From Acidipropionibacterium jensenii DSM 20535 (GTDB lineage: Bacteria; Actinomycetota; Actinomycetes; Propionibacteriales; Propionibacteriaceae), in NCBI RefSeq assembly GCF_000425285.1, contig NZ_AUDD01000004.1:124001-188000 (forward strand): a stretch of DNA of 64,000 bases. The letters are read 5' to 3'. Shown here piece by piece: positions 1 through 64,000 of this stretch (the stretch's first letter is position 1; every line of letters starts with the position of its first letter). The position numbers were made by a program, and so were the translations under genes. Under the pieces are notes generated by a model. That model saw nothing but the letters and a program-made list of their open reading frames with translations. It was not told the origin of the DNA and made no database searches.

Positions 1-1205
1 CTGGAGAACAGCCGGCGCAGCTCCTCGTTGTCCAGCAGGGCGCGACGCACCAGCTCGACCGGTGCCTGCTGCGGATCGACCTTGTCGACCAGGATCTCGA
101 CCAGCGCCTCCCAGATCTGGTCGCGGGCCTCGTTGTGCGGGGTCGACGGCGCCGGAGCGTCGAAGGCCTCGGCCCAGTCCTCGGGGTCCAGGTCCAGATC
201 GACCCACGGCGTCTCCACCACCGTGCGACCGGTCGGAGCCTCCTCGTAGAGCCCCACGGCGGGATCCACCGCGCCTACCATCGCGGCGGCGGACTTCAGC
301 GCCGCGACCCGCCGATCGGGTTCGGGGACGGCGTCCCTGCCCTGGGGCACCATCTCGGCCAGGGTGGCGGCGCGCACGCCGTCCTCCCCCAGGCTCGGCA
401 GCACCCCCGCCACGTAGTTCAGGTACCCGGCGTGCGGCCCCACCAGCAGGACGGCCCCGGCGCGTCCGTCCAGTCGCGGATCGGCGTAGAGCAGGTAGGC
501 GGCGCGGTGCAGGGCGACCACCGTCTTGCCGGTGCCCGGTCCCCCCTCCACCACCAGTGCGCCACGGGACCGGGCGCGGATGACCGCGTCCTGGTCGGCT
601 GCGATGGTGGCCAGCACGTCGCGCATCTGCGGGGTCCGGGCCGATCCGAGACTGGCGATGAAGGAGGACTGGTCGTCCAGGGCGGCGCCGGCGGTCGCCG
701 AGTCCGCGTCCAGGATCTCGTCCCAGTAGTCGCGTACCCGCCCGTCGACCCACTGGTAGCGGCGTCGGCTGGACAGTCCCATCGGATCGGCGCTGGTGGC
801 GGCGAAGAACGGCTCGGCGGCAGGTGCCCGCCAGTCGACCAGCAGCCGTCGGTCGTGGTCGTCGGACAGTCCCAGACGGCCCACGTAGACCGGCTCGCGG
901 CCGTCGGAGAAGGACATCCGGCCCAGCACGATGTCGGGCCCGAACCGCTCCAGCACCCCCAGCTGGCGGGTCAGCCGGTGGATCGACTGGTCGCGGTCCA
1001 GGGCGCCGCGGCCCAGACCGCCCGGTGCCCGGCGCAGCGTCTCGATCTCATGGTGCAGCTGGGATCGACGGGAGCGGACCCGGGCCACCACCTCCGCCAG
1101 CCGATCCGGGTCGGGACCCAGCAGTGCGGGAGTCGCCTTGGCGGCGGCCCTCCCCGACAGCTCGAAGAGGCTGTCATGGGGAGTTCCGGGGGTTGTGAGA
1201 GGCAT
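1..1205 (-). CDS. helR: HelR/HelD-type RNA polymerase recycling ATPase (C-terminus beyond window)
   Basis: About 401 N-terminal residues of a UvrD-like superfamily I ATPase; the rest lies beyond base 1. The ATG at 1205 begins MPLTTPGTPHDSL. An N-terminal helical/coiled segment (about residues 30-85) is followed by the HelD-type block GRLGLSDDHDRRLLVDWRAP. A Walker A motif GGPGTGKT lies near residues 221-228, followed by VVALHRAAYLLY. This layout fits actinobacterial HelD/HelR, which binds RNA polymerase, clears it from stalled DNA complexes and displaces rifamycins, rather than UvrD or PcrA. The palindrome at 1254-1273 upstream supports HelR, because such elements control rifamycin-response genes. 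The gene follows der on the same strand but has its own 108-base leader, so it is probably transcribed separately. The motor motifs after Walker A cannot be checked here. Confidence 0.85.
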   Translation of the reverse strand, partial: MPLTTPGTPHDSLFELSGRAAAKATPALLGPDPDRLAEVVARVRSRRSQLHHEIETLRRAPGGLGRGALDRDQSIHRLTRQLGVLERFGPDIVLGRMSFSDGREPVYVGRLGLSDDHDRRLLVDWRAPAAEPFFAATSADPMGLSSRRRYQWVDGRVRDYWDEILDADSATAGAALDDQSSFIASLGSARTPQMRDVLATIAADQDAVIRARSRGALVVEGGPGTGKTVVALHRAAYLLYADPRLDGRAGAVLLVGPHAGYLNYVAGVLPSLGEDGVRAATLAEMVPQGRDAVPEPDRRVAALKSAAAMVGAVDPAVGLYEEAPTGRTVVETPWVDLDLDPEDWAEAFDAPAPSTPHNEARDQIWEALVEILVDKVDPQQAPVELVRRALLDNEELRRLFS

Positions 1206-1253
1206 CGGCACCACTTCCAGTTGCGACGGGAGCGGCAATTGTGCGCCCCCGAC

Positions 1254-1273
1254 GGGGCCTTGCGGCAAGCCCC
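1254..1273 (-). promoter_or_regulatory. Rifamycin-associated element (RAE) upstream of helR
   Basis: On the minus strand the sequence reads GGGGCTTGCCGCAAGGCCCC, an almost perfect palindrome. It matches the element described upstream of actinomycete rifamycin-inactivating genes and helR. It ends 48 bases before the helR start codon. The inner TTGCCG could serve as a -35 box, with CACAAT about 19 bases further on as a weak -10. The motif is seen directly; rifamycin control is inferred from the family. Confidence 0.8.
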
Positions 1274-1313
1274 CCGGTGCCGTATAAGTTGGAATTGGCA
1301 AAGAGGCCTGTTC

Positions 1314-2675
1314 TCAGCGCTTTCTGCCGCGCTTCTCCCTGGGCCGGACCTCCACCTTCACCGGTGTGCCGACGAATCCGAAGTCCTCGCGCAGCCGCCT
1401 CTCGATGAACCGCACATAGCCTTGGTCCATCAGACCCGAGGTGAACAGCACGAAGGTCGGCGGGCAGTTGTGGGCCTGGGTGCCGAACAGGATCCGCGGC
1501 TGCTTGCCGCCCCGCACCGGGTGCGGATGGGCCGCGGCCAGACGGCCCAGGAAGGCGTTGAGCTTGCCGGTGGACACCCGCGTCTCCCAGCCCTCCAGGG
1601 CGGCCTCGATCGCCGATCCGAGACGCTCGACGTTGCGTCCCGACAGGGCGGAGATGTTGACCCGCGGCGCCCAGGTGAAGGCCTGGACATCCCTCTCGAT
1701 CTCCCTCTCCAGGTAGCGGCGTCGCTCCTCGTCGGTGAGATCCCACTTGTTGTAGGCGATCACCATCGCCCGTCCGGCCTCCTCTACCATCGACAGGATC
1801 CGCAGGTCCTGGTCGCTGATCGTCTCGGCGGCGTCGATCACCACGACGCACACCTCGGCTCGCTCGATGGCGGTCTGGGTGCGCAGCGAGGCGTAGTACT
1901 CGTGGCCCGAGGCCTCGTTGACGCGCTTGCGCAGACCGGCGGTGTCGATGAACCGGTAGACGGTGCGACCCACGCTCACCAGCTCGTCGACCGGGTCGAC
2001 GGTGGTGCCCGAGACGTCGGAGACCACCGACCGGTCGGCCCTGGCCATCCGGTTCAGCAGGGAGGACTTGCCGACATTGGGCTTGCCGACGATGGCCACC
2101 CGTCGGGGTCCACCGGGCTCCTCGGCGATCTGCGCCCGGTCCGGGAGCACCGCGACCAGGGCGTCCAGCAGATCCCCGGATCCGCGACCGTGCATCGCCG
2201 AGACCGGCCAGGGCTCCCCCAGCCCCAGATCCCACATCGTCGCCGCGCTGGCCTCGGTGCGCTGGTCGTCGACCTTGTTGGCCGCCAGCACCACCGGCTT
2301 GTTGGCCCGCCGCAGCACCCGCACGACCGCCTCGTCCTCATCGGTGGTGCCGATGGTGGCGTCGACCACCAGCAGCACGACGTCGGCCGTGGAGATCGCC
2401 AGTTCGGCCTGCTCGGCGATCCTGGCGGCCATCCCCTTGGCGTCGGAGGCCCAGCCCCCGGTGTCGACCAGGACGAAGTCGTGGCCGGTCCACTCGGCAT
2501 CGTAGGAGACCCGGTCGCGGGTCACCCCGGGAATGTCCTGGACGACCGCCGCGCGGCGCCCCAGGATCCGGTTGACCAGCGTCGACTTGCCGACGTTGGG
2601 CCGGCCCACCACCGCCACCACCGGCTTGGGCAGCGCCTCCTCGGCGCCCTGGTGTGGTCCTGTCGTCTCAGTCAT
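1314..2675 (-). CDS. der: Ribosome biogenesis GTPase Der (EngA)
   Basis: A 453-residue tandem GTPase that binds the 50S subunit and aids its maturation. Two G domains are visible. The first has [14 protein letters not shown] and NKVD. The second has [14 protein letters not shown] and NKWD. A C-terminal KH-like domain ends in a basic tail ([12 protein letters not shown]). The ATG at 2675 is chosen because it follows a good ribosome binding site (GAAGGAA, 6 bases upstream) and starts MTETTG. A longer in-frame extension would run through the cmk C-terminus. The start overlaps the cmk stop by 8 bases, so the two are translationally linked. The cmk-der pair is a conserved actinobacterial arrangement. 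Confidence 0.97.
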
Positions 2676-3435
2676 GACGTTCCTTCGTGCTGGTGGTCGT
2701 GTTGGTCTTGGTGGGAACCGGGTCCGGTCCGGGAACCAGCGAGATGACGGTATCAACCACCTGGTGGAGAGTCAGGAAGGTGGAGTCGATGACCTCCACC
2801 CCGGGAGCCGGGGCCTGGAAGGAGGACACCGCCGCGTCGTCGTGGTCGCGGCGGATCACCTGGTCGGTGACCTGGTCCATCCCGACCGACCCCTTGAGCT
2901 CGGCGCTGCGCCTGGCCACCCGGGCGGCCGGATCGGCGACCAGCAGCACCCTCAGCTGCGCATCGGGGCACACCACCGTCGTGATGTCGCGGCCCTCCAC
3001 CACGATCCGGTGCCCGCACTCGGCCACGATGGCGCGCATCCGGTCGATGAGCAGATCGCGGACCGGCTGGATGGTCGCCACCGATGAGACGTGCGCGCTG
3101 GTGGCGGGTTCTCGGATCTGGGCGGTGACGTCGTCCCCGTCGATGACCACCCGTTCGATCCCCGGAACCGTGCTCAGCTCCAGGTGGCCCCCCCTCACCA
3201 GGTCGATGACGGCCTGCGGGTCGGCTGCCGGGTCGAGTCCGTGGTTGACGACCGCGCAGGTGATCGCCCGGTACATCGAGCCGGTGTCCAGATAGGCCAG
3301 TCCCAGCCGCTGCGCGACGGCCCGCGAGGTCGACGACTTGCCCGAGCCGCTGGGCCCGTCGACGGCGATGACCAGCTCCCGCCGGTCCGCGGGTGCGGTG
3401 GTCTGGGGTGGGTCGGCGGGCTGGGCGCAGCTCAT
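2668..3435 (-). CDS. cmk: Cytidylate kinase
   Basis: A 255-residue P-loop kinase that phosphorylates CMP and dCMP with ATP, in the cytosol. The P-loop GPSGSGKSS lies near residue 30, followed by the typical [14 protein letters not shown] block and [19 protein letters not shown]. The ATG at 3435 is preferred over an upstream in-frame one because GGAG lies 8 bases in front of it. It has a short Pro/Thr-rich leader before the core. It lies between tyrA (3525) and der (overlap of 8 bases), in the usual tyrA-cmk-der order. Confidence 0.96.
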
Positions 3436-3524
3436 GGCGGGGCTCCAATCGGGGTGGATCTGACACGCTACCGGCATCGGGTCGGCAGCAGGGACGGTGT
3501 GGTGCGGGACGGCTCGGGTGCGGC

Positions 3525-4619
3525 TCAGGAGCGCAGCCCCCAGTGGTGCTCGCGCATCCAGGCCCGCAGGTCGTCGGCTCGCGTCCGATCGACCTCGATG
3601 GACAGGAACCCGGCGTCGCGGGCCTGGTCATGCTCCACCGAGAGGTCCTCGATGTTGACCCCCAGGCGGTCGATGTCGGCGAACAGCCGCGCCAGGGCTC
3701 CAGGCTGGTCGGGGATCTCGACCACCACGGTGGTCGTCTCCGACATCTCCTTGCCGTGCTTGCCGCCCAGGGAGCGGGCGCCGGCCCGGCCCATCGCCAG
3801 GAAGGACTCCAGCTCGTCGGGGTTGTCCAGCACTCCGATGAGGGTGTCCAGATCCTCGCGGACCTGGCTGAGCTGCTCGCGCACGGCGGGCCGGTTGGCG
3901 GTGAGGATCTGGCGCCACATCCCGGTCTGGGACTGCGCGATCCGGGTGACGTCGCGGATCCCGCCGCCGGCCAGCGGCAGGTGAGAGCGCTGGGCGTGCC
4001 TGAGGTTCGCGGCGGTGAGGATGCTCATCAGCTGCGGCAGGTGGGAGACCTCGGCGACCGCGGTGTCGTGCTCCCGGGTGTCCAGGGAGACCGTCCGGGC
4101 ACCGCACAGTCTGGCCAGCCGGCGGACCCTCTCCACCGACTCGGCGCTGTTCTCGTGCCGAGGGGTCACCACCCAGGTGCGGTCGACGAAGAGCTCGGGG
4201 ACGGCGGTCAGCGGGCCGGTGTACTGGGTCCCCGACATCGGGTGTGAGCCGACGTAGCGGGACAGGTCGAGCTCGGTCTCGCGCAGCGCGCTGAGGACCG
4301 CCGACTTCACCGAGGCGGTGTCGGTGACCACCGCGGAGGGGTGCCATCTCAACCGCTCGGCGACGGTGGCGGCCACCGCCCCGGGAGGGGTGGCGACGAC
4401 GACGAGCCGGTAGTCGCCCGGGTCCAGCTGACTGAGCATCCCGGCGCCACGGCCGGCGGCCACCATCGCATTGGCCGGGTCGAGATCCCACAGGTGGACC
4501 TCCACCCCCTGGCTGGTGAGGGCGCACCCGATGGAGGCCCCGATCAGCCCGGTGCCGACGATGAGGACCGGCTCCAGGCTGGCGATGTCGCGCGGGTCGG
4601 CGGGAGGAAGCGGCGTCAC
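3525..4619 (-). CDS. tyrA: Prephenate dehydrogenase with C-terminal ACT domain
   Basis: About 364 residues. Converts prephenate to 4-hydroxyphenylpyruvate using NAD(P)+, for tyrosine synthesis. An N-terminal Rossmann motif (VGTGLIGASIG) is followed by the helical catalytic region with GSHPMSGTQYTGP. A C-terminal ACT domain (TTTVVVEIPDQPGALARLF onward) probably senses an aromatic amino acid. The start is the GTG at 4619, whose GTGA overlaps the prcA stop codon. This argues for co-transcription with the proteasome genes, an unusual partner for an aromatic pathway enzyme. cmk follows downstream after about 90 bases. Confidence 0.93.
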   Translation of the reverse strand: MTPLPPADPRDIASLEPVLIVGTGLIGASIGCALTSQGVEVHLWDLDPANAMVAAGRGAGMLSQLDPGDYRLVVVATPPGAVAATVAERLRWHPSAVVTDTASVKSAVLSALRETELDLSRYVGSHPMSGTQYTGPLTAVPELFVDRTWVVTPRHENSAESVERVRRLARLCGARTVSLDTREHDTAVAEVSHLPQLMSILTAANLRHAQRSHLPLAGGGIRDVTRIAQSQTGMWRQILTANRPAVREQLSQVREDLDTLIGVLDNPDELESFLAMGRAGARSLGGKHGKEMSETTTVVVEIPDQPGALARLFADIDRLGVNIEDLSVEHDQARDAGFLSIEVDRTRADDLRAWMREHHWGLRS

Positions 4620-5302
4620 CTGGCACCCCAGAAGGATCGGATCCGCTCGGCGCTGAGCCGGCGGAAGGTTCGGCGGCCGCCGGTGCGTGGATCGAGGATC
4701 GAGACCTCCAGCTGCTCGGGGGTCGGTTCGGAGGAGGCGGTGAGCGCCGCGGCGGCGCACCGCACGGCGTCGTCGAGGGGGGTGGAGTCGGTGAGGAACT
4801 CGTTGAGGGTGTCGCGGCGGTCCTGGGCCATCGGTCCCAGCACCGTCGGGGCACTGCCGTCAGCGACCGAGCCGTCCCAGGAGATCTTGAAGATCCTGTC
4901 CTCGGCGCGGCTGAGTCCCAGTTCGGCGACCGCCAGTTCCACCTCGTAGGGCTTCTGGGACAGCGTCGCGAAGTTCGCGCCGATCACCTGGGCGTAGGTG
5001 GTGGCCAGCGCCAGGCCGGTGACGTCGAGGCGGTCGTAGGCGTAGGCACGGATGTCGGCCAGTCGGATCCCGGCCACCCGCAGCTGCTCCAACTCGTCGT
5101 AGCGACCGACCGCAGCGAATCCGATCCGGTCATGGATCTCGGAGGTCTTGCGCAGGGACCTCGATGAGTTGAGGGCCACCATGCAGATCCCGTCGGCGCA
5201 GCGGGCCACCACCACCGCCCGGCCGCGAGACACCCCGCGCCGGGCATAGTCCGCCCTGTCGCTCATCCACTGGTCGGGTGAGACGTATGCGGGCATGGTC
5301 AT
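4616..5302 (-). CDS. prcA: 20S proteasome alpha subunit
   Basis: A 228-residue alpha-type subunit that forms the outer, gating rings of the bacterial 20S proteasome. It begins MTMPAYVSPDQWMSDRADYARRG, which matches the family's N-terminal gate and H0 helix (YARRGVSRGRAVV). The sequence DGICMVALNSSRSLRKTSEI follows, with no catalytic Thr, as expected for alpha. The ATG at 5302 follows GAGGAG by 7 bases. A two-codon-later ATG is possible. prcB lies 79 bases upstream. The stop overlaps the tyrA start as GTGA. The length is slightly below mycobacterial PrcA, and the C-terminus is short. Confidence 0.94.
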   Translation of the reverse strand: MTMPAYVSPDQWMSDRADYARRGVSRGRAVVVARCADGICMVALNSSRSLRKTSEIHDRIGFAAVGRYDELEQLRVAGIRLADIRAYAYDRLDVTGLALATTYAQVIGANFATLSQKPYEVELAVAELGLSRAEDRIFKISWDGSVADGSAPTVLGPMAQDRRDTLNEFLTDSTPLDDAVRCAAAALTASSEPTPEQLEVSILDPRTGGRRTFRRLSAERIRSFWGAR

Positions 5303-5381
5303 TGGACTGCTCCTCTCGCGATGATGGCGAAGACGTGGTGACGGTGGCGGACGATGGTGACGAGACGGCGGGACCGGCCGG

Positions 5382-6200
5382 TCAGGAGCTCTCGTTGGAC
5401 TGGGTGACCTCGTCGACGATCCGCTTGGCGACCAGCGCAACGTTCTCCGTGGAGATCTTCGTCACACCGTCCTCGTCGGCGACCATCACCACCGGATAGA
5501 TGCCCCGGGCCAGGTCCGGGCCGGCGGTGGCGGCGTCGTCGTCGGAGGCGTCGTAGATCGCGCGCACCGCCAGCTGGACGGCCTCGTCGCGGTCCATGTC
5601 CAGCCGGTGCAACTTCTTGAGGGTCGCCTTGGCGAAGATGCCCCCCGACCCGGTGGTGCAGAAGGAGTGCTCCTCGTAGCGGCCGCCGGTGCCGTCGTAG
5701 GAAAAGATCCGACCGAGGTGGCGGACCACGTCCCAGCCGGCGAAGACCGGGATGACGGCGATCCCCTGGACCGCCATCGCCATGTTGGACCGCACCAGGA
5801 TCGACAGTCGGGCGGCCCGGCCGTCCAGACTCAACGGACGACCCTCGATCTTCTCGTAGTGCTCCAGCTCGGTCTGGAACAGTCGCACCATCTCGATGGC
5901 CAGTCCGGCGGCCCCGGCCACCCCGATCACCGAGGTGTCGTCGGCTCCGACCACCTTCTCGATGTCGCGCTGGGCGATGAGGGTGCCCATGGTGGCCCGC
6001 CGGTCCCCGGCCACCACCACCCCCGAGGTGTACTTCAGCGCCACGATGGTGGTGCCGTGTCGCAGCAGCTCCGGCATGCTGGTGTCCAGCGTGTTGGGGG
6101 GCAGCAGATCCGGGGACACCTGACGGGTGAACTCGGCGAAGGAGTCGCTGCCGGCGGCGAGATAGGGGGCTGGGAGCACCGTTCCCCAGGGCTGGATCAT
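5382..6200 (-). CDS. prcB: 20S proteasome beta subunit (catalytic)
   Basis: A 272-residue N-terminal nucleophile hydrolase. The propeptide (residues 1-49) ends in LLRHG; autocleavage would expose Thr50 in TTIVALKYTSGVVVAGDRRAT, which matches the actinobacterial beta subunit closely. Asp, Arg and Lys residues of the active site are present in the GDRRAT block and after it. It precedes prcA. In mycobacteria pup lies directly upstream of prcB, but here the next upstream gene is the divergent DUF3054 gene. The intervening 209 bases encode nothing resembling Pup on either strand. A substrate-delivery system must be elsewhere in the genome or absent. Confidence 0.95.
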   Translation of the reverse strand: MIQPWGTVLPAPYLAAGSDSFAEFTRQVSPDLLPPNTLDTSMPELLRHGTTIVALKYTSGVVVAGDRRATMGTLIAQRDIEKVVGADDTSVIGVAGAAGLAIEMVRLFQTELEHYEKIEGRPLSLDGRAARLSILVRSNMAMAVQGIAVIPVFAGWDVVRHLGRIFSYDGTGGRYEEHSFCTTGSGGIFAKATLKKLHRLDMDRDEAVQLAVRAIYDASDDDAATAGPDLARGIYPVVMVADEDGVTKISTENVALVAKRIVDEVTQSNESS

Positions 6201-6260
6201 GGTCCTCCTCCGCGTGACAGGGATGCCGTCGCGATCTTCGGGCCGCGGCGTGCCGACCCA

Positions 6261-6266
6261 AGACTA
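6261..6266 (-). promoter_or_regulatory. Candidate -10 box for the prcB-prcA-tyrA operon
   Basis: TAGTCT on the minus strand, 60 bases upstream of the prcB ATG. No convincing -35 hexamer is seen at the right distance. It resembles the TAG-type -10 boxes found before other genes in this window. Confidence 0.35.
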
Positions 6267-6328
6267 GCCAACCCGGTCGGTCCCAGGCGTCACCCTGCGC
6301 CAGAGGGCACGCCGGGCGGCCGATCCGG

Positions 6329-6390
6329 TAGTCTCATCGTCTCGACGGGCCCGCCCTCGGGTGCCGTCCGGCTACCTGACCGCGAGGGCG
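6329..6390 (+). promoter_or_regulatory. Candidate promoter and leader hairpin of the DUF3054 gene
   Basis: TAGTCT at 6329-6334 is a candidate -10. Downstream, in the predicted 5' leader, CGCCCTCG (6352-6359) and CGAGGGCG (6383-6390) form a perfect 8-base-pair stem around a 23-base loop. It ends 19 bases before the start codon. Function unknown. Confidence 0.3.
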
Positions 6391-6409
6391 CGTTCAGGAT
6401 GAGGCATCG

Positions 6410-6790
6410 ATGAGCCACAGCAACGACACAGCGACGGGTCAGGTGCGCCTGGCCGTGGTGATGGACGTCCTCTCGGTGGCGGTCTTCGTCATCATCGGCC
6501 GGCTCTCCCACCACGAGACCCTCACCCCCGGCGGACTGCTGAGGACCATCGTCCCCTTCTTCGTCGGCCTGGTGGTCGGCTGGACGGCCGTCGTGGTGCT
6601 GCGGATGTCGGCGGCGCGCTGGAGGGGCGGCGTGGTCGTGTGGGCCGCCACTCTGGTGGTCGGCATGGTGATCCGCCACTTCACCCACCAGGGGGTCGCG
6701 GTCTCCTTCGTCATCGTCGCCGCGATCTTTCTGGCCCTCTTCCTGATCGGCTGGCGGCTGGTCGCCAAACTGGTGAAACGGCACTCCTGA
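6410..6790 (+). CDS. DUF3054 family integral membrane protein
   Basis: A 126-residue protein with four predicted membrane helices: about 13-30, 42-62, 70-88 and 97-117. It has a cytosolic basic tail (KLVKRHS). The family is widespread in actinobacteria and has no known function. A ribosome binding site (GAGG) lies 6 bases before the ATG. It is a single gene, divergent from prcB and convergent with the HAD-TrmI gene, whose stop is only 16 bases away. In proteasome-bearing relatives pup and dop would be expected around here. Confidence 0.85.
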   Translation: MSHSNDTATGQVRLAVVMDVLSVAVFVIIGRLSHHETLTPGGLLRTIVPFFVGLVVGWTAVVVLRMSAARWRGGVVVWAATLVVGMVIRHFTHQGVAVSFVIVAAIFLALFLIGWRLVAKLVKRHS

Positions 6791-6810
6791 GCCACCGAGT
6801 GGGGACTCAG
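6787..6810. terminator. Hairpin between converging genes
   Basis: CTGAG and CTCAG arms enclose an inner CCAC-CGA-GTGG hairpin. The structure spans the DUF3054 stop codon and the HAD-TrmI stop codon. There is no T-tract. A bidirectional terminator is plausible but weak. Confidence 0.35.
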
Positions 6811-8411
6811 CGCTCCTCCTTGGCCACCCGCCACTGGTCGTGCTCGGTGATGTTGCGCGGCCTGGGGCCGTGGTAGTCGGGCCCGTAGGCTCCCGGGGCC
6901 GGACGGCGCTTGCGCATCGGGGCCACCACCCCGGGGGCCAGTCGCCGTGCGATCACCAAGAATCCGGTGTGCCCGGTGGATCCGTGGGAGGGCCTGATCG
7001 ACAGTCCCTCGGCATGCCAGTCGCGGATCGTCGTCTCGGTGGCGGAGGGCTCGGTCCAGCCCCCCTCGGCCCGCAGGGTGTCCATCACCCGTCCCATCTG
7101 GGTAGTGGTGGCGACGTAGCAGCACAGGACGCCGCCGGGGACCAGGACGTCGCCCACCGCCTGGACGCACTCCCAGGGGGCCAGCATGTCCAGCACGGCG
7201 CGGTCCACTGGTTCCGGTGAGATCTCGGTGGCCAGATCGGCCAGCGTGAGCTGCCAGGATCCGGGCTCCTGCCCGTAGAAGGTGATGACATTGCAGCGGG
7301 CCACCTCGGCGAACTCGGGGCGCCGCTCGTAGGAGGTGAGCCGGCCCTGCGGGCCGATCGCCCGCAGCAGCGGGATCGTGAGACCGCCGGAACCCACCCC
7401 CGCCTCCAGCACCCGGGCGCCCGGGAAGATGTCGGCCATCATGAGGATCTGGGCCGACTCCTTGGGGTAGATGATCGCCGCCTCGCGGGGCATCGTCACC
7501 GTGAACTCGCTGAGGATGGGCCGCATCGCCAGGAAGTCCATCCCCCCGGCGGAAGTCACCACCACCCCCTGGGGTCCCCCGATCAGATCGTCGTGGCGGA
7601 CCATCCCCTTGGTGGTGTGGAAGACGCCCCCCTCGGACAGCACGATGGAGTGGCGCCGTCCCTTCGAGTCGGTGAGGGTGACCCGCTCCCCGGCCCTCAG
7701 CACTCCCCCGCCGCCTGCCGACATCGGGGCGGCCTGCTGGCCGGCCAGATGCCACAGCTTCACCAGATCGGCCAGGTGGACGCCGTCCAGGTTGGCCCGG
7801 CGGACCCGGTCGGGGGCCGGCGGCGCGGTGGCGACGCCGGCCAGGGCCAGCACCCGGGCCCCGGCCTCATTGCCGGCCCGGGCGCCGGAGACCGAGTCCT
7901 CGATCACCAGGCAGTCGGCCGGGTCCACACCCAACCGAGAGGCCGCCATGAGATAGGGGTCCGGTGCCGGCTTCGCCCGGCCCTCGGGCATCTCGTCGAA
8001 GGTGATGACGACGTCGAACAGACCGTCCTCGAAGTGGTCCAGCAGGGGCGACATCACCGTCCGCGGGGAACCGGTCACCAGGGCGCACGGGATTCCCGCC
8101 GCCCGCACCTCCTGGAGCAGCGGGTAGGCGCCCGGTGTCCACGGCACCTCCCGTTCCCGGTGGTAGCGGCGCACCGTGGCCACCAGCAGGTCGGCGACAC
8201 CCTCGGGGGTCGGGTCGCCGCCGACGGCCTCGCTCAGGGCGGCGCACACGGTGGTCATCGGCGCGGAGACCAGACTCCTGGCCTGCTCCTCGCTCCACTG
8301 GTGGCCACGAGCCGTCACGATCTCCGTCTCGGCCTCCATCCACCGCGGCTCGGTGTCGACCAGGGTGCCGTCGAGATCCCACAGGACGGCGGACAGTGTG
8401 TCATTTGGCAT
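6807..8411 (-). CDS. Fusion: HAD-family phosphatase + tRNA (adenine-N1)-methyltransferase TrmI
   Basis: A 534-residue reading frame containing two complete enzymes. Residues 1 to about 228 are a HAD subfamily I hydrolase: nucleophile motif DLDGT (Asp12, Asp14), VTGSPRTVMSP, and KPAPDPYLMAA followed by VIEDSVSGARAG. From Met230 onward it is a TrmI-type enzyme, which makes m1A58 in the tRNA T-loop: RAGERVTLTD, VVVTSAGGMDFLAMRP, SAM-binding VLEAGVGSGGLT near residue 334, and LDMLAPWE. No stop codon separates them, and the linker is only a few Gly/Ala residues (LAGQQAAPMSAGGGG). An internal start at Met230 could also yield free TrmI. The ATG at 8411 overlaps the metH stop by 11 bases. In mycobacteria trmI lies near mpa and dop as a separate gene. 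The substrate of the HAD half is unknown. Confidence 0.88.
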   Translation of the reverse strand: MPNDTLSAVLWDLDGTLVDTEPRWMEAETEIVTARGHQWSEEQARSLVSAPMTTVCAALSEAVGGDPTPEGVADLLVATVRRYHREREVPWTPGAYPLLQEVRAAGIPCALVTGSPRTVMSPLLDHFEDGLFDVVITFDEMPEGRAKPAPDPYLMAASRLGVDPADCLVIEDSVSGARAGNEAGARVLALAGVATAPPAPDRVRRANLDGVHLADLVKLWHLAGQQAAPMSAGGGGVLRAGERVTLTDSKGRRHSIVLSEGGVFHTTKGMVRHDDLIGGPQGVVVTSAGGMDFLAMRPILSEFTVTMPREAAIIYPKESAQILMMADIFPGARVLEAGVGSGGLTIPLLRAIGPQGRLTSYERRPEFAEVARCNVITFYGQEPGSWQLTLADLATEISPEPVDRAVLDMLAPWECVQAVGDVLVPGGVLCCYVATTTQMGRVMDTLRAEGGWTEPSATETTIRDWHAEGLSIRPSHGSTGHTGFLVIARRLAPGVVAPMRKRRPAPGAYGPDYHGPRPRNITEHDQWRVAKEER

Positions 8412-11400
8412 TGAAGTAGCTGGCCTCCGGGTGATGGACGACGAATGCATCGGTGGACTGTTCCGGGTGCAGCTGGAACTCCTCCGACAGCTCGACGCCG
8501 ATGCGGCCGGGATCCAGCAGACCCGCGAGCTTGGCGCGATCCTCAAGATTGGGGCATGCGGCGTAGCCGAAACTGTACCGGCAGCCCCGGTAGGTCTGGT
8601 GATCGATGGCCGCGGCGATGTCCTCGTGGGGGGCGGCGATGCCGAGCTCCTGACGGACCCGGTGGTGCCACATCTCGGCCAGCGCCTCGGCCAGCTGCAC
8701 CGACAGGCCGTGCAGTTCCAGGTACTCCCGGTAGGAGTTGGCCTCGAAGAGCTCGGCGGTGGCCCTCGACACCTGCTGTCCCATCGTCACCAGCTGGAAG
8801 GCGATGACATCGGGGCCCAGCTCGGCGGCCTCGGCGGCGTCGCGGAAGAAGTCCGCCAGGCACAGCCGGCGTCCGCCGTGCTGGCGGGGGAACTCGAAGC
8901 GGGTGAGCTCCCGGGAGGTGTCGGCCGGGTCCAGGACGATGAGTCGGCGGCCTTCGGCGACCACCGGCCAGTAGCCGTGCACCACCCCGAACCGGGCCAG
9001 GTTCTCGGCGCGGATCCTGTCCAGCAGCATCCGCAGCCGTGGCCGGCCGATGTCACGGACCATCCGGTCGTAGGAGCCGTCCGTGCGACTGCCCTTGAGC
9101 CCCCACCGGCCCATGAAGGTGGCCCTCTCGTCGAGCCACTGGGTGACCTCGTCCAGGGCGATCCCCTTGGTGACCCGCGACCCCCAGAACGGCGGGGTGG
9201 GGACGTCGACACCGCCGGCCGGGGTGGGCCGGGCGACATCGGAGCGGACATCGGGCTGCGCCGGATCGGCCCCGCCCGACTTCCCGGACCCACCGGAGGT
9301 GGCGGCCTCGGCACCACCGACAGAGCCGGCGCGGGGACGGGCCGGGACCCGTCGGGCGCGGATCTCGGGCAGCGAGGAACCGGGCACGCCGTGCTTGACG
9401 GCCATCACCGAGTCCATCAGCCGCAGTCCCTCGAAGGCGTCCCTGGCGTAGCGGACCTCCCCCTCGAACAGGTCGTTGAGGTCGTGCTCGACGTAGGACC
9501 GGGTGAGCGCGGCGCCGCCGAGCATCACCGGGTAGTTGCGGGCCAGCCCCTCCCGGTTGAGCTCCAGCAGGTTGTCGCGCATCACCATGGTGGACTTCAC
9601 CAGCAGCCCCGACATCCCGATGGCGTCGGCGTGGTGCTCCTCGGCGGCCCGGATGATCGCCTGGACCGGCTGCTTGATGCCCAGGTTCACCACCGAGTAG
9701 CCGTTGTTGGAGACGATGATGTCGACGAGGTTCTTGCCGATGTCGTGGACGTCCCCCTTGACGGTGGCGAGCACCAGGGTGCCCTTGCCGCCGGCATCGG
9801 TCTTCTCCATGTGCGGCTCCAGGTGGGCGACCGCGGTCTTCATCACCTCGGCCGACTGCAGCACGAAGGGCAGCTGCATCCGCCCCAAGCCGAACAGCTC
9901 GCCGACCACCTGCATGCCGGCCAGCAGGTCCTCGTTGACGATGTCCAGGGCCCCCTTGACGGTCAGCGCCTCGTCCAGGTCCTCGATGAGCCCCTTCGCG
10001 TTGCCGTCGATGATGCGCTGCTTGAGCCGCTCCAGCAGCGGCATGGCGGCCAGCTCGGCCTCCCTCTCGGCCTTCATCGAGGCCGCCGTCACTCCCTCGA
10101 AGAGTTCCAGGAAGCGGGTCAGCGGGTCGTAGCCCTCCACCCCGCGCGGTGCCGGGGCGTCGGTGCCGCGGCGGTCCCAGACCAGGTCCAGGGCCACCTC
10201 CCGCTGCTCCTCGGGGATCCGGTCGATCGGCAGGATCTTGGCGGCGTGGACGATGGCGGAGTCCAGGCCGGCCTCCACCGCCTCGTGCAGGAACACCGAG
10301 TTGAGCACGATGCGGGCGGCCGGGTTGAGTCCGAAGGAGATGTTGGAGACCCCCAGGGTGGTGCGCACCCCCGGGTACCGGCTCTTGAGCTCGCGGATCG
10401 CCTCGATGGTCTCCACCCCGTCGCGACGGGTCTCCTGCTGGCCGGTGGCGATCGGGAAGGTGAGGCAGTCCACCAGGATGTCGCCGACCTCCATCCCCCA
10501 CCGGCGGACCAGGTCGTCGATGAGACGGGAGGCCACCCGGACCTTCCACTCCCGGGTGCGGGCCTGGCCCTCCTCGTCGATGGTCAGCGCCACCACCCCG
10601 GCGCCGTGCTCGCGGACCAGGGGCATCACCCGCTGGTAGCGGGACTCGGGCCCGTCGCCGTCCTCGAAGTTCACCGAGTTGATGATGCAGCGTCCCGCCA
10701 GGTGCTCCAGGCCGGTTCGCAGCACCTGCGGCTCGGTGGAGTCCAGGACCACCGGAAGGGTGACGGCGGTCGACATCCGGGCGGCCAGGGTGGCCATGTC
10801 GGCGGTCCCGTCGCGGCCGACGTAGTCGACGCACAGGTCCAGCAGGTGGGCGCCGTCGCGGGTCTGGGTCTTGGCGATGTCGATGCACTCGTCCCAGTTC
10901 TCCGCCAGCATCGCCTCGCGGAAGGCCTTGGAGCCGTTGGCGTTGGTGCGCTCACCGATCGCCAGGTAGGCGGTGTCCTGGGACAGCGGCACCTCGGAGT
11001 ACAGGCTGGCGACGGCGTCGACGTGCACCGGGTGACGAGGCGCCACCGGGCGTCCGGCCAGGGCCGCCGAGACCATCGCGATGTGTTCGGGGGTGGTGCC
11101 GCAGCAGCCGCCGACCACCGACAGGCCGAACCGCTGGGCGTAGTCGGTGAGGGCCTCGGTGAGATCTTCGGGGCCCAGCGGGTAGCGGGCACCCTCCCCG
11201 GTGATGACGGGAAGACCGGCGTTGGGCATGCAGGTCACCGGGACCCGGGCGGCCCCCGACAGGGTGCGCAGATGCTCGGCCATCTCGGCGGGACCGGTGG
11301 CGCAGTTCATCCCGATGGCGTCGATGCCGAGGGGCTCCAGGACGGTGAGGGCGGCCCCGGTCTCCGATCCCAGCAGCATGGTGCCGGTGGTCTCCACCGT

Positions 11401-11970
11401 GATGTCGACCATCACCGGAAGGTCGACGCCGCGGGCGGCGGCGGCCCGGTGGGCTCCGATCACCGCGGCCTTGGCCTGCAGGAGGTCCTGGCAGGTCTCG
11501 ATCTGGACGGCGTCGGCCCCCTCGTCGATCATCGCCTCGATGGTCTGCTGGTAGACGTCGCGGATCGCGGCGAAGGCGATGTGGCCCAGGGTGGGCAGCT
11601 TGGTGCCCGGGCCCACCGATCCGACGACGAATCGCGGCCGGTCGGGGGTGCTGGCGGCATCGGCGGCCCGGCGGGCGAGCCGGGTGGCCGCCCCGGCGAG
11701 CTCGACGGCCCGCTCGGCGATGTCGTACTCCCCCAGCGCCGACAGGTTGGCACCGAAGGTGTTGGTCTCGATGAGATCGGCGCCGGCGGCCAGGTAGCGG
11801 TCATGGATCTCGGAAATGACGTCGGGCCGGGTGACGTTGAGGATCTCGTTGCAGCCCTCGAGGCCGTCGAAGTCGTCGAGGGACAGATCCGCGGCCTGCA
11901 ACATGGTGCCCATCGCACCGTCCAGGATGAGAAGTCGAGATCCCAGCGCGGAGCGAAGAGCCGAAGTCAT
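8401..11970 (-). CDS. metH: Cobalamin-dependent methionine synthase
   Basis: About 1189 residues. Transfers a methyl group from methyltetrahydrofolate to homocysteine via B12. Four modules can be read. The homocysteine domain has Zn-binding cysteines in NCATG (near 220) and GGCCGTTP (near 288). A pterin-binding domain (ERTNANGSKAF) follows. The B12 cap and Rossmann domain has DVHDIGKN near 740-747, with His742 as cobalt ligand. The C-terminal SAM reactivation domain has the block RGCRYSFGYAACPNLEDR. A Gly/Ser/Pro-rich insert (about 870-910) separates the B12 and activation domains. The ATG at 11970 is preferred over one four codons earlier. No cobalamin riboswitch fits in the 68-base gap to the divergent PAC2 gene. 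Confidence 0.96.
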   Translation of the reverse strand: MTSALRSALGSRLLILDGAMGTMLQAADLSLDDFDGLEGCNEILNVTRPDVISEIHDRYLAAGADLIETNTFGANLSALGEYDIAERAVELAGAATRLARRAADAASTPDRPRFVVGSVGPGTKLPTLGHIAFAAIRDVYQQTIEAMIDEGADAVQIETCQDLLQAKAAVIGAHRAAAARGVDLPVMVDITVETTGTMLLGSETGAALTVLEPLGIDAIGMNCATGPAEMAEHLRTLSGAARVPVTCMPNAGLPVITGEGARYPLGPEDLTEALTDYAQRFGLSVVGGCCGTTPEHIAMVSAALAGRPVAPRHPVHVDAVASLYSEVPLSQDTAYLAIGERTNANGSKAFREAMLAENWDECIDIAKTQTRDGAHLLDLCVDYVGRDGTADMATLAARMSTAVTLPVVLDSTEPQVLRTGLEHLAGRCIINSVNFEDGDGPESRYQRVMPLVREHGAGVVALTIDEEGQARTREWKVRVASRLIDDLVRRWGMEVGDILVDCLTFPIATGQQETRRDGVETIEAIRELKSRYPGVRTTLGVSNISFGLNPAARIVLNSVFLHEAVEAGLDSAIVHAAKILPIDRIPEEQREVALDLVWDRRGTDAPAPRGVEGYDPLTRFLELFEGVTAASMKAEREAELAAMPLLERLKQRIIDGNAKGLIEDLDEALTVKGALDIVNEDLLAGMQVVGELFGLGRMQLPFVLQSAEVMKTAVAHLEPHMEKTDAGGKGTLVLATVKGDVHDIGKNLVDIIVSNNGYSVVNLGIKQPVQAIIRAAEEHHADAIGMSGLLVKSTMVMRDNLLELNREGLARNYPVMLGGAALTRSYVEHDLNDLFEGEVRYARDAFEGLRLMDSVMAVKHGVPGSSLPEIRARRVPARPRAGSVGGAEAATSGGSGKSGGADPAQPDVRSDVARPTPAGGVDVPTPPFWGSRVTKGIALDEVTQWLDERATFMGRWGLKGSRTDGSYDRMVRDIGRPRLRMLLDRIRAENLARFGVVHGYWPVVAEGRRLIVLDPADTSRELTRFEFPRQHGGRRLCLADFFRDAAEAAELGPDVIAFQLVTMGQQVSRATAELFEANSYREYLELHGLSVQLAEALAEMWHHRVRQELGIAAPHEDIAAAIDHQTYRGCRYSFGYAACPNLEDRAKLAGLLDPGRIGVELSEEFQLHPEQSTDAFVVHHPEASYFNAK

Positions 11971-12026
11971 GGGCCCCACCATAGGGGTAGGGATCGCGGA
12001 ATCGGAGATTCGGCCGCCGAACGGAC

Positions 12027-12032
12027 TACTCT
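12027..12032 (+). promoter_or_regulatory. Candidate -10 box for a leaderless PAC2 transcript
   Basis: TACTCT ends six bases before the ATG at 12039, and no Shine-Dalgarno sequence precedes the ATG. This spacing would put the transcription start on the start codon, as is common in actinobacteria. Confidence 0.4.
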
Positions 12033-12038
12033 TACCGC

Positions 12039-12857
12039 ATGGCCCGGCACAGTAGTGATCATCCCTGGGTGATCGTCGGATACACAGGGTGGAATGACGC
12101 GGGAGGCGCAGCCTCCGAGACGGCGGCCCGCATCATCCGCCACACCGATGCCACCGAGTGGAAGGTCCTGGACTCCGAGGACTACTACAACTTCCAGGAC
12201 ACCCGTCCCGTGGTGGCGGCGATGGAGGGCGTCGAACTGCTCACCTGGCCCTCGACCACCGTGTGGCGCGGGCAGGCCGACGGTCACCCGGTGGCGGTGG
12301 TCACCGGACCGGAGCCCGACCTGCGCTGGCGCTCCTACTGCCGTGAGCTGCTGGACACCCTGATGAAGCTGGATCCCGAGGGGATCGTCGTGCTCGGCGG
12401 GATGGTCGCCGACGTCCCCCACACCCGTCAGCTGCCGGTCTCCGGATCGGCCTCGGACCCCTCGATCGCCGAGCAGCTCGGTCTGGAGGGGCTCGAGTAC
12501 TCCGGACCGACCGGTATTCCCGGGGTGCTGGTCAGCCTGGCCGCCGACCGGGGCATGAATGCCGTGGGGCTGTGGGCCAATGTGCCCGAGTACGCTTACG
12601 AGCCGCCCTGCCCGCCGGCCGTCCAGAGTCTGCTGGTGCGGGTCGAGGAGCTCACCGGGGTGACGGTTCCCCAGGACGAGCTCGTCGAGCGTCGCCAGAA
12701 GTGGGTCACCGACGCCGACAAGATGGTCACCGACAACGACTCACTGAGCGACTACGTCCACGCGCTGGAGCGCCAGCGCGATGCCGAGCTGCCCGAGGGG
12801 GTCACCGGCGACGTGCTGGCGATGGAGTTCCAGCACTACCTGCGGCACCGCTCCTGA
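12039..12857 (+). CDS. PAC2 family protein (proteasome assembly chaperone-like)
   Basis: A 272-residue protein matching the PAC2 family, named after a eukaryotic proteasome assembly chaperone. Recognisable parts are WVIVGYTGWNDAGGAAS at the N-terminus, the central LGGMVADVPHTRQLPVSGSAS, then GIPGVLVSLAADRGMNAVGLW. A helical C-terminal region (about 200-272) contains coiled-coil-like stretches. The actinobacterial members have no proven function. The metH/PAC2 divergent pair near proteasome genes is also found in mycobacteria, but PAC2 members occur in many actinobacteria without proteasomes. The gene converges on rpe with an 11-base gap. Confidence 0.85.
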   Translation: MARHSSDHPWVIVGYTGWNDAGGAASETAARIIRHTDATEWKVLDSEDYYNFQDTRPVVAAMEGVELLTWPSTTVWRGQADGHPVAVVTGPEPDLRWRSYCRELLDTLMKLDPEGIVVLGGMVADVPHTRQLPVSGSASDPSIAEQLGLEGLEYSGPTGIPGVLVSLAADRGMNAVGLWANVPEYAYEPPCPPAVQSLLVRVEELTGVTVPQDELVERRQKWVTDADKMVTDNDSLSDYVHALERQRDAELPEGVTGDVLAMEFQHYLRHRS

Positions 12858-12868
12858 GGCGGGACCGT

Positions 12869-13531
12869 TCAGCCCTGGTGGCGCTCGGCGATCTGACGCA
12901 GTCTGCGCACCATCGCGTCAGGATCCTCCGAGCGGTAGACCGCCGAACCCGCGACGAAGGTGTCGGCGCCGGCCTCGGCGGCCCGACCGATCGTCTCGGC
13001 TGAGACCCCGCCGTCGATCTGGAGCCAGATGTCGGCGCCGGTGGCGTCGATGAGCCGACGGGTGCGCCGGATCTTGGGCAGCACGACGTCCAGGAAGGAC
13101 TGGCCGCCGAAGCCGGGTTCCACCGTCATGATGAGGATCTGGTCGAACTCGGTGAGGATGTCGGCGAGCTGCTCGACGGGGGTGGCCGGTTTCAGCGCGA
13201 CCGCCGCGCGGGCGCCCATCGCACGGATCTCCCGGGCCAGCCGGACCGGGGCCTTGGCGGCCTCCAGGTGGAAGGTCACCGACTCGGCGCCGGCCTCCAC
13301 ATAGCTGGGCGCCCAGGTGTCGGGATCGCTGATCATCAGGTGGATGTCGAAGGGGGTGTCGGTGACCGGGCGCAGGGACTCCACCATCGGCAGCCCCATC
13401 GTGAGGTTGGGGACGAAGTGGTAGTCCATCACGTCGATGTGGATCCCGTCGGCCGACGGGATCGCCCGGACCTCATCACCCATCCTCGAGAAGTCGGCGT
13501 TGAGGATGCTGGGGGTGATGCGGGCAGTCAT
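12869..13531 (-). CDS. rpe: Ribulose-phosphate 3-epimerase
   Basis: A 220-residue TIM-barrel enzyme that interconverts ribulose-5-phosphate and xylulose-5-phosphate in the pentose phosphate pathway. It begins [17 protein letters not shown]. It carries the metal-ligand block [18 protein letters not shown], then [21 protein letters not shown] and IDGGVSAET. The start at 13531 follows the typical family N-terminus; the reading frame extends further upstream but inside rsmB. It ends the priA-fmt-rsmB-rpe series, the order seen in mycobacteria. Confidence 0.97.
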
Positions 13532-13554
13532 GGGGTTCAGCCTATCGGGAGCGC

Positions 13555-14931
13555 TCAGCGGCGCCGGAGGAGGGCGCAGAACATCGCGTCGCAACCGTGG
13601 CGGTGCGGCCACAGCTGGACGCACCGCAGCTGCGGCCCGGTGGCCGCCCCGGTCACCTCGGGCAGCGCGGCGGGGGCGTCGAGCAGTTCGACGTCGAGGG
13701 TCTCCAGGGCCCAGTCGACCACGTCGAGGGTCTCGGTGACGCTGGGGGAACAGGTCACATAGCCGACCACTCCCCCGCCCGGTCGTGCCGAGCAGACGGC
13801 GGCGGCCAGCAGCTCCTTCTGGAGGGTCTGCAGATGGTCGATCTCCGAGGAGGTGCGTCGCCACCGCGACTCGGGGCGTCGGCGCAGGGATCCCAGCCCC
13901 GAGCAGGGCACATCGGCCATCACGGCGGCGAAGCTGCCCGGCAGCCAGGGCGGGCGGCGGCCGTCGGCGGTCACCACCTGGTGGTCCCCCGGGATCGGGG
14001 CCAGCGCCTCGGCGACCATCCGGGCGCGGTGCGGGTGGAGCTCGGCGGCAACCAGGGCGCGGCCGTCGACGGCGGCCAGTCCGGCCAGCAGGGCGGCCTT
14101 GCCGCCGGGTCCGGCGCACAGGTCCAGCCAGGGTCCCGGGGTTCGGGCCAGCTGGGCGGTGCGGGCCAGCGCCAGGGCGACCAGCTGGCTGCCCTCGTCC
14201 TGGACCCCGGCCCGACCCTGCTGGACCGCGGGCACCTCGGCGGGGTTGCCCGGTCGGGTCGCCCCGTAGGGGGAGTAGAGGCAGGCGGTGGCGCCGGCGT
14301 CGACCAGCTCACCCACCTCGGCCAGTCCGGGGCGCACCACCAGGGTGGGCACCGGGGCCAGATTGTCGGCCTCCAGGGCCTGGCCGCCCTCCTCGGTGCC
14401 CAGACGCTGGGCGAACTCGGCGGCGATCCACCGCGGGTGGCAGGTCCGCAGGGCCAGGTCGGCCAGTTCGTCGCCGGTCGACAACTCCTCGGTCCAACCG
14501 TCCAGGTCGTGGCGGCCGATCTTGCGGGCCACCGCGTTGACCAGGCCGGTGACCCGCTCGCCGATCTCGTGGCGGGCGAGCACCACCGAGGTGTCGACGG
14601 CGGCGCGCTGGGGCACCCGGGTGGCCAGGATCTGCTGGCAGGCCATCCTCAGCACGACCCGCACCGCCGGCTGCCAACTGCTGGGGGAATGTCCGGAGGC
14701 CGCCGTCAGGACGGCGTCCCAGGTGCCCTGGCCGCGGGCGGTCCCGTCGACGAGCACCGTGGCGAAGGCCGCGTCGCGCGGGCTCAGACGGGCACGCGAC
14801 AAGGCCTGGGAGAGAGCCAGATTGGCGTAGGCGCCCTCGGACTCGACCGCCATCAGGGCTCTGAAGGCTGCCGTCCTGGCCGGGTCGGCGGGACGCGAGG
14901 AGCGGCGGCGCTGGGGATGGGGCACGGTCAC
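13555..14931 (-). CDS. rsmB: 16S rRNA (cytosine-967-C5)-methyltransferase RsmB
   Basis: About 458 residues. Methylates C967 of 16S rRNA. The N-terminal NusB-like RNA-binding domain (about 15-150) includes [23 protein letters not shown]. The SAM-dependent domain has the motif I region [17 protein letters not shown] and the two functional cysteines in [18 protein letters not shown] and GYVTCSPSV. The start is a GTG at 14931 whose GTGA overlaps the fmt stop. It is slightly longer than the family average because of its N-terminal Arg/Ser-rich leader. Confidence 0.95.
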
Positions 14932-15854
14932 TCCAGGACGGTGCCCGGTGCCAGCTGGGCGCCACGGGCCCAGTCGGCGCCGGCCATCGCCTTCTTGCCG
15001 AAGGCCTGGACGGTGACCAGTTCGACGGTGCCCCTGCCGGTGCCCATCAGCAGGTGCTTCTTGGAGGCGCTCAGCTCACCGGGCGCCAGCTCCTCGGCCT
15101 GGTCCCAGACCCGGGTGAGGAGGACCTTGAACCGTTCTCCCTCCAGTTCCCCCCATGCGCTGGGGGCCGGTGAGGTGCCGCGCACCAGGTGGTCGACGTC
15201 GACGGCCGACCAGGAGGGGTCCAGCCTGGCGTCGTCGGGGGTGATCTTGGGGGCCGAGGTGACTCCTGCCAGGGGCTGGGGGGTGGGTGCGATGCCCTCG
15301 GCGATGTCGGTGAGGGCGGCGGTGACCAGGTCCGGGGTCTGGTTGGCCAGGCGCCGTAGCAGGGTGCCCGCGGTGTCGGTGTCGGCGATCGGGTAGCTGC
15401 GCGAGTTGTAGACCGGGCCGGCGTCGAGCTGCTCGACGAGCCGGAAGACGGTGGCCCCGGTGGTGGCGTCCCCGGCCATCAGGGCGCGCTGGACCGGGGC
15501 GGCGCCGCGCCAGCGGGGCAGCACCGAGAAGTGCAGGTTGATCCAGCCGTGCCGCGGCCGCTCGAGCAGCTCCTCGGGGACCAGGGCGCCGAAGGCGACC
15601 ACGACGGCGATGTCGAAGTCCAGCGCCTCGATCACCTCGCGGGTCTGTCCCGAGCGCAGCGTGCGGGCCTTGAGGACCGGGATGGTGCGCCGGGCGGCCT
15701 CCTCGGCGACCGGCGAGGGGTGCGGGGTGCGGTGCCTTCCCTGCGCGGCGTCCGGGCGGGTCAGCACGGCCACCACCTCATGGTCGGGGTGGTCGTCCAG
15801 AACCGCCAGGGTGGGGCATGCGAGTGCAGGGGTACCGGCGAACAGGATTCTCAC
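14928..15854 (-). CDS. fmt: Methionyl-tRNA formyltransferase
   Basis: A 308-residue enzyme that formylates initiator Met-tRNA with 10-formyltetrahydrofolate. It begins MRILFAGTPALACPTL. The catalytic loop INLHFSVLPRWRGAAPVQRA and the following LDAGPV block are intact. The C-terminal OB-like domain (about 205-305) ends in APGTVLE. It lies between priA (42 bases upstream) and rsmB (GTGA overlap). No def gene is seen beside it. Confidence 0.97.
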   Translation of the reverse strand: MRILFAGTPALACPTLAVLDDHPDHEVVAVLTRPDAAQGRHRTPHPSPVAEEAARRTIPVLKARTLRSGQTREVIEALDFDIAVVVAFGALVPEELLERPRHGWINLHFSVLPRWRGAAPVQRALMAGDATTGATVFRLVEQLDAGPVYNSRSYPIADTDTAGTLLRRLANQTPDLVTAALTDIAEGIAPTPQPLAGVTSAPKITPDDARLDPSWSAVDVDHLVRGTSPAPSAWGELEGERFKVLLTRVWDQAEELAPGELSASKKHLLMGTGRGTVELVTVQAFGKKAMAGADWARGAQLAPGTVLE

Positions 15855-15896
15855 CTCTCCACCCTATCGGGGTGCCGATCCCGGGGTGAGGGGCGG

Positions 15897-17936
15897 CTAC
15901 AGCTGGCCGATCGGGTTGACCCGGACCCGGAGTGGCCCGCCCTCACCGCGCATGCTGTGGGCCGAGCGGAGATGGCGCAGCATCGGGACCAGGCGGGACG
16001 CCAGGGCCGGCTCGGCGCGGATCACCAGTCGTTGCTGGGGGGCACCGGGACGCTGCCCCTCGACCTCGACCGGACCCAGCAGGTTGACCTGGCCGGGAGC
16101 CATCCCGATCTCCAGATCGGCCTCGGCCACGGCGTTCCGCAGCCTTTCGGCGGCCGCCTCGACAGCCTCGGTGCTGCCGTCCACCAGAGCGGCGAAGGCC
16201 GCCGGCGGGAATCCGGCCTCGGCCCGCTCGGCCATCTCGACGCCGGCCCAGCCGACCGGGTCGTTGCGGATCACCGCCTGGACCGCCCGGTCCTGGGGCG
16301 GGCCGACGATCACCAGCTGACCGTCCTCCACCCCGGAGCGGACCAGGGAGGCCACCCGGAACCAGTGCTCCAGGGCCTGGCAGACGGCGTCCAGACCCGG
16401 CCGGTTGAGCGCCTGGCCTGCGTCCAGAAGCAGGGCGGCGGCGTACCCGGACTCGGCCCGCGGCTCGGCCATCGGGGTCGCCACCACCAGGGCGGGGGTG
16501 TCCCCGACCGAGCTTCGGATGTGATCCCCCGAGGAGTCGATGACCTGGACCGAGGGGAAGGCCCGGCCCAACTCGGCCGCGGTGGTGCTGGCACCGACCA
16601 CCCCGGAGCGCACCACGGTGCCACCGCAGCTGGAGCAGGCCCAGCCGGCCAGCAGCTGGCCGCACCAGGTGCACTCCAGTTCGGTGGCTCCCCCGGCCAG
16701 CCTGCGGCCCCGTACCGGGCCGTTGCAGCGGGGGCAGGAGATCGGGGCCCGGCAGCTCGCGCAGCAGGGCCGCACCAGGTCCCCGGGTCTGGGCACCGAG
16801 ACCAGCACCGGACCGGAGAGGAGTCCGTGAGAGATGGTCTGCATCGCCAGGTCCGGAAGCCGGACCCGGTTGGCCAGTGGGTCGCGCGACAGCGCGAGAT
16901 CGGAGTCCCCCGGAGCCCGGACGGTGGCGCACAGCGCCCTGAGCTGCTCCCGGGGGGTCTGGATCTGCGCCAGCCAGCCGGTCGACAACCACCCCGCGGT
17001 CTGCGGTGAGCAGGAGTGACCGGCCAGCAGCAGCGCGCACCGGTCGGTCTGGGCGCGCAGGGCCGCCACATCGCGGGTGTTCGGGTAGGGGGCGCGCGGC
17101 TCGTCGTGGAGACTGGCGGCCTCGTCCCACACCACGATCACCCCCAGGCGGGTCAGCGGTGCGAGCACCGCCCCGCGGATGCCCACCACGATGGAGGCCT
17201 GACCGCGGACCACCGCCAGGTAGTTGCGCCAGCGGTCGGCGGCACTCTGGTCGGCGTGGAGCATGACGACCGTTCCGGCGCCGAAGGGCTCGGTGAGGCA
17301 GGCCGCCAGTTCCTCGGCCTGGGCGACGGTGGGCACGCAGCACAGCGCCTGGCGGCCGGACTCCAGGGCTGCCGAGACGGCCTGGGTGATGCCCAGCCGC
17401 CAGTCCCCCAGCCGGTCCCGGTCGGCCGGCCCGGCGACCGGGGCGACCCTCCAGAAGGCCCGCGGGCGGCCCCCCTGGGCCAGCAGCCGGAGGAATGCGG
17501 TGCCCTCGGCCAGGGCGTCCAGGGCACCGGGGATGTGCGCCGGACGGGGCACCGGCCAGGGGCGCGGCTCTGCCCTCTCGGTGGCGGCATGGCGGGCGGG
17601 CAGCGCCCAGCGAATGACCTCCTCGAGGGTGCCGGCCCACCGGTCGGCGACCCGACGGGCCATTGCGAGCTGGTCCTCGGTGACCACCACCTCGGAGGAG
17701 ACCACCCGCTGGAGGGCTTGCAGAGTGACCCCGGGCTGACGGTGGTGGTCGACGGCCAGGATGATGCCGTCCAGCAACCGGCCGGCCAGCCGCACCCTGA
17801 CCCGGATCCCGGGGCGGGCCTGGCCGACCATCTCCTCGGTCACCAGGTAGTCGAAGGGCCGGTCCAGGTGGGCCAGCCCGGACAGCACGCAGACGTGGGC
17901 CACCCACTCGGTGGGTTCCAGCAGCGCCTCGGTCAT
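15897..17936 (-). CDS. priA: Primosomal protein N' (PriA), actinobacterial type lacking ATPase motifs
   Basis: 679 residues. The N-terminal DNA-binding domain (HLDRPFDYLVTEEMVGQARPG, then GIRVRVRLAGRLLDGIIL) and the two C4 zinc clusters (cysteines near 390-440, CCASCRAPISCPRC through CSSCGG) are as in PriA. The helicase part is degenerate. No GxGKT Walker A is present where E. coli PriA has one; instead the sequence reads ALESGRQALCCVPT. The DEEH box reads WDEA. This matches the helicase-dead PriA of other actinobacteria, thought to act as a restart scaffold. It lies 9 bases downstream of the nitrilase-family gene and upstream of fmt. Confidence 0.92.
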   Translation of the reverse strand: MTEALLEPTEWVAHVCVLSGLAHLDRPFDYLVTEEMVGQARPGIRVRVRLAGRLLDGIILAVDHHRQPGVTLQALQRVVSSEVVVTEDQLAMARRVADRWAGTLEEVIRWALPARHAATERAEPRPWPVPRPAHIPGALDALAEGTAFLRLLAQGGRPRAFWRVAPVAGPADRDRLGDWRLGITQAVSAALESGRQALCCVPTVAQAEELAACLTEPFGAGTVVMLHADQSAADRWRNYLAVVRGQASIVVGIRGAVLAPLTRLGVIVVWDEAASLHDEPRAPYPNTRDVAALRAQTDRCALLLAGHSCSPQTAGWLSTGWLAQIQTPREQLRALCATVRAPGDSDLALSRDPLANRVRLPDLAMQTISHGLLSGPVLVSVPRPGDLVRPCCASCRAPISCPRCNGPVRGRRLAGGATELECTWCGQLLAGWACSSCGGTVVRSGVVGASTTAAELGRAFPSVQVIDSSGDHIRSSVGDTPALVVATPMAEPRAESGYAAALLLDAGQALNRPGLDAVCQALEHWFRVASLVRSGVEDGQLVIVGPPQDRAVQAVIRNDPVGWAGVEMAERAEAGFPPAAFAALVDGSTEAVEAAAERLRNAVAEADLEIGMAPGQVNLLGPVEVEGQRPGAPQQRLVIRAEPALASRLVPMLRHLRSAHSMRGEGGPLRVRVNPIGQL

Positions 17937-17945
17937 GCTCCGATG

Positions 17946-18785
17946 CTAGAGGGAGGGTCTGACAGTTCTGGCGCGGTTGGCCAGCACCGGCAGGCTGGCG
18001 CGCACGGCGTCGACCTCCTTCGGGTCGATCTGGACGACGCGCAGCTCGGCGGAGTCCGCGAGCTCGCAGAGGATCTGACCGTCGGGCGCCACCACCATGC
18101 TGTGGCCGATTCCGGTGGGTGCGCTGGACGGCGCGTGCTCCGCGTCCCGGTCTGCCGAGGCCGGATCGGCCTGGCCGACCGCCACCACGAAGCAGGTGGA
18201 GTCCAGTGCCCGGGCGCGGGCCAGCAGCCGCCACTGGCGGAGCTTCCCGGCCCGTTCCGCGGCACTGACCCCGGCTCCCCAGGAGGCGGGCACGATGGTG
18301 ACGGTGGCGCCGAGATCGGCCAGCTGGATGAACAGCCCGGGGAAGCGGATGTCGTAGCAGACCGCCAGTCCGACAGTCGTCTTGCCGACAGCGGCCACGG
18401 TGGGGCTGGTGCCGGCGGTGACGGTGTCGGACTCGGCGAATCCGAAGGCGTCGAACAGGTGGATCTTGTCGTAGCTGGAGACGATGCCCGCCGGTCCGGC
18501 GACCAGCAGGGTGTTGCGGACGTGACCCCGGTCCCCGGGGGTGAACATGCCCACCGCGATCGTGACGCCGCACTGGCCGGCGATCTGCTGGACCCCGGTC
18601 GCGAAGGGCCCGTCGAGGGGCTCGGCGATGTCGGTGAGACTGTTGCCGAAGGCCCTCATGGTGGCCTCCGGGAAGACGATCAGCTCGGCATCCTGGCCGG
18701 CGGCGCGCTGTGTCCAGTCGCGCACCAGATCCAGGTTCGCGGCGACGTCTCTCCCGCTGGTCAGCTGTGCAAGTGCGATCCTCAT
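17946..18785 (-). CDS. Carbon-nitrogen hydrolase (nitrilase superfamily)
   Basis: A 279-residue amidase of the nitrilase fold. The catalytic triad is visible: Glu40 in VFPEAT, Lys107 in YDKIHLFDAFGF, and Cys143 in VCYDIRFPGLF. The closest type is the Nit/deaminated-glutathione amidase or omega-amidase group, but the substrate cannot be fixed from sequence. The ATG at 18785 is chosen because AGGA lies about 9 bases upstream; a start 3 codons earlier is possible. It precedes priA by 10 bases, suggesting one transcript. The last residues (ARTVRPSL) are not conserved. Confidence 0.9.
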   Translation of the reverse strand: MRIALAQLTSGRDVAANLDLVRDWTQRAAGQDAELIVFPEATMRAFGNSLTDIAEPLDGPFATGVQQIAGQCGVTIAVGMFTPGDRGHVRNTLLVAGPAGIVSSYDKIHLFDAFGFAESDTVTAGTSPTVAAVGKTTVGLAVCYDIRFPGLFIQLADLGATVTIVPASWGAGVSAAERAGKLRQWRLLARARALDSTCFVVAVGQADPASADRDAEHAPSSAPTGIGHSMVVAPDGQILCELADSAELRVVQIDPKEVDAVRASLPVLANRARTVRPSL

Positions 18786-18849
18786 GGCACCCATCCTGCC
18801 CTCCTGCCCGGAGCCGGTCCCTCGGCGGCGACCCCGACCACCGGCTTGT

Positions 18850-19722
18850 TCATCGCTGACAGCTCGGGCACCACCAGATGACCCGCTCCTGGTCGGGCAG
18901 GTCGGCCGGGCCGAGCCACCCGTTGCGGATCAGGGTGCCGCAGCGCAGACATGGCTGGTGGTTGCGTCCGAAGACGAAGGAGCGGTGACCGGGGCGGTTG
19001 TCTCCGGTGCTGCTGCGGTACCGGTTGTGCCGGTTGGCCTGCATCAGTGTGGCGGCCCTGTCGATGACCGTCGGCAGGTCGGTGTCGCCGGTGGGACGTC
19101 GCGGGTCCAGGCCAGTCAGGAAGCACACCTCGGCACGGAACTCGTTGCCCACCCCGGCCAGCACCGACTGGTCCATCAGGGTGACGCCGATCGGCCTGTC
19201 CGGGTGCATCCCGGCCCGGCGGACCGCCTCGTCGCGTCCGCTCGGCAGCCATCGACCGGCCCGGTCCCAGTCCTCGTCCAGCGGGTCGGGCCCCAGCCAT
19301 CCCAGCCGGCTGGCGAGCTCGTCGGCCGGCCACAGCTCGACCAGGCCCAGATCGTGGCCGACCAGCTCGACCTGCGGGCCGCCGGGCCGGGCGCCCTCCA
19401 GCCGGAGCACCACCCGGGCGGTGTGTCCGGGGGCGCGCCATCGCTGACCGGCGGGGTGCACCCGCCAGGTGCCCTCCATCCGCAGGTGGGTGTGCAGGAT
19501 CCACTCCCCCGCGGTCGGCATTCCCGCGATGCGGCCGGCCGGTGCGGTGGGGGCGAGGGTCATCAGCAGGTGCTTGCCGTGGGCCCGCACCGCGGTGAGG
19601 GTGGCGCCGGTGAGATCGGCCACCGCCAGCCGGGGCACCCTCAACTGGCATCCGGTGACCAGTCGGCCCGCTGCCGGCCGGAGGCGCTCGGCCAGACGGT
19701 GCACGGAGTCCCCCTCAGGCAC
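18850..19722 (-). CDS. nei2: Endonuclease VIII-like DNA glycosylase (Nei2)
   Basis: A 290-residue Fpg/Nei-type glycosylase/AP lyase that removes oxidised bases. Starting at the GTG at 19722, the mature N-terminus is PEGDSVHRLAERL, with catalytic Pro2 and Glu3. A helix-two-turn-helix region (MDQSVLAGVGNEFRAEVCFL) and a C-terminal Fpg zinc finger (CLRCGTLIRN, then WWCPSCQR) are complete. The start overlaps the lhr stop by 8 bases. An lhr-nei pair is also found in mycobacteria, which suggests a joint repair role. An upstream extension is possible but would remove the essential N-terminal Pro. Confidence 0.94.
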   Translation of the reverse strand: MPEGDSVHRLAERLRPAAGRLVTGCQLRVPRLAVADLTGATLTAVRAHGKHLLMTLAPTAPAGRIAGMPTAGEWILHTHLRMEGTWRVHPAGQRWRAPGHTARVVLRLEGARPGGPQVELVGHDLGLVELWPADELASRLGWLGPDPLDEDWDRAGRWLPSGRDEAVRRAGMHPDRPIGVTLMDQSVLAGVGNEFRAEVCFLTGLDPRRPTGDTDLPTVIDRAATLMQANRHNRYRSSTGDNRPGHRSFVFGRNHQPCLRCGTLIRNGWLGPADLPDQERVIWWCPSCQR

Positions 19723-22700
19723 GGCGCGCCGTCGCGTCCCGCCGGCCCGTCGGGGGTTCGGCCTCCAGGCGCAGTCCTCGGGGGGTGACCCCGGCCCCGG
19801 CGGCGCGCATCGCACCGGCCAGTTCCAGGCCGTGCACCGGTTGCCCGTTGACCTTCTCCACCGTGACCGGGCGTCCCCCCGAGATCCCCAGCCAGCCGCG
19901 CAGGGCCGAGGTCACCATCGTGGCAGCCCTGCCGGCGTCCACACCCTCGGGCAGGCCGTCGGTGAACAGGCTGAGACGCCGCCCGCCCCGCGACAGGTGG
20001 GCCAGCAGCACCCCGTCGGCGATCACCACCAGGGCGCCGGCCGCCCGCGAGGGTGAGGCACCCTCCTGATCGGGCCACTCCATGGCGGCTCCGTAGGGGT
20101 TGGCCGGATCCACCGCGGCCAGCACGGCGGCCGACGGTTCGGCGATCCCGGAGGGCCAGCCGGCGGTGTCGGGTCCATCGGCGAACTGGCGCAGCCGGTC
20201 GACCACCGGCGGTGCGGCGAACTGGGCCCCGCCCAGCCCGTCGACCAGATAGCCGCGGATCACCTTCCCGGCCTCCTCCGCCGATCGCAGCACCTGGTAG
20301 ACCGCGGCGAAGCCGCCCTCGACGCCCTCATCGGCCACCGCGGTGCGCACCAGGATGCCGTACCGCTCCAGCATCAGCTCCACCTGTCCGGTCGCCCGCT
20401 GGGCCGGCGTCCCGGTGCCGGGGCGGCAGCGGTGCCATCGGCCCGCCAGATCGGCGGCCTGCCCCGGCACCGAGCTCGCCGAGCGCAACGAGTACCGGGC
20501 CATCCGGGCCCTCGAACGCGTCGAGGTGCGCCGGGGGCGGTGGGCCACGCTGCCCCCGGCCAGATGCGCGCGCACCGGGCCGAACCCGTCGGGGGCGATC
20601 AGTCCCTGACTCACCAGCCGCCACACCTGCTCCTGGAGCCGGGCACCGGCCAGGCCCAGGTCGGCGGCCAACGGCGCCAGCATCACCGAGCCCTCACCGA
20701 TGGCCTCGATCAGCTCGCGGCCCGCCCCGGCATCGGCCTCCGGCAGACTCTGCGGCGAGCAGAGCCCCAGATCGGCGACCGCCACCAGCCGGATGAGGGG
20801 GTCGGCCGCCCCGGCGGTCGGTGTCGGGACCACCAGCACATCGCCGGCCGAGGTGAGCTCGTCGAGCATCGCCGGGGAGTAGTCGGCCACCCGGACCGGC
20901 AGGACCGCGGACTCCCAGGCGGAGGCGGGCAGCGCCACCCCCGCCATCGTCTCGATGACCTCCAGCACCCCGTCGGCACCCCTCAGCGACGGCCTGGCCC
21001 CGATCGGCGCGACACCGTGCCAGTCCAGGGTGAATCGGGCCAGGGCGCTGGCGGAGACCGGCTCGATCTCCTGGCGGGCCCGCGCCAGGGCGCGGCCGCG
21101 GATCCGCGACAGCACCCGGGAGTGGCAGTACTGGGCGCGGTCGCCGGCGACGAACCGGCCACGGACCAGCTCGCCCTGCCCGACCAGCCGGTCGACCACC
21201 CCCTCGGCGGTGGCGGCACCGACCCCCAGGCAGCCGGCCAGCCGGTCGACGGTGAACGGCCCGTGACAGCGCGCCCAGCGGGAGATCAGCTGGGTGAGCG
21301 GGTCCCGTCCGGTGACGCCGGTGACCGGATGGCCGGCGGGCACCGGAATCCCCAGGCCGTCCCGCAGCAGTCCCAGGTCCTGGCCCGAGGCCAGCTGCGG
21401 GCGGCCGGCGATCCGCACCACCGCGACCCGCTCCCCCAGCCTCTCCACGGCACCCGGCAGGTCGGCCGACAGGTCCGCGCTGCAGCGTTCGGCCAGGTCG
21501 GCCATCGGCACCGGGCCGAGCCGGGCGACCAGGTCGACCAGCCCCTCGTCGTCACGGGCCCGACGGTCGGGCCGGGTGTGCTGGAGCTCGGCGACCACCT
21601 CCTCGATCACCTCGGGGTCCAGCAGGTCGCGCAGGTCCAGGGTCCCCATCAGCTGGGCCAGCAGGCTCGGGTCCAGCGACAGGGCGGCGGCGCGCCGCTC
21701 CGCCAGCGGCGTGTCGTCGTTGTACATGAACGCGCCGGTGTAGTTGAACAGCAGGGAGGAGGCCAGCGGGCTGGGGGCCGAGGTGGTCACCTCGGCGACC
21801 TGCACCCGGTGCGCCGACAGGTCGGTCATCAGGGCCTTGAGGGCGGCCAGGTCGTAGACATCGGCCAGGCACTCCCTGGCGGTCTCCACCACGATCGGGA
21901 AGTCGGACTGGTCCCGGACGGCCTCCAGCAGCTGGCCGGCGCGCAGCCTCTGCTGCCACAGCGGGGCACGGCGTCCGGGGTCGTGCCGGGGCAGCAGGAG
22001 GGCCCGGGAGGCGCACTCGCGGAACCTGCCGGCGAACAGGGCGGTGTCGCCGATGTGGGCGGTGACGATGTCGGCGATCTCCTCGGGCTCGAAGACCACC
22101 AGTTCGGCCCTCGGTGGGGAGTCGGTGTCGGGCAGTCTCAGCACCAAGCCGTCATCGCCGGCGACCGGCTGGGTGTCGACCCCCAGCCTCTCGGTGAGAC
22201 GCTGGCCGATGGCCAGGGCCCAGGCGGCGTTGACCGGCTGGCCCCAGGGGCTGTGCACCACCAGCCGCCAGTCGCCCAGTTCGTCGTGGAACCGTTCCAG
22301 CACGATGTGCCGGTCGTCGGGCAGGACGCCGGTGGCCTCGGCCTGGGCGTCCAGCAGGGCCACGATGTTGGAGCGGGCCCGCTCGTCGAGGTATCCCATC
22401 TCGGCGACCCGGTCCGGGTCCTCGTGGACCGCCCGGGTGAAGGCCCCGATCGCCCGGCCCAGCTCGGCGGGGCGGCCCTCACCCTCGCCGTGCCAGAAGG
22501 GCAGCCGGCCGGTGTGGCCGGGGGCGGGGGTGACGCGCACCTGGTCGCGGGTGATCTCGGCGATCCGCCAGGAGGAGGCGCCCAGGGTGAAGACGTCGCC
22601 GACCCGGGACTCGTAGACCATCTCCTCATCCAGCTCGCCGACCCGCCGGCCCTCCCCCTCGCCGACCAGGAAGACCCCGAACATGCCGCGGTCGGGGATC

Positions 22701-24397
22701 GTGCCCCCCGAGGTGGAGGCCAGCCGCAGGGCCCCGGGGCGGGCCGTCAGGACGCCGTCGGAGAGCACCAGCCGGGCTCGCAGATCGGCCAGGTCGGCCG
22801 AGGCGTAGCCGCCGGTGAGCATCGCGATGACCCGGTCGAGGGCCTCGGCGGGCAGCTGGGCGAAGGGCCGGGACCGGCGCACGGTGTCGTACCAGTCCTC
22901 CACCACCAGGCCGTCGGGCCGGCTCACCGCCGCCGCGACGGTCTGCTGGGCGAGCACGTCGAGAGGGTTGCGGGGAATGTGGAGAGCCTCGATGCGGCCC
23001 TCGAGCATCCGGCCGGTGGTCACCGCGGCGTGCACCAGGTCGAGCCGGGTGCGCGGGTAGACCGACCCGCGGGAGACCGCCCCGACGGCGTGGCCGGCCC
23101 GCCCGATCCGCTGCAGGGCGCTGGAGACGCTGGGCGGCGACTGGATCTGGATGACCCGGTCGACCAGCCCCATGTCGATGCCCAGCTCCAGGGAGGAGGT
23201 GGCCACCACGCATCGCAGCTCACCGGACCGCAGATCCTCCTCGGTGCGCTGACGCTCCAGTCTGGACACCGATCCGTGATGGGCCCGGGCGATCACGGCC
23301 GGCGCCCGCCCCACCTCGTCGGAGGGCGCCATGATGTCGGCCGGCATCCGTCGGCCCGGTGCCACCAGGGAGTCCGGGTCGTGCTCGGCGGCCCACAGCT
23401 CGTTGAGCCGGCTGGTGAGCCGCTCGGCGGTGCGCCGGGCGTTGACGAAGACCAGGGTGGACCGTCCCGCCAGCACCTCGGCATAGACCTCGCGCTCGAT
23501 CCACGGCCACAGGGAGGCCTGGGTGGGCAGCGCCGAGTCCGAGACGTCGGTGGTGAGGGTGTCGGTCCCGCCACCGCTCAGCAGCGGATCGGTGAGCAGA
23601 TCCTGGTCGCTGGAGGGGGTCTCGGGCAGTGCGGCCATGTCGTCGACCGGAACTCTCACGTGGACGTCCCAGCGCTTGTGGGCCGCCGGTGCGACGACGG
23701 TGACCGGTCGGTCGCCGGCCAGGAAGGAGGCCACCTCGTCGAGCGGGCGGACCGTCGCCGACAGGCCGATCCGCTGGACATCGCGGCCGACCAGGGCGTC
23801 GAGGCGTTCCAGGGACAGTGCCAGGTGGGAGCCCCGCTTGGACCCCGCCACGGCGTGCACCTCGTCGACGATGACGGTCCGGACGCCGGCCAGCACCCGG
23901 CGCGCCCGGGAGGTGAGCATGAGATACAGCGTCTCGGGGGTGGTGATGAGGATGTCGGGGGGATGCCGCACGATCCGGGCCCGCTCGGCGGCGCTGGTGT
24001 CTCCGGTGCGCACCGCCACCCTCACCGGTGCGCAGATCTCCCCGAGTCGCTCGGCGGTGTTGCGGATCCCGGCGAGGGGGGCGCGCAGGTTCTTCTCGAT
24101 GTCGGAGCCCAAGGCCTTCAGCGGGGAGATGTACAGCACCCGGACCCCCGGGGCCCGGTCCTGGCGGCCGGGTCCGGAGAGTTCCTGGCGCGTGAGGTCG
24201 TTGGGATCGGTGAGCCGGTCCAGGGCCCACAGGAAGGCGGCCAGCGTCTTGCCCGAGCCGGTGGGGGCCACCACCAGGGCGTGCTGGCCCCGGGCGACCG
24301 CCTTCCAGGTCTGCGTCTGGACGGGGGTGGGCGCGGCGAAGACGTCGGTGAACCAGCGGCGCACCGGCGCCCGGAACGCGCCCATCCCCTCGATCAT
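19715..24397 (-). CDS. lhr: ATP-dependent DNA helicase Lhr (large helicase-related)
   Basis: About 1560 residues. A superfamily 2, 3'-to-5' helicase induced by DNA damage in mycobacteria. The Lhr core has Walker A APTGSGKT (near residue 50), DEVH in VIVDEVHAVAGSKRGSH, VFVNARRTAERL, the RNA/DNA-binding HHGSVSR and the arginine-finger region QRIGRAGHAVG. A winged helix and Lhr domain follow. The C-terminal half (about 900-1560) is the large extension that makes tetramers in other Lhr proteins. The ATG at 24397 is a choice; a GTG at 24406 and an ATG at 24385 are alternatives. It is slightly longer than mycobacterial Lhr. nei2 overlaps its end. Confidence 0.95.
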   Translation of the reverse strand: MIEGMGAFRAPVRRWFTDVFAAPTPVQTQTWKAVARGQHALVVAPTGSGKTLAAFLWALDRLTDPNDLTRQELSGPGRQDRAPGVRVLYISPLKALGSDIEKNLRAPLAGIRNTAERLGEICAPVRVAVRTGDTSAAERARIVRHPPDILITTPETLYLMLTSRARRVLAGVRTVIVDEVHAVAGSKRGSHLALSLERLDALVGRDVQRIGLSATVRPLDEVASFLAGDRPVTVVAPAAHKRWDVHVRVPVDDMAALPETPSSDQDLLTDPLLSGGGTDTLTTDVSDSALPTQASLWPWIEREVYAEVLAGRSTLVFVNARRTAERLTSRLNELWAAEHDPDSLVAPGRRMPADIMAPSDEVGRAPAVIARAHHGSVSRLERQRTEEDLRSGELRCVVATSSLELGIDMGLVDRVIQIQSPPSVSSALQRIGRAGHAVGAVSRGSVYPRTRLDLVHAAVTTGRMLEGRIEALHIPRNPLDVLAQQTVAAAVSRPDGLVVEDWYDTVRRSRPFAQLPAEALDRVIAMLTGGYASADLADLRARLVLSDGVLTARPGALRLASTSGGTIPDRGMFGVFLVGEGEGRRVGELDEEMVYESRVGDVFTLGASSWRIAEITRDQVRVTPAPGHTGRLPFWHGEGEGRPAELGRAIGAFTRAVHEDPDRVAEMGYLDERARSNIVALLDAQAEATGVLPDDRHIVLERFHDELGDWRLVVHSPWGQPVNAAWALAIGQRLTERLGVDTQPVAGDDGLVLRLPDTDSPPRAELVVFEPEEIADIVTAHIGDTALFAGRFRECASRALLLPRHDPGRRAPLWQQRLRAGQLLEAVRDQSDFPIVVETARECLADVYDLAALKALMTDLSAHRVQVAEVTTSAPSPLASSLLFNYTGAFMYNDDTPLAERRAAALSLDPSLLAQLMGTLDLRDLLDPEVIEEVVAELQHTRPDRRARDDEGLVDLVARLGPVPMADLAERCSADLSADLPGAVERLGERVAVVRIAGRPQLASGQDLGLLRDGLGIPVPAGHPVTGVTGRDPLTQLISRWARCHGPFTVDRLAGCLGVGAATAEGVVDRLVGQGELVRGRFVAGDRAQYCHSRVLSRIRGRALARARQEIEPVSASALARFTLDWHGVAPIGARPSLRGADGVLEVIETMAGVALPASAWESAVLPVRVADYSPAMLDELTSAGDVLVVPTPTAGAADPLIRLVAVADLGLCSPQSLPEADAGAGRELIEAIGEGSVMLAPLAADLGLAGARLQEQVWRLVSQGLIAPDGFGPVRAHLAGGSVAHRPRRTSTRSRARMARYSLRSASSVPGQAADLAGRWHRCRPGTGTPAQRATGQVELMLERYGILVRTAVADEGVEGGFAAVYQVLRSAEEAGKVIRGYLVDGLGGAQFAAPPVVDRLRQFADGPDTAGWPSGIAEPSAAVLAAVDPANPYGAAMEWPDQEGASPSRAAGALVVIADGVLLAHLSRGGRRLSLFTDGLPEGVDAGRAATMVTSALRGWLGISGGRPVTVEKVNGQPVHGLELAGAMRAAGAGVTPRGLRLEAEPPTGRRDATARRA

Positions 24398-24442
24398 GGC
24401 GCCCACGCTAGCCGGGGCCGCCGACAGTTCCGGGCGCAGGCC

Positions 24443-25663
24443 TCAGGCGATCGCCGCGAGCAGGGCGTCCACCCGGTCGGTGAGTTCCCACCGGACCCCG
24501 GGCAGGGTGCGTCCGAAGTGTCCCCCGGCGACCAGCTGGGCGTAGATCGGGTGACGCAGGTCCAGGTCGCGGATGATCGCCGCGGGGCGCAGGTCGAAGA
24601 CCTCGCCGACCGCCCTCTCGATGTCCTCCTCGGGAACCGTGGAGGTGCCGAAGGTCTCCACCCGCAGGCTCACCGGGTGGGCCTTGCCGATGGCATAGGC
24701 GACCTGGCACTCGCAGCGCGTGGCCAGTCCGGCGGCCACCACATTCTTGGCGACCCAGCGCATCGCGTAGCAGGCCGACCGGTCGACCTTCGAGGGATCC
24801 TTGCCGGAGAAGGCGCCACCGCCGTGCCGGGCCATCCCGCCGTAGGTGTCGACGATGATCTTGCGGCCGGTGAGACCGGCATCTCCCATCGGGCCGCCGA
24901 TGACGAACTTGCCGGTCGGGTTGACCAGCACCTCCAGCCCGGCGGTCGACAGGTCGTAGCGCTCCAGCACCGGTGCGATGACATGGCGCCGCAGATCCGG
25001 GGTGATCGTGGACTCGATGCTCACCCCGTCGCGGTGCTGGGTGGAGATGACGATGGTCTGCACCTCGGCCGGACGGCCCTGTGCGTCGTAGCCGATGGTG
25101 ACCTGGGTCTTGCCGTCGGGCCACAAGTAGTCCAGGGTGCCGTTCTTGCGGACGGCGGTGAGCTGGAGGGACAACGCATGGGCCATGTCGATCGGCAGCG
25201 GCATCAGGGAGTCGGTCTCGGTGCAGGCGTAGCCGAACATCAGGCCCTGATCCCCGGCACCCTGGGCATCGATCGCGTCGGTCGAGCCGTGCCGGGCCTC
25301 GTACGCCGTGTTGACCCCCTGGGCGATGTCGGGGCTCTGCGCGTCGATGGCCACCGAGACGCCGCAGGAGGCGCCGTCGAACCCCTTGCGGGAGGAGTCG
25401 TAGCCGATCTCCAGGATCTTGGTCCGGGCGATGTCGGCGATGTCGACATAGGCCTCGGTGGTGACCTCCCCGCAGACCATCACCTGTCCGGTGGTGACCA
25501 GGGTCTCCACCGCGACGTGGGACAGCGTGTCCTCGCGCAGCATCGCGTCGAGCACCGAGTCGGAGACGGCGTCGGCGATCTTGTCGGGGTGGCCCTCGGT
25601 GACCGATTCCGAGCTGAACAGTCGTCGGGTGGAGCCGAGGGGTCTGGGGGTGTCGACGGACAT
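24443..25663 (-). CDS. metK: S-adenosylmethionine synthetase
   Basis: 406 residues. Makes SAM from methionine and ATP; tetrameric, cytosolic. Standard motifs are present: [34 protein letters not shown], the P-loop-like [16 protein letters not shown], and [12 protein letters not shown]. The ATG at 25663 begins MSVDTPRPL and follows AGGA by 7 bases; an upstream frame extension is unlikely. No SAM riboswitch can be recognised in the 74 bases between coaBC and metK. It serves TrmI and RsmB and closes the cycle with MetH encoded in this window. Confidence 0.97.
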
Positions 25664-25737
25664 CTGTACTTCCTGACCGCGCGGCGAAGAGCCGCGCATT
25701 GTGGCCCCGTGGAGACGGGGGCCGGACGGGTACCCGC

Positions 25738-27003
25738 TCAGGACGCCGGAACAGGTTCCGGGGTGCCCGATGCGGGAGCCAGCAGCGAGCGGACCTCGTC
25801 GAGGATGGCCTGGGCGGCCATCATCTTGGGGCCCTGGACGCGTCGACCGGGTCCCTGCTGGCGGACCACGGTGACGTCGGTGTCGACCTTACCGAAGACC
25901 TTCCCGGCGCTCACATCGTTGACGACCAGCAGGTCACAGGCCTTGCGGCGCAGCTTCGCCGCGGCCAGCTCCAGCAACTCGGCGCGATCGGGGGCGGTCT
26001 CGGCGGCGAACCCCACGATGACCTGGCCGGGTCGTCTCGAGGCGGCCAGGGCGGCCAGCACATCGGGGGTCTGGACCAGGTCGATCCTGGTCCCGGCACC
26101 GACGGCGTCCGATCCCTCGTGCTTCTTGATCTTGACCTGCGCGCTGGATACCGGGGCGAAGTCGGCGGCGGCGACCGCCATCACGATGACATCGGCACTC
26201 GGGGCCAGCGTCCCCATCACCTCGGACAGGTCCTCGGTGCTGGAGACCGGGATCTGATGGAGGCAGGAGGGCACCGGCACCTCCAGGTGCGCGCTGACCA
26301 GGGTCACCTCGGCCCCACGGGTGACGGCCAGCATCGCCAGGGCGGTGCCCATCCTCCCCGAGGAGGAGTTGCCGAGGTATCGCACCGGGTCCAGGGCCTC
26401 GCGGGTCCCACCGGCCGAGATGACGACCCGGCGTCCGGTCAGGTCCTGGGCGGCCAGGGAGCCGACGACCCCGGGATCGGCCAGCAGCAGAGCGGCCAGC
26501 TCGGCCAGTTCATCGGGTTCGGGAAGGCGCCCGGGTCCGGAGTCGGGCCCGGTGAGACGACCGTCGGCGGGGTCCTTGACGACGACTCCGCGGCGTCGCA
26601 GGGTGGCCACGTTGTCGCGGGTGGCCGGGTTCTGCCACATCGCGGTGTGCATCGCCGGGGCCACCAGGACCGGGGCCCGGGTGGCGAGAACGGTGGCGGT
26701 GAGCAGGTCATCGGCCGCTCCGGCGGCGATCCTGGACACCAGGTCGGCGGTGGCCGGGGCCACGATCACCAGATCGGCCTGCTCCCCCAGCCGGACGTGC
26801 TCGACGCCGGGGACGTCGTCGAAGACGGTGGTGTGGACCGGATGGCCCGACAGGGCCTCCCAGGTCGGACGCCCGACGAACTGAAGGGCCGCCTCGGTGG
26901 GAATGACGTGCACCCGGTGACCGGCCTCGGCCAGCCGCCGCACTAGGTAGCAGGCCTTGTAGGCGGCGATGCCGCCGCCCACCCCCAGGACAACCGTGGA
27001 CAC
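25738..27003 (-). CDS. coaBC: Bifunctional phosphopantothenoylcysteine decarboxylase / phosphopantothenate-cysteine ligase
   Basis: 421 residues. Catalyses two steps of coenzyme A synthesis. The N-terminal CoaC flavoprotein domain (about 1-185) has [29 protein letters not shown], and the substrate loop [16 protein letters not shown]. The C-terminal CoaB ligase domain has [26 protein letters not shown] and the KIKKHEG lysines. It lies 7 bases downstream of rpoZ and upstream of metK, in the conserved gmk-rpoZ-coaBC-metK order. Confidence 0.96.
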
Positions 27004-27010
27004 CGACGGA

Positions 27011-27355
27011 TCAGGCCGGAGGGGTGAGGTCGGCGAACGGGTCGTCGAGCTCGACGGCGGGCGCCTGCTGTGCGGCGGCGGCCTCGGCCGCGACCTCCTC
27101 GGGGTTCATCTGATGAGCCTCGATGACCCCGGCCTGAATCTCGCGCAGCGCGATGGACAGCGGCTTCTCCTGGTTGGCGACCTCGACGAGGGGACCGACG
27201 TTCTCCAGCAGGCCCTCGGCCAGCTGCGAGTAGTAGGCGTTGATCTGACGGGCGCGCTTGGCGGCGAACAGCACCAGCCGGTACTTGGAGTCGACGTGCT
27301 CAAGAAGCTGATCGATCGGGGGGTTGACGATGCCCTCGGGGATGGTCTCGCTCAA
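27011..27355 (-). CDS. rpoZ: RNA polymerase omega subunit
   Basis: 114 residues. Binds and folds the beta' subunit. The core [32 protein letters not shown] matches actinobacterial omega. A conserved [11 protein letters not shown] stretch follows, then a C-terminal Ala/Glu-rich tail. It sits between gmk and coaBC. A 61-base gap separates it from gmk and contains a small hairpin. The tail (FADLTPPA) is not conserved. Confidence 0.95.
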
Positions 27356-27391
27356 GGAATGTCCTCACGTGTTGAAGGAGTGCGTACTGAC

Positions 27392-27413
27392 GGTGTGCGA
27401 GACAACACACACC
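27392..27413 (-). terminator. Small hairpin between gmk and rpoZ
   Basis: GGTGTG and CACACC arms (6 base pairs, 10-base loop) directly follow the gmk stop codon. No T-tract follows. It may act as an attenuator for rpoZ or be incidental. Confidence 0.25.
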
Positions 27414-27416
27414 ACG

Positions 27417-28028
27417 TCATAGACCTAGTAAGTCTACCAATGACTCGACAGCGTGGTCAACGGTGTCGTTGACGACCACGGCGTCGAACTCGTCGACGGC
27501 CGCCAGTTCCTTGCGGGCGGTGCGCAGCCGCCTGGCCTGCTGCTCGGGAGTCTCGGTGCCGCGCCCGATGAGGCGGCGCTTGAGCTCCTCCCAGGAGGGC
27601 GGGGTGAGGAAGATGTGCTCGGCCCGAGGATAGGACTCGCGCACCTGGCGGGCCCCCTGCATGTCGATCTCCAGCACCACGGTGCGTCCCGCCGCGACCG
27701 CCTCGTCGACCAGACGGCGGGGAGTGCCGTAGCGGTGGCTGTTGTGGACCACGGCCCACTCCAGCAGTCCGCCGTCGGCGATGAGCCGGTCGAACTGGGA
27801 GTCGGTGACGAAGTCGTACTCGACTCCGTCGCGCTCGCCGGGGCGCGGTGGTCGGGTGGTGGCCGAACGTGAGACGACGATCTCGGGATGGGCCCGGCGC
27901 AGTGCGGCCACCACGGTTCCCTTGCCGACCGCCGTGGGCCCGGAGACGACCGCCACATTCACCGACTCCGGTCGCCTGTGCCCTCTGGCATGAGGTATCT
28001 CGGGTGCCGGGTCGGGATCGATCTCCAT
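27417..28028 (-). CDS. gmk: Guanylate kinase
   Basis: About 203 residues. Phosphorylates GMP to GDP. The P-loop GPTAVGKGT is followed by VSRSATTRPPRPGERDGVEY and the GMP-binding block. FDRLIADGGLLEWAVVHNSHRYGTP, EIDMQGARQVRESYP and IFLTPPSWEELKRRL complete the fold. The ATG at 28028 lies 7 bases after a TAGGGT box on the minus strand, suggesting a leaderless message. A GTG three codons upstream is an alternative. It has the usual partners rpoZ and coaBC downstream and mihF upstream. Confidence 0.95.
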   Translation of the reverse strand: MEIDPDPAPEIPHARGHRRPESVNVAVVSGPTAVGKGTVVAALRRAHPEIVVSRSATTRPPRPGERDGVEYDFVTDSQFDRLIADGGLLEWAVVHNSHRYGTPRRLVDEAVAAGRTVVLEIDMQGARQVRESYPRAEHIFLTPPSWEELKRRLIGRGTETPEQQARRLRTARKELAAVDEFDAVVVNDTVDHAVESLVDLLGL

Positions 28029-28035
28029 GGCCGAC

Positions 28036-28041
28036 ACCCTA
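28036..28041 (-). promoter_or_regulatory. Candidate leaderless -10 box for gmk
   Basis: TAGGGT on the minus strand, seven bases before the ATG. The same box and spacing precede the pentapeptide gene at 29887. Confidence 0.4.
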
Positions 28042-28073
28042 GAGCATGGCGAGCGTGGGCCGCAGGAGGGCTC

Positions 28074-28388
28074 TCAGCCGGGGAACTCGGCGCGCAGGCC
28101 GGCGGCCTGGTGGCGTCCCAGTCCCCTGATCCGCCGGTTCGCGGCGATGTCGAGTCGCGCCATGATCTCGGCGGCGCGCTTGTCGCCCACCCTGGGCAGT
28201 GCCTTCAGCAGATCCACCACCTTGACATGGGCCAGCACGTCGTCCTGTGCGGCCGCGTCAAGGGCCTCTCCGAGACTGAGACTTCCGTTGCGCACCCGCG
28301 CCTTGAGTTCGGCCCTGGCACGTCGTGCCTGGGTGGCCGCCTCGCGCGCGGCGCTGAGTTGTTCCGGAGAGAGGGTGGGGATGGACAC
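28074..28388 (-). CDS. mihF: Integration host factor, actinobacterial type (mIHF)
   Basis: 104 residues. A small, essential nucleoid protein in mycobacteria that bends DNA and is unrelated to E. coli IHF. The sequence SPEQLSAAREAATQARRARAELKARV matches the N-terminal helix. VVDLLKALPRVGDKRAAEIM is the conserved helix-two-turn-helix, and RRIRGLGRHQAAGL the C-terminal block. The GTG at 28388 is chosen because GGAG lies 5 bases upstream and the N-terminus SIPTLSPEQ fits the family. Promoter elements probably lie in the 118-base gap to nusB. The mihF-gmk order is conserved. Confidence 0.93.
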   Translation of the reverse strand: MSIPTLSPEQLSAAREAATQARRARAELKARVRNGSLSLGEALDAAAQDDVLAHVKVVDLLKALPRVGDKRAAEIMARLDIAANRRIRGLGRHQAAGLRAEFPG

Positions 28389-28460
28389 GTCTGCTCCAAT
28401 CTGACATCGATGAACCTGCACTGGCCCCGGGCCCGGGCCCGTGTTTGCACAGTAGACCCT

Positions 28461-28480
28461 CAGCAGCGGTCCCGCTGCTG
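28461..28480 (-). terminator. Strong hairpin after nusB
   Basis: CAGCAGCGG and CCGCTGCTG arms form a perfect 9-base-pair stem with a 2-base centre. It starts 27 bases past the nusB stop codon. No T-tract follows, which is usual for high-GC actinobacteria. It probably separates the efp-nusB message from mihF. Confidence 0.55.
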
Positions 28481-28506
28481 GTCAGAGGCAATTGCAGGGA
28501 CTGATG

Positions 28507-29145
28507 TCAGTCGGTCGGCGCTGCCTGTCCTTCCGGGGGTTCGGTGGCGGTCGGTTCGGTATCGAGCTCTGCCTCCCCGGGTGCCTCCTCCGCCGCGTCC
28601 TGGGAGTCGGTCGGCGCTCCGGCCAGGGTGCCCGCCCGGTTGCCCTCGGCGATGCCGGTGAGCAGTCCGTTGAGGAAGGAGGCCGAGCCATCGGTGGAGA
28701 ACTCCCCACCCAGCTCGACCGCCTCGGCGATCGCGCTGGGATCGGGGACGTCGGTGAAGATGATCTCGTAGGCCCCGATCTGGGCGAGGATCCGATCGAC
28801 CCGGGGCATCCGGTCCAGCGTCCATCCACTGGCCAGGCGCGCCGAGACGGCGGCGTTGAGGGTCGCCAGGTTCTGGCTCACCCCGCGCACCAGGTCGGCC
28901 GCGAAGTCGCGCACCGGGTTATCGATGACGGTCGGACGCAGCGCCAGCACGTCGATCGGGTCGGTCGACATCAGGTCGGCCTCGAAGAGGATGTCGAGGG
29001 CCTGCTTGCGCGCCTTCGACCGGGTGGACAGGTCGGCGTGCTTCTGGACGTCTCCGGAGACCTTCTCGACCTCCAGCTCACCGATCCACTCGGTCTTGTG
29101 CGACGAGGCCTGCTGCGGCGTCTCGGCGCCGGACTGTTGGCTCAC
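28507..29145 (-). CDS. nusB: Transcription antitermination protein NusB, with long tails
   Basis: 212 residues, against about 140-160 in the usual family. The core (about 42-165) has [37 protein letters not shown] and [19 protein letters not shown], matching the NusB RNA- and NusE-binding fold. An N-terminal extension of about 38 residues ([20 protein letters not shown]) and a disordered acidic C-terminal tail of about 45 residues ([18 protein letters not shown]) are additional. The start is a GTG at 29145 whose GTGA overlaps the efp stop. It acts with NusE/S10 in rRNA transcription. Confidence 0.95.
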
Positions 29146-29711
29146 TTGTCGGAGATGCGGCCGAGGTAGTCACCATTGCGGGTGTCGACCTTGACGGTCT
29201 CGCCCTCGCTGATGAACAACGGCACCTGGATCTCGCGACCGGTCTCCAGGGTGGCCGGCTTCGTCCCGCCGGTGGAACGGTCGCCCTGCAGGCCGGGCTC
29301 GGTGTAGGTGACCTTCAGCTCGACCGAGGCCGGAAGATCGATGTAGAGGGCGTTGCCCTCGTGAAGGGCGATGGTGGCGGTCTGGTTCTCCAGCATGAAG
29401 TCCTTGGCGTCCCCGACGGTCTCGGCGGGGATCGGGAGCTGCTCGAAGGTGCCCTCGTCCATGAAGATGTAGTTGTCGCCGTCCTGGTACAGGTACTGCA
29501 TGTCGCGGCGGTCCACCTCGGCCGACTCCACCTTGGTGTCGGAGTTGAAGGTCTTGTCGACGACCTTGCCCGACAGGACGTGCTTCAGCTTGGTGCGCAC
29601 CACGGTGTTGCCCTTGCCCGGCTTGTGGTGCTGGAACCAGATGACGTTCCAGAGCTGGCCGTCGAGGTCCAGCACGGTGCCGTTCTTGATGTCATTGGTG
29701 GAGATGACCAC
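29142..29711 (-). CDS. efp: Elongation factor P
   Basis: 189 residues. Rescues ribosomes stalled on polyproline. Three beta-barrel domains are complete, ending in [19 protein letters not shown]. The tip loop reads HHKPGKGN, with Lys33 at the position modified in other phyla. Actinobacterial EF-Ps of this type usually work with an unmodified lysine in a Pro-Gly-Lys-Gly loop. The gene starts the efp-nusB operon. Its leader of about 80 bases carries a candidate -10 and a hairpin. Confidence 0.97.
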
Positions 29712-29761
29712 AGGTCGCTGCCTTTCGAGATTCTGATGTCAACACTCATATGTCAACCCGC

Positions 29762-29794
29762 GGGCCGAGGAACGGCCCAGACTGCCCGATCCTA
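29762..29794 (-). promoter_or_regulatory. Candidate efp promoter -10 and leader hairpin
   Basis: TAGGAT at 29789-29794 on the minus strand is a candidate -10. Just downstream, GGGCCG and CGGCCC (29762-29778) form a 6-base-pair stem with a 5-base loop. No clear -35 is seen. A TTGACAT direct repeat lies closer to the gene (about 29735-29755). Confidence 0.35.
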
Positions 29795-29873
29795 CCTCAG
29801 CGCAACCCCGGGGCTCCACCAGAGCGGTCTGCGCCGGCTGCTGGCTGCCATCAGGGCTGTCAGACCTGCGCCG

Positions 29874-29879
29874 TAGGGT
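29874..29879 (+). promoter_or_regulatory. Candidate leaderless -10 box for the pentapeptide gene
   Basis: TAGGGT ends seven bases before the ATG at 29887. No ribosome binding site is seen, so a leaderless transcript is likely. Confidence 0.4.
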
Positions 29880-29886
29880 CGGATCC

Positions 29887-30633
29887 ATGACCAGATCGAC
29901 GCCGCCCGGATCGACGACGCAGCCCGGATCGACGAAGCGCAGCCCGGGTCCCCGCCCGCCTGCTCCTCCTCGGCTGAGCGGTGCGCTCGCGGCCCTCGGC
30001 CAGGTGCCCGAGCCCGACGCTCTGGTCGAGGACGCCGACCTCAGCGGTGCGGACTGGACCGATGCGCAGCTGGAGGGGGCCGACCTGATGTCGGTGTCCG
30101 GTCGCTCGGTCCGGGCGCCCAGATCGGTGTGGCGGCGCTCTCAGTGCGCCGATCTGGAGCTGGCCTCCTGCGACCTGGCCGGCAGCAGCTGGCCGGAGGG
30201 GGGCTGGCGGCGGGTCCGTCTGACCGACTGCAGACTGACCGGCGTCGAGTTGTCGAGCTGTGTCCTGGAGGACGTGGACTTCTCGGGATGCGTGCTGGAG
30301 ATGGCCCGGTTCCGGTTCGCGACCCTGCGGCGGGTCCGCTTCACCGGCTGCCGGTTGACCGGGGCGGACTTCTCGGACTCCCGCCTGGAGGAGGTCGTCC
30401 TTGATGACTGTGTGCTGGACTCGGCGGTCTTCGACCAGGTGCGCATCCAGGGCAGGCGCACCACCGGGAACCGGCGCCAGGGACCCGGACTGGTGATCTC
30501 GGGGGGCTCGATCGAGGGGCTGTCCGGCGCCGACCAGCTGCGCGGGGCCGCGATCGATCCGCTCCACCTCGAGATCCTGGGGGCTCTGCTGGCCGGTGCC
30601 GCCGGGATCTTCCTGGAGCTGCCCGACCGGTAG
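29887..30633 (+). CDS. Pentapeptide-repeat protein
   Basis: 248 residues. A Pro/Ser/Thr-rich N-terminus (about 1-30) is followed by a right-handed beta-helix built from A(D/N)LxX-type repeats: DADLSGADW, AQLEGADLM, CDLAGSSW, CRLTGVELSSC, CVLEDVDFSGC, CRLTGADFSDS and CVLDSAVF (about 48-180). A helical C-terminal segment ends LGALLAGAAGIFLELPDR. Cysteines recur at the repeat corners. Family members include DNA mimics that protect gyrase (MfpA, Qnr), but most have no known role, and this one lacks a clear diagnostic. It is an isolated gene facing efp; aroQ commonly occupies this region in mycobacteria. Confidence 0.85.
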   Translation: MTRSTPPGSTTQPGSTKRSPGPRPPAPPRLSGALAALGQVPEPDALVEDADLSGADWTDAQLEGADLMSVSGRSVRAPRSVWRRSQCADLELASCDLAGSSWPEGGWRRVRLTDCRLTGVELSSCVLEDVDFSGCVLEMARFRFATLRRVRFTGCRLTGADFSDSRLEEVVLDDCVLDSAVFDQVRIQGRRTTGNRRQGPGLVISGGSIEGLSGADQLRGAAIDPLHLEILGALLAGAAGIFLELPDR

Positions 30634-30642
30634 CGCCTCAGC

Positions 30643-31722
30643 TCACTCGGGAATCGGCGCCAGCGTGGCGAAGCACTCCTGGAGCACCTCCTCGGAGGGA
30701 CCCTCGATCATCGCGACACGACCCGGGGCGCTGAGCCCCACGAACCGCAGCATCGTGCCGCGGGTCTTCTTGTCCAGGTTCATGGTGGCCCGCAGCTTCG
30801 CCCACTCGGTTCCCTCGAAGGTGGTGGGCAGCCCCAACCCGGCCATGATCTCGCGGGTCCGATCGACGACCTGGCGGTCCAGTCCGAGTTCCCGGGCGGA
30901 CAGCTCGGCGGCGAAGATCATGCCGACCGCATCAGCCTCGCCGTGGCGCCAGGTGAAGTGCTGGTGGGCCTCGATGGCGTGGGCCAGGGTGTGTCCGTAG
31001 TTCAGCCTTTCGCGGCCCACATCGGTGCCGCGCGAGGTGGACTCGGTGAGGTCCGCGGCGACCACCGAGGCCTTGACCTGAACCGCCCGGGTGAGGACCT
31101 CGTGGAAGGCGTCGGAGGCGGGATCCAGCACCGCCGCCGGATCCCTCTCGACGATGCTGAGGATCCGGGGGTCGTTGATGAATCCGCACTTGACGATCTC
31201 GGCCATTCCCGAGCGCATCTCGCGGATCGGCAGATGGGTCAGGGCATCGGTGTCGCACAGCACGGCGGCGGGTTCGTGGAAGGCGCCGACCAAGTTCTTG
31301 CCGGCTGTGATGTTGATGCCGGTCTTGCCCCCGACGGCGGCGTCAGCCATTCCGAGCACGGTGGTGGGCACCTGAATGAGGGTGACCCCGCGCATCCAGG
31401 TGGCGGCCACGAAGCCGGCCAGGTCGGTCGTGGCTCCCCCTCCCAGTCCCACCACGATGTCGCCGCGGGTCATCCCGGCGGCGGCCAGACGGTCCCAGCA
31501 GCCGGCCAGCACGGTGGCGGTCTTGGCGGCCTCGGCGTCGGGCACCTCGATGTCGATGACCTGACCGAGCCGCTCCCTCAGCGGTGCGGCCAGGAACTCC
31601 ACGGAGGCGGGATGGACCAGTGCCACCCGCGATCCGACCGTCAGCTGTTCCAGTCCCTGGATCACCCCGGGTCCGATGCGCACCTCGTAGGGCTCCGGAC
31701 CGTTGACCTCCACGACACTCAT
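30643..31722 (-). CDS. aroB: 3-dehydroquinate synthase
   Basis: 359 residues. Second step of the shikimate pathway, NAD-dependent and zinc-binding. Visible are VGLGGGATTDLAGFVAATW, QVPTTVLGMADAAVGGKTGI, EMRSGMAEIVKCGFI, and the zinc-ligand region LNYGHTLAHAIE. The ATG start overlaps the aroK stop (ATGA). It forms an operon with aroC and aroK upstream, and converges on the pentapeptide gene with a 9-base gap. No dehydroquinase gene is seen next to it. Confidence 0.97.
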   Translation of the reverse strand: MSVVEVNGPEPYEVRIGPGVIQGLEQLTVGSRVALVHPASVEFLAAPLRERLGQVIDIEVPDAEAAKTATVLAGCWDRLAAAGMTRGDIVVGLGGGATTDLAGFVAATWMRGVTLIQVPTTVLGMADAAVGGKTGINITAGKNLVGAFHEPAAVLCDTDALTHLPIREMRSGMAEIVKCGFINDPRILSIVERDPAAVLDPASDAFHEVLTRAVQVKASVVAADLTESTSRGTDVGRERLNYGHTLAHAIEAHQHFTWRHGEADAVGMIFAAELSARELGLDRQVVDRTREIMAGLGLPTTFEGTEWAKLRATMNLDKKTRGTMLRFVGLSAPGRVAMIEGPSEEVLQECFATLAPIPE

Positions 31723-32324
31723 GACTGCTCCCGCGTCTCGTTGGCTGATGTCTCGATGACCCCGGTGTCCTCGGGCAGACCCTGCAGCTCCACCAGGATC
31801 TGTTCGACGATCTGTCCCGGGTGCAGCGAGTCGGTGACCACATGGATGTCGGCCGGGGCCGCGTAGACCGGACGCCGTTCGGCCAGCAGGCGCACCATCC
31901 GGGAGTGCACGTTGCCCAGCAGCAGGGGACGGGTGGCGTCATTGAGCCCGACCCGTCCGGAGGCGGTGCGGGCGCTGACCTCCAGCCAGACGGTGCGGAC
32001 CCGGTCCAGAGCCTGCCCGATGCTGGGGGTGAGGGGGGCGCCCCCACCGAGCGAGACCACTCCCCCGGCGGCCAACGCCGCGAGGGTCTCGCGGGCCTCG
32101 ACCCGGCGGAAGTAGGGCTCCCCGTCGGTGGCGAAGATGTCGCTGATGGGACGTCCCTCGACCCGGCTGATCACCTCGTCGACGTCGACGAAGTCGAGGC
32201 CCAGACGCGCGGCCAGCAGCGGTCCGACGGTCGACTTGCCCGATCCGGGAGCTCCGATGATCGCGATCACCGGAGCCGGCCCGGAACCGGTCTGGTCGAG
32301 GCGGTGTCCGCCCGGCTCACTCAT
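31719..32324 (-). CDS. aroK: Shikimate kinase
   Basis: About 201 residues. Phosphorylates shikimate at O3 using ATP. The P-loop GAPGSGKST, shikimate-binding [26 protein letters not shown] and the SLGGGAPL motif are intact. The lid region [21 protein letters not shown] follows. The ATG at 32324 begins MSEPGGHR and overlaps the aroC stop by 8 bases, so the longer frame is not needed. A C-terminal extension ([17 protein letters not shown]) goes beyond the usual length of about 170. Confidence 0.95.
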
Positions 32325-33519
32325 GGGGTGCGATCTCCAGATGGCGCTCATCGAGACGGGCCAGGTAGGCCTGCGCGTTGCGGCGGGTCTCGGCGACCGA
32401 GTCGCCGCCGAACTTCTCCAGGGCGCACTCGGCCAGCACCAGGGCGACCATCGCCTCTGCGACCACCCCGGCGGCCGGCACCGCGGTGATGTCGGAACGC
32501 TGGTGGTTGGCGCGGGCCGGCTCCCCGGTGGCGGTGTCGAGGGTGCGCAGCGCCCGCGGCACGGTGGCGATCGGCTTCATGGCGGCGCGCACCCTCAGCA
32601 GCTCGCCGGTGCTGATCCCGCCCTCGGTACCACCGGAGTGGTCGGTGAGTCGATGGACCCCGGCAGAGGTGGGCTCCATCTCGTCGTGGGCGGCCGAACC
32701 GCGTACCCCGGCCAGGGCGAACCCGTCGCCCAGCTCGACCCCCTTGATCGCCTGGATGCCCATCAGCGCCCCGGCGAGCCGGGAGTCCAGCCGCCGGTCC
32801 CCCTGGGTGTGGGATCCCAGTCCGGCCGGCAGTCCCCAGGCCAGCACCTCGACGATCCCGCCCATCGTGTCGCCGTCCCTGCGGCACTCCTCGACCGCCT
32901 CGATCATCCGCGCGGAGGTTTCCGGATCGGCGCAGCGCACCGGATCGGCATCGATCCGCGCGAGCTCGTCGGGTCCCGGTCGCAGCCCGGCCGGTGCGAC
33001 GACCGGCCCGAGCCGCACGACGTGGGAGAGGATCTCGACCCCCAGAGCCTGGCGCAGGAAGGCCTTGGCGATCGTCCCGAGGGTCACCCTGGCGGCGGTC
33101 TCCCGGGCCGAGGCGCGCTCCAGGACCGGACGGGCCTCGGCGAAGTCGTACTTCTGCATCCCGGCCAGATCGGCATGGCCGGGACGCGGACGGGTCAGAG
33201 CCTCGCCGCGGGCCTGGCCGGCGAGCACCTGGGGATCGACCTTCCCGGGGTTCATCACCTCGCGCCACTTGGGCCACTCGGTGTTGCCGATCCGCACGGC
33301 GATCGGGGAGCCGAGGGTCTCGCCGTGTCGGAACCCGGCCAGCAGGGCCAGTTCATCGGCCTCGAAGGCCATCCGAGCACCGCGACCCACCCCCAGCCGG
33401 CGGCGTCGCAGCTCCTCGGAGATCTCGGCGGCACCGACCTCCACATGGGCGGGGATGCCCTCCATGGTGGCGATCAGGGCCTCGCCGTGGGACTCCCCGG
33501 CGGTGATGTAACGCAGCAT
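32317..33519 (-). CDS. aroC: Chorismate synthase
   Basis: 400 residues. Makes chorismate from EPSP using reduced FMN. The signatures [46 protein letters not shown] and [15 protein letters not shown] are present. [17 protein letters not shown] and the [13 protein letters not shown]-terminal loop complete the active site. The gene heads the aroC-aroK-aroB overlap series and follows aroE by 52 bases. It is full length. Confidence 0.97.
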
Positions 33520-33571
33520 GTGTCTACCTTCTCAGAATCGGGGCCGGCCCGTCACGGTGCCGGCGGGCACC

Positions 33572-34396
33572 TCAGGACCGGTGGCGCGACAGGTTCTCCT
33601 GGTGGGCCGCCGCCCACAGCACCTCCATCGGCACCTGCCGTCCTGTCATCAGGGCGACCTGCCCGACGGCCTGTCCGGCCAGCAGGTCCAGTCCGTCGAT
33701 GACCTCGCAGCCGCGGGCCCGGCCGGCCTGCGCCAAGGGGGTGGGCCAGGGGTCGTAGACGACGTCGAAGACGGTCCGCACACCGGCCACCAGGGGTTCG
33801 GCGAGGGTCTCCAGGGCAGCGGCCGGGACGGTGGAGACGAGCAGATCGGCCGCTGTCGGCTGGTCGGCGAGGGTGGCGTCCAGCGGCGTCCACTGGACCT
33901 CCATGCCCAGGTCGACGGCCAGTGACAGGGTCTGGCCGGAGCGTTCCAGGCTGCGCGAGACGATGGTCGCCCGGCCGGCCCCCAGTCGTGCCGCACCGGC
34001 CAGGGCGGAGCGGGCGGTGGCCCCGGCGCCGATCACCGCCACCCTGTCGACGGCGTCCACCCGATGCTTGCGGCAGGCCAGCTCCAGACCCTCGACATCG
34101 GTGTTGGCCACCAGCGGGCCGTCCGGGGTGCGCACCCAGGTGTTGGCCACGCCGAGCCGTCGGACCGTCTCGTCGGGGGTTCCCAGCCCCACCAGGTCGG
34201 CCTTGTGGGGCATCGTCACCGACAGGCCGCGCCAGCTGGTGTCCAGCCCCGCGACGAACTCCGGCAGCCCCCCGGGGGCGATGTCGATGGCGTGGTAGCT
34301 CCAGTCCAGACCCAGCGCCCGGTAGGCGGCGCGGTGGATCGCCGGGGACAGCGAGTGGGCGACCGGATGGCCGACGACCGCGCAGCGGGTGCTCAC
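33572..34396 (-). CDS. aroE: Shikimate dehydrogenase
   Basis: About 274 residues. NADPH-dependent reduction of 3-dehydroshikimate. The N-terminal substrate domain has VVGHPVAHSLSPAIHRAAY and WRGLSVTMPHKADLVG, with the catalytic Lys in MPHK. NTDVEGLELA and the Rossmann block VAVIGAGATARSAL follow. A C-terminal helix contains GLDLLAGQAVGQ. The start is taken as the GTG at 34396, 4 bases after the mltG stop, because the conserved N-terminus STRCAVVGHP begins there; there is room for a longer frame inside mltG. It is coupled with mltG and ruvX upstream, as in mycobacteria. Confidence 0.94.
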   Translation of the reverse strand: MSTRCAVVGHPVAHSLSPAIHRAAYRALGLDWSYHAIDIAPGGLPEFVAGLDTSWRGLSVTMPHKADLVGLGTPDETVRRLGVANTWVRTPDGPLVANTDVEGLELACRKHRVDAVDRVAVIGAGATARSALAGAARLGAGRATIVSRSLERSGQTLSLAVDLGMEVQWTPLDATLADQPTAADLLVSTVPAAALETLAEPLVAGVRTVFDVVYDPWPTPLAQAGRARGCEVIDGLDLLAGQAVGQVALMTGRQVPMEVLWAAAHQENLSRHRS

Positions 34397-34400
34397 CGGG

Positions 34401-35516
34401 TCAGCACTTCCCCTTGTGGGCCTGGCACCAGGCCTGGAACTTCGCGACATTCTTGTTGTGGTCGGTGATCGTGGCGGCGAAGGCGGTGGTGCCCTTCTCG
34501 GGATCGATCACCACCCAGTACAGATCGTTGGTCTTGGCGGGGGCCACTGCCGCCGACATCGAGTCGGCACCCGGATTGTTGATCGGGGTGGGGGGCAGCC
34601 CCTTGACCAGATAGGTGTTGTACGGCGACTGCTTCTTGCGCTGGGCGTCGGTGGTGGTGAGCTTGGAGGTCGCGTTGTTGGCGAACAGCACCGTGGCGTC
34701 GGACTGCAGCGGCATCCCCTTGGCCAGCCGGTTGTAGATGATGCCGGCGATGATCTTCTTGTCCTTGGCGGTCTTGCCCTCCTTCTCGAGGATGGAGGCG
34801 ACCGTGAGGGCCTCGTAGGGGGTGCGCTTGATGGTGCCGGCCTGGCCGGTGAAGTTGAGGGTGTTCGTCACCTTGGTGAACTGGCGGGTCTGCTGCTGGA
34901 GGATCCCCAAGGCGGTCGGCTTGTCGGCCACCTCGTAGGTGTCGGGAAACATGAACCCCTCCGGGTTGCCCTTGGCCCAGGCCGGCAGGCCGAGCTTGCC
35001 GGTGTTGGCGATCGCCTTGGTGAACTGGGAGACCGGCAGACTGGATCCCTTGGCCAGCACGGCCGCCTGTTCGGAGATCGTCAGCCCCTCGGTGACGGTG
35101 ACCCGGGTGTGCTGGATGTTGGCCGGGTCCGACAGGATCGCCAGAGCCTTCTCGGCGCTCATGTGGGTCCACAGCTTGTACTGGCCGGCCTGGATGGTCG
35201 GGTCGGTGCTGGCATCGCGGACCGCCGCCCGGAAGGCCTTCATGGACTTGATGACATCGGCATCGAGCAGGATGTCGCCGGCCGCGGTCACCGATGCGTC
35301 CTCGGGAATGCGTACCAGGACGGGCTTGTCGCCGTCGCCGAGGTAGTCGTCGGTGGACTTGTAGGAGAGGTAGGCGCCGTGCACCTGGTCGGCGACGAAC
35401 AGTCCGCCACCGACCAGCACCACCAGCGACAGCACGACGGCGAAGGCCGACCGGAACCGGTACCAGAACTCCTTGCGGGGATCCTGCTCCGGATCGTCTC
35501 TGAACGGTCCACTCAC
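34401..35516 (-). CDS. mltG: Endolytic murein transglycosylase MltG
   Basis: 371 residues. A membrane-anchored lytic transglycosylase that cuts nascent peptidoglycan. There is a short cytosolic N-terminus, one membrane helix (about 25-45, AVVLSLVVLVGGGLFVA), then an extracellular YceG domain. The catalytic Glu lies in ASILEKEG (near Glu244), followed by IAGIIYNRLAKGMPLQSDATV and SPYNTYLVKGLPPTPINNPG. A C-terminal Cys pair (WCQAHKGKC) may form a disulphide outside the cell. The start is a GTG overlapping the ruvX stop (GTGA). It is of usual actinobacterial size. Confidence 0.95.
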   Translation of the reverse strand: MSGPFRDDPEQDPRKEFWYRFRSAFAVVLSLVVLVGGGLFVADQVHGAYLSYKSTDDYLGDGDKPVLVRIPEDASVTAAGDILLDADVIKSMKAFRAAVRDASTDPTIQAGQYKLWTHMSAEKALAILSDPANIQHTRVTVTEGLTISEQAAVLAKGSSLPVSQFTKAIANTGKLGLPAWAKGNPEGFMFPDTYEVADKPTALGILQQQTRQFTKVTNTLNFTGQAGTIKRTPYEALTVASILEKEGKTAKDKKIIAGIIYNRLAKGMPLQSDATVLFANNATSKLTTTDAQRKKQSPYNTYLVKGLPPTPINNPGADSMSAAVAPAKTNDLYWVVIDPEKGTTAFAATITDHNKNVAKFQAWCQAHKGKC

Positions 35517-35959
35517 GAACCGTCTCCTTCCCCGCCCGCGGTCCGGGCGTGCTCCAACACCTGCTCGAGAATGGCCACCGCGGCCGCCTGGTCGATCACC
35601 GAGCGCTGGTGGCGGGCGTCCCGGCCGGCGTCGTGAAGGGCCCTGGCCGCGGTCCTGGTGGTCATTCTCTCATCGACCATCCGGATCGGGACCGGGGCGA
35701 TCGCCCTGGCGAGTCGGGCGGCGGCCGCCCGGACGTCGCGAGCAGCGATCTTCTCGGTGCCGTCCAGGGCCACTGGCAGCCCCATGATGACCTCGACCGG
35801 TTCGTACTCGGCGATGATCTGGGCGAGTCGGGCGATCGGCCGGTCCTTGGTCGCCACGGTCTCCACCGGGTAGGCGAGGATGCCGCGCGGGTCGCAGGCG
35901 GCGACCCCGATCCGCGCCTTCCCCCAGTCGATCGCGACGCGGGTGCCGAACAGGCTCAT
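35513..35959 (-). CDS. ruvX: RuvX/YqgF Holliday junction resolvase-like nuclease
   Basis: 148 residues. An RNase H-fold protein also linked to pre-16S rRNA processing. VAIDWGKARIGVAACDP carries the first acidic residue. IMGLPVALDGTE and the MVDERMTTRTAARAL block carry the others, and IDQAAAVAILEQ is the last motif. The ATG at 35959 begins MSLFGTRV, with GGAG about 9 bases upstream. It lies 14 bases downstream of alaS and overlaps mltG as GTGA. The C-terminus is a short Gly-rich tail. Confidence 0.93.
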   Translation of the reverse strand: MSLFGTRVAIDWGKARIGVAACDPRGILAYPVETVATKDRPIARLAQIIAEYEPVEVIMGLPVALDGTEKIAARDVRAAAARLARAIAPVPIRMVDERMTTRTAARALHDAGRDARHQRSVIDQAAAVAILEQVLEHARTAGGEGDGS

Positions 35960-35973
35960 CGGTGGGTCTCCGT

Positions 35974-38655
<2,682 letters not shown>

Positions 38656-38679
38656 ACCCGTCCTTGTCGATGGTCCGGT

Positions 38680-38731
38680 TGTCCGCCGACACAGCGGAAC
38701 CGGAGCGCAAGCCTACCGCGGTCGGCGGACA
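38680..38731 (-). promoter_or_regulatory. Inverted repeat in the alaS leader
   Basis: Perfect 11-base arms, TGTCCGCCGAC and GTCGGCGGACA, flank a 30-base centre, 25 bases upstream of the alaS ATG. A candidate -10 (TAGGCT on the minus strand) lies inside the centre. It could be an operator straddling the promoter or a leader hairpin. It does not look like a T-box, since no specifier-loop architecture is seen. Confidence 0.45.
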
Positions 38732-38762
38732 GTTCCGCCCCGCGGCCTGTGTGCGGCCGGTC

Positions 38763-39041
38763 TCAGTGCTGCTCGTCCAAACCCAGCCGGGTGCGCAGCT
38801 CGGACTCCTTGGACGCTGACTCGGTGCGCACCACCCGGACGAAGTCCGCGGCCTGGGAGGCGAGATCGCCGATCTGCTCGGTCAGTCGCTGGTACCTCAG
38901 GCGGATGTCCGGCGACTCCCGGACGGCGGGCAGTCGCGACGGCGGGAGCTCCTTGAGGCGGCTCGCGCGGACCGCCACGGTCCCGGCCGAGACGGCCAGG
39001 GCGGCCCCTGCCGCCGCAAGGATCCACGCCCTGGCGCTCAT
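38763..39041 (-). CDS. Small single-pass membrane protein (DUF6167-like)
   Basis: 92 residues. One N-terminal membrane helix (about 5-24, ILAAAGAALAVSAGTVAV) is followed by a charged helical region with heptad-like spacing (RLRYQRLTEQIGDLASQAADFVRVV). It matches the small protein that in many actinobacteria lies between a DUF948 gene and alaS. Function unknown. Its ATGA overlaps the DUF948 stop, so the two are probably made together. alaS follows after 107 bases. Confidence 0.75.
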   Translation of the reverse strand: MSARAWILAAAGAALAVSAGTVAVRASRLKELPPSRLPAVRESPDIRLRYQRLTEQIGDLASQAADFVRVVRTESASKESELRTRLGLDEQH

Positions 39042-39442
39042 GAGTTCCTCCTGGCCCGTCGTCCCAGCCGTCCGGCGCGCTGTGCGGCACCGGCCTGGCG
39101 GATCCCGTGGGCCAGCCCGGCGACCTTGACCATCGGGGTGCCGACGGTCTCGGTGAACACCTTCGACAGCTCATTGGTCCGCGACGAGATCTCGGTGACG
39201 TGCTCGGAGACGGTGTGCACGTCGGTCGTCACGTCGCCGATCTTGGCGATCTCATCGTTGGTGACGGTCACCGTCCCCTTGAGCTCCTCGAGGATCGGCA
39301 CCGTGGAGTCGTCGAGATCGCGGACCGCGGTGCGAAGCTGGTCGAGGACGCCGCCCAGTTTCAGCAGCGGGACGGCGAGCAGCGCCACCAAGGCGACGAC
39401 GGCCAGGGCTGCGATGAGCCCCGCGATCTGGCCAACTGTCAT
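39038..39442 (-). CDS. DUF948 domain membrane protein
   Basis: About 134 residues. An N-terminal membrane helix (about 5-27, IAGLIAALAVVALVALLAVPLL) is followed by a long coiled coil (DQLRTAVRDLDDSTVPILEELK through SSRTNELSKVF) resembling methyl-accepting or general stress YtxH/DUF948 proteins. The C-terminus is strongly basic (QRAGRLGRRARRNS). The ATG at 39442 is chosen because the helix begins there; the longer frame has no family support. It pairs with the DUF6167-like gene next to alaS. Confidence 0.82.
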   Translation of the reverse strand: MTVGQIAGLIAALAVVALVALLAVPLLKLGGVLDQLRTAVRDLDDSTVPILEELKGTVTVTNDEIAKIGDVTTDVHTVSEHVTEISSRTNELSKVFTETVGTPMVKVAGLAHGIRQAGAAQRAGRLGRRARRNS

Positions 39443-39483
39443 GGGGTGATCTCCAGGATGGGGGTGGACGACACCGCCACACT

Positions 39484-40866
39484 CTAGTCGGGATCGCGAC
39501 CGAGCAGGGTGCGGATCTGCTCCCACCGGTGGCCGATCGTCTCCTCGTTGCCGTGGTCGGTGGGCCGGTAGTAGCGGGTGCGGGCCAGATCGTCGGGAAG
39601 GTACTGCTGGGCGGCCACCCCGTGCGGGAAGTCGTGGGCGTACCGGTAGCCGGCGCCGTGCCCCAGGCCGGCGGCGCCCGAGTAGTGGGCGTCGCGCAGA
39701 TGGGCCGGCACCTCCCCTCCCCTGCCGGCCCGCACATCGGCCAGAGCGGCGTCGATGGCGGTGATGACGGCATTGGACTTCGGGGCGGTGGCCGCGGCGA
39801 TGGTCGCCTGGGCCAGGTTGATCCGGGCCTCGGGCATCCCGATGAGCTGGACCGCCTGGGCCGCCGCGACACAGGTCTGCAGGACGCTGGGGGCGGCCAT
39901 CCCGATGTCCTCGGAGGCCAGCACGATGAGCCGCCGGGCGATGAACCGGGCGTCCTCCCCCGCCTCGATCATCCGGGCGAGCCAGTGCAGGGCGGCGTCG
40001 ACGTCGGATCCCCGGACCGACTTGATGAAGGCGCTGATGACGTCGTAGTGCTGGTCCCCGCCCTTGTCGTAGCGCACCGCCGCACGGTCCACCGCGGTGG
40101 CGACCACCTCTGGGGTGATCTCGTCGGTGCCCGAGGCGGTGGCTCCGGCGGCCGCCTCCTCGAGGTAGGTGAGGACCCGTCGGGCGTCACCGCCCGCCAT
40201 CTGCAGGAGATCGGCCCGACCCTGATCGGTGAGCCGGTAGTGGCCGTCCTCGGGGGTCCGAAGCCCCCTCGGATCGGTGAGCGCACGATCGACGAGGGTG
40301 GCGATGTCCTCGGGGCTCAGCGGTCGGAGGGTGAGCAGCAGGGATCGTGACAGCAGCGGGGAGATCACCGAGAAGGACGGGTTCTCGGTGGTCGCGGCGA
40401 CCAGGGTGACGATCCGGTTCTCCACGGCGGGCAGCAGGACGTCCTGCTGGGCCTTGTTGAACCGGTGCACCTCGTCGACGAACAGCACGGTGGGCCGTCC
40501 GGCGGCCAGTTCGCGCCGGGCGGTGTCCAGCTCGCGGCGGACATCCCTGACCCCGGCGGTGACCGCCGACAGTTCCACGAACCGGCGGGCCGAGGCATGG
40601 GAGATGACGCTGGCGATGGTCGTCTTGCCGACCCCGGGGGGACCCCACAGGAAGACGCTCATCGCGGCGCTGCCCTCGGCCAGCCGTCGCAGCGGCGAGC
40701 CGGGCCCCAGCAGGTGCTGCTGGCCGACGATTTCGTCGATGCTGCGCGGACGCATCCGCACCGCCAGCGGGGCCGACGGGTTGACGGCCTCCGACAGGGA
40801 GCCGCCCACCGTTGCCGGCGAGGCGGGACCGCCGCCGACCGGGTTTCCGAACAGGTCCTCGCTCAT
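39484..40866 (-). CDS. rarA: Replication-associated recombination protein A (RarA/MgsA)
   Basis: 460 residues. A clamp-loader-like AAA+ ATPase that acts at stalled replication forks. The N-terminal region ([28 protein letters not shown]) is followed by Walker [10 protein letters not shown], Walker [16 protein letters not shown], sensor 1 AATTENPSF and the arginine finger region [11 protein letters not shown]. The C-terminal tetramerisation domain has [26 protein letters not shown] and ends with YRPTDHGNE. It starts 2 bases before the phosphatase stop. The mycobacterial orthologue also lies near alaS and aspS. Confidence 0.96.
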
Positions 40867-40868
40867 CG

Positions 40869-41657
40869 TCAGGCGGTCAGCAGATGGGACTCCAGGCGGG
40901 CCTGGTCCTCACCCTGCCAGCCGATCCGGTCCAGGTAGTTGGCGACCCCGCCGTGACGCTGCTCGACCAGATCGAGCAGATTGGTCATGATCTCGGCGGG
41001 GGTGGTCTGCTCCGGTCCCGAGTAGGCCCCCTGGGTGGCCGATCCGGCGGCGGCAGCCTCCCCCAGGCTCGCCATGATCCGGTCCAGACGCTGGTTGGTC
41101 GCCTCGTAGTCGGTGACGATCGCCTCCCTGGGAACGCCCAGGGCGGTCAGGACCACCGCCATCAAGGTGCCGGTGCGGTCCTTGCCGGCGGCGCAGTGGA
41201 TGTCGGTGGCCCCGCGCGCCGAGCCGAGCACCCTCAGACCGGCCAGCACGGTGTCGGGCCGGGCCTCCAGGTACTCCAGGTAGTGCGCGGCCATCGCCTC
41301 ATTGCGGGTGGTCGGGGTGATGGCGCTCATCGTCTCCCGCCACGGCGGGATGACGGCCCGCGGGTCGTCCTCGGGGTACAGCGATCCGGTGGTCACCTGG
41401 ACCCGCGGGTCATCGCGCAGCGGACCGGCCCCGATCCGGGACAGCTCGTAGCGGGTGCGCAGATCGATGACATCGGTGAGGTCGTGCTGGTGCACCAGGG
41501 TCTCGATGCTGGCCGGGGTCAGGCGGTCCAGATTGTCGGACCGCAGCAGCCGGTTGGCGGCGATCTTGCGGCCGTCCTTGGCCGGGGTGCCCACCAGGTC
41601 GCGCATGTTGTTGACGCCCTCGACGTCGATCCAGGTGATCGCGGTGGTGATGGTCAT
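40869..41657 (-). CDS. Tyrosine-protein phosphatase (PtpB-like)
   Basis: 262 residues. The conserved P-loop [10 protein letters not shown] (Cys155, Arg161) marks a dual-specificity/PtpB-like phosphatase. The N-terminal block [28 protein letters not shown] and [14 protein letters not shown] (Asp65, Arg67) matches the bacterial Tyr-Ser phosphatase family, which includes secreted mycobacterial PtpB. No signal peptide is seen. Its substrate, a phosphoprotein or phosphoinositide, is unknown. It is adjacent to rarA without overlap. Confidence 0.88.
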
Positions 41658-41807
41658 GCCCCCACCCTAGTTAGCTGGATGAGCTGGCCCGAGACCGTGC
41701 CGGACACAGGTGGGTAAGGCGTGCAACTGGAGGTCTCCTCAGAGAGGTGCTTGCCTTCCGCAGCGCCGTCACTGAGAACGTGGCAGCGCAAGGAGCTCCT
41801 GGCGCCC

Positions 41808-42365
41808 TCATCGCAACTCCTTCTGCGCATTCTCGGTCGTCGTCGGTCGGGTGACGCAGTATGTACTCGAACGATTGTGTCCGGGAATCTGGTGGTAGCG
41901 CGGCACCAGGTAGTGGTCGTTCGAGATGAACCTGGTGTCGGGTCCGAAGTTGTTGTGGAGCAACATCGCCCTGTATGCAGTGGTCGGAATCGCAGTGTTC
42001 GACACGCTGACAGTGCGGAATCCCGATGCCCAGTGGAGTCGGTTCAGGAGATACTCCGAGATGCCGAACTCCAGATGGGTCGTCGCATAGCCAGGTTCAC
42101 GGCCGAGTCTTGCACGCGCTGTCCACGCGCCATCCAGCGAGGAGAACACTCCGCAGTACCCGAGTTCGTCAACCGCGTGCTCCTCGAGGGAGAAGTCCGA
42201 TCTGGGCGAGCCTGTGAACCCAGGCTGTCCCAGGACGCATTTCACAGCGGCATGGGCTGTGTCGAGCGAGGAGAATATGCCAAGAGTCCTGACTCTGGCA
42301 TCATCCTCGTCTGGCCAGTGGGACACCATCCAGACCCTTTCGTGCACACTCGCGTTCGGCCTCAT
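41808..42365 (-). CDS. Hypothetical protein with duplicated DUF7336-like half-domains
   Basis: 185 residues of unknown function. Two similar stretches are visible: RTLGIFSSLDTAHAAVKCVL with QPGFTGSPRSDFSLEEHAVD (about 29-70), then GYCGVFSSLDGAWTARARLG with REPGYATTHLEFGISEYLL (about 71-112). The first resembles the N-terminal part of a small DUF7336-like fold (VWMVSHWPDEDDARV before it). The second keeps the C-terminal HWASGF end. The ATG at 42365 is preferred because AAGGGA lies 5 bases upstream. Base composition is lower in G+C than the neighbours, suggesting transfer. The gene is isolated, with 150 and 159 bases of gene-free sequence on its sides. The opposite strand is also open but shows no family features. 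Confidence 0.6.
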   Translation of the reverse strand: MRPNASVHERVWMVSHWPDEDDARVRTLGIFSSLDTAHAAVKCVLGQPGFTGSPRSDFSLEEHAVDELGYCGVFSSLDGAWTARARLGREPGYATTHLEFGISEYLLNRLHWASGFRTVSVSNTAIPTTAYRAMLLHNNFGPDTRFISNDHYLVPRYHQIPGHNRSSTYCVTRPTTTENAQKELR

Positions 42366-42524
42366 GAGTCCCTTTCCACCCGTCGGGTGATCCCGTCGGC
42401 CCCTCGACTCAGCGCGCTCCCGTGCGCCCTTGATCTCGCGATGGTGTTCGCCCTCCCTGCAGTAAACCTTCGTCCCCGTAGCTGGTCCTTGAGGGAGTAG
42501 TCGGCTACCTGACCCACTCACGGC

Positions 42525-42875
42525 TCATCCCCAGCCCAGTGCGTGAAGACGCTCGTCACTGATTCCGAAATGGTGTGCCACCTCGTGGATAACGGTGATC
42601 GTGATCTGCTCGACCAGCTGCGCTCGACTGGCACACATCCGGGTCAACGGTCCGGAGAAGATCGTGATGACATCTGGAGGCACGAACCCCCAGTGGGAGT
42701 CGCGACTGGTCAGCGGCACTCCCTCGTACAACCCCAGCAGGGTCGGCGGCTGGTCCTCGGAAGGCTCGTCGGCGACCTGGATGGCGACATTGTCGATGGC
42801 CTCCGACAGAGCGCGCGGTATCAGGTCCAGGGCGTCATCGATGCACGCCTCGAAGTCCTCCTGGGACATCTCCAT
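42525..42875 (-). CDS. Minimal zincin-type metallopeptidase family protein
   Basis: 116 residues. The motif HEVAHHFGISDERL at 97-110 provides the zinc ligands His97 and His101, catalytic Glu98, and probable third ligand Asp107. The N-terminus (FEACIDDALDLIPRALSEAIDNV) and LLGLYEGVPLT are typical of this small actinobacterial family. No signal peptide or membrane helix is present, so it is probably cytosolic. Targets are unknown. It lies 82 bases upstream of the aspS stop side, with no operon link visible. Confidence 0.85.
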   Translation of the reverse strand: MEMSQEDFEACIDDALDLIPRALSEAIDNVAIQVADEPSEDQPPTLLGLYEGVPLTSRDSHWGFVPPDVITIFSGPLTRMCASRAQLVEQITITVIHEVAHHFGISDERLHALGWG

Positions 42876-42957
42876 CCCCGCTCCTCCTCCCGCTCCGGCC
42901 CCGGGTACGGGACTGCCCGGGCGACCGAGGTCGTCCGGGCAGCTGGACCCGTCAGGC

Positions 42958-44784
42958 TCACGCCTTGGTGTCGGCCTCCTCGGCCTTCTCGGCGGCGTCC
43001 TTCTTCTCGCCCTTCTTGACCGGCTTGGCGTCCACTCCCGCCTCGCGGCGCTGGGCCGGGGTGATCGGCGCCGGAGCCTGGGTCAGCGGGTCGTACCCGT
43101 TGCCGGTCTTCGGGAAGGCGATGACATCGCGGATCGACTCGAAACCGCCCAGCAGCATCACCAGGCGGTCCAGGCCGAAGGCGATGCCGCCGTGCGGCGG
43201 GGCGCCGAACTTGAAGGCGTCGAGCAGGAAGCCGAACTTCTGCTGGGCCTCCTCGGCGCTGAGTCCCATCACCTGGAAGACCCGCTCCTGGACGTCGCGA
43301 CGATGGACACGGATCGATCCGCCACCCACCTCGTTGCCGTTGCACACGAAGTCGTAGCCGTAGCTGAGCGCGGACCCCGGATCGGTGTCGAAGGTGTCCA
43401 TGCACTCGGGCTTGGGGCTGGTGAAGGCGTGGTGAACAGCGGTCCACTCGCCACCGCCGACCGCGACATCGCCCTCCGCCTCGGCCTCCTTGGTGGGCTT
43501 GAACATCGGGGCGTCGACCACCCAGCAGAACGCCCAGTCGGCCGGATCGTAGAGCTTGCAGCGCAGGCCGATCTCGAGTCGGGCGGCACCCAGCAGCTCC
43601 TGGGACGCGGTGCGGGAGCCGGCCGCGAAGAAGATCGCGTCGCCGGGCTTGGCGCCGACCTTCTCGGCGATCCCGGCCTTCTCGTCGGCGGAGATGTTCT
43701 TGGCCACCGGGCCGGCCAGCGCGCCGTCGTCCTGGACGGTGATGTAGGCCAGCCCCTTGGCGCCGCGGGTCCGCGCCCACTCCTGCCAGGCGTCGAACTG
43801 GCGCCGCGGCAGGGAGGCCCCGCCGGGCATCACCACAGCACCCACATAGGGCGCCTGGAAGACCCGGAAGGGAGTTCCGGCGAAGAAGTCGGTGACCTCG
43901 GTGATCTCATTGCCGAACCGCAGGTCCGGCTTGTCGGAGCCGTAGCGGTTCATCGCGTCGTGCCAGCTGATGCGCGGCATCGGCCGGGGCAGGTCGACGC
44001 CGATCAGCTTCCAGCACTCGGCCATCACCTCCTCGCCCAGGGCGATGACGTCGTTCTGGTCGACGAAGCTCATCTCGATGTCGAGCTGGGTGAACTCGGG
44101 CTGGCGGTCGGCGCGGAAGTCCTCATCGCGGTAGCACCGCGCGATCTGGTAGTAGCGCTCCATCCCGGCCACCATCAGCAGCTGCTTGAACAGCTGGGGG
44201 CTCTGCGGGAGGGCGTACCAGGAGCCCGGCGCCAACCGGGCCGGCACCAGGAAGTCGCGGGCGCCCTCGGGGGTGGAGCGGGTGAGGGTCGGCGTCTCGA
44301 TGTCGTAGAAGTCGTGGCGGTCGAGGGCCTCGCGGATAATGTGGGTCACCTTGGAGCGCAGCACCAGGGCCTGGTGCTGGCGGGGACGGCGCAGGTCCAG
44401 GTAGCGGAACCGCAGTCGGGCATCCTCGTTGACGCTGACGTGCTCGTCGATCTGGAAGGGCAGCGCGGCCGAGCGGTTGAGCACCTCGAGCTCGGAGATG
44501 GCCACCTCGATCTCCCCGGAGGGCAGATTCGGGTTGGCGTTGCCGTCGGGGCGGGCCTCGACGACGCCGGTGACCCGGATGCAGAACTCGTTGCGCAAGT
44601 CGTGGGCTCCCGAGGATGCCAGGATCTCGTCACGGATGACGACCTGGGCCAGTCCGGAGGCGTCTCTCAGATCGATGAAGGCCACACCGCCGTGGTCGCG
44701 TCGGTGGCCTACCCAGCCGGCCAGGGTCACCTCCTTGCCGATGTCGCTGGCTCGTAGGGTGCCTGCCTCGTGGGTTCGCAGCAC
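42958..44784 (-). CDS. aspS: Aspartyl-tRNA synthetase
   Basis: About 608 residues. A class IIb synthetase. The anticodon-binding OB domain ([21 protein letters not shown]), motif 1 region FRYLDLRRP, motif 2 with [20 protein letters not shown], the bacterial GAD insertion ([10 protein letters not shown]) and motif 3 [15 protein letters not shown] are complete. The GTG at 44784 is chosen because it begins [11 protein letters not shown], the family N-terminus, with AAGGA upstream. The C-terminus carries an unusual Lys/Glu/Ala tail ([20 protein letters not shown]). Whether it also charges tRNA-Asn cannot be told from sequence. Confidence 0.96.
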
Positions 44785-44882
44785 GAACGTGATCCTTCCA
44801 TTGTCGGGGCCTCGCATAGACGGTGCGGGCCTTCCCCGTGAGCCTATCGCTCCGGGCCCCGACGGATCCAGAACGCCCTCTG

Positions 44883-44939
44883 CGCACAGCGGTCGACCGG
44901 AGGGTGCTCGGACGGCTCCCTGCGGTCGACCTCTGTGCG
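44883..44939 (-). terminator. Large hairpin between the glycosyltransferase gene and aspS
   Basis: Two 22-base arms (44883-44904 and 44918-44939) pair at 20 of 22 positions around a 13-base loop. Each arm contains GGTCGACC or a near copy. The structure begins 13 bases after the glycosyltransferase stop and ends 98 bases before aspS. There is no T-tract. It is probably a terminator, though an aspS leader element is possible. Confidence 0.6.
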
Positions 44940-44952
44940 ATGAACCCGGTTC

Positions 44953-46020
44953 TCAGCCGACCTCGGGGAACCAGTCGGCGATCTGGGCGCGCAGCGCCTC
45001 GTTGCCCTCGGCGCGGGTGTGGTTGGCCAGGATCCAGTCCTTGAGGGACCCGCCGGCCGAGTCGTCGACCGCCTTGCGGGCGGCGGCCGGGTCGGAGAGC
45101 ACCTCCTGGAGCATGTCGGCCGCCTGGTCCTCGGTGGCGTACAGGTAGGGGTAGAAGGCCGGCACCAGATGGGCGGCCCACGGCTGGTGGGGGAAGATGC
45201 CGACCGCACCGGCCAGCAGCGCCTCCAGATACTCCATCCCGTAGGCCTCCTCGTGGGCGGTGGCCAGGAAGGCGGTGGCGTGGGAGAGGGACTCCCAGTA
45301 CTCCTCCTTCTCACCGAACAGTGGCGAGACCTTCGCCCATCGGGGGTTCGACATCTTCATCGCCATCACGCTGGCGAGGTCGCGCTGGGCCAGTCGGGCC
45401 TCCATCTTCAGCGGCATCCTGCTGGCGACGTCGCGCACCACCTTGAGGAAGATCTTGGGCTTCTTCGAGTCCACCAGGTGGATCGCCGGGTACAGCACCA
45501 CGGGGACGTCGGGGTCGGTGTGGGGCCGCAGCAGGTCGTCGCGGATGCCGGGGTGGAACCAGCCGATCCTGGCCTGGTGGGCCAGCGGCGGAATGGTCCA
45601 GCGGCGCACGATCTCGCTCACCTCACCGGCGGTCCGCTCCCCGGAGCACAGCGTCGGGAAGAGCGCGAAGGACAGCCCCATCGCAGCGAAGTTCACCTTG
45701 TGGTGGAAATGGGAGGGCGGCAGCCACTGGATGTTGAGGATCCTCGGCTCGGCCCCGCCGCGGTGAAGCCTCTGGAACAGCCCGATCGAGTCGAGCACGT
45801 CGAGATTGATGATGAGGTCGCGACGGGGATCGAGGTGCTGGAGGGTGCGCATCGTGATGGCACCGACCTGACGGTCCTGTGGCCCCACCAGGACGGCCTC
45901 GGGGAAGATCGTGAAGAGTCGTCCGGCGATCGCGCCGCCGGCACCGCGGCCCGCGAACCCGCCATTCTCGTCGACCACCGGATCGTCGTCGAGGAAACCG
46001 ATCTTGATCGCAATCGTCAT
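44953..46020 (-). CDS. Glycosyltransferase, GT-B fold (family 1-like)
   Basis: 355 residues. The C-terminal donor-binding region is clear: TAHEEAYGMEYLEALLAGAVGIFP contains the E-x7-E pattern of GT4-type retaining transferases. The N-terminal half is atypical: MTIAIKIGFLDDDPVVDENGG, then GGAIAGRLFTIFPEAVLVG and LNIQWLPPSHFHHKVNFAAMGLS. The ATG at 46020 has GGGAG 7 bases upstream. No signal peptide or membrane helix is seen. Acceptor and donor are unknown, and no cell-wall gene cluster surrounds it. A strong hairpin follows its stop codon. Confidence 0.72.
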   Translation of the reverse strand: MTIAIKIGFLDDDPVVDENGGFAGRGAGGAIAGRLFTIFPEAVLVGPQDRQVGAITMRTLQHLDPRRDLIINLDVLDSIGLFQRLHRGGAEPRILNIQWLPPSHFHHKVNFAAMGLSFALFPTLCSGERTAGEVSEIVRRWTIPPLAHQARIGWFHPGIRDDLLRPHTDPDVPVVLYPAIHLVDSKKPKIFLKVVRDVASRMPLKMEARLAQRDLASVMAMKMSNPRWAKVSPLFGEKEEYWESLSHATAFLATAHEEAYGMEYLEALLAGAVGIFPHQPWAAHLVPAFYPYLYATEDQAADMLQEVLSDPAAARKAVDDSAGGSLKDWILANHTRAEGNEALRAQIADWFPEVG

Positions 46021-46282
46021 GGCCAACTCCCTGCTGTCAGCGAATCTGGTGTCCCTGCTGGCGACCGCGCACTGGCTGCTCCCCGTGCCCCGGCCGTTGC
46101 CGGTGCACGTGTCCGGGAGCTCACATCCGCCTTGCGCACCGTGTCGACCGGTGAGCCGTGGAGCTGTGATCAGAACGCGTCCTTGCGCCTGGGGATCACT
46201 CTAGCCACAGAACCGGTCCAGTGGGTCCCGATCACCGGGGTTGTCCCCATGGCGGGGATGTCCGGGTTGCGGTCCGGCGTCC

Positions 46283-46954
46283 TCAGTCCCGGGTCGGCGA
46301 GGGACCGGTGAGCACCTGCTGGAGGCTGGCACCCTCGCGGGCCACCAGCTCCTCGCCGGGGATCTGGGCCAACGCGTCCAGGCCGACGATGTAGCGGGTG
46401 GTGAACAGTCCCAGCAGCCGGGCCAGTCCGATGGTGGCCCGCAGCTGGGCCTCCTCGGGGTCGAACCGGTCCCCCAGCAGGGCGACGATCGGGTCGATGA
46501 GGGAGTGCTGGTACAGGTCGTTGACCAGTTCGAAGGCGTAGGGCTGGGTGACCATCGCCTGGACGACTCCCTGCAGGGTGGCCGAGCCCCGCTCGGTGAA
46601 CTCCCCCACGTGGCCGTCCCAGGCCTGCACGAAGGCGCGGATCAGCGCCTCCCCGAGATCCTCGGGAGCGCACCCGGCGCAGACCCTGGCGATGATGAGG
46701 TGGGGGCCGCTGGGCAGCGCCATCGCCTCGTTGTAGAGGTCCTGCTTGGTGCCGAAGTAGTAGCTCACCAGGGAAGTGTCGACGCCGGCCTTCCGGGCGA
46801 TGGCGCGCAGGCTGACGGCGCTGAACTCGTTGTCCACGAAGAGGGTGCGGGCGGCCGCCAGGATCGCCGCACGGGCCTGGCCCGACTGTGCGCGGGGGCC
46901 GCGCCGCGACGGGACCCGTTGCGGGTCGCCGGTCCTGCGTGCGGTGCTGGTCAT
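46283..46954 (-). CDS. TetR-family transcriptional regulator
   Basis: 223 residues. The N-terminal helix-turn-helix (about 28-70) reads ARAAILAAARTLFVDNEFSAVSLRAIARKAGVDTSLVSYYF. The C-terminal ligand domain resembles the TetR_C_30-type group (TLQGVVQAMVTQPYAFELV, LARLLGLFTTRYIVG). The preceding Ser/Arg-rich residues are disordered. It is divergent from the activase-like gene with only 78 bases between. A 19-base palindrome there is a likely operator. The ligand cannot be inferred. Confidence 0.9.
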   Translation of the reverse strand: MTSTARRTGDPQRVPSRRGPRAQSGQARAAILAAARTLFVDNEFSAVSLRAIARKAGVDTSLVSYYFGTKQDLYNEAMALPSGPHLIIARVCAGCAPEDLGEALIRAFVQAWDGHVGEFTERGSATLQGVVQAMVTQPYAFELVNDLYQHSLIDPIVALLGDRFDPEEAQLRATIGLARLLGLFTTRYIVGLDALAQIPGEELVAREGASLQQVLTGPSPTRD

Positions 46955-47013
46955 GGCGCACAGCGTAGGCAACCGGCAGTGACGGCAATAGAGGGGGGTG
47001 GGGTGGGGCCGGA

Positions 47014-47032
47014 ATTTCCATGGTGTTGAAAT
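47014..47032. promoter_or_regulatory. Palindromic candidate operator between tetR and the activase gene
   Basis: ATTTCCATGGTGTTGAAAT has outer arms ATTTC/GAAAT plus a further matching A/T pair. It directly abuts the GTG start candidate at 47033. TetR-family operators of this size and position are common. Binding is inferred. Confidence 0.45.
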
Positions 47033-50000
47033 GTGCTCATGGATGCTGGGAGAGCAGATCTGCGGATGGGCCTGGACATTGGTTCCACCACCATCAAGGC
47101 CGTGGTCTTCGACGGCGATCCCCTCACCGGGGCGGCGATCGTCTTCGAGGACTACCGGCGCCACCACGCCGACATCACCGGTGCCATATCGACCCTGCTG
47201 GCCGACGCCGCCGAGGCGCTGCCCGGGGCGATGGTGCGGGTCTCGGTGACCGGTTCGGCCGGACTGGGCACCGCCGACGCCCTGAACGTCCCCTTCATCC
47301 AGGAGGTGATGGCCGAGACCGCCGCCGTCCAGCACTGGAATCCCGATGCCGACGTCCTGCTGGAACTCGGTGGCGAGGACGCCAAGATCACCTACCTCAA
47401 GCCGGTCCCCGAGCAGCGGATGAACGGATCCTGCGCAGGTGGCACCGGGGCCTTCATCGACCAGATGGCCACCCTCCTGCACACCGACGCGCCCGGACTC
47501 GACGACCTGGCCAGCCGCGCCACCACCACCCACCCGATCGCCTCCCGGTGCGGGGTCTTCGCCAAGTCGGACCTCCAGCCGCTGATCAACGAGGGGGCCC
47601 GTCACGAGGACCTGGCCGCCTCGGTGATGCGCGCGGTCGCCACCCAGTGCATCGCCGGGCTGGCCTGCGGCCGTCCGATCCGCGGCCAGGTGATCTTCCT
47701 GGGCGGTCCGCTGCACTTCATGCCCAGCCTGCGCAAGGCCTTCGGCGACGTCCTGGCCGGTAAGGTCGACCACTTCGTCACCCCGGAGCGGGCCCAGCTC
47801 TACGTCGCGATGGGGGCCGCCCTGAAGGCCGAGTCCGCACCGCTGAGCCTGTCCCACCTGGCCACCCGGGCGCGCACCGCCCGAACCCAGAGCGGGGTGA
47901 GCCAGTCGATGCCTCCGCTGTTCCACGACCAGGCCGAGCTGGACTCCTTCCACTCCCGCCATGCCCGCACCAAGCTGCCCGCCCGGCCGCTCTCATCGGC
48001 CCGCGGTGACCTGTTCCTGGGGATCGACGCCGGGTCCACCACGATCAAGTCGGTCCTGCTCGACGACTCCCTCACCATCGTCGCCTCCCACTACGCCTCC
48101 AACGAGGGAGATCCGGTCAATGCCGCGGTCGGGATCCTGGCCGACCTCTACGACAACCTCCCCGAGGGGGCCCGGATCGCCCGCACCTGCACCACCGGGT
48201 ACGGGGAGGGACTGGTCAAGGCCGCCCTGGGCGCCGAGGACGGCGAGGTCGAGACGATGGCCCACTACCGGGCCGCCGAGCACCTGCGCCCCGGGGTCAC
48301 CTCGATCATCGACATCGGCGGCCAGGACATGAAGTACCTACGGGTCTTCGACAACTGCATCGACTCGATCAGTGTCAACGAGGCCTGCTCCTCGGGCTGC
48401 GGCTCCTTCCTGCAGACCTTCGCCGCCGGGATGGACACCGACATCCGCAGTTTCGCGCAGATGAGTCTGCTGGCCGAGCACCCGGTGGATCTGGGCAGCC
48501 GGTGCACCGTGTTCATGAACTCCTCGGTCAAGCAGGCGCAGAAGGAGGGGGCCACCCCCAGCGACATCGCCGCCGGGCTGTCCTACTCGGTGGTCCGCAA
48601 CGCCCTGTACAAGGTGATCAAGCTCACCGACCCGGCTCAGCTGGGTGAGCGGGTGGTCGTCCAGGGCGGCACCTTCCTCAACGACGCCGTGCTGCGCGCC
48701 TTCGAGCTGCTCACCGGCCACGAGGTGGTCCGCCCCGACGAGGCCGGCCTGATGGGGGCCTACGGCGCGGCGATGACCGCCCGTGCCCGGTTCCACGCCG
48801 GGGAGGACTCCGAGGGGGTGGGACTGCGCGACCGCGCCGAGCTCGACGGGTTCGCCGTGGAAACCCACCGCGACGACTGCACGCTGTGCCAGAACCACTG
48901 CCAGCGCACCATCTCGACCTTCTCCGACGGCCGGGTGTTCGTCTCCGGCAACCGGTGCGACCGGGGTGCCGAGGTCGACAACAAGGCGGCCGGACGGCGT
49001 CCCAAGTCCGAACTGCCCAATGTCTTCGAGGCCAAGTACAAGCGCCTCTTCTCCTACCGGCGTCTCACCGCCAAGAAGGCCTTCCGCGGGGATCTGGGCC
49101 TGCCGCGTGCCCTCAACATGTACGAGAACTACCCGTTCTGGTTCACCACCCTGTCGGCCCTGGGCTACCGGGTGATGATCTCGGGGCGGTCCTCCCACGA
49201 GCTCTTCGACAAGGGCATGGAGTCGATCGCCAGTGAGAACATCTGCTACCCGGCCAAGCTCAACAACGGCCACATCGAGGACCTCATCGAGCGCGGCGTC
49301 AAGCGGATCTTCGACCCGTGCATCCGCTTCGAGCAGGTCTCCGTGGAGGGGGCCGACAATCACTTCAACTGCCCGGTGGTGGCCTCCTACCCCGAGGTGA
49401 TCCGCGCCAATGTGGAGGACCTGCGCGACAAGGACGTCGAACTGCTCTCCCCCTTCCTCTCGCTGGCCGACCCCGAGAAGCTGGCCGAGCGGCTGGCCGA
49501 GGTCTTCGCCGCCGACGGGGTGAGCTACGAGGAGGCCCGTGAGGCGATCGACAAGGGGCTGGCCGAGGACGCCTCCTTCCACGCCGACATCAGGCAGATG
49601 GGCGAGGACGCGCTGGCCTACATGAGCGAGCACCAGGTGCCCGGCATCGTGCTGGCCGGACGGCCCTACCACGTCGACCCCGAGATCCACCACGGCATCC
49701 CGGAGATGGCCAACTCGCTGGGACTGGCGGTCCTCACCGAGGACTCCGTGGCCCATCTGGGGGCCGACCTGCTGGAGCGCCCGCTGCGGGTGCGCGACCA
49801 GTGGATGTTCCACTCCCGGCTCTACCAGGCGGCCGCGTTCGTGGCCTCCCGCAAGGATCTGGAGATCGTCCAGCTCAACTCCTTCGGATGCGGACTCGAC
49901 GCCATAACCACCGACCAGGTGCGCGAGATCATGGCCGCCCGGGACCGGATCTACACCACCCTGAAGATCGACGAGGTCTCCAACCTGGGAGCCGCCCGGA

Positions 50001-51403
50001 TCCGGCTGCGCTCCCTGCACGCCGCCGCCAAGGACCGGCAGAGTCACCCGCGTCCGGCCCCGACGGGCCACCTCAGCGACGACCGGGTGCCCTTCACCAA
50101 GGAGATGAAGGCGACCCACACGATCCTGGTGCCCCAGCTGGCCCCCTACCAGACCACCCTGGCCGAGGCGGCGCTGCGCAGTTGCGGGTACCGCGTCGAG
50201 GTGCTGGAGACGGCACCGAGGTCCGACATCGAGTACGGCCTGTCCCTGGTCAACAACGATGCCTGCTTCCCGGCGATCGTCGTCATCGGCCAGCTGGTCT
50301 CGGCGCTGAGATCGGGGCGCTACGACCTGGAGCACACCACCCTCTTCCTCACCCAGACCGGTGGGATGTGCCGCGCCACCAACTACATCGCACTGCTGCG
50401 CAAGGGACTCAAGGACGCCGGCTTCGGCGCCATCCCGGTGATCGCCGCCAGCCTGCAGGGGGTCGAGGAGAACCCCGGGTTCAGTCTCACCGGGCCCCTG
50501 GTGCACCGGATGGTTCAGGCCATCTCGCTGGGCGACCTGCTGCAGAAGGTGCACCTGAGAACCCGCCCCTACGAGGCCGTGGCGGGATCGGCCGACGCGC
50601 TGATGGAGCACTGGACGACGATCTGCCGCGAGCACTTCACCGGCTCCAGCCACTCCCAGACGCTCGGTGGCAAGACCTCCTACCGCCGACTGATCGCCGG
50701 CATCGTCTCCGACTTCGACGCCCTGGAGTTGCGCGACATCGCGCGCAAGCCGCGTGTCGGGGTGCTCGGCGAGATCCTTGTCCAGTTCCATCCCGACGCC
50801 AACAACCACATCGTGGAGACCATCGAGGCCGAGGACTGCGAGGCTGTGCTGCCCGGACTCATGTGGTTCGTCTACAACTGCCTGTCCTCGGGGGACTACA
50901 ACTACAAGACCTTCGGCACCGACAAGTGGGGACGCCACATCAAGAAGGCCTTCCGGGCCCTACTGCTGCAGTACCAGAAGCCGATCGACGCCGAGCTGGC
51001 CGCCAGTTCCCGGTTCGAGGTCTCCACCCCGATCACCACCCTGATGTCGGAGGCCCAGAAGATCGTGGAGCTCGGCAACCAGGCCGGGGAGGGCTGGTAC
51101 CTGGTCGGCGAGATGGTCGACATGATCCGCGGCGATGTCCCCAACATCGCCTGCGTCCAGCCCTTCGCCTGTCTGCCGAACCACGTCACCGGACGGGGGA
51201 TCTTCCGGGAGCTGCGACGTCAGTACCCGCAGGCCAACATCGTCTCGGTCGACTACGATCCCGGCGCCTCCCAGGTGAACCAGCTCAACCGGATCAAGCT
51301 GATGGCGGCCACCGCCAGGGACCGCAACGCCGCACCGGCCGAGGACATCCCGACCTCTCCGGCGACCGCCCCGGTGGTCCCTCAGGAACTCGCCGGAGTC
51401 TGA
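47033..51403 (+). CDS. 2-hydroxyacyl-CoA dehydratase activase-like megaprotein (BcrAD/BadFG + DUF2229)
   Basis: 1456 residues. Two tandem ASKHA ATPase modules of the BcrAD/BadFG type come first. The first has MGLDIGSTTIKAVVFDGD (from residue 12) and CAGGTGAFIDQMA. The second (about 325-590) has GIDAGSTTIKSVLLDD, ACSSGCGSFLQTFA and SRCTVFMNSSVKQAQKEGA. Next is a cysteine cluster, CTLCQNHC near 615, with NRCDRG. A DUF2229/dehydratase-like C-terminal half follows, with further cysteines (FGCGLDAI, GMCRATNY, ACVQPFACLPNHV). Such proteins bind a 4Fe-4S cluster and use ATP to drive an electron; free-standing large versions have no known substrate. Start options are GTG 47033, ATG 47039 or ATG 47066; none has a strong Shine-Dalgarno sequence. 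It is divergent from a TetR gene. No separate dehydratase subunits are encoded here. Confidence 0.85.
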   Translation: MLMDAGRADLRMGLDIGSTTIKAVVFDGDPLTGAAIVFEDYRRHHADITGAISTLLADAAEALPGAMVRVSVTGSAGLGTADALNVPFIQEVMAETAAVQHWNPDADVLLELGGEDAKITYLKPVPEQRMNGSCAGGTGAFIDQMATLLHTDAPGLDDLASRATTTHPIASRCGVFAKSDLQPLINEGARHEDLAASVMRAVATQCIAGLACGRPIRGQVIFLGGPLHFMPSLRKAFGDVLAGKVDHFVTPERAQLYVAMGAALKAESAPLSLSHLATRARTARTQSGVSQSMPPLFHDQAELDSFHSRHARTKLPARPLSSARGDLFLGIDAGSTTIKSVLLDDSLTIVASHYASNEGDPVNAAVGILADLYDNLPEGARIARTCTTGYGEGLVKAALGAEDGEVETMAHYRAAEHLRPGVTSIIDIGGQDMKYLRVFDNCIDSISVNEACSSGCGSFLQTFAAGMDTDIRSFAQMSLLAEHPVDLGSRCTVFMNSSVKQAQKEGATPSDIAAGLSYSVVRNALYKVIKLTDPAQLGERVVVQGGTFLNDAVLRAFELLTGHEVVRPDEAGLMGAYGAAMTARARFHAGEDSEGVGLRDRAELDGFAVETHRDDCTLCQNHCQRTISTFSDGRVFVSGNRCDRGAEVDNKAAGRRPKSELPNVFEAKYKRLFSYRRLTAKKAFRGDLGLPRALNMYENYPFWFTTLSALGYRVMISGRSSHELFDKGMESIASENICYPAKLNNGHIEDLIERGVKRIFDPCIRFEQVSVEGADNHFNCPVVASYPEVIRANVEDLRDKDVELLSPFLSLADPEKLAERLAEVFAADGVSYEEAREAIDKGLAEDASFHADIRQMGEDALAYMSEHQVPGIVLAGRPYHVDPEIHHGIPEMANSLGLAVLTEDSVAHLGADLLERPLRVRDQWMFHSRLYQAAAFVASRKDLEIVQLNSFGCGLDAITTDQVREIMAARDRIYTTLKIDEVSNLGAARIRLRSLHAAAKDRQSHPRPAPTGHLSDDRVPFTKEMKATHTILVPQLAPYQTTLAEAALRSCGYRVEVLETAPRSDIEYGLSLVNNDACFPAIVVIGQLVSALRSGRYDLEHTTLFLTQTGGMCRATNYIALLRKGLKDAGFGAIPVIAASLQGVEENPGFSLTGPLVHRMVQAISLGDLLQKVHLRTRPYEAVAGSADALMEHWTTICREHFTGSSHSQTLGGKTSYRRLIAGIVSDFDALELRDIARKPRVGVLGEILVQFHPDANNHIVETIEAEDCEAVLPGLMWFVYNCLSSGDYNYKTFGTDKWGRHIKKAFRALLLQYQKPIDAELAASSRFEVSTPITTLMSEAQKIVELGNQAGEGWYLVGEMVDMIRGDVPNIACVQPFACLPNHVTGRGIFRELRRQYPQANIVSVDYDPGASQVNQLNRIKLMAATARDRNAAPAEDIPTSPATAPVVPQELAGV

Positions 51404-51443
51404 TCCACCGCGGTCGGCCCGGGGTAGTGTGGGCCCTGTCTGG

Positions 51444-51462
51444 ATACCCCATGGGGGTTTAT
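51444..51462 (+). promoter_or_regulatory. CsoR-family-like operator before the CDF exporter
   Basis: ATACCCCATGGGGGTTTAT contains a perfect CCCCATGGGG core with AT-rich ends. This is the G-tract, A/T-flank pattern of CsoR/RcnR-type metal regulators. It lies 20 bases before the start codon, downstream of a candidate -10 (TAGTGT, 51425-51430). No csoR gene is in the window. Confidence 0.5.
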
Positions 51463-51482
51463 CGAGAAGGGTTCTCGCCATC

Positions 51483-52691
51483 ATGTCTGAGCACCGCGAT
51501 CCGACCGAGCGGCACGAGCGGCACAGCTGCGGGGAGGACGCCGGGCATCTGGCTCACTCCCCCGGTGGGTCTCACCGCAATCCTGACTCGCACGGGGTCT
51601 CTGGCCCGGAGGGGTCTGGCCCCTGGACGATCTCGGGGGCGCACGGGCCATCGGACACCCGGACAACCTCGGGGGCGGAGTCGGTGCCGGGCTCTCACAG
51701 GCTGCCGGATCCCTCGGCGCAGAACTCCTCGGCGGTGCAGCGTCCCGGGCATCAACACGATGAACACCAGCGCGATGAGCACCGGCACGGAGGACACCAG
51801 CATGGTGGGCACGGTGTCTCGCGGAGGCGGTTGTCCGCCGCCCTGGCGGTGACCGTAGTCGTCCTGGTCCTCGAACTGGTCGGTGCGTCCATCTCCGGGT
51901 CTCTGGCCCTGGCGGCCGATGCCGGACACATGGCGGTGGACTCCACAGGGTTGGTGGTGGCTCTGATCGCCACCGTGCTGATGGCCCGGCCCCGCGACGA
52001 CCGGCACACCTGGGGCTGGGAGCGATCGGAGATCATCGCGGCCGCGCTCCAGGCCGGAATGCTGGTGATCATCTGCCTGATGGTCGCCTGGGAGGCGATC
52101 CAGCGGCTCGCATCCCCGACGCCGCTGGACCCGTTGCCGATGCTGGCGATCGGAGTCATCGGACTGGTCGCCAATGCCGTGTCCCTGTTCATCCTGGCCG
52201 GGGGGCGTGGGGACTCCCTCAACATGCGCGCGGCCTTCCTGGAGGTGGCCAATGACGCACTCGGGTCACTGGCCGTCATCGTCGCGGCGATCCTGGCGCT
52301 CACCACCGGCTGGCACACCGGTGACGCGGTGGCCTCCCTGTTCATCGCCGTGCTGATGGCACCGCGGGCGGTCGTGTTGTTGAGACGGTCGTTGCGCATC
52401 CTCATGGAGGAGACTCCCGAGGGTCTGGATCTGGCGATGGTGCGCGACCACATCCTGTCGATCCCGGGGGTTGACGACGTCCACGACCTCCACGTCACGA
52501 CCATCTCCACCGGAAATGTCTCCCTCACCGCCCACCTGACGGTGGCCCCCGAGGTCGACGAGCCGGGAAGTGTGCTGATCGTCCACGCTCTGGAGGACTG
52601 TGTGGCCTCGCACTTCCCGGTGCCCGTCACCCACTCCACCGTCCAGATCGACTCACCGCAGCACCGGGACCACGAGCGGCTGCGCCACTGA
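51483..52691 (+). CDS. Cation diffusion facilitator metal exporter with His-rich N-terminus
   Basis: About 402 residues. A CzcD/ZnT-type proton-metal antiporter. The first 115 residues are disordered and His-rich (MSEHRDPTERHERHSCGE; HQHDEHQRDEHRHGGHQHGG). Six membrane helices follow. The helix 2 metal site is H149-x3-D153 (GHMAVD). In helix 5 the expected HxxxD is E254-x3-D258 (EVANDALGS), so one metal ligand differs. A cytosolic C-terminal domain (VRDHILSIPGVDDVHDLHV) is complete. The ATG at 51483 follows AGAAGGG at 12 bases, rather far. The metal could be zinc, cobalt, nickel or another. It converges on the disrupted DUF222 gene. Confidence 0.93.
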   Translation: MSEHRDPTERHERHSCGEDAGHLAHSPGGSHRNPDSHGVSGPEGSGPWTISGAHGPSDTRTTSGAESVPGSHRLPDPSAQNSSAVQRPGHQHDEHQRDEHRHGGHQHGGHGVSRRRLSAALAVTVVVLVLELVGASISGSLALAADAGHMAVDSTGLVVALIATVLMARPRDDRHTWGWERSEIIAAALQAGMLVIICLMVAWEAIQRLASPTPLDPLPMLAIGVIGLVANAVSLFILAGGRGDSLNMRAAFLEVANDALGSLAVIVAAILALTTGWHTGDAVASLFIAVLMAPRAVVLLRRSLRILMEETPEGLDLAMVRDHILSIPGVDDVHDLHVTTISTGNVSLTAHLTVAPEVDEPGSVLIVHALEDCVASHFPVPVTHSTVQIDSPQHRDHERLRH

Positions 52692-52810
52692 TCCTTGGGG
52701 TACTCGCCCGCGGTTCTGCCGTGTGTCGGCCGTGTCTCGACGTCACCCCTCATCGGCACCGGTCGACCGAGTAGCGAGGTCGCCCAGCGGACCGCTTCTG
52801 TCCGATAACA

Positions 52811-52861
52811 GAGGTCTGGTCGACTTCGGCGCAATAGACGCACCCAAACTCGACCACACCC
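52811..52861. repeat. Palindromic repeat, copy 1
   Basis: 51 bases beginning GAGGTCTGGTCGACTT and ending AACTCGACCACACCC. The ends are inverted repeats (TGGTCGA and TCGACCA, longer with mismatches), giving a stem of roughly 12-14 base pairs. It matches copy 2 at 47 of 51 positions. Weaker similarity continues about 40 bases to the left in both copies. Confidence 0.8.
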
Positions 52862-53006
52862 TGTAGCCCTCCCGGGATCAGGACCACTCACCACGAGCCA
52901 GCCACACTCAACATCCAGCCATGTCCCGAAGGCTGTTCGCCTCACCACTGATCGTCGACGGCCCGGCTCAACCCGGTGCCCAGCAAAGGAACTGCGTCCG
53001 CGACGC

Positions 53007-53057
53007 GAGGTCTGGTCGACTTCGGGGCAGGACACGCACCCAAACTCGACCACACCC
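53007..53057. repeat. Palindromic repeat, copy 2
   Basis: Same orientation and structure as copy 1, 196 bases away start to start. Differences lie only in the central loop, so the pairing arms are conserved. That pattern suggests selection on the hairpin or a mobile palindromic unit. Confidence 0.8.
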
Positions 53058-53259
53058 ATCCAGGATCACGCCGTGAAGGCTGGCTCAGTTCCTGCTGTGA
53101 ACGCCCCTGATGAGGACCTGGTCTGGCCACCGAGGCTTGCCGCGTGGTCGCTGCCCGCATCTTCAAGCGTCGTCGACACTCGGGCTCAGTCACAGCGGAC
53201 CCGGTGGATGTTCGCCGGGCCCTTCACCGTGACGTCGAGCCGATCGCGATCCCGGCCCG

Positions 53260-54643
53260 TCACTTCTCCGGTGCGACAGGCCGGTCGTCTGCTCTGCCCG
53301 CGAGTCGGTGGGTGTGACCGTTGACAACGGCGAAGCGCATACCGGTGGGCGAGGTCCACAGGTAGAGGCCCTGGGCAGGCTGGACGACAGTCCAGGACCC
53401 CGCGGTCTTGGCTCGATGCTCGGATCGGGAGAGCGGGCCGAGGTTGGAGGTTCGCGTCTGGCCCCTAGCAGCTGGACCATCGCGGCCGCCGGGCCGGTAC
53501 GGCTCGGTGTGGTCCAGATCACAGGTCCACGATCTGAGACTCGAGTTGGGGGAACACCGAGGTGTCCTCCCGAATCTGCATCTGCATCCTCATCCGGGTC
53601 GGGATCCGGTAGCCGTCGAAGGACAGGTCCTGGTTGAGATCGATGACCGGGATCGCCCGGATCCTGAAGTGCCCCAGCAGATCGGCCAGCTGGCTCACCA
53701 GCACCGGCCCCACATCACCGCCACGGGTTGTCACCTCCGCGAGCCTGCCGGCCCACGTCGTGGGGTCGAGGTCCTCGGCACTGATGTGCACCACCACATC
53801 GGCCAGCGGCAGCACCGGCGCCGGGCTCGCGCTCGAGAAGACACCGGTCCGTGAACCACCGCGGCTGTCGTCGGAACCCTCCCCGCCGTCGCCCTCGGGA
53901 AGATAGGGGGTGGCCATCATCTCCATTGCCACAGCCCTGAGAAATGGCAGAGAATCCTGGGCGCCCTCGGCAATCAGGTGATCAGCCAGTCGCCCCAGGG
54001 AATCCTCCAGGTGCAGCGCCGATTTCGTGCCGATCCTGGCGAACACCATGGATGTGGAGTCACCGTTGTGCCTGATCCTCACATACTTCTCGTCCCGGGC
54101 CTCCCTGGCCTTCTTGAGGGCCAAGGCCTTGTCGGCTGTGACGATGTATCCCCGGGCCTTCTTCTCGATCCTGCTGAATCCCACTCCTGAATCCCAGTGG
54201 CGCGACAGTTTTCGGTCCACCTCCAGAGCACCGTCCAGACCGAGCTCCCGGCGGGCCGACACGATCCTGCGAGCCTGCCACACCTCCAGGTGCAGATCCT
54301 GAACCGCCTGCCACATCACCGGGTGGCGGGAACGCAGGCTCGCAGCATCATGCACCAACCGCCATGCCACCGGTTCGGAGACTCCCAGAGCAGCCGCGAC
54401 CTCCAGGGCCACGAACTGCCCAACCTCCCCGGCACCTGCAGCCCCCACCGGGACACGGCGCTCGGCCGCTGGATGTTCGACCCCCAGCCTGTCGGGAAGG
54501 GTCCACATGTCGATCATCTCGAGCACCGCGCGAAACTTCTCCACCTCGGCCCGTCGAACTATTCTCTGCGCATTGGCCAGACGTTTCCTGGCCGACCGGA
54601 CGGCAATTCCTCCTGCCCAGTCATCAAGTGGTTCGGTGTCCAT
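53260..54643 (-). pseudogene. DUF222/HNH endonuclease (13E12-type), frameshifted
   Basis: The N-terminal DUF222 part is one frame from the ATG at 54643 to a stop at 53519 (374 residues). It includes LEVAAALGVSEPVAWRLVHDA, LHLEVWQARRIVSARREL and IRAIPVIDLNQDLSFDGYRIP. The HNH half lies in another frame: CDLDHTEPYRPGG, then SNLGPLSRSEHRAKT, QPAQGLYLWTSPTG and FAVVNGHTHRLAGR, stopping at 53260. Removing one base from the run of five Gs at 53548-53552 joins the two as VFPNSSLRSWTCDLDH and gives an intact protein of about 460 residues. The family is repeated in actinobacterial genomes and linked to mobile DNA. The break may be real, phase-variable or a sequencing error. G+C is a little lower than in the neighbours. 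Confidence 0.85.
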
Positions 54644-54759
54644 GTATCAATTACACCAACGACCACTGACACTTCTGACTCCCAGAAACCCGTTGATCTC
54701 AGAATGCGGACAATCTCTGGAACTATTCTCCAGCAGAAGGATCGGACTGCGAAATCAGC

Positions 54760-56118
54760 TCACCACTGGCCGACAACGCCTGGGTGCAGGTCATCTGCCG
54801 GAGGCTGCCAGGCCGCGGAGTCGGCGTCGACCTGGTCACCGGAACGGATGTCCTTGACCTGGTCGGACCCCACTTGGCCAAGTCGTCCCGGGAACCACAC
54901 GAAGGGGATCCCCCGCCGGTCGGCGTGCTTGATCTGCTTGCCGTACTTGTCGGCCCTGGGCGCCACCTCGCAGGCGATGCCCCGGGCGCGCAGGGACCGC
55001 GCCACATCCTCGGAGACGCCCCTCTCCTCCTCGGTGTTCACCGCCACCAGCACCGCGCTGGGCACCGTCCGGGTGGAGGTGAGCTGCCCCTTGGAGATCA
55101 CCGGCGCCAGCAGGCGGGTGAGGCCCAGCGAGATGCCCACCCCCGGGTAGGTGTGCTTGCCGTCGGAGGCCAGGGAGTCGTAGCGGCCGCCCGAGGACAC
55201 CGACCCCATCGACTCGTGACCGACCAGCTCGGTCTCGTAGACGGTGCCCGTGTAGTAGTCCAGGCCACGGGCGATCTTGAGGTCGGCGACCATCCGGCCC
55301 GGCACCGCCTTGTTCACGGCGGTGACGACCCGGTTCAGGGAGTCCAGCCCTTCCTCCAGCATCTCGTTGGACACCCCGAGATCGCGCACCTGGTCGATGA
55401 AGGAGTGGTCGGCCGAGCAGATCCCGGCCAGCGCCACGCACTTGTCGGCCTGGTGGTCGCTCAGCCCGAGCTCCTCGGTGAGCAGCTCGTGGACCGCCTC
55501 GGGCCCGATCTTGTCGTACTTGTCGACCCGCTGGAGGACGCCGGCGGGCTCCTCGATACCCAGCCCCCGGTAGAACCCCTCGGAGAGCTTGCGGTTGTTG
55601 ACGTGCATCAGCACCGGCGGGAATCCCAGCTCGGTGTGCAGCCTCTCGAGGGCCTCCAGCATCACCAGGGGGGCCTCGACGTCGTGGTGCTCGGCCAGCG
55701 TCTCGGAGCCGACGATGTCGATGTCGGCCTGGCTGAACTCGCGGTAGCGGCCCTCCTGGGGCCTCTCACCCCGCCACACCTTCTGGATCTGGTAGCGGCG
55801 GAAGGGGAAGTCCAGGTGTCCGGCATTCTCCAGCACATAGCGGGCGAAGGGCACCGTGAGATCGAAGTGCAGACCGAGCTGGTCCTTGTCGCGATGGGAG
55901 TCGTGCTCATCGGCCTGCAGCCGACTCACCACGTAGACCTCCTTGTCGATCTCCCCCTTGCGGGTCAGCGACTCCATCGTCTCGACCGCCCGGGTGGTGA
56001 TGGGGGCGAACCCGTGGAGCTCGAAGGTCTCCTCAAGAATCCGGACGACGTGGTTCTCCACCATCTGTCCCTGGGGCAAGAACTCGGGGAAACCGGACAA
56101 CGGCTTGAGGCGGGGCAT
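54760..56118 (-). CDS. hisS: Histidyl-tRNA synthetase
   Basis: 452 residues. A class II synthetase. It begins MPRLKPLSGFPEFLPQGQM. Motif 2 QIQKVWRGERPQEGRYREF and the histidine-binding signature ARGLDYYTGTVYE are present, as is SSGGRYDSL. The C-terminal anticodon domain follows (AVLVAVNTEE, GIACEVAPRADKYGKQIKHADRRGIPF). A candidate -10 (TAGACT) lies about 70 bases upstream on the minus strand. It is preceded by the MBL-fold gene, as in mycobacteria. The C-terminal tail beyond about 435 is not conserved. Confidence 0.96.
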   Translation of the reverse strand: MPRLKPLSGFPEFLPQGQMVENHVVRILEETFELHGFAPITTRAVETMESLTRKGEIDKEVYVVSRLQADEHDSHRDKDQLGLHFDLTVPFARYVLENAGHLDFPFRRYQIQKVWRGERPQEGRYREFSQADIDIVGSETLAEHHDVEAPLVMLEALERLHTELGFPPVLMHVNNRKLSEGFYRGLGIEEPAGVLQRVDKYDKIGPEAVHELLTEELGLSDHQADKCVALAGICSADHSFIDQVRDLGVSNEMLEEGLDSLNRVVTAVNKAVPGRMVADLKIARGLDYYTGTVYETELVGHESMGSVSSGGRYDSLASDGKHTYPGVGISLGLTRLLAPVISKGQLTSTRTVPSAVLVAVNTEEERGVSEDVARSLRARGIACEVAPRADKYGKQIKHADRRGIPFVWFPGRLGQVGSDQVKDIRSGDQVDADSAAWQPPADDLHPGVVGQW

Positions 56119-56261
56119 GAAGGATTCCTTCTGATCTGGGAGATGAGATCGGGTTGACGATGAGTAGGGGCGGTACGACCTGAGATGGTCAGTCTAGAAG
56201 CCGGGATCGTGGATGGCGTCGATGGCCCACGGCCCGGGGTGCCGGCGCAACTGCGGCCGGA

Positions 56262-56936
56262 TCAGCCCAGGCCCTGGAGGTACGGGTTGGTCCTGCGCTC
56301 CTGGTCCATCGTGGTCGCCGGTCCGTGACCGGGCAGCAGGTGGGTCCTGTCATCGAGGGCGCCCACCACACGGGCGAGGCTGGTGGCCATCACCGAGGGG
56401 TCGCCCTCGGGCATGTCGGTGCGCCCCACCGATCCGGCGAAGACGACGTCCCCCGACATCACGATCGGTCCGTACTGCTCGTCGACCAGTCGGATCATCG
56501 AGCATCCCGGGGTGTGACCGGGGGCGTGCAGGAACTGCAGGTCGAAACCGGCCAGCTCGTGGTGGGAGTCGGGAGCCACATCGACGACCTCATCGGGCTC
56601 CTCCAGAGTGGTGGTGCCGTAGAACTGCTCGATGAGGGGGGCGGCCTCGGGCATCAGCGCGGCCATCGGGTCCGACAGCAGGTTGCGGTCGTCGACCGGG
56701 CACAGCACCGGAATGCGGTAGTCACGGCAGATCTCGCGGGCCGACCCGACATGGTCGATGTGACCGTGGGTCACCGCCACCGCAGCCGGCCGGAGCTGGT
56801 GCTCCGACAGCGCCCGGGAAAGCATCTCGAGGGCCCCGACACCGGGGTCGACGACGACGCAGTCGCTTCCGGGTCCGGCCGCCACGAGGTAGCAGTTGGC
56901 CTGCCAGGGGCCGGTGACGAAGGAGACGATGAGCAC
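56262..56936 (-). CDS. MBL-fold hydrolase (glyoxalase II-like)
   Basis: About 224 residues. The metallo-beta-lactamase motif THGHIDHVG is followed by HAPGHTPGC, SGDVVFAGSVGRTD and PGHGPATTMDQERRTNP, the pattern of hydroxyacylglutathione hydrolase-like enzymes. Actinobacteria lack glutathione, so the true substrate is probably another thioester. The start is taken as the GTG at 56936 (MLIVSFVTGPWQANCYL), leaving 31 bases to the divergent DUF349 gene. A start at 56969 would overlap that gene. The MBL-hisS order is conserved. Confidence 0.9.
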   Translation of the reverse strand: MLIVSFVTGPWQANCYLVAAGPGSDCVVVDPGVGALEMLSRALSEHQLRPAAVAVTHGHIDHVGSAREICRDYRIPVLCPVDDRNLLSDPMAALMPEAAPLIEQFYGTTTLEEPDEVVDVAPDSHHELAGFDLQFLHAPGHTPGCSMIRLVDEQYGPIVMSGDVVFAGSVGRTDMPEGDPSVMATSLARVVGALDDRTHLLPGHGPATTMDQERRTNPYLQGLG

Positions 56937-56967
56937 AACCGCCACAATATCGGGCAAGATGGCCCTC

Positions 56968-58212
56968 ATGAGTCAGGTTGCAGGTCCGCAGTCATTCGGT
57001 CGAGTCGATGAGGACGGAACCGTCTATGTCCGCACCCCTGATGGGGAGCGGGCCGTTGGGCAGGTCCCGGATGTGTCCGGCGAGGAGGCGATCGCGTTCT
57101 TCGTCAGACGCTACAACTCCCTGGAGACGGAGGTGGGATTGCTGGAGTCGAGGTTGAAGTCCGGCCGGTTGTCCCCCGAGAACGCCCGCCAGGCCGCCGC
57201 GAAGCTGCGCACATCGATCCTTGAGGCCAACGCGGTGGGCGACCTGGCCTCGCTGGCCGCACGGCTGGACGCGCTGACCCCCGACATCGAGGCCCGCGCC
57301 GCCAGCCGCCGCGAGGAGAAGGCCGATGCCCAGGCCAAGGCACGCCAGGCCAAGGAGGAGATGGTCGGCCGGGCAGAGCAGATCGCGGCCGGCACCGACT
57401 GGCGCGGCGGGGTCACGAAGTTCCGGAACCTGCTCGACGAGTGGAAGAAGCTCCCCCGGATCGACCGGACCACCGACGACGAGCTGTGGCACCGGTTCTC
57501 CAGCGCCAGGACCACCTACACCAGGCGTCGCAAGGCCCAGTTCGCCGAGCAGAACGCGAAACGCGAGGATGCCCGCAAGATCAAGGAGGCCATCATCGAG
57601 GAGGCGGCCCCGCTGGCCACCTCCACCGAGTGGGGACCCACCGCGCGGGACTTCCGCGACCTGATGGCCCGCTGGAAGGCCGCCGGCCCGGCGCCCCGCG
57701 AGGTCGATGACGCGCTGTGGAAGAAGTTCCGCAAGATCCAGGACACCTTCTTCGACGCCCGGACCGCCGCAATGAGCCAGCAGGATGAGGAGTTCCGGGG
57801 CAATCAGGAGGCCAAGGAGACCCTCCTGGAGGCCGCCGAGAAGCAGATCCTGCCGATCAGCGACATCAACGCCGCCAAGGAGCAGTTCCGCTCCTTCCTC
57901 GACCGGTTCAACGAGATCGGCAAGGTTCCGCGCGACGCGATCCGCCGGATCGACGCCCGGGTGCGCGACCTGGAGGAGAAGGTCCACTCCGCCGAGCAGG
58001 CCGAGTGGAAGCGCACCGATCCTCAGGCCCGCGAGCGGGCCGAGGAGACCGTCACGATGCTCCAGTCCCAGATCGACAAGCTCACCGCCGACGCCGAGAA
58101 GGCCGAGGCGGCCGGCAAGGACGCCGACGCCCGCAAGGCCCGCGAGTCCGTCCAGACCTACCAGAGCTGGCTGGACCAGGCCCGCAAGACCCTGGACGAC
58201 TTCACCGCCTGA
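56968..58212 (+). CDS. DUF349 coiled-coil protein
   Basis: 414 residues built almost wholly of charged helices. The DUF349 repeats are visible as LDEWKKLPRIDRTTDDELWHRF, RDLMARWKAAGPAPREVDDALW and SFLDRFNEIGKVPRDAI, each with the W/F-x-x-A-G-x-x-P-like core. The N-terminus FGRVDEDGTVYVRTPDGERAVGQ is also conserved. The family has no known function. The ATG at 56968 (MSQVAGPQ) is preferred. It is divergent from the MBL gene with a 31-base gap, and its stop is 9 bases from the end of thrC. Confidence 0.88.
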   Translation: MSQVAGPQSFGRVDEDGTVYVRTPDGERAVGQVPDVSGEEAIAFFVRRYNSLETEVGLLESRLKSGRLSPENARQAAAKLRTSILEANAVGDLASLAARLDALTPDIEARAASRREEKADAQAKARQAKEEMVGRAEQIAAGTDWRGGVTKFRNLLDEWKKLPRIDRTTDDELWHRFSSARTTYTRRRKAQFAEQNAKREDARKIKEAIIEEAAPLATSTEWGPTARDFRDLMARWKAAGPAPREVDDALWKKFRKIQDTFFDARTAAMSQQDEEFRGNQEAKETLLEAAEKQILPISDINAAKEQFRSFLDRFNEIGKVPRDAIRRIDARVRDLEEKVHSAEQAEWKRTDPQARERAEETVTMLQSQIDKLTADAEKAEAAGKDADARKARESVQTYQSWLDQARKTLDDFTA

Positions 58213-58221
58213 CCTGCTGCT

Positions 58222-59655
58222 TCAGCGGCTGACCCGTTCGGCGATCAGCGCCTTGAGGGTCGCCACGTCGTCGGGCATCTCGACGACGTGGCGGGGCCGG
58301 TCCTCCAGCCCGTCGAACCGGGCGGGGCGCTCGGGACGGCGTCCCACCGCCTCCTCGATGGTGGCGGCGAACTTCACCGGCAGGGCCGTCTCCAGCACGA
58401 TCATCGGCACCCCCGGCTGGACGTGCCGACGGGCCACCGTCACCGCATCGGCGGTGTGCGGGTCGATGAGGACGCCGTCACGACGGTCCACATCGGCGAT
58501 CGCGGCCAGCCGGTCGGCATGACGCGAGGATCCCGAGACCAGACCGAACCGCTGCCTGAGGGTCTGGAACTCGGGTGTCCCCGACAGGTCGAACATCCCC
58601 TCGGCCACCAGCCTGTCGGCGAACAGCTCGCGGACCCTTCCGGCGTCGCGTCCGAGCAGGTCGAAGACGAACCGTTCGAAGTTCGAGGCCTTGGAGATGT
58701 CCATGCTGGGCGAGGACGTGGCCCTCGTCTCGGCGGCCGAGCGGACCCGGTAGACGCCGGTGTGGAAGAACTCGTCGAGGACGTCGTTCTCATTGGTGGC
58801 CAGCACCAGGGTGTCGATCGGCAGGCCCATCATCCGGGCCACATGGCCGGCCATGATGTCGCCGAAGTTGCCGGTGGGCACCGCGAAGGAGACCGGACCA
58901 CCGGTGGTCGAGACCCGCAGCCAGGCCGCGACGTAGTACACCACCTGGGCGACCAGCCGGGCCCAGTTGATCGAGTTCACCGCGCCGATCTCGTAGCGGT
59001 GCTTGAACGCCAGGTCCGCCGAGACCTCCTTGACCAGGTCCTGGCAGTCGTCGAAGACGCCGTCGACGGCGATGTTGACGATCGACGGGTCGTCCAGACT
59101 GAACATCTGGGCCTGCTGGAAGGGGGTCATCCGCCCGGCCGGGGTGAGCATGAAGACCCGGATCCCCGCCAGCCCGCGCATCGCGTACTCGGCGGCCGAA
59201 CCGGTGTCACCGCTGGTGGCGCCCAGGATCGTCAGCCCCCGACCGCGCCGGCCGAGCTCGAACTCGAAGAGCCGGCCGAGCAGCTGCATGGCGATGTCCT
59301 TGAAGGCCGCCGTCGGGCCTCCCGACAGGTGGGCCAGCCACAGGCCGCCGTCCAGCTCGGAGACCGGGACCACCTCGGGGCTGGAGAACACCCCCGGCCC
59401 GTAGGCCAGCTCGCACAGCCGACGCAGGTCGGCGGGGTCGATCCCGTCGATGAACAGGGACAGCACCGCCTGGGCCAGCCCCGGGTAGCCCTCGGTGGCC
59501 AGGACATGCCGCCACCGGTCGAGGGTCTGGTCGTCGGCCTGCGGGTAGTTCTGCGGCAGGTAGAGGCCCCCGTCGGGGGCCAGCCCCTCCAGGAGGATGT
59601 CCCAGAATCCGGGCCGGGGGTCGTCGGGCAGTCCGCGGGTGGAGAGATAACGCAC
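58222..59655 (-). CDS. thrC: Threonine synthase
   Basis: 477 residues. Converts O-phosphohomoserine to threonine with PLP. The long, E. coli/yeast-like type, with N-terminus MRYLSTRG and AYGPGVFSSPEV. The PLP lysine is Lys119 in GPTAAFKDIAMQLLGRLFE. ILGATSGDTGSAAEYA and VPTGNFGDIMAGHVARMMG are the other PLP motifs. The GTG at 59655 is chosen to match the family start. Many actinobacteria have a shorter thrC beside hom; here it sits alone between DUF349 and relA. Confidence 0.94.
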   Translation of the reverse strand: MRYLSTRGLPDDPRPGFWDILLEGLAPDGGLYLPQNYPQADDQTLDRWRHVLATEGYPGLAQAVLSLFIDGIDPADLRRLCELAYGPGVFSSPEVVPVSELDGGLWLAHLSGGPTAAFKDIAMQLLGRLFEFELGRRGRGLTILGATSGDTGSAAEYAMRGLAGIRVFMLTPAGRMTPFQQAQMFSLDDPSIVNIAVDGVFDDCQDLVKEVSADLAFKHRYEIGAVNSINWARLVAQVVYYVAAWLRVSTTGGPVSFAVPTGNFGDIMAGHVARMMGLPIDTLVLATNENDVLDEFFHTGVYRVRSAAETRATSSPSMDISKASNFERFVFDLLGRDAGRVRELFADRLVAEGMFDLSGTPEFQTLRQRFGLVSGSSRHADRLAAIADVDRRDGVLIDPHTADAVTVARRHVQPGVPMIVLETALPVKFAATIEEAVGRRPERPARFDGLEDRPRHVVEMPDDVATLKALIAERVSR

Positions 59656-59732
59656 GTCGCAAACCCTACCCACCCGGCCGGAGTGCCCGCCCCTCGCTCA
59701 GGACGTGGCCCCGATCGCGACGGGTCCCGCGA

Positions 59733-62057
59733 TCAGGACTTGACGCGGAAGACGTCGTAGACACCGGAGATCCGGCGGATCGACTCGACCAGGTGCTTGA
59801 GATGGGTGGGATCGGGTGACTCGAAGGTGAGCTTGAGCCGAGCCAGATGGTTCTTCGAGGCGCTGACATTGGCCGACAGGATCGAGACCCCCTGCTCGGC
59901 GAGGATCTTCGAGGTGTCGAAGAGCAGACCGGAGCGGTCCAACCCCTCCACCTGGACGGTGACGACATACCCCTCGTCGGCCTCCCCGGCCCAGGACACC
60001 GGGACGATCCGCTCGGGGTACTGGAGCAGGTGTTTGGCGTTGCTGCAGTCGGTGCGGTGCACCGAGACCCCGTCGGAGCGGGTCACGAAGCCCATGATGG
60101 CGTCGCCGGGCAGCGGGGTGCAGCAGCGGGCCAGCTTCACCAGCATGTCGGGCTGGCCGTCCACCTCCACACCGGCCTCGGTGTGCCGGCGGTGCGGACG
60201 CGCAGCCACCTCGACGGCGGCGTCCTCCTCCTGCTCGGCACGGGTCTCCTCGACCCCTCCGCCCAGTGCGATGAGCCTCTCGACCACCGCCTGGGGGCCG
60301 ATGTTGTGCTCCCCCACCGCGGCATAGAGGGAGTTGATGTCGCCGACCTTGAGGTCATCGGCGACCGCGGTGAGGTACTCCACGGTGAGCAGCTGCTGGA
60401 TGTGCATCCGGTTGTGCCGGATCTGCTTGGCGATCGACTCCTTGCCCGCCTCGATGGACTCCTCGCGGCGTTCCCGGGTGAAGTGGGCCTTGATCTTCGA
60501 GCGGGCCCGCGGGCTGGTGACGAAGCTCAGCCAGTCGCGGCTCGGCCCGGCGTCGGGGGCGTGGGAGGTCAGCACATCGACCATGTCGCCGTTGGCCAGC
60601 TGGGTGTCCAGGGGCACCAGCTTCCCGTTGACCCGGGCGCCGATGCAGTGGTGGCCCACCTCGGTGTGCACCGAGTAGGCGAAGTCGACCGGGGTGGCTC
60701 CCTGGGGCAGTGACATCACGTCTCCCCTGGGGGTGAAGACGTAGACCTCGGTGGAGTTGATCTCGAACCTCAGGGAGTCGAGGAACTCGCTGGGGTCGGA
60801 CTCCTCCCGCGACCACTGGTTGAGGCTGTGCACCCAGGACAGCTCGGCCCCGTCGGGCTGGACCCCCTTGCCCACCGAGTTGGGGTTCTCCTTGTACTTC
60901 CAGTGGGCGGCGACACCGTACTCGGCGCGCTGGTGCATCTCGTGGGTGCGGATCTGCAGCTCCACCGGACGCCCGCCGGGCCCCAGCACGGTGGTGTGCA
61001 GGGACTGGTACATGTTGTACTTCGGCATCGCGATGTAGTCCTTGAAACGCCCCGGGAGGGGGTTCCACCGGACGTGCATCACACCGAGGGCGGCATAACA
61101 GTCGCGGGGGGAGTCCACCAGGATCCGCAGCCCGACCAGGTCGTAGATGTCGGAGAAGTCGCGGCCGCGCACCACCATCTTCTGGTAGATCGAGTAGTAG
61201 TGCTTCGGACGTCCGTAGACGGTCGCCCTGATCCCGGCGTCGGCCAGGTCCTGGCGGACGATCTCGATGACCTCCTTGAGCTGCTTCTCCCGCTGCGGGG
61301 CCTGCTCGGCGACCAGGTGGACGATCTCGTCGTAGACCTTCGGCTGGGTGGTGGAGAAGGCCAGGTCCTCAAGCTCCCACTTGATGGCGTTGACGCCGAG
61401 TCGGTGGGCCAGCGGGGCGAAGATCTCCAGGGTCTCGCGGGCGATCCGGTTCTGCTTGTCGGGGCGAAGGAAGCCGATGGTCCGCATGTTGTGCAGCCGG
61501 TCGGCGAGTTTGATCACCAGCACCCGGATGTCGCGGCTCATCGCGATGACCATCTTGCGGATCGTCTCGGCCTTCGCCGAGGAGCCGTACTGCACCTTGT
61601 CGAGCTTGGTGACGCCGTCGACCAGCAGGGCGACCTCCTCGCCGAAGTCGGCGGTGAGCTGCTCCATCGTGTACGAGGTGTCCTCGACGGTGTCGTGGAG
61701 CAGGCCCGCGCACAGCGTCTGGTCGTCCATCCCGAGCTCGGCGAGGATCATCGCCACCGCCAGCGGGTGGGTGATGTAGGGGTCCCCGGACTTGCGGGTC
61801 TGGCCGCGGTGGTAGTGGTCAGCGGTCTCATAGGCCCGTTCCAGCAGGGCGATGTCGGAGCCGGCGTGGGAGGCCAGGACGGTCGAGATGAGGGGATCGA
61901 GGACCGCCTGGGCGGGCGCCTTGGGGGCGCGCCAGCGGACGATCCTCTCGCGCATCCTCATTCTGGGCTGCGGCGTCCCCTCGGCAGGCTGGGGACGCAC
62001 CCGCCCGGTGGCACCGTGTCCGGTGCCGTAGGGCCCGTAGACGCTCTCCTCAGCCAC
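59733..62057 (-). CDS. relA: Bifunctional (p)ppGpp synthetase/hydrolase (Rel)
   Basis: 774 residues. The long RSH stringent-response enzyme. The HD hydrolase domain has LLHDTVEDT (His121, Asp122). The synthetase domain has KHYYSIYQKMVVRG and DIYDLVGLRILVDS. A TGS domain (about 437-495, VYVFTPRGDVMSLPQGATP), a zinc/helical region (LARCCTPLPGDAIMGFVTR) and a C-terminal ACT domain complete it. Both activities appear intact. A candidate -10 lies about 37 bases upstream of the ATG, with AAGGAGG as ribosome binding site. The relA-apt neighbourhood is conserved, with a potassium channel gene inserted. Confidence 0.97.
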   Translation of the reverse strand: MAEESVYGPYGTGHGATGRVRPQPAEGTPQPRMRMRERIVRWRAPKAPAQAVLDPLISTVLASHAGSDIALLERAYETADHYHRGQTRKSGDPYITHPLAVAMILAELGMDDQTLCAGLLHDTVEDTSYTMEQLTADFGEEVALLVDGVTKLDKVQYGSSAKAETIRKMVIAMSRDIRVLVIKLADRLHNMRTIGFLRPDKQNRIARETLEIFAPLAHRLGVNAIKWELEDLAFSTTQPKVYDEIVHLVAEQAPQREKQLKEVIEIVRQDLADAGIRATVYGRPKHYYSIYQKMVVRGRDFSDIYDLVGLRILVDSPRDCYAALGVMHVRWNPLPGRFKDYIAMPKYNMYQSLHTTVLGPGGRPVELQIRTHEMHQRAEYGVAAHWKYKENPNSVGKGVQPDGAELSWVHSLNQWSREESDPSEFLDSLRFEINSTEVYVFTPRGDVMSLPQGATPVDFAYSVHTEVGHHCIGARVNGKLVPLDTQLANGDMVDVLTSHAPDAGPSRDWLSFVTSPRARSKIKAHFTRERREESIEAGKESIAKQIRHNRMHIQQLLTVEYLTAVADDLKVGDINSLYAAVGEHNIGPQAVVERLIALGGGVEETRAEQEEDAAVEVAARPHRRHTEAGVEVDGQPDMLVKLARCCTPLPGDAIMGFVTRSDGVSVHRTDCSNAKHLLQYPERIVPVSWAGEADEGYVVTVQVEGLDRSGLLFDTSKILAEQGVSILSANVSASKNHLARLKLTFESPDPTHLKHLVESIRRISGVYDVFRVKS

Positions 62058-62093
62058 GATGGACCTCCTTGTGCAGCCCGTGGGGTGGGCGCC

Positions 62094-62099
62094 AGTCTA
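62094..62099 (-). promoter_or_regulatory. Candidate -10 box for relA
   Basis: TAGACT on the minus strand, 36 bases upstream of the relA start. No good -35. It would give relA a promoter inside the channel-relA gap. Confidence 0.35.
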
Positions 62100-62111
62100 G
62101 TGCCCTCCTTC

Positions 62112-63197
62112 TCAACTGTGCGGTGGCTGAGGAGTTGCCCGGTGCCGGGTCAGCGCACGGCGAACCACGATCACCGAGTCGCCGGCCTTCAACTTGTCGA
62201 GGGTGGGGTCGTAGAAGTTGCGCAGCGTCCCGTTGCGGACCACCGCCAGGACCCTCTCGTTGACGATGTCGGAGGGGCGTGCCCCCACCTCGTTGGCGCT
62301 GACCATCCGCTGGATGACCTCCATCCCGTGGGCGCTGGAGATGAGGTCGTCGACCACCTCGCCGACGTGCGGGTTGACGGTGGTCAGGCCCAGCAGTCGT
62401 CCCACCGCGTCGGCGGAGGTGACCACCGCATTGGCCCCGGACTCGCGCAGCAGGGGCAGGTTCTCCTCCTCGCGGCCGGCGACCACGATGTGGCAGCGGG
62501 CGTTGAGCTGGCGCACGGTGAGGGTGGTGAGGATGGCGGTGTCGTCGCGAGGCAGGGTGATGATCACCTCACGGGCCTTGGCGACCTCGGCGCGGCGCAG
62601 CAGGTCGCGGCGGGTGGCGTCCCCCTCGAAGGCGGCCAGTCCGTGCCGGTTGGCCTCGGCGACCGCGGTCCCCTTGGCGTCGATCACGACGATCCGGTCC
62701 GAGGGGAGGTCGTGGTTGAGCAGCGTCGTGATGGCGCTGCGTCCCTTGGTGCCATAGCCGATGACGACGGTGTGATTGCGCATATGCCTTCTCCAACTGG
62801 CGTCTCGCAGGCCCCGCCGGCCCTCATTGGCGAGCACCTCCAGGGTGGCCCCGACCAGCAGGACCAGGAATCCGATCCTCAGCGGGGTGACGACGATGGC
62901 GCTGATGAGCCGCGCCCACGGGGTGAGTGGGGTGATGTCTCCGTAGCCGGTGGTGGTGACGGTGACCGTCGAGTAGTACAGGGCGTCGATGAAGGTGATC
63001 GGCTGGTGGGTGACGTTGTCGATGTAGGAGCCCCGGTCGACGTAGACGATGACCGTGCTGATCCCCATCAGGACCAGTGCCAGCAGCGCCCGGCGTCCCA
63101 GCTCCACCAGGGGGCTGTGGGCCTTGAAGGGCATGCTCACCATGGCCCGTCGCCTCAACTGGCGACTGGTCTGGTCGAGCGGTTGCTCCTGGGACAT
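62112..63197 (-). CDS. Two-helix potassium channel with TrkA-N/TrkA-C (RCK) domains
   Basis: 361 residues. Membrane helix 1 (about 35-53) and helix 2 (about 95-115) flank a pore with the selectivity filter TTTGYGDITP (TTGYGD at 82-87). The cytosolic TrkA-N Rossmann domain (VVIGYGTKGRSAITTLL, VVIDAKGTAVAEA) and a TrkA-C domain (ERVLAVVRNGTLRNFYDPTLD) form the gating ring, as in MthK. It is soluble-domain complete. It lies between apt (13 bases upstream) and relA. The ligand may be NAD(H), calcium or a cyclic dinucleotide. The gene is not usual at this position in mycobacteria. Confidence 0.92.
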   Translation of the reverse strand: MSQEQPLDQTSRQLRRRAMVSMPFKAHSPLVELGRRALLALVLMGISTVIVYVDRGSYIDNVTHQPITFIDALYYSTVTVTTTGYGDITPLTPWARLISAIVVTPLRIGFLVLLVGATLEVLANEGRRGLRDASWRRHMRNHTVVIGYGTKGRSAITTLLNHDLPSDRIVVIDAKGTAVAEANRHGLAAFEGDATRRDLLRRAEVAKAREVIITLPRDDTAILTTLTVRQLNARCHIVVAGREEENLPLLRESGANAVVTSADAVGRLLGLTTVNPHVGEVVDDLISSAHGMEVIQRMVSANEVGARPSDIVNERVLAVVRNGTLRNFYDPTLDKLKAGDSVIVVRRALTRHRATPQPPHS

Positions 63198-63210
63198 GAC
63201 GGGGCCCCGT

Positions 63211-63747
63211 TCAGCCCTTCACGATGGCGTGGAAGTGGTCGATGCCGGCATCCTGGAGCACCCGGCGCCCGCCCAGGGCCTCCAGTTCCATCAGCACCGA
63301 GACCTGGGCCAGCTCCACCCCGAGCTGGCCGAGCAGTCCGGCGGTGGCGGCCAGGGTGCCGCCGGTGGCGAGGATGTCGTCGACGATCATCACCCGGGAG
63401 CCGCTCGGGATGGCGTCCTGGTGGATGGTGAGGGTCTCCCGGCCGTACTCCAGGTCGAAGCTCTTCGAGAAGACCTCGCAGGGCAGCTTGCCCGGCTTGC
63501 GGACCGGCACGAAGCCGACCCCCAGGGCCAGTGCCACCGGGGCCGCGAAGACGAATCCGCGGGCCTCGATGCCGACCACCACGTCCAGATCCTCGGGGGC
63601 CGCCCGAACCAGCTCCTCGATCGCCGCCGAGAAGCCGTTGGGGCTTCCCAGCAGCGGGGTGATGTCCTTGAAGTCCACCCCGGGCTTCGGGAAGTCGGGA
63701 ACGGAACGGATCAGACCGGCGATCAGGTCGGCGTTGCTGGCGGTCAT
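63211..63747 (-). CDS. apt: Adenine phosphoribosyltransferase
   Basis: 178 residues. Salvages adenine to AMP. FPKPGVDFKDITPLLG and GIEARGFVFAAPVA match the family. The PRPP-binding loop IVDDILATGGT is at 121-131. The ATG at 63747 shares ATGA with the preceding secF stop, so it is translated in the same message. The secF-apt-relA order is known from mycobacteria. Confidence 0.97.
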   Translation of the reverse strand: MTASNADLIAGLIRSVPDFPKPGVDFKDITPLLGSPNGFSAAIEELVRAAPEDLDVVVGIEARGFVFAAPVALALGVGFVPVRKPGKLPCEVFSKSFDLEYGRETLTIHQDAIPSGSRVMIVDDILATGGTLAATAGLLGQLGVELAQVSVLMELEALGGRRVLQDAGIDHFHAIVKG

Positions 63748-64000
63748 TTCTTCCTCTGCGATCGGGTGGTGCGAGGGTTCTGGGACCGGTTCGAGGATCC
63801 GGACGGGGCATCGGCCCCCGGGACCGACTCGGGCAGGTCGGCGACGCCGGCCGCCTCGGTCCGGACCGTCTGGGCGCTCACCTTCGGGGCGTCCTGGGCG
63901 GCCTTGGCGCGGCGCCGCAGCACCGCCTCGGTGTGTGCGTGAACCTCCGGCTCGCGCTCGCGCAGCTGAGCCAGGATCGGGGTGGCGATGAAGATCGACG
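63744..64000 (-). CDS. secF: SecF, C-terminal fragment (rest beyond window)
   Basis: Only the last 84 residues are in the window. SIFIATPILAQLREREPEV is the end of the last membrane helix and the following turn, as in SecF. A basic and disordered cytosolic tail follows (AVLRRRAKAAQDAPKVSAQT, then NRSQNPRTTRSQRKK). It overlaps apt as ATGA. SecF assists SecYEG in protein export. The identity rests on the short match plus the conserved secF-apt order. Confidence 0.75.
   Translation of the reverse strand, partial: SIFIATPILAQLREREPEVHAHTEAVLRRRAKAAQDAPKVSAQTVRTEAAGVADLPESVPGADAPSGSSNRSQNPRTTRSQRKK

Follow-up and report, generated by a model that had tools for sequence, protein, structure and literature searches.

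The genome of Acidipropionibacterium jensenii DSM 20535 carries the genes of a 20S proteasome core, with intact open reading frames and all predicted catalytic residues, and has no recognizable Pup, PafA/Dop, Mpa, Bpa or Cpa. Our favoured reading, to which we would give nearly an even chance, is that this is a Pup-independent core, probably unassisted, that was left from an actinobacterial Pup-proteasome locus.

Within the window (the whole stretch of 64,000 nucleotides that was analysed) prcB (5382-6200, minus strand) encodes a 20S proteasome β subunit precursor of 272 residues with a 49-residue propeptide (TIGR03690, PF00227), and prcA (4616-5302, minus strand) encodes an α subunit of 228 residues. 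The first-pass annotation had called both genes intact, and the scores against the curated models bear this out, i.e. 320.3 bits for PrcB with TIGR03690 (cut-off 191.9) and 248.8 bits for PrcA with TIGR03691 (cut-off 139.05). Likewise, its placement of the catalytic Thr after LLRHG holds, the predicted nucleophile, Thr1, being residue 50 of the precursor (codon 6051-6053, minus strand), where the mature Rhodococcus β chain (1q5q_H) starts in the alignment. One flank is formed by prephenate dehydrogenase (PDH; 3525-4622, minus strand; PF02153, PF20463), whose frame shares 7 bases with the end of prcA. On the other side, the gene for a DUF3054 membrane protein (6410-6790, plus strand; PF11255) diverges from prcB and is followed by a single open frame for a HAD phosphatase and the TrmI methyltransferase (6807-8411, minus strand; PF00702, PF14801, PF08704), a flank of the old locus, and by MetH (8401-11982, minus strand) and PAC2 (12039-12857, plus strand), just as had been described: DUF3054 on the opposite strand upstream, then trmI-metH-PAC2.

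Relatives with the full set have the order TrmI-Mpa-DUF3054-Dop-Pup-PrcB-PrcA, and in the intact Enemella locus (L120) DUF3054 sits between mpa and dop, whereas the order in A. jensenii is TrmI-DUF3054-PrcB-PrcA. The mpa site of the Enemella locus corresponds to the 16 bases between DUF3054 and HAD-TrmI (6791-6806), the dop-pup site of intact loci to the 209 bases that separate prcB from the divergent DUF3054 (6201-6409). No Pup remnant is visible in this gap, its three frames in the direction of prcB contain nothing Pup-like, and a family Pup used as query had no match in the window at 1e-4; the same search matched Pup in seven of the intact or Pup-only loci included in it.

The tagging genes had been proposed to be lost or moved. 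Searches of the whole A. jensenii genome (56 contigs, 100% complete) for Pup, Dop/PafA, Mpa/ARC and the GQYL tail all remained without a match over cut-off, and no intact pup-dop-mpa cluster was found elsewhere in it. Our genus sample comprises five genomes, A. jensenii included, and two of them, G003 and G027, consist of one contig each. Neither Pup nor the Pup ligase/Dop (PafA and Dop are covered by one Pfam model, PF03136, and counted jointly) nor Bpa (PF10759; GxYL tail) had a match in any of the five; Corynebacterium glutamicum, the control for the Pup search, gave one. For Mpa and Cpa at most 16 and 12 candidates per genome, respectively, were scored. Among these, nothing in the genus genomes exceeded the Mpa cut-off, the best match being an FtsH with 151 bits versus 504.75. 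The best match for a double-AAA, Cdc48-like Cpa was again an FtsH, with 257 bits over one AAA domain, and none of the 77 family genomes gave a double-AAA match; as a control, 8 of 59 class genomes yielded Cpa-like proteins with the same model, at 393-706 bits. A GQYL-plus-stop pattern had no match in A. jensenii or its genus, which speaks against Mpa-like tails only, as the pattern misses the Bpa tails of the family (27 loci: GMYL in 25, GLYL in one, the tail of G018 not being among the frames read). Thus, the Pup, Pup ligase/Dop and Mpa models, with which the single-contig genomes agree, indicate that the tagging genes were lost and not moved, which leaves a split system without support, no moved genes being found in A. 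jensenii, G003 and G027. The other suggestion, that the 20S core is reached in a different way, is possible, but as Bpa and Cpa, both other described actinobacterial partners, are missing too, no described route is left.

The Pup-less state extends well beyond the genus. Of the 77 family genomes 45 have a 20S core; Pup ligase/Dop, Pup and Mpa are all missing in 22 of these 45, and 18 of the 22, from six genera, also lack Bpa. Among 246 genomes of the class, 199 have a core and only two of them are without Pup ligase/Dop, both from the family of A. jensenii. An rpoB tree, from which 17 of the 77 family genomes were left out (e.g. because they were fragmented or had no match), places 20 rows that all lack a Pup system in one clade, 16 of them from four core-bearing genera. 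The core is retained in 16 and wholly absent in four of these 20 rows, and is thus dispensable there. Judged by gene content along this tree, loss of the Pup system is common to a whole branch of the family and old. The rpoB frames were picked by BLASTP against RpoB of G003, the longest open frame being wrong in 14 of 60 loci; FtsH was dropped as species marker because some genomes have two FtsH-like matches. The sister of the A. jensenii genus in the tree (support 100) is genus g13, probably Cutibacterium, the genus of the acne bacterium; to name g13, ribosomal protein S7 was used, for which a near-identical chain turned up, L1 having yielded none.

In the β subunit, T1, D17, K33, S129 and D166 (archaeal numbering), which we take to be the catalytic residues, are all present in A. 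jensenii; in the genus T1, D17, K33 and D166 are found in 5/5 genomes and S129 in 4/5. In contrast, the g13 genomes have Arg at T1 in 3/4 and Arg at K33 in 4/4, although prcB and prcA are still open frames in all four. Within the A. jensenii genus ω is 0.09-0.48 for prcB, 0.18-0.36 for prcA and 0.30-0.65 for DUF3054 (G053 and the single genomes of g24 and g28 being left out of the comparison; in g13 one of three pairs is saturated for both genes). The values for prcB and prcA resemble those of PDH and Cmk, i.e. constraint is about as strong as in the adjoining enzyme genes.

The α subunit contacts the GQYL tail via R26 and K52 (mycobacterial numbering), as stated in one account (PMC11953334). 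The pair is invariant in 23/23 Pup-bearing relatives and altered in 2/5 genomes of the A. jensenii genus and 4/4 of g13. PrcA of A. jensenii itself keeps both (genus: R26 4/5, K52 3/5), so that A. jensenii, G003 and G027 retain all seven inspected residues, five in β and two in α. When changes at α sites invariant in Pup-bearing relatives are compared between the gate, H0 and pocket segments and the rest, they are equally common in the A. jensenii genus (28/130 versus 64/315 elsewhere), but in g13 the docking segments are preferentially eroded (70/104 versus 81/252). At α position 5, Ala is found in 5/5 genomes of the A. jensenii genus and 3/4 of the sister genus, whereas the remaining 36 sequences have F, I, L, M, V or Y there.

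Taken together, we suggest that mpa and dop-pup were removed on either side of DUF3054 and prcBA stayed put under selection. PrcB and PrcA would still assemble the four-ring barrel, the β propeptide would be cut off before Thr1, and peptides as well as unstructured or damaged proteins might enter unaided, i.e. without tag, ATPase or Bpa, and be degraded. The α gate may, as a guess, have been loosened, given the Ala at position 5 and docking residues that the genus no longer strictly conserves. An unassisted core is supported by the absence of all described partners from 5/5 genus genomes, by the retained catalytic residues, by the constraint on prcBA, by the age of the Pup-less state, and by docking and gate sites that change as often as the rest of α. 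Such a core would break a rule, as a review states that the core needs an activator as well for degradation (PMC12288473). Moreover, the R26 and K52 residues still kept in part of the genus may hint at a docked partner, a second genus without known partners, g16, seems to keep its docking segments better than the rest of α, and the core was lost in four rows of the same clade. A wider scenario, somewhat less probable, is a stepwise exit from regulated proteolysis: tag, ligase, ATPase and Bpa would have been lost ancestrally, the docking pocket would have become unguarded in the A. jensenii genus, leaving a live core without activator, and the sister genus (probably Cutibacterium) would have altered gate, pocket and the catalytic Thr and Lys, with a shell that is still unbroken and constrained, but dead as an enzyme, perhaps persisting there in a non-proteolytic role.

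It is also conceivable, though on balance unlikely, that the core is fed by an undescribed partner, either a novel ring bearing an HbYX/GxYx tail or an AAA protein that belongs to neither the Mpa nor the Cpa family. Such a partner would fit the presence of K52 in 16/22 and of R or K at position 26 in 17/22 Pup-less core genomes. In g16 the docking segments are changed less than the rest when counted by cells (3/104 versus 32/252, p 0.003), the count by sites giving 3/26 versus 16/63 (p 0.17), and in Pup-bearing relatives they are not the slower part (22/628 versus 25/1483 elsewhere). However, the pocket is changed in 2/5 genomes of the A. jensenii genus, and GQYL-stop is absent from the genus, albeit as a pattern that does not cover GMYL-type tails. 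A. jensenii does encode a protein of 509 residues with TPR and a single AAA domain, which we rejected as general partner, as its C-terminus reads HHLL and thus is no HbYX tail, and as the matches listed for the complete genomes G003 and G027 do not include it.

Rather improbable, in our view, is that the core is a relic about to disappear or has already turned non-proteolytic, as seems to be the case in g13 with its replaced catalytic residues, eroded docking segments and open frames. The A. jensenii genus has the pocket Lys changed in 2/5 and S129 in 1/5 genomes, and in Mycobacterium tuberculosis an active-site mutant core restored growth and NO resistance, interpreted by its authors as a function independent of proteolysis (PMC2920845). 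Against a relic stand the seven residues retained in A. jensenii, G003 and G027, ω values of prcB and prcA no higher than that of DUF3054 and similar to those of PDH and Cmk, and the 16 of 20 clade rows with a core. A mere rearrangement, with the missing genes elsewhere or in gaps between the 56 contigs, is contradicted by the joint absence of Pup, Pup ligase/Dop, Mpa and Bpa from all five genus genomes, the two single-contig ones included, and by the number of family genomes (out of 77) that the same models picked out in the same runs, namely 35 for Pup, 38 for Pup ligase/Dop, 35 for Mpa and 27 for Bpa.

The unassisted core we favour resembles several known systems in part. With the Pup-proteasome system of mycobacteria, Streptomyces, Nocardioides and Enemella it shares the prcB-prcA pair, the catalytic residues and the neighbours (TrmI, DUF3054, PDH, Cmk, Der), but A. 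jensenii lacks all of pup, dop, pafA and mpa. The closest precedent is a single sentence in Delley 2014 that names P. acnes as having 20S genes without ARC and Bpa (PMC4254994), as in A. jensenii; this sentence is silent on Pup and the ligase, whereas our survey covers 18 genomes of six genera and follows docking and catalytic residues. Neither the pattern across the clade nor the altered docking and catalytic residues were found in print, and a literature search on Acidipropionibacterium returned nothing on proteasomes. The ATP- and Pup-independent Bpa (PafE) route also uses the core without Pup, as proposed for A. jensenii, and within the family genus g21 combines a core with Bpa (tail GMYL) in the absence of Pup, but this route needs Bpa, which the A. 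jensenii genus lacks. Cpa, the Cdc48-like partner (PMC6017811), would be Pup-independent and ATP-driven; as given above, the family candidates scored include no double-AAA match. The branch offers natural stages, from the complete system through a core that has only Bpa and a lone core with intact residues to one with changed residues. Along these stages one could study how a bacterial 20S core acts when it has no activator, whether it serves a purpose other than proteolysis, and what a barrel without taggers or feeders, in the sister genus mostly even without the cutting residue, is for. Finally, the Corynebacterium type of loss, described as pupylation kept and core lost (PMC3511204), is a partial loss at the same locus that concerns the opposite half, and this state, pupylation without core, is found in 15 of the 77 family genomes.

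prcB (5382-6200, minus strand, 272 amino acids) and prcA (4616-5302, minus strand, 228 amino acids), encoding the β and α subunits of the 20S proteasome core, are both intact, as the first-pass annotation had claimed, and score above the curated TIGR03690 and TIGR03691 cut-offs, respectively. The neighbourhood it described is borne out as well: a DUF3054 gene (6410-6790, plus strand) diverges from prcB and is followed by HAD phosphatase and TrmI, sharing one open frame (6807-8411), by MetH and by PAC2. The 209 bases separating prcB from the DUF3054 gene hold no pup remnant. The intact order, as in Enemella (locus L120), is TrmI-Mpa-DUF3054-Dop-Pup-PrcB-PrcA-PDH-Cmk-Der (PDH, prephenate dehydrogenase) versus TrmI-DUF3054-PrcB-PrcA-PDH-Cmk-Der in the window, so that mpa and dop-pup are missing from opposite flanks of DUF3054 and the remaining genes keep their places. 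G017, a genome of the same family, is the mirror image (L202): prcBA is missing, Pup adjoins PDH and Dop lies further away. The tblastn matches of HAD and TrmI also abut in loci L190-L194, and 42-48 bases lie between them in L188, L189 and L195; in G063, of the same genus as the window, ~1.7 kb separates HAD from the matched part of MetH (L191, 9556-11275), an interval not seen in the rest of that genus.

The genome of the window (G000, in which the window is C4, 124001-188000; 3.03 Mb, 56 contigs, 100% complete) gave no match to Pup or to the PafA/Dop ligase family, nor did the four other genomes of its genus, g1 (G003 and G027, single contigs, 100% complete; G063, 86% complete; and G047). 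The Mpa model (cut-off 504.75) gives G000 a top match of 151 bits, in agreement with the other four; this protein, which carries AAA and peptidase M41 domains, is an FtsH and is rejected as Mpa. Thus, where the tagging genes had been proposed to be "lost or moved", loss stands and relocation does not. A GQYL-plus-stop pattern, found directly behind mpa in G018, G074 and G022, has no true match in the five g1 genomes (its hits in G027 and G047 read GQYF and a Trp codon); the pattern misses the Bpa tails of the family. These tails are GMYL in 25 and GLYL in one of 27 loci (L079-L105, 26 tails read), compared with GQYL in mycobacteria. Bpa itself (PF10759) is absent from all five g1 genomes. For Cpa, sought with the Cdc48 model TIGR01243 among at most 12 scored candidates per genome, the top match in the 77 family genomes has 260 bits and one AAA domain; the model reaches 393-706 bits across both domains in 8 of 59 genomes of the class, and as most of these 59 are also without such a match, a missing Cpa is common. 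G000 encodes a 509-residue protein with TPR and a single AAA domain (L187, 1630-3159, minus strand; contig C1 near 79,600-81,200), with a TPR membrane protein upstream; matches of the same kind occur in G047 and G063 and none among the matches listed for the complete G003 and G027.

The family sample (77 genomes, 29 genera) contains the β subunit in 45 genomes, Pup ligase/Dop in 38, Mpa above cut-off in 35, Pup in 35 and Bpa in 27. The core occurs without the ligase family in 22 genomes, namely all five of g1, four each of g13 (the sister genus), g16 and g21, three of g27, one of g24 and one of three of g28. Pup is absent from all 22, as is any Mpa match above cut-off; the four g21 genomes have Bpa, and the remaining 18 have no described partner at all. 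The reverse state, Pup ligase/Dop without core, is found in 15 of the 77. In a class sample of 246 genomes, each at least 95% complete, the core is present in 199 and the ligase family in 206; nine genomes have the ligase without the core, and only G000 and G013, both of this family, have the core without the ligase. Across the class the latter state is seldom seen, and it clusters in this family. On a midpoint-rooted FastTree phylogeny of rpoB that covers 60 of the 77 genomes, g1 and g13 form one clade (support 100) within a larger one (support 97) that includes g16, g27, g7, g12 and g26; none of its 20 rows has the Pup system, and the core is kept in 16 and lost too in four. g21 and g24 branch across the root from this clade, and g28 is placed near it only tentatively. 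The tree requires at least five changes of the Pup label and eight of the core label, and the simplest reading, on one gene, is that pupylation, Mpa and Bpa disappeared once, long ago, that four genera have kept the core ever since, and that losses elsewhere were independent.

The catalytic β residues T1, D17, K33, S129 and D166 (archaeal numbering) and α R26 and K52 are identical in all 23 core-bearing family genomes with the ligase family, and PrcBA of the window keeps all seven. Within g1, T1, D17, K33 and D166 are found in all five genomes, S129 in four (Thr in G063), R26 in four (Asp in G047) and K52 in three (Gln in G063; Arg, possibly still functional, in G047). R26 is Lys in the g16 genome G057 and in three g21 genomes. 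Both α residues contact the GQYL tail of Bpa (PMC11953334). Among 10 g1 pairs, prcB has an omega (Nei-Gojobori) of 0.09-0.48 and prcA one of 0.18-0.36; the values of the neighbours are 0.14-0.38 (PDH), 0.18-0.40 (Cmk), 0.08-0.24 (Der), 0.10-0.25 (TrmI), 0.20-0.64 (HAD) and 0.30-0.65 (DUF3054). With dS rough in this GC-rich DNA, these figures show no more than that constraint on prcBA is similar to that on its neighbours and looser than that on Der and TrmI. Our tentative first choice, held with slightly less than even confidence, is that the core would work unassisted, without any activator, which fits g1; the general statement that degradation requires an activator (PMC12288473) counts against it.

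Of the α sites at which the 23 relatives do not vary, 26 belong to the gate, H0 and pocket segments and 63 lie elsewhere (cells are not independent and segments were picked by the analyst). Changes at these sites number 28/130 in the docking segments versus 64/315 elsewhere in g1 (p = 0.8; by sites p = 0.47), 70/104 versus 81/252 in g13 (p = 2e-9; by sites 23/26 versus 31/63, p = 0.0007) and 3/104 versus 32/252 in g16 (p = 0.003; by sites p = 0.17). Thus, erosion of the docking surface is preferential in g13 and neutral in g1, and the surface is apparently, if weakly, guarded in g16. The corresponding counts are 6/78 versus 21/189 in g27 (p = 0.5), 8/104 versus 19/252 in Bpa-bearing g21 (p = 1), 2/26 versus 2/63 in one g24 genome (p = 0.6) and 2/26 versus 9/63 in one g28 genome (p = 0.5); in a leave-one-genus-out control on the 23 relatives docking segments change more (22/628 versus 25/1483, p = 0.015). 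α position 5 is Ala in all g1 and three of four g13 genomes, the N-terminus of the fourth (G053) not aligning, and F, I, L, M, V or Y in the remaining 36. An activator of undescribed kind feeding the core would fit g16; we rank it second and consider it rather unlikely. That the core is a relic or a non-proteolytic shell is more doubtful still and ranks third, even if it fits g13 and a core mutated in its active site was able to restore growth and NO resistance (Gandotra 2010, PMC2920845). All three explanations may coexist within the clade.

The genus g13 is probably Cutibacterium, judged from ribosomal S7, C. acnes itself being outside the genome sample: identity to S7 of the C. acnes 70S ribosome (8crx; PMC10085706) is 151-154 of 156 residues in the four g13 genomes, 147-148 in three g1 genomes and 132-133 in g16 and g27; S7 of G018 gave no match within its stretch. 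One sentence of Delley 2014 (PMC4254994) names P. acnes as having the core without ARC and Bpa; a search of the open-access literature gave no further account of a core without partners and none of changed catalytic residues. The T1 position is Arg in G013, G035 and G069 (HGRTALAI) and K33 is Arg in all four g13 genomes; G053 keeps T1 and has Val at the S129 position. As prcA of G053 (L195, near 5,962) starts at the prcB stop codon, with MTSNPPDTPVLLARYAGG, its PrcA has neither gate nor H0 helix, a naturally occurring parallel to the α subunit engineered for an open gate. Both genes are open frames in all four genomes, and in the two of three pairs that allow omega to be computed prcB has 0.05-0.10 and prcA 0.07-0.13, with Der and TrmI lower (0.02-0.03). 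The natural reading of these sequences is that the g13 core would be a dead or nearly dead shell that is still constrained. In g13 a cassette of ~4 kb separates DUF3054 from prcB (L192, 2437-6227; L195, 6888-10749), its translations reading as a TetR-like regulator, an ABC-type ATPase and a YhgE-like membrane protein.
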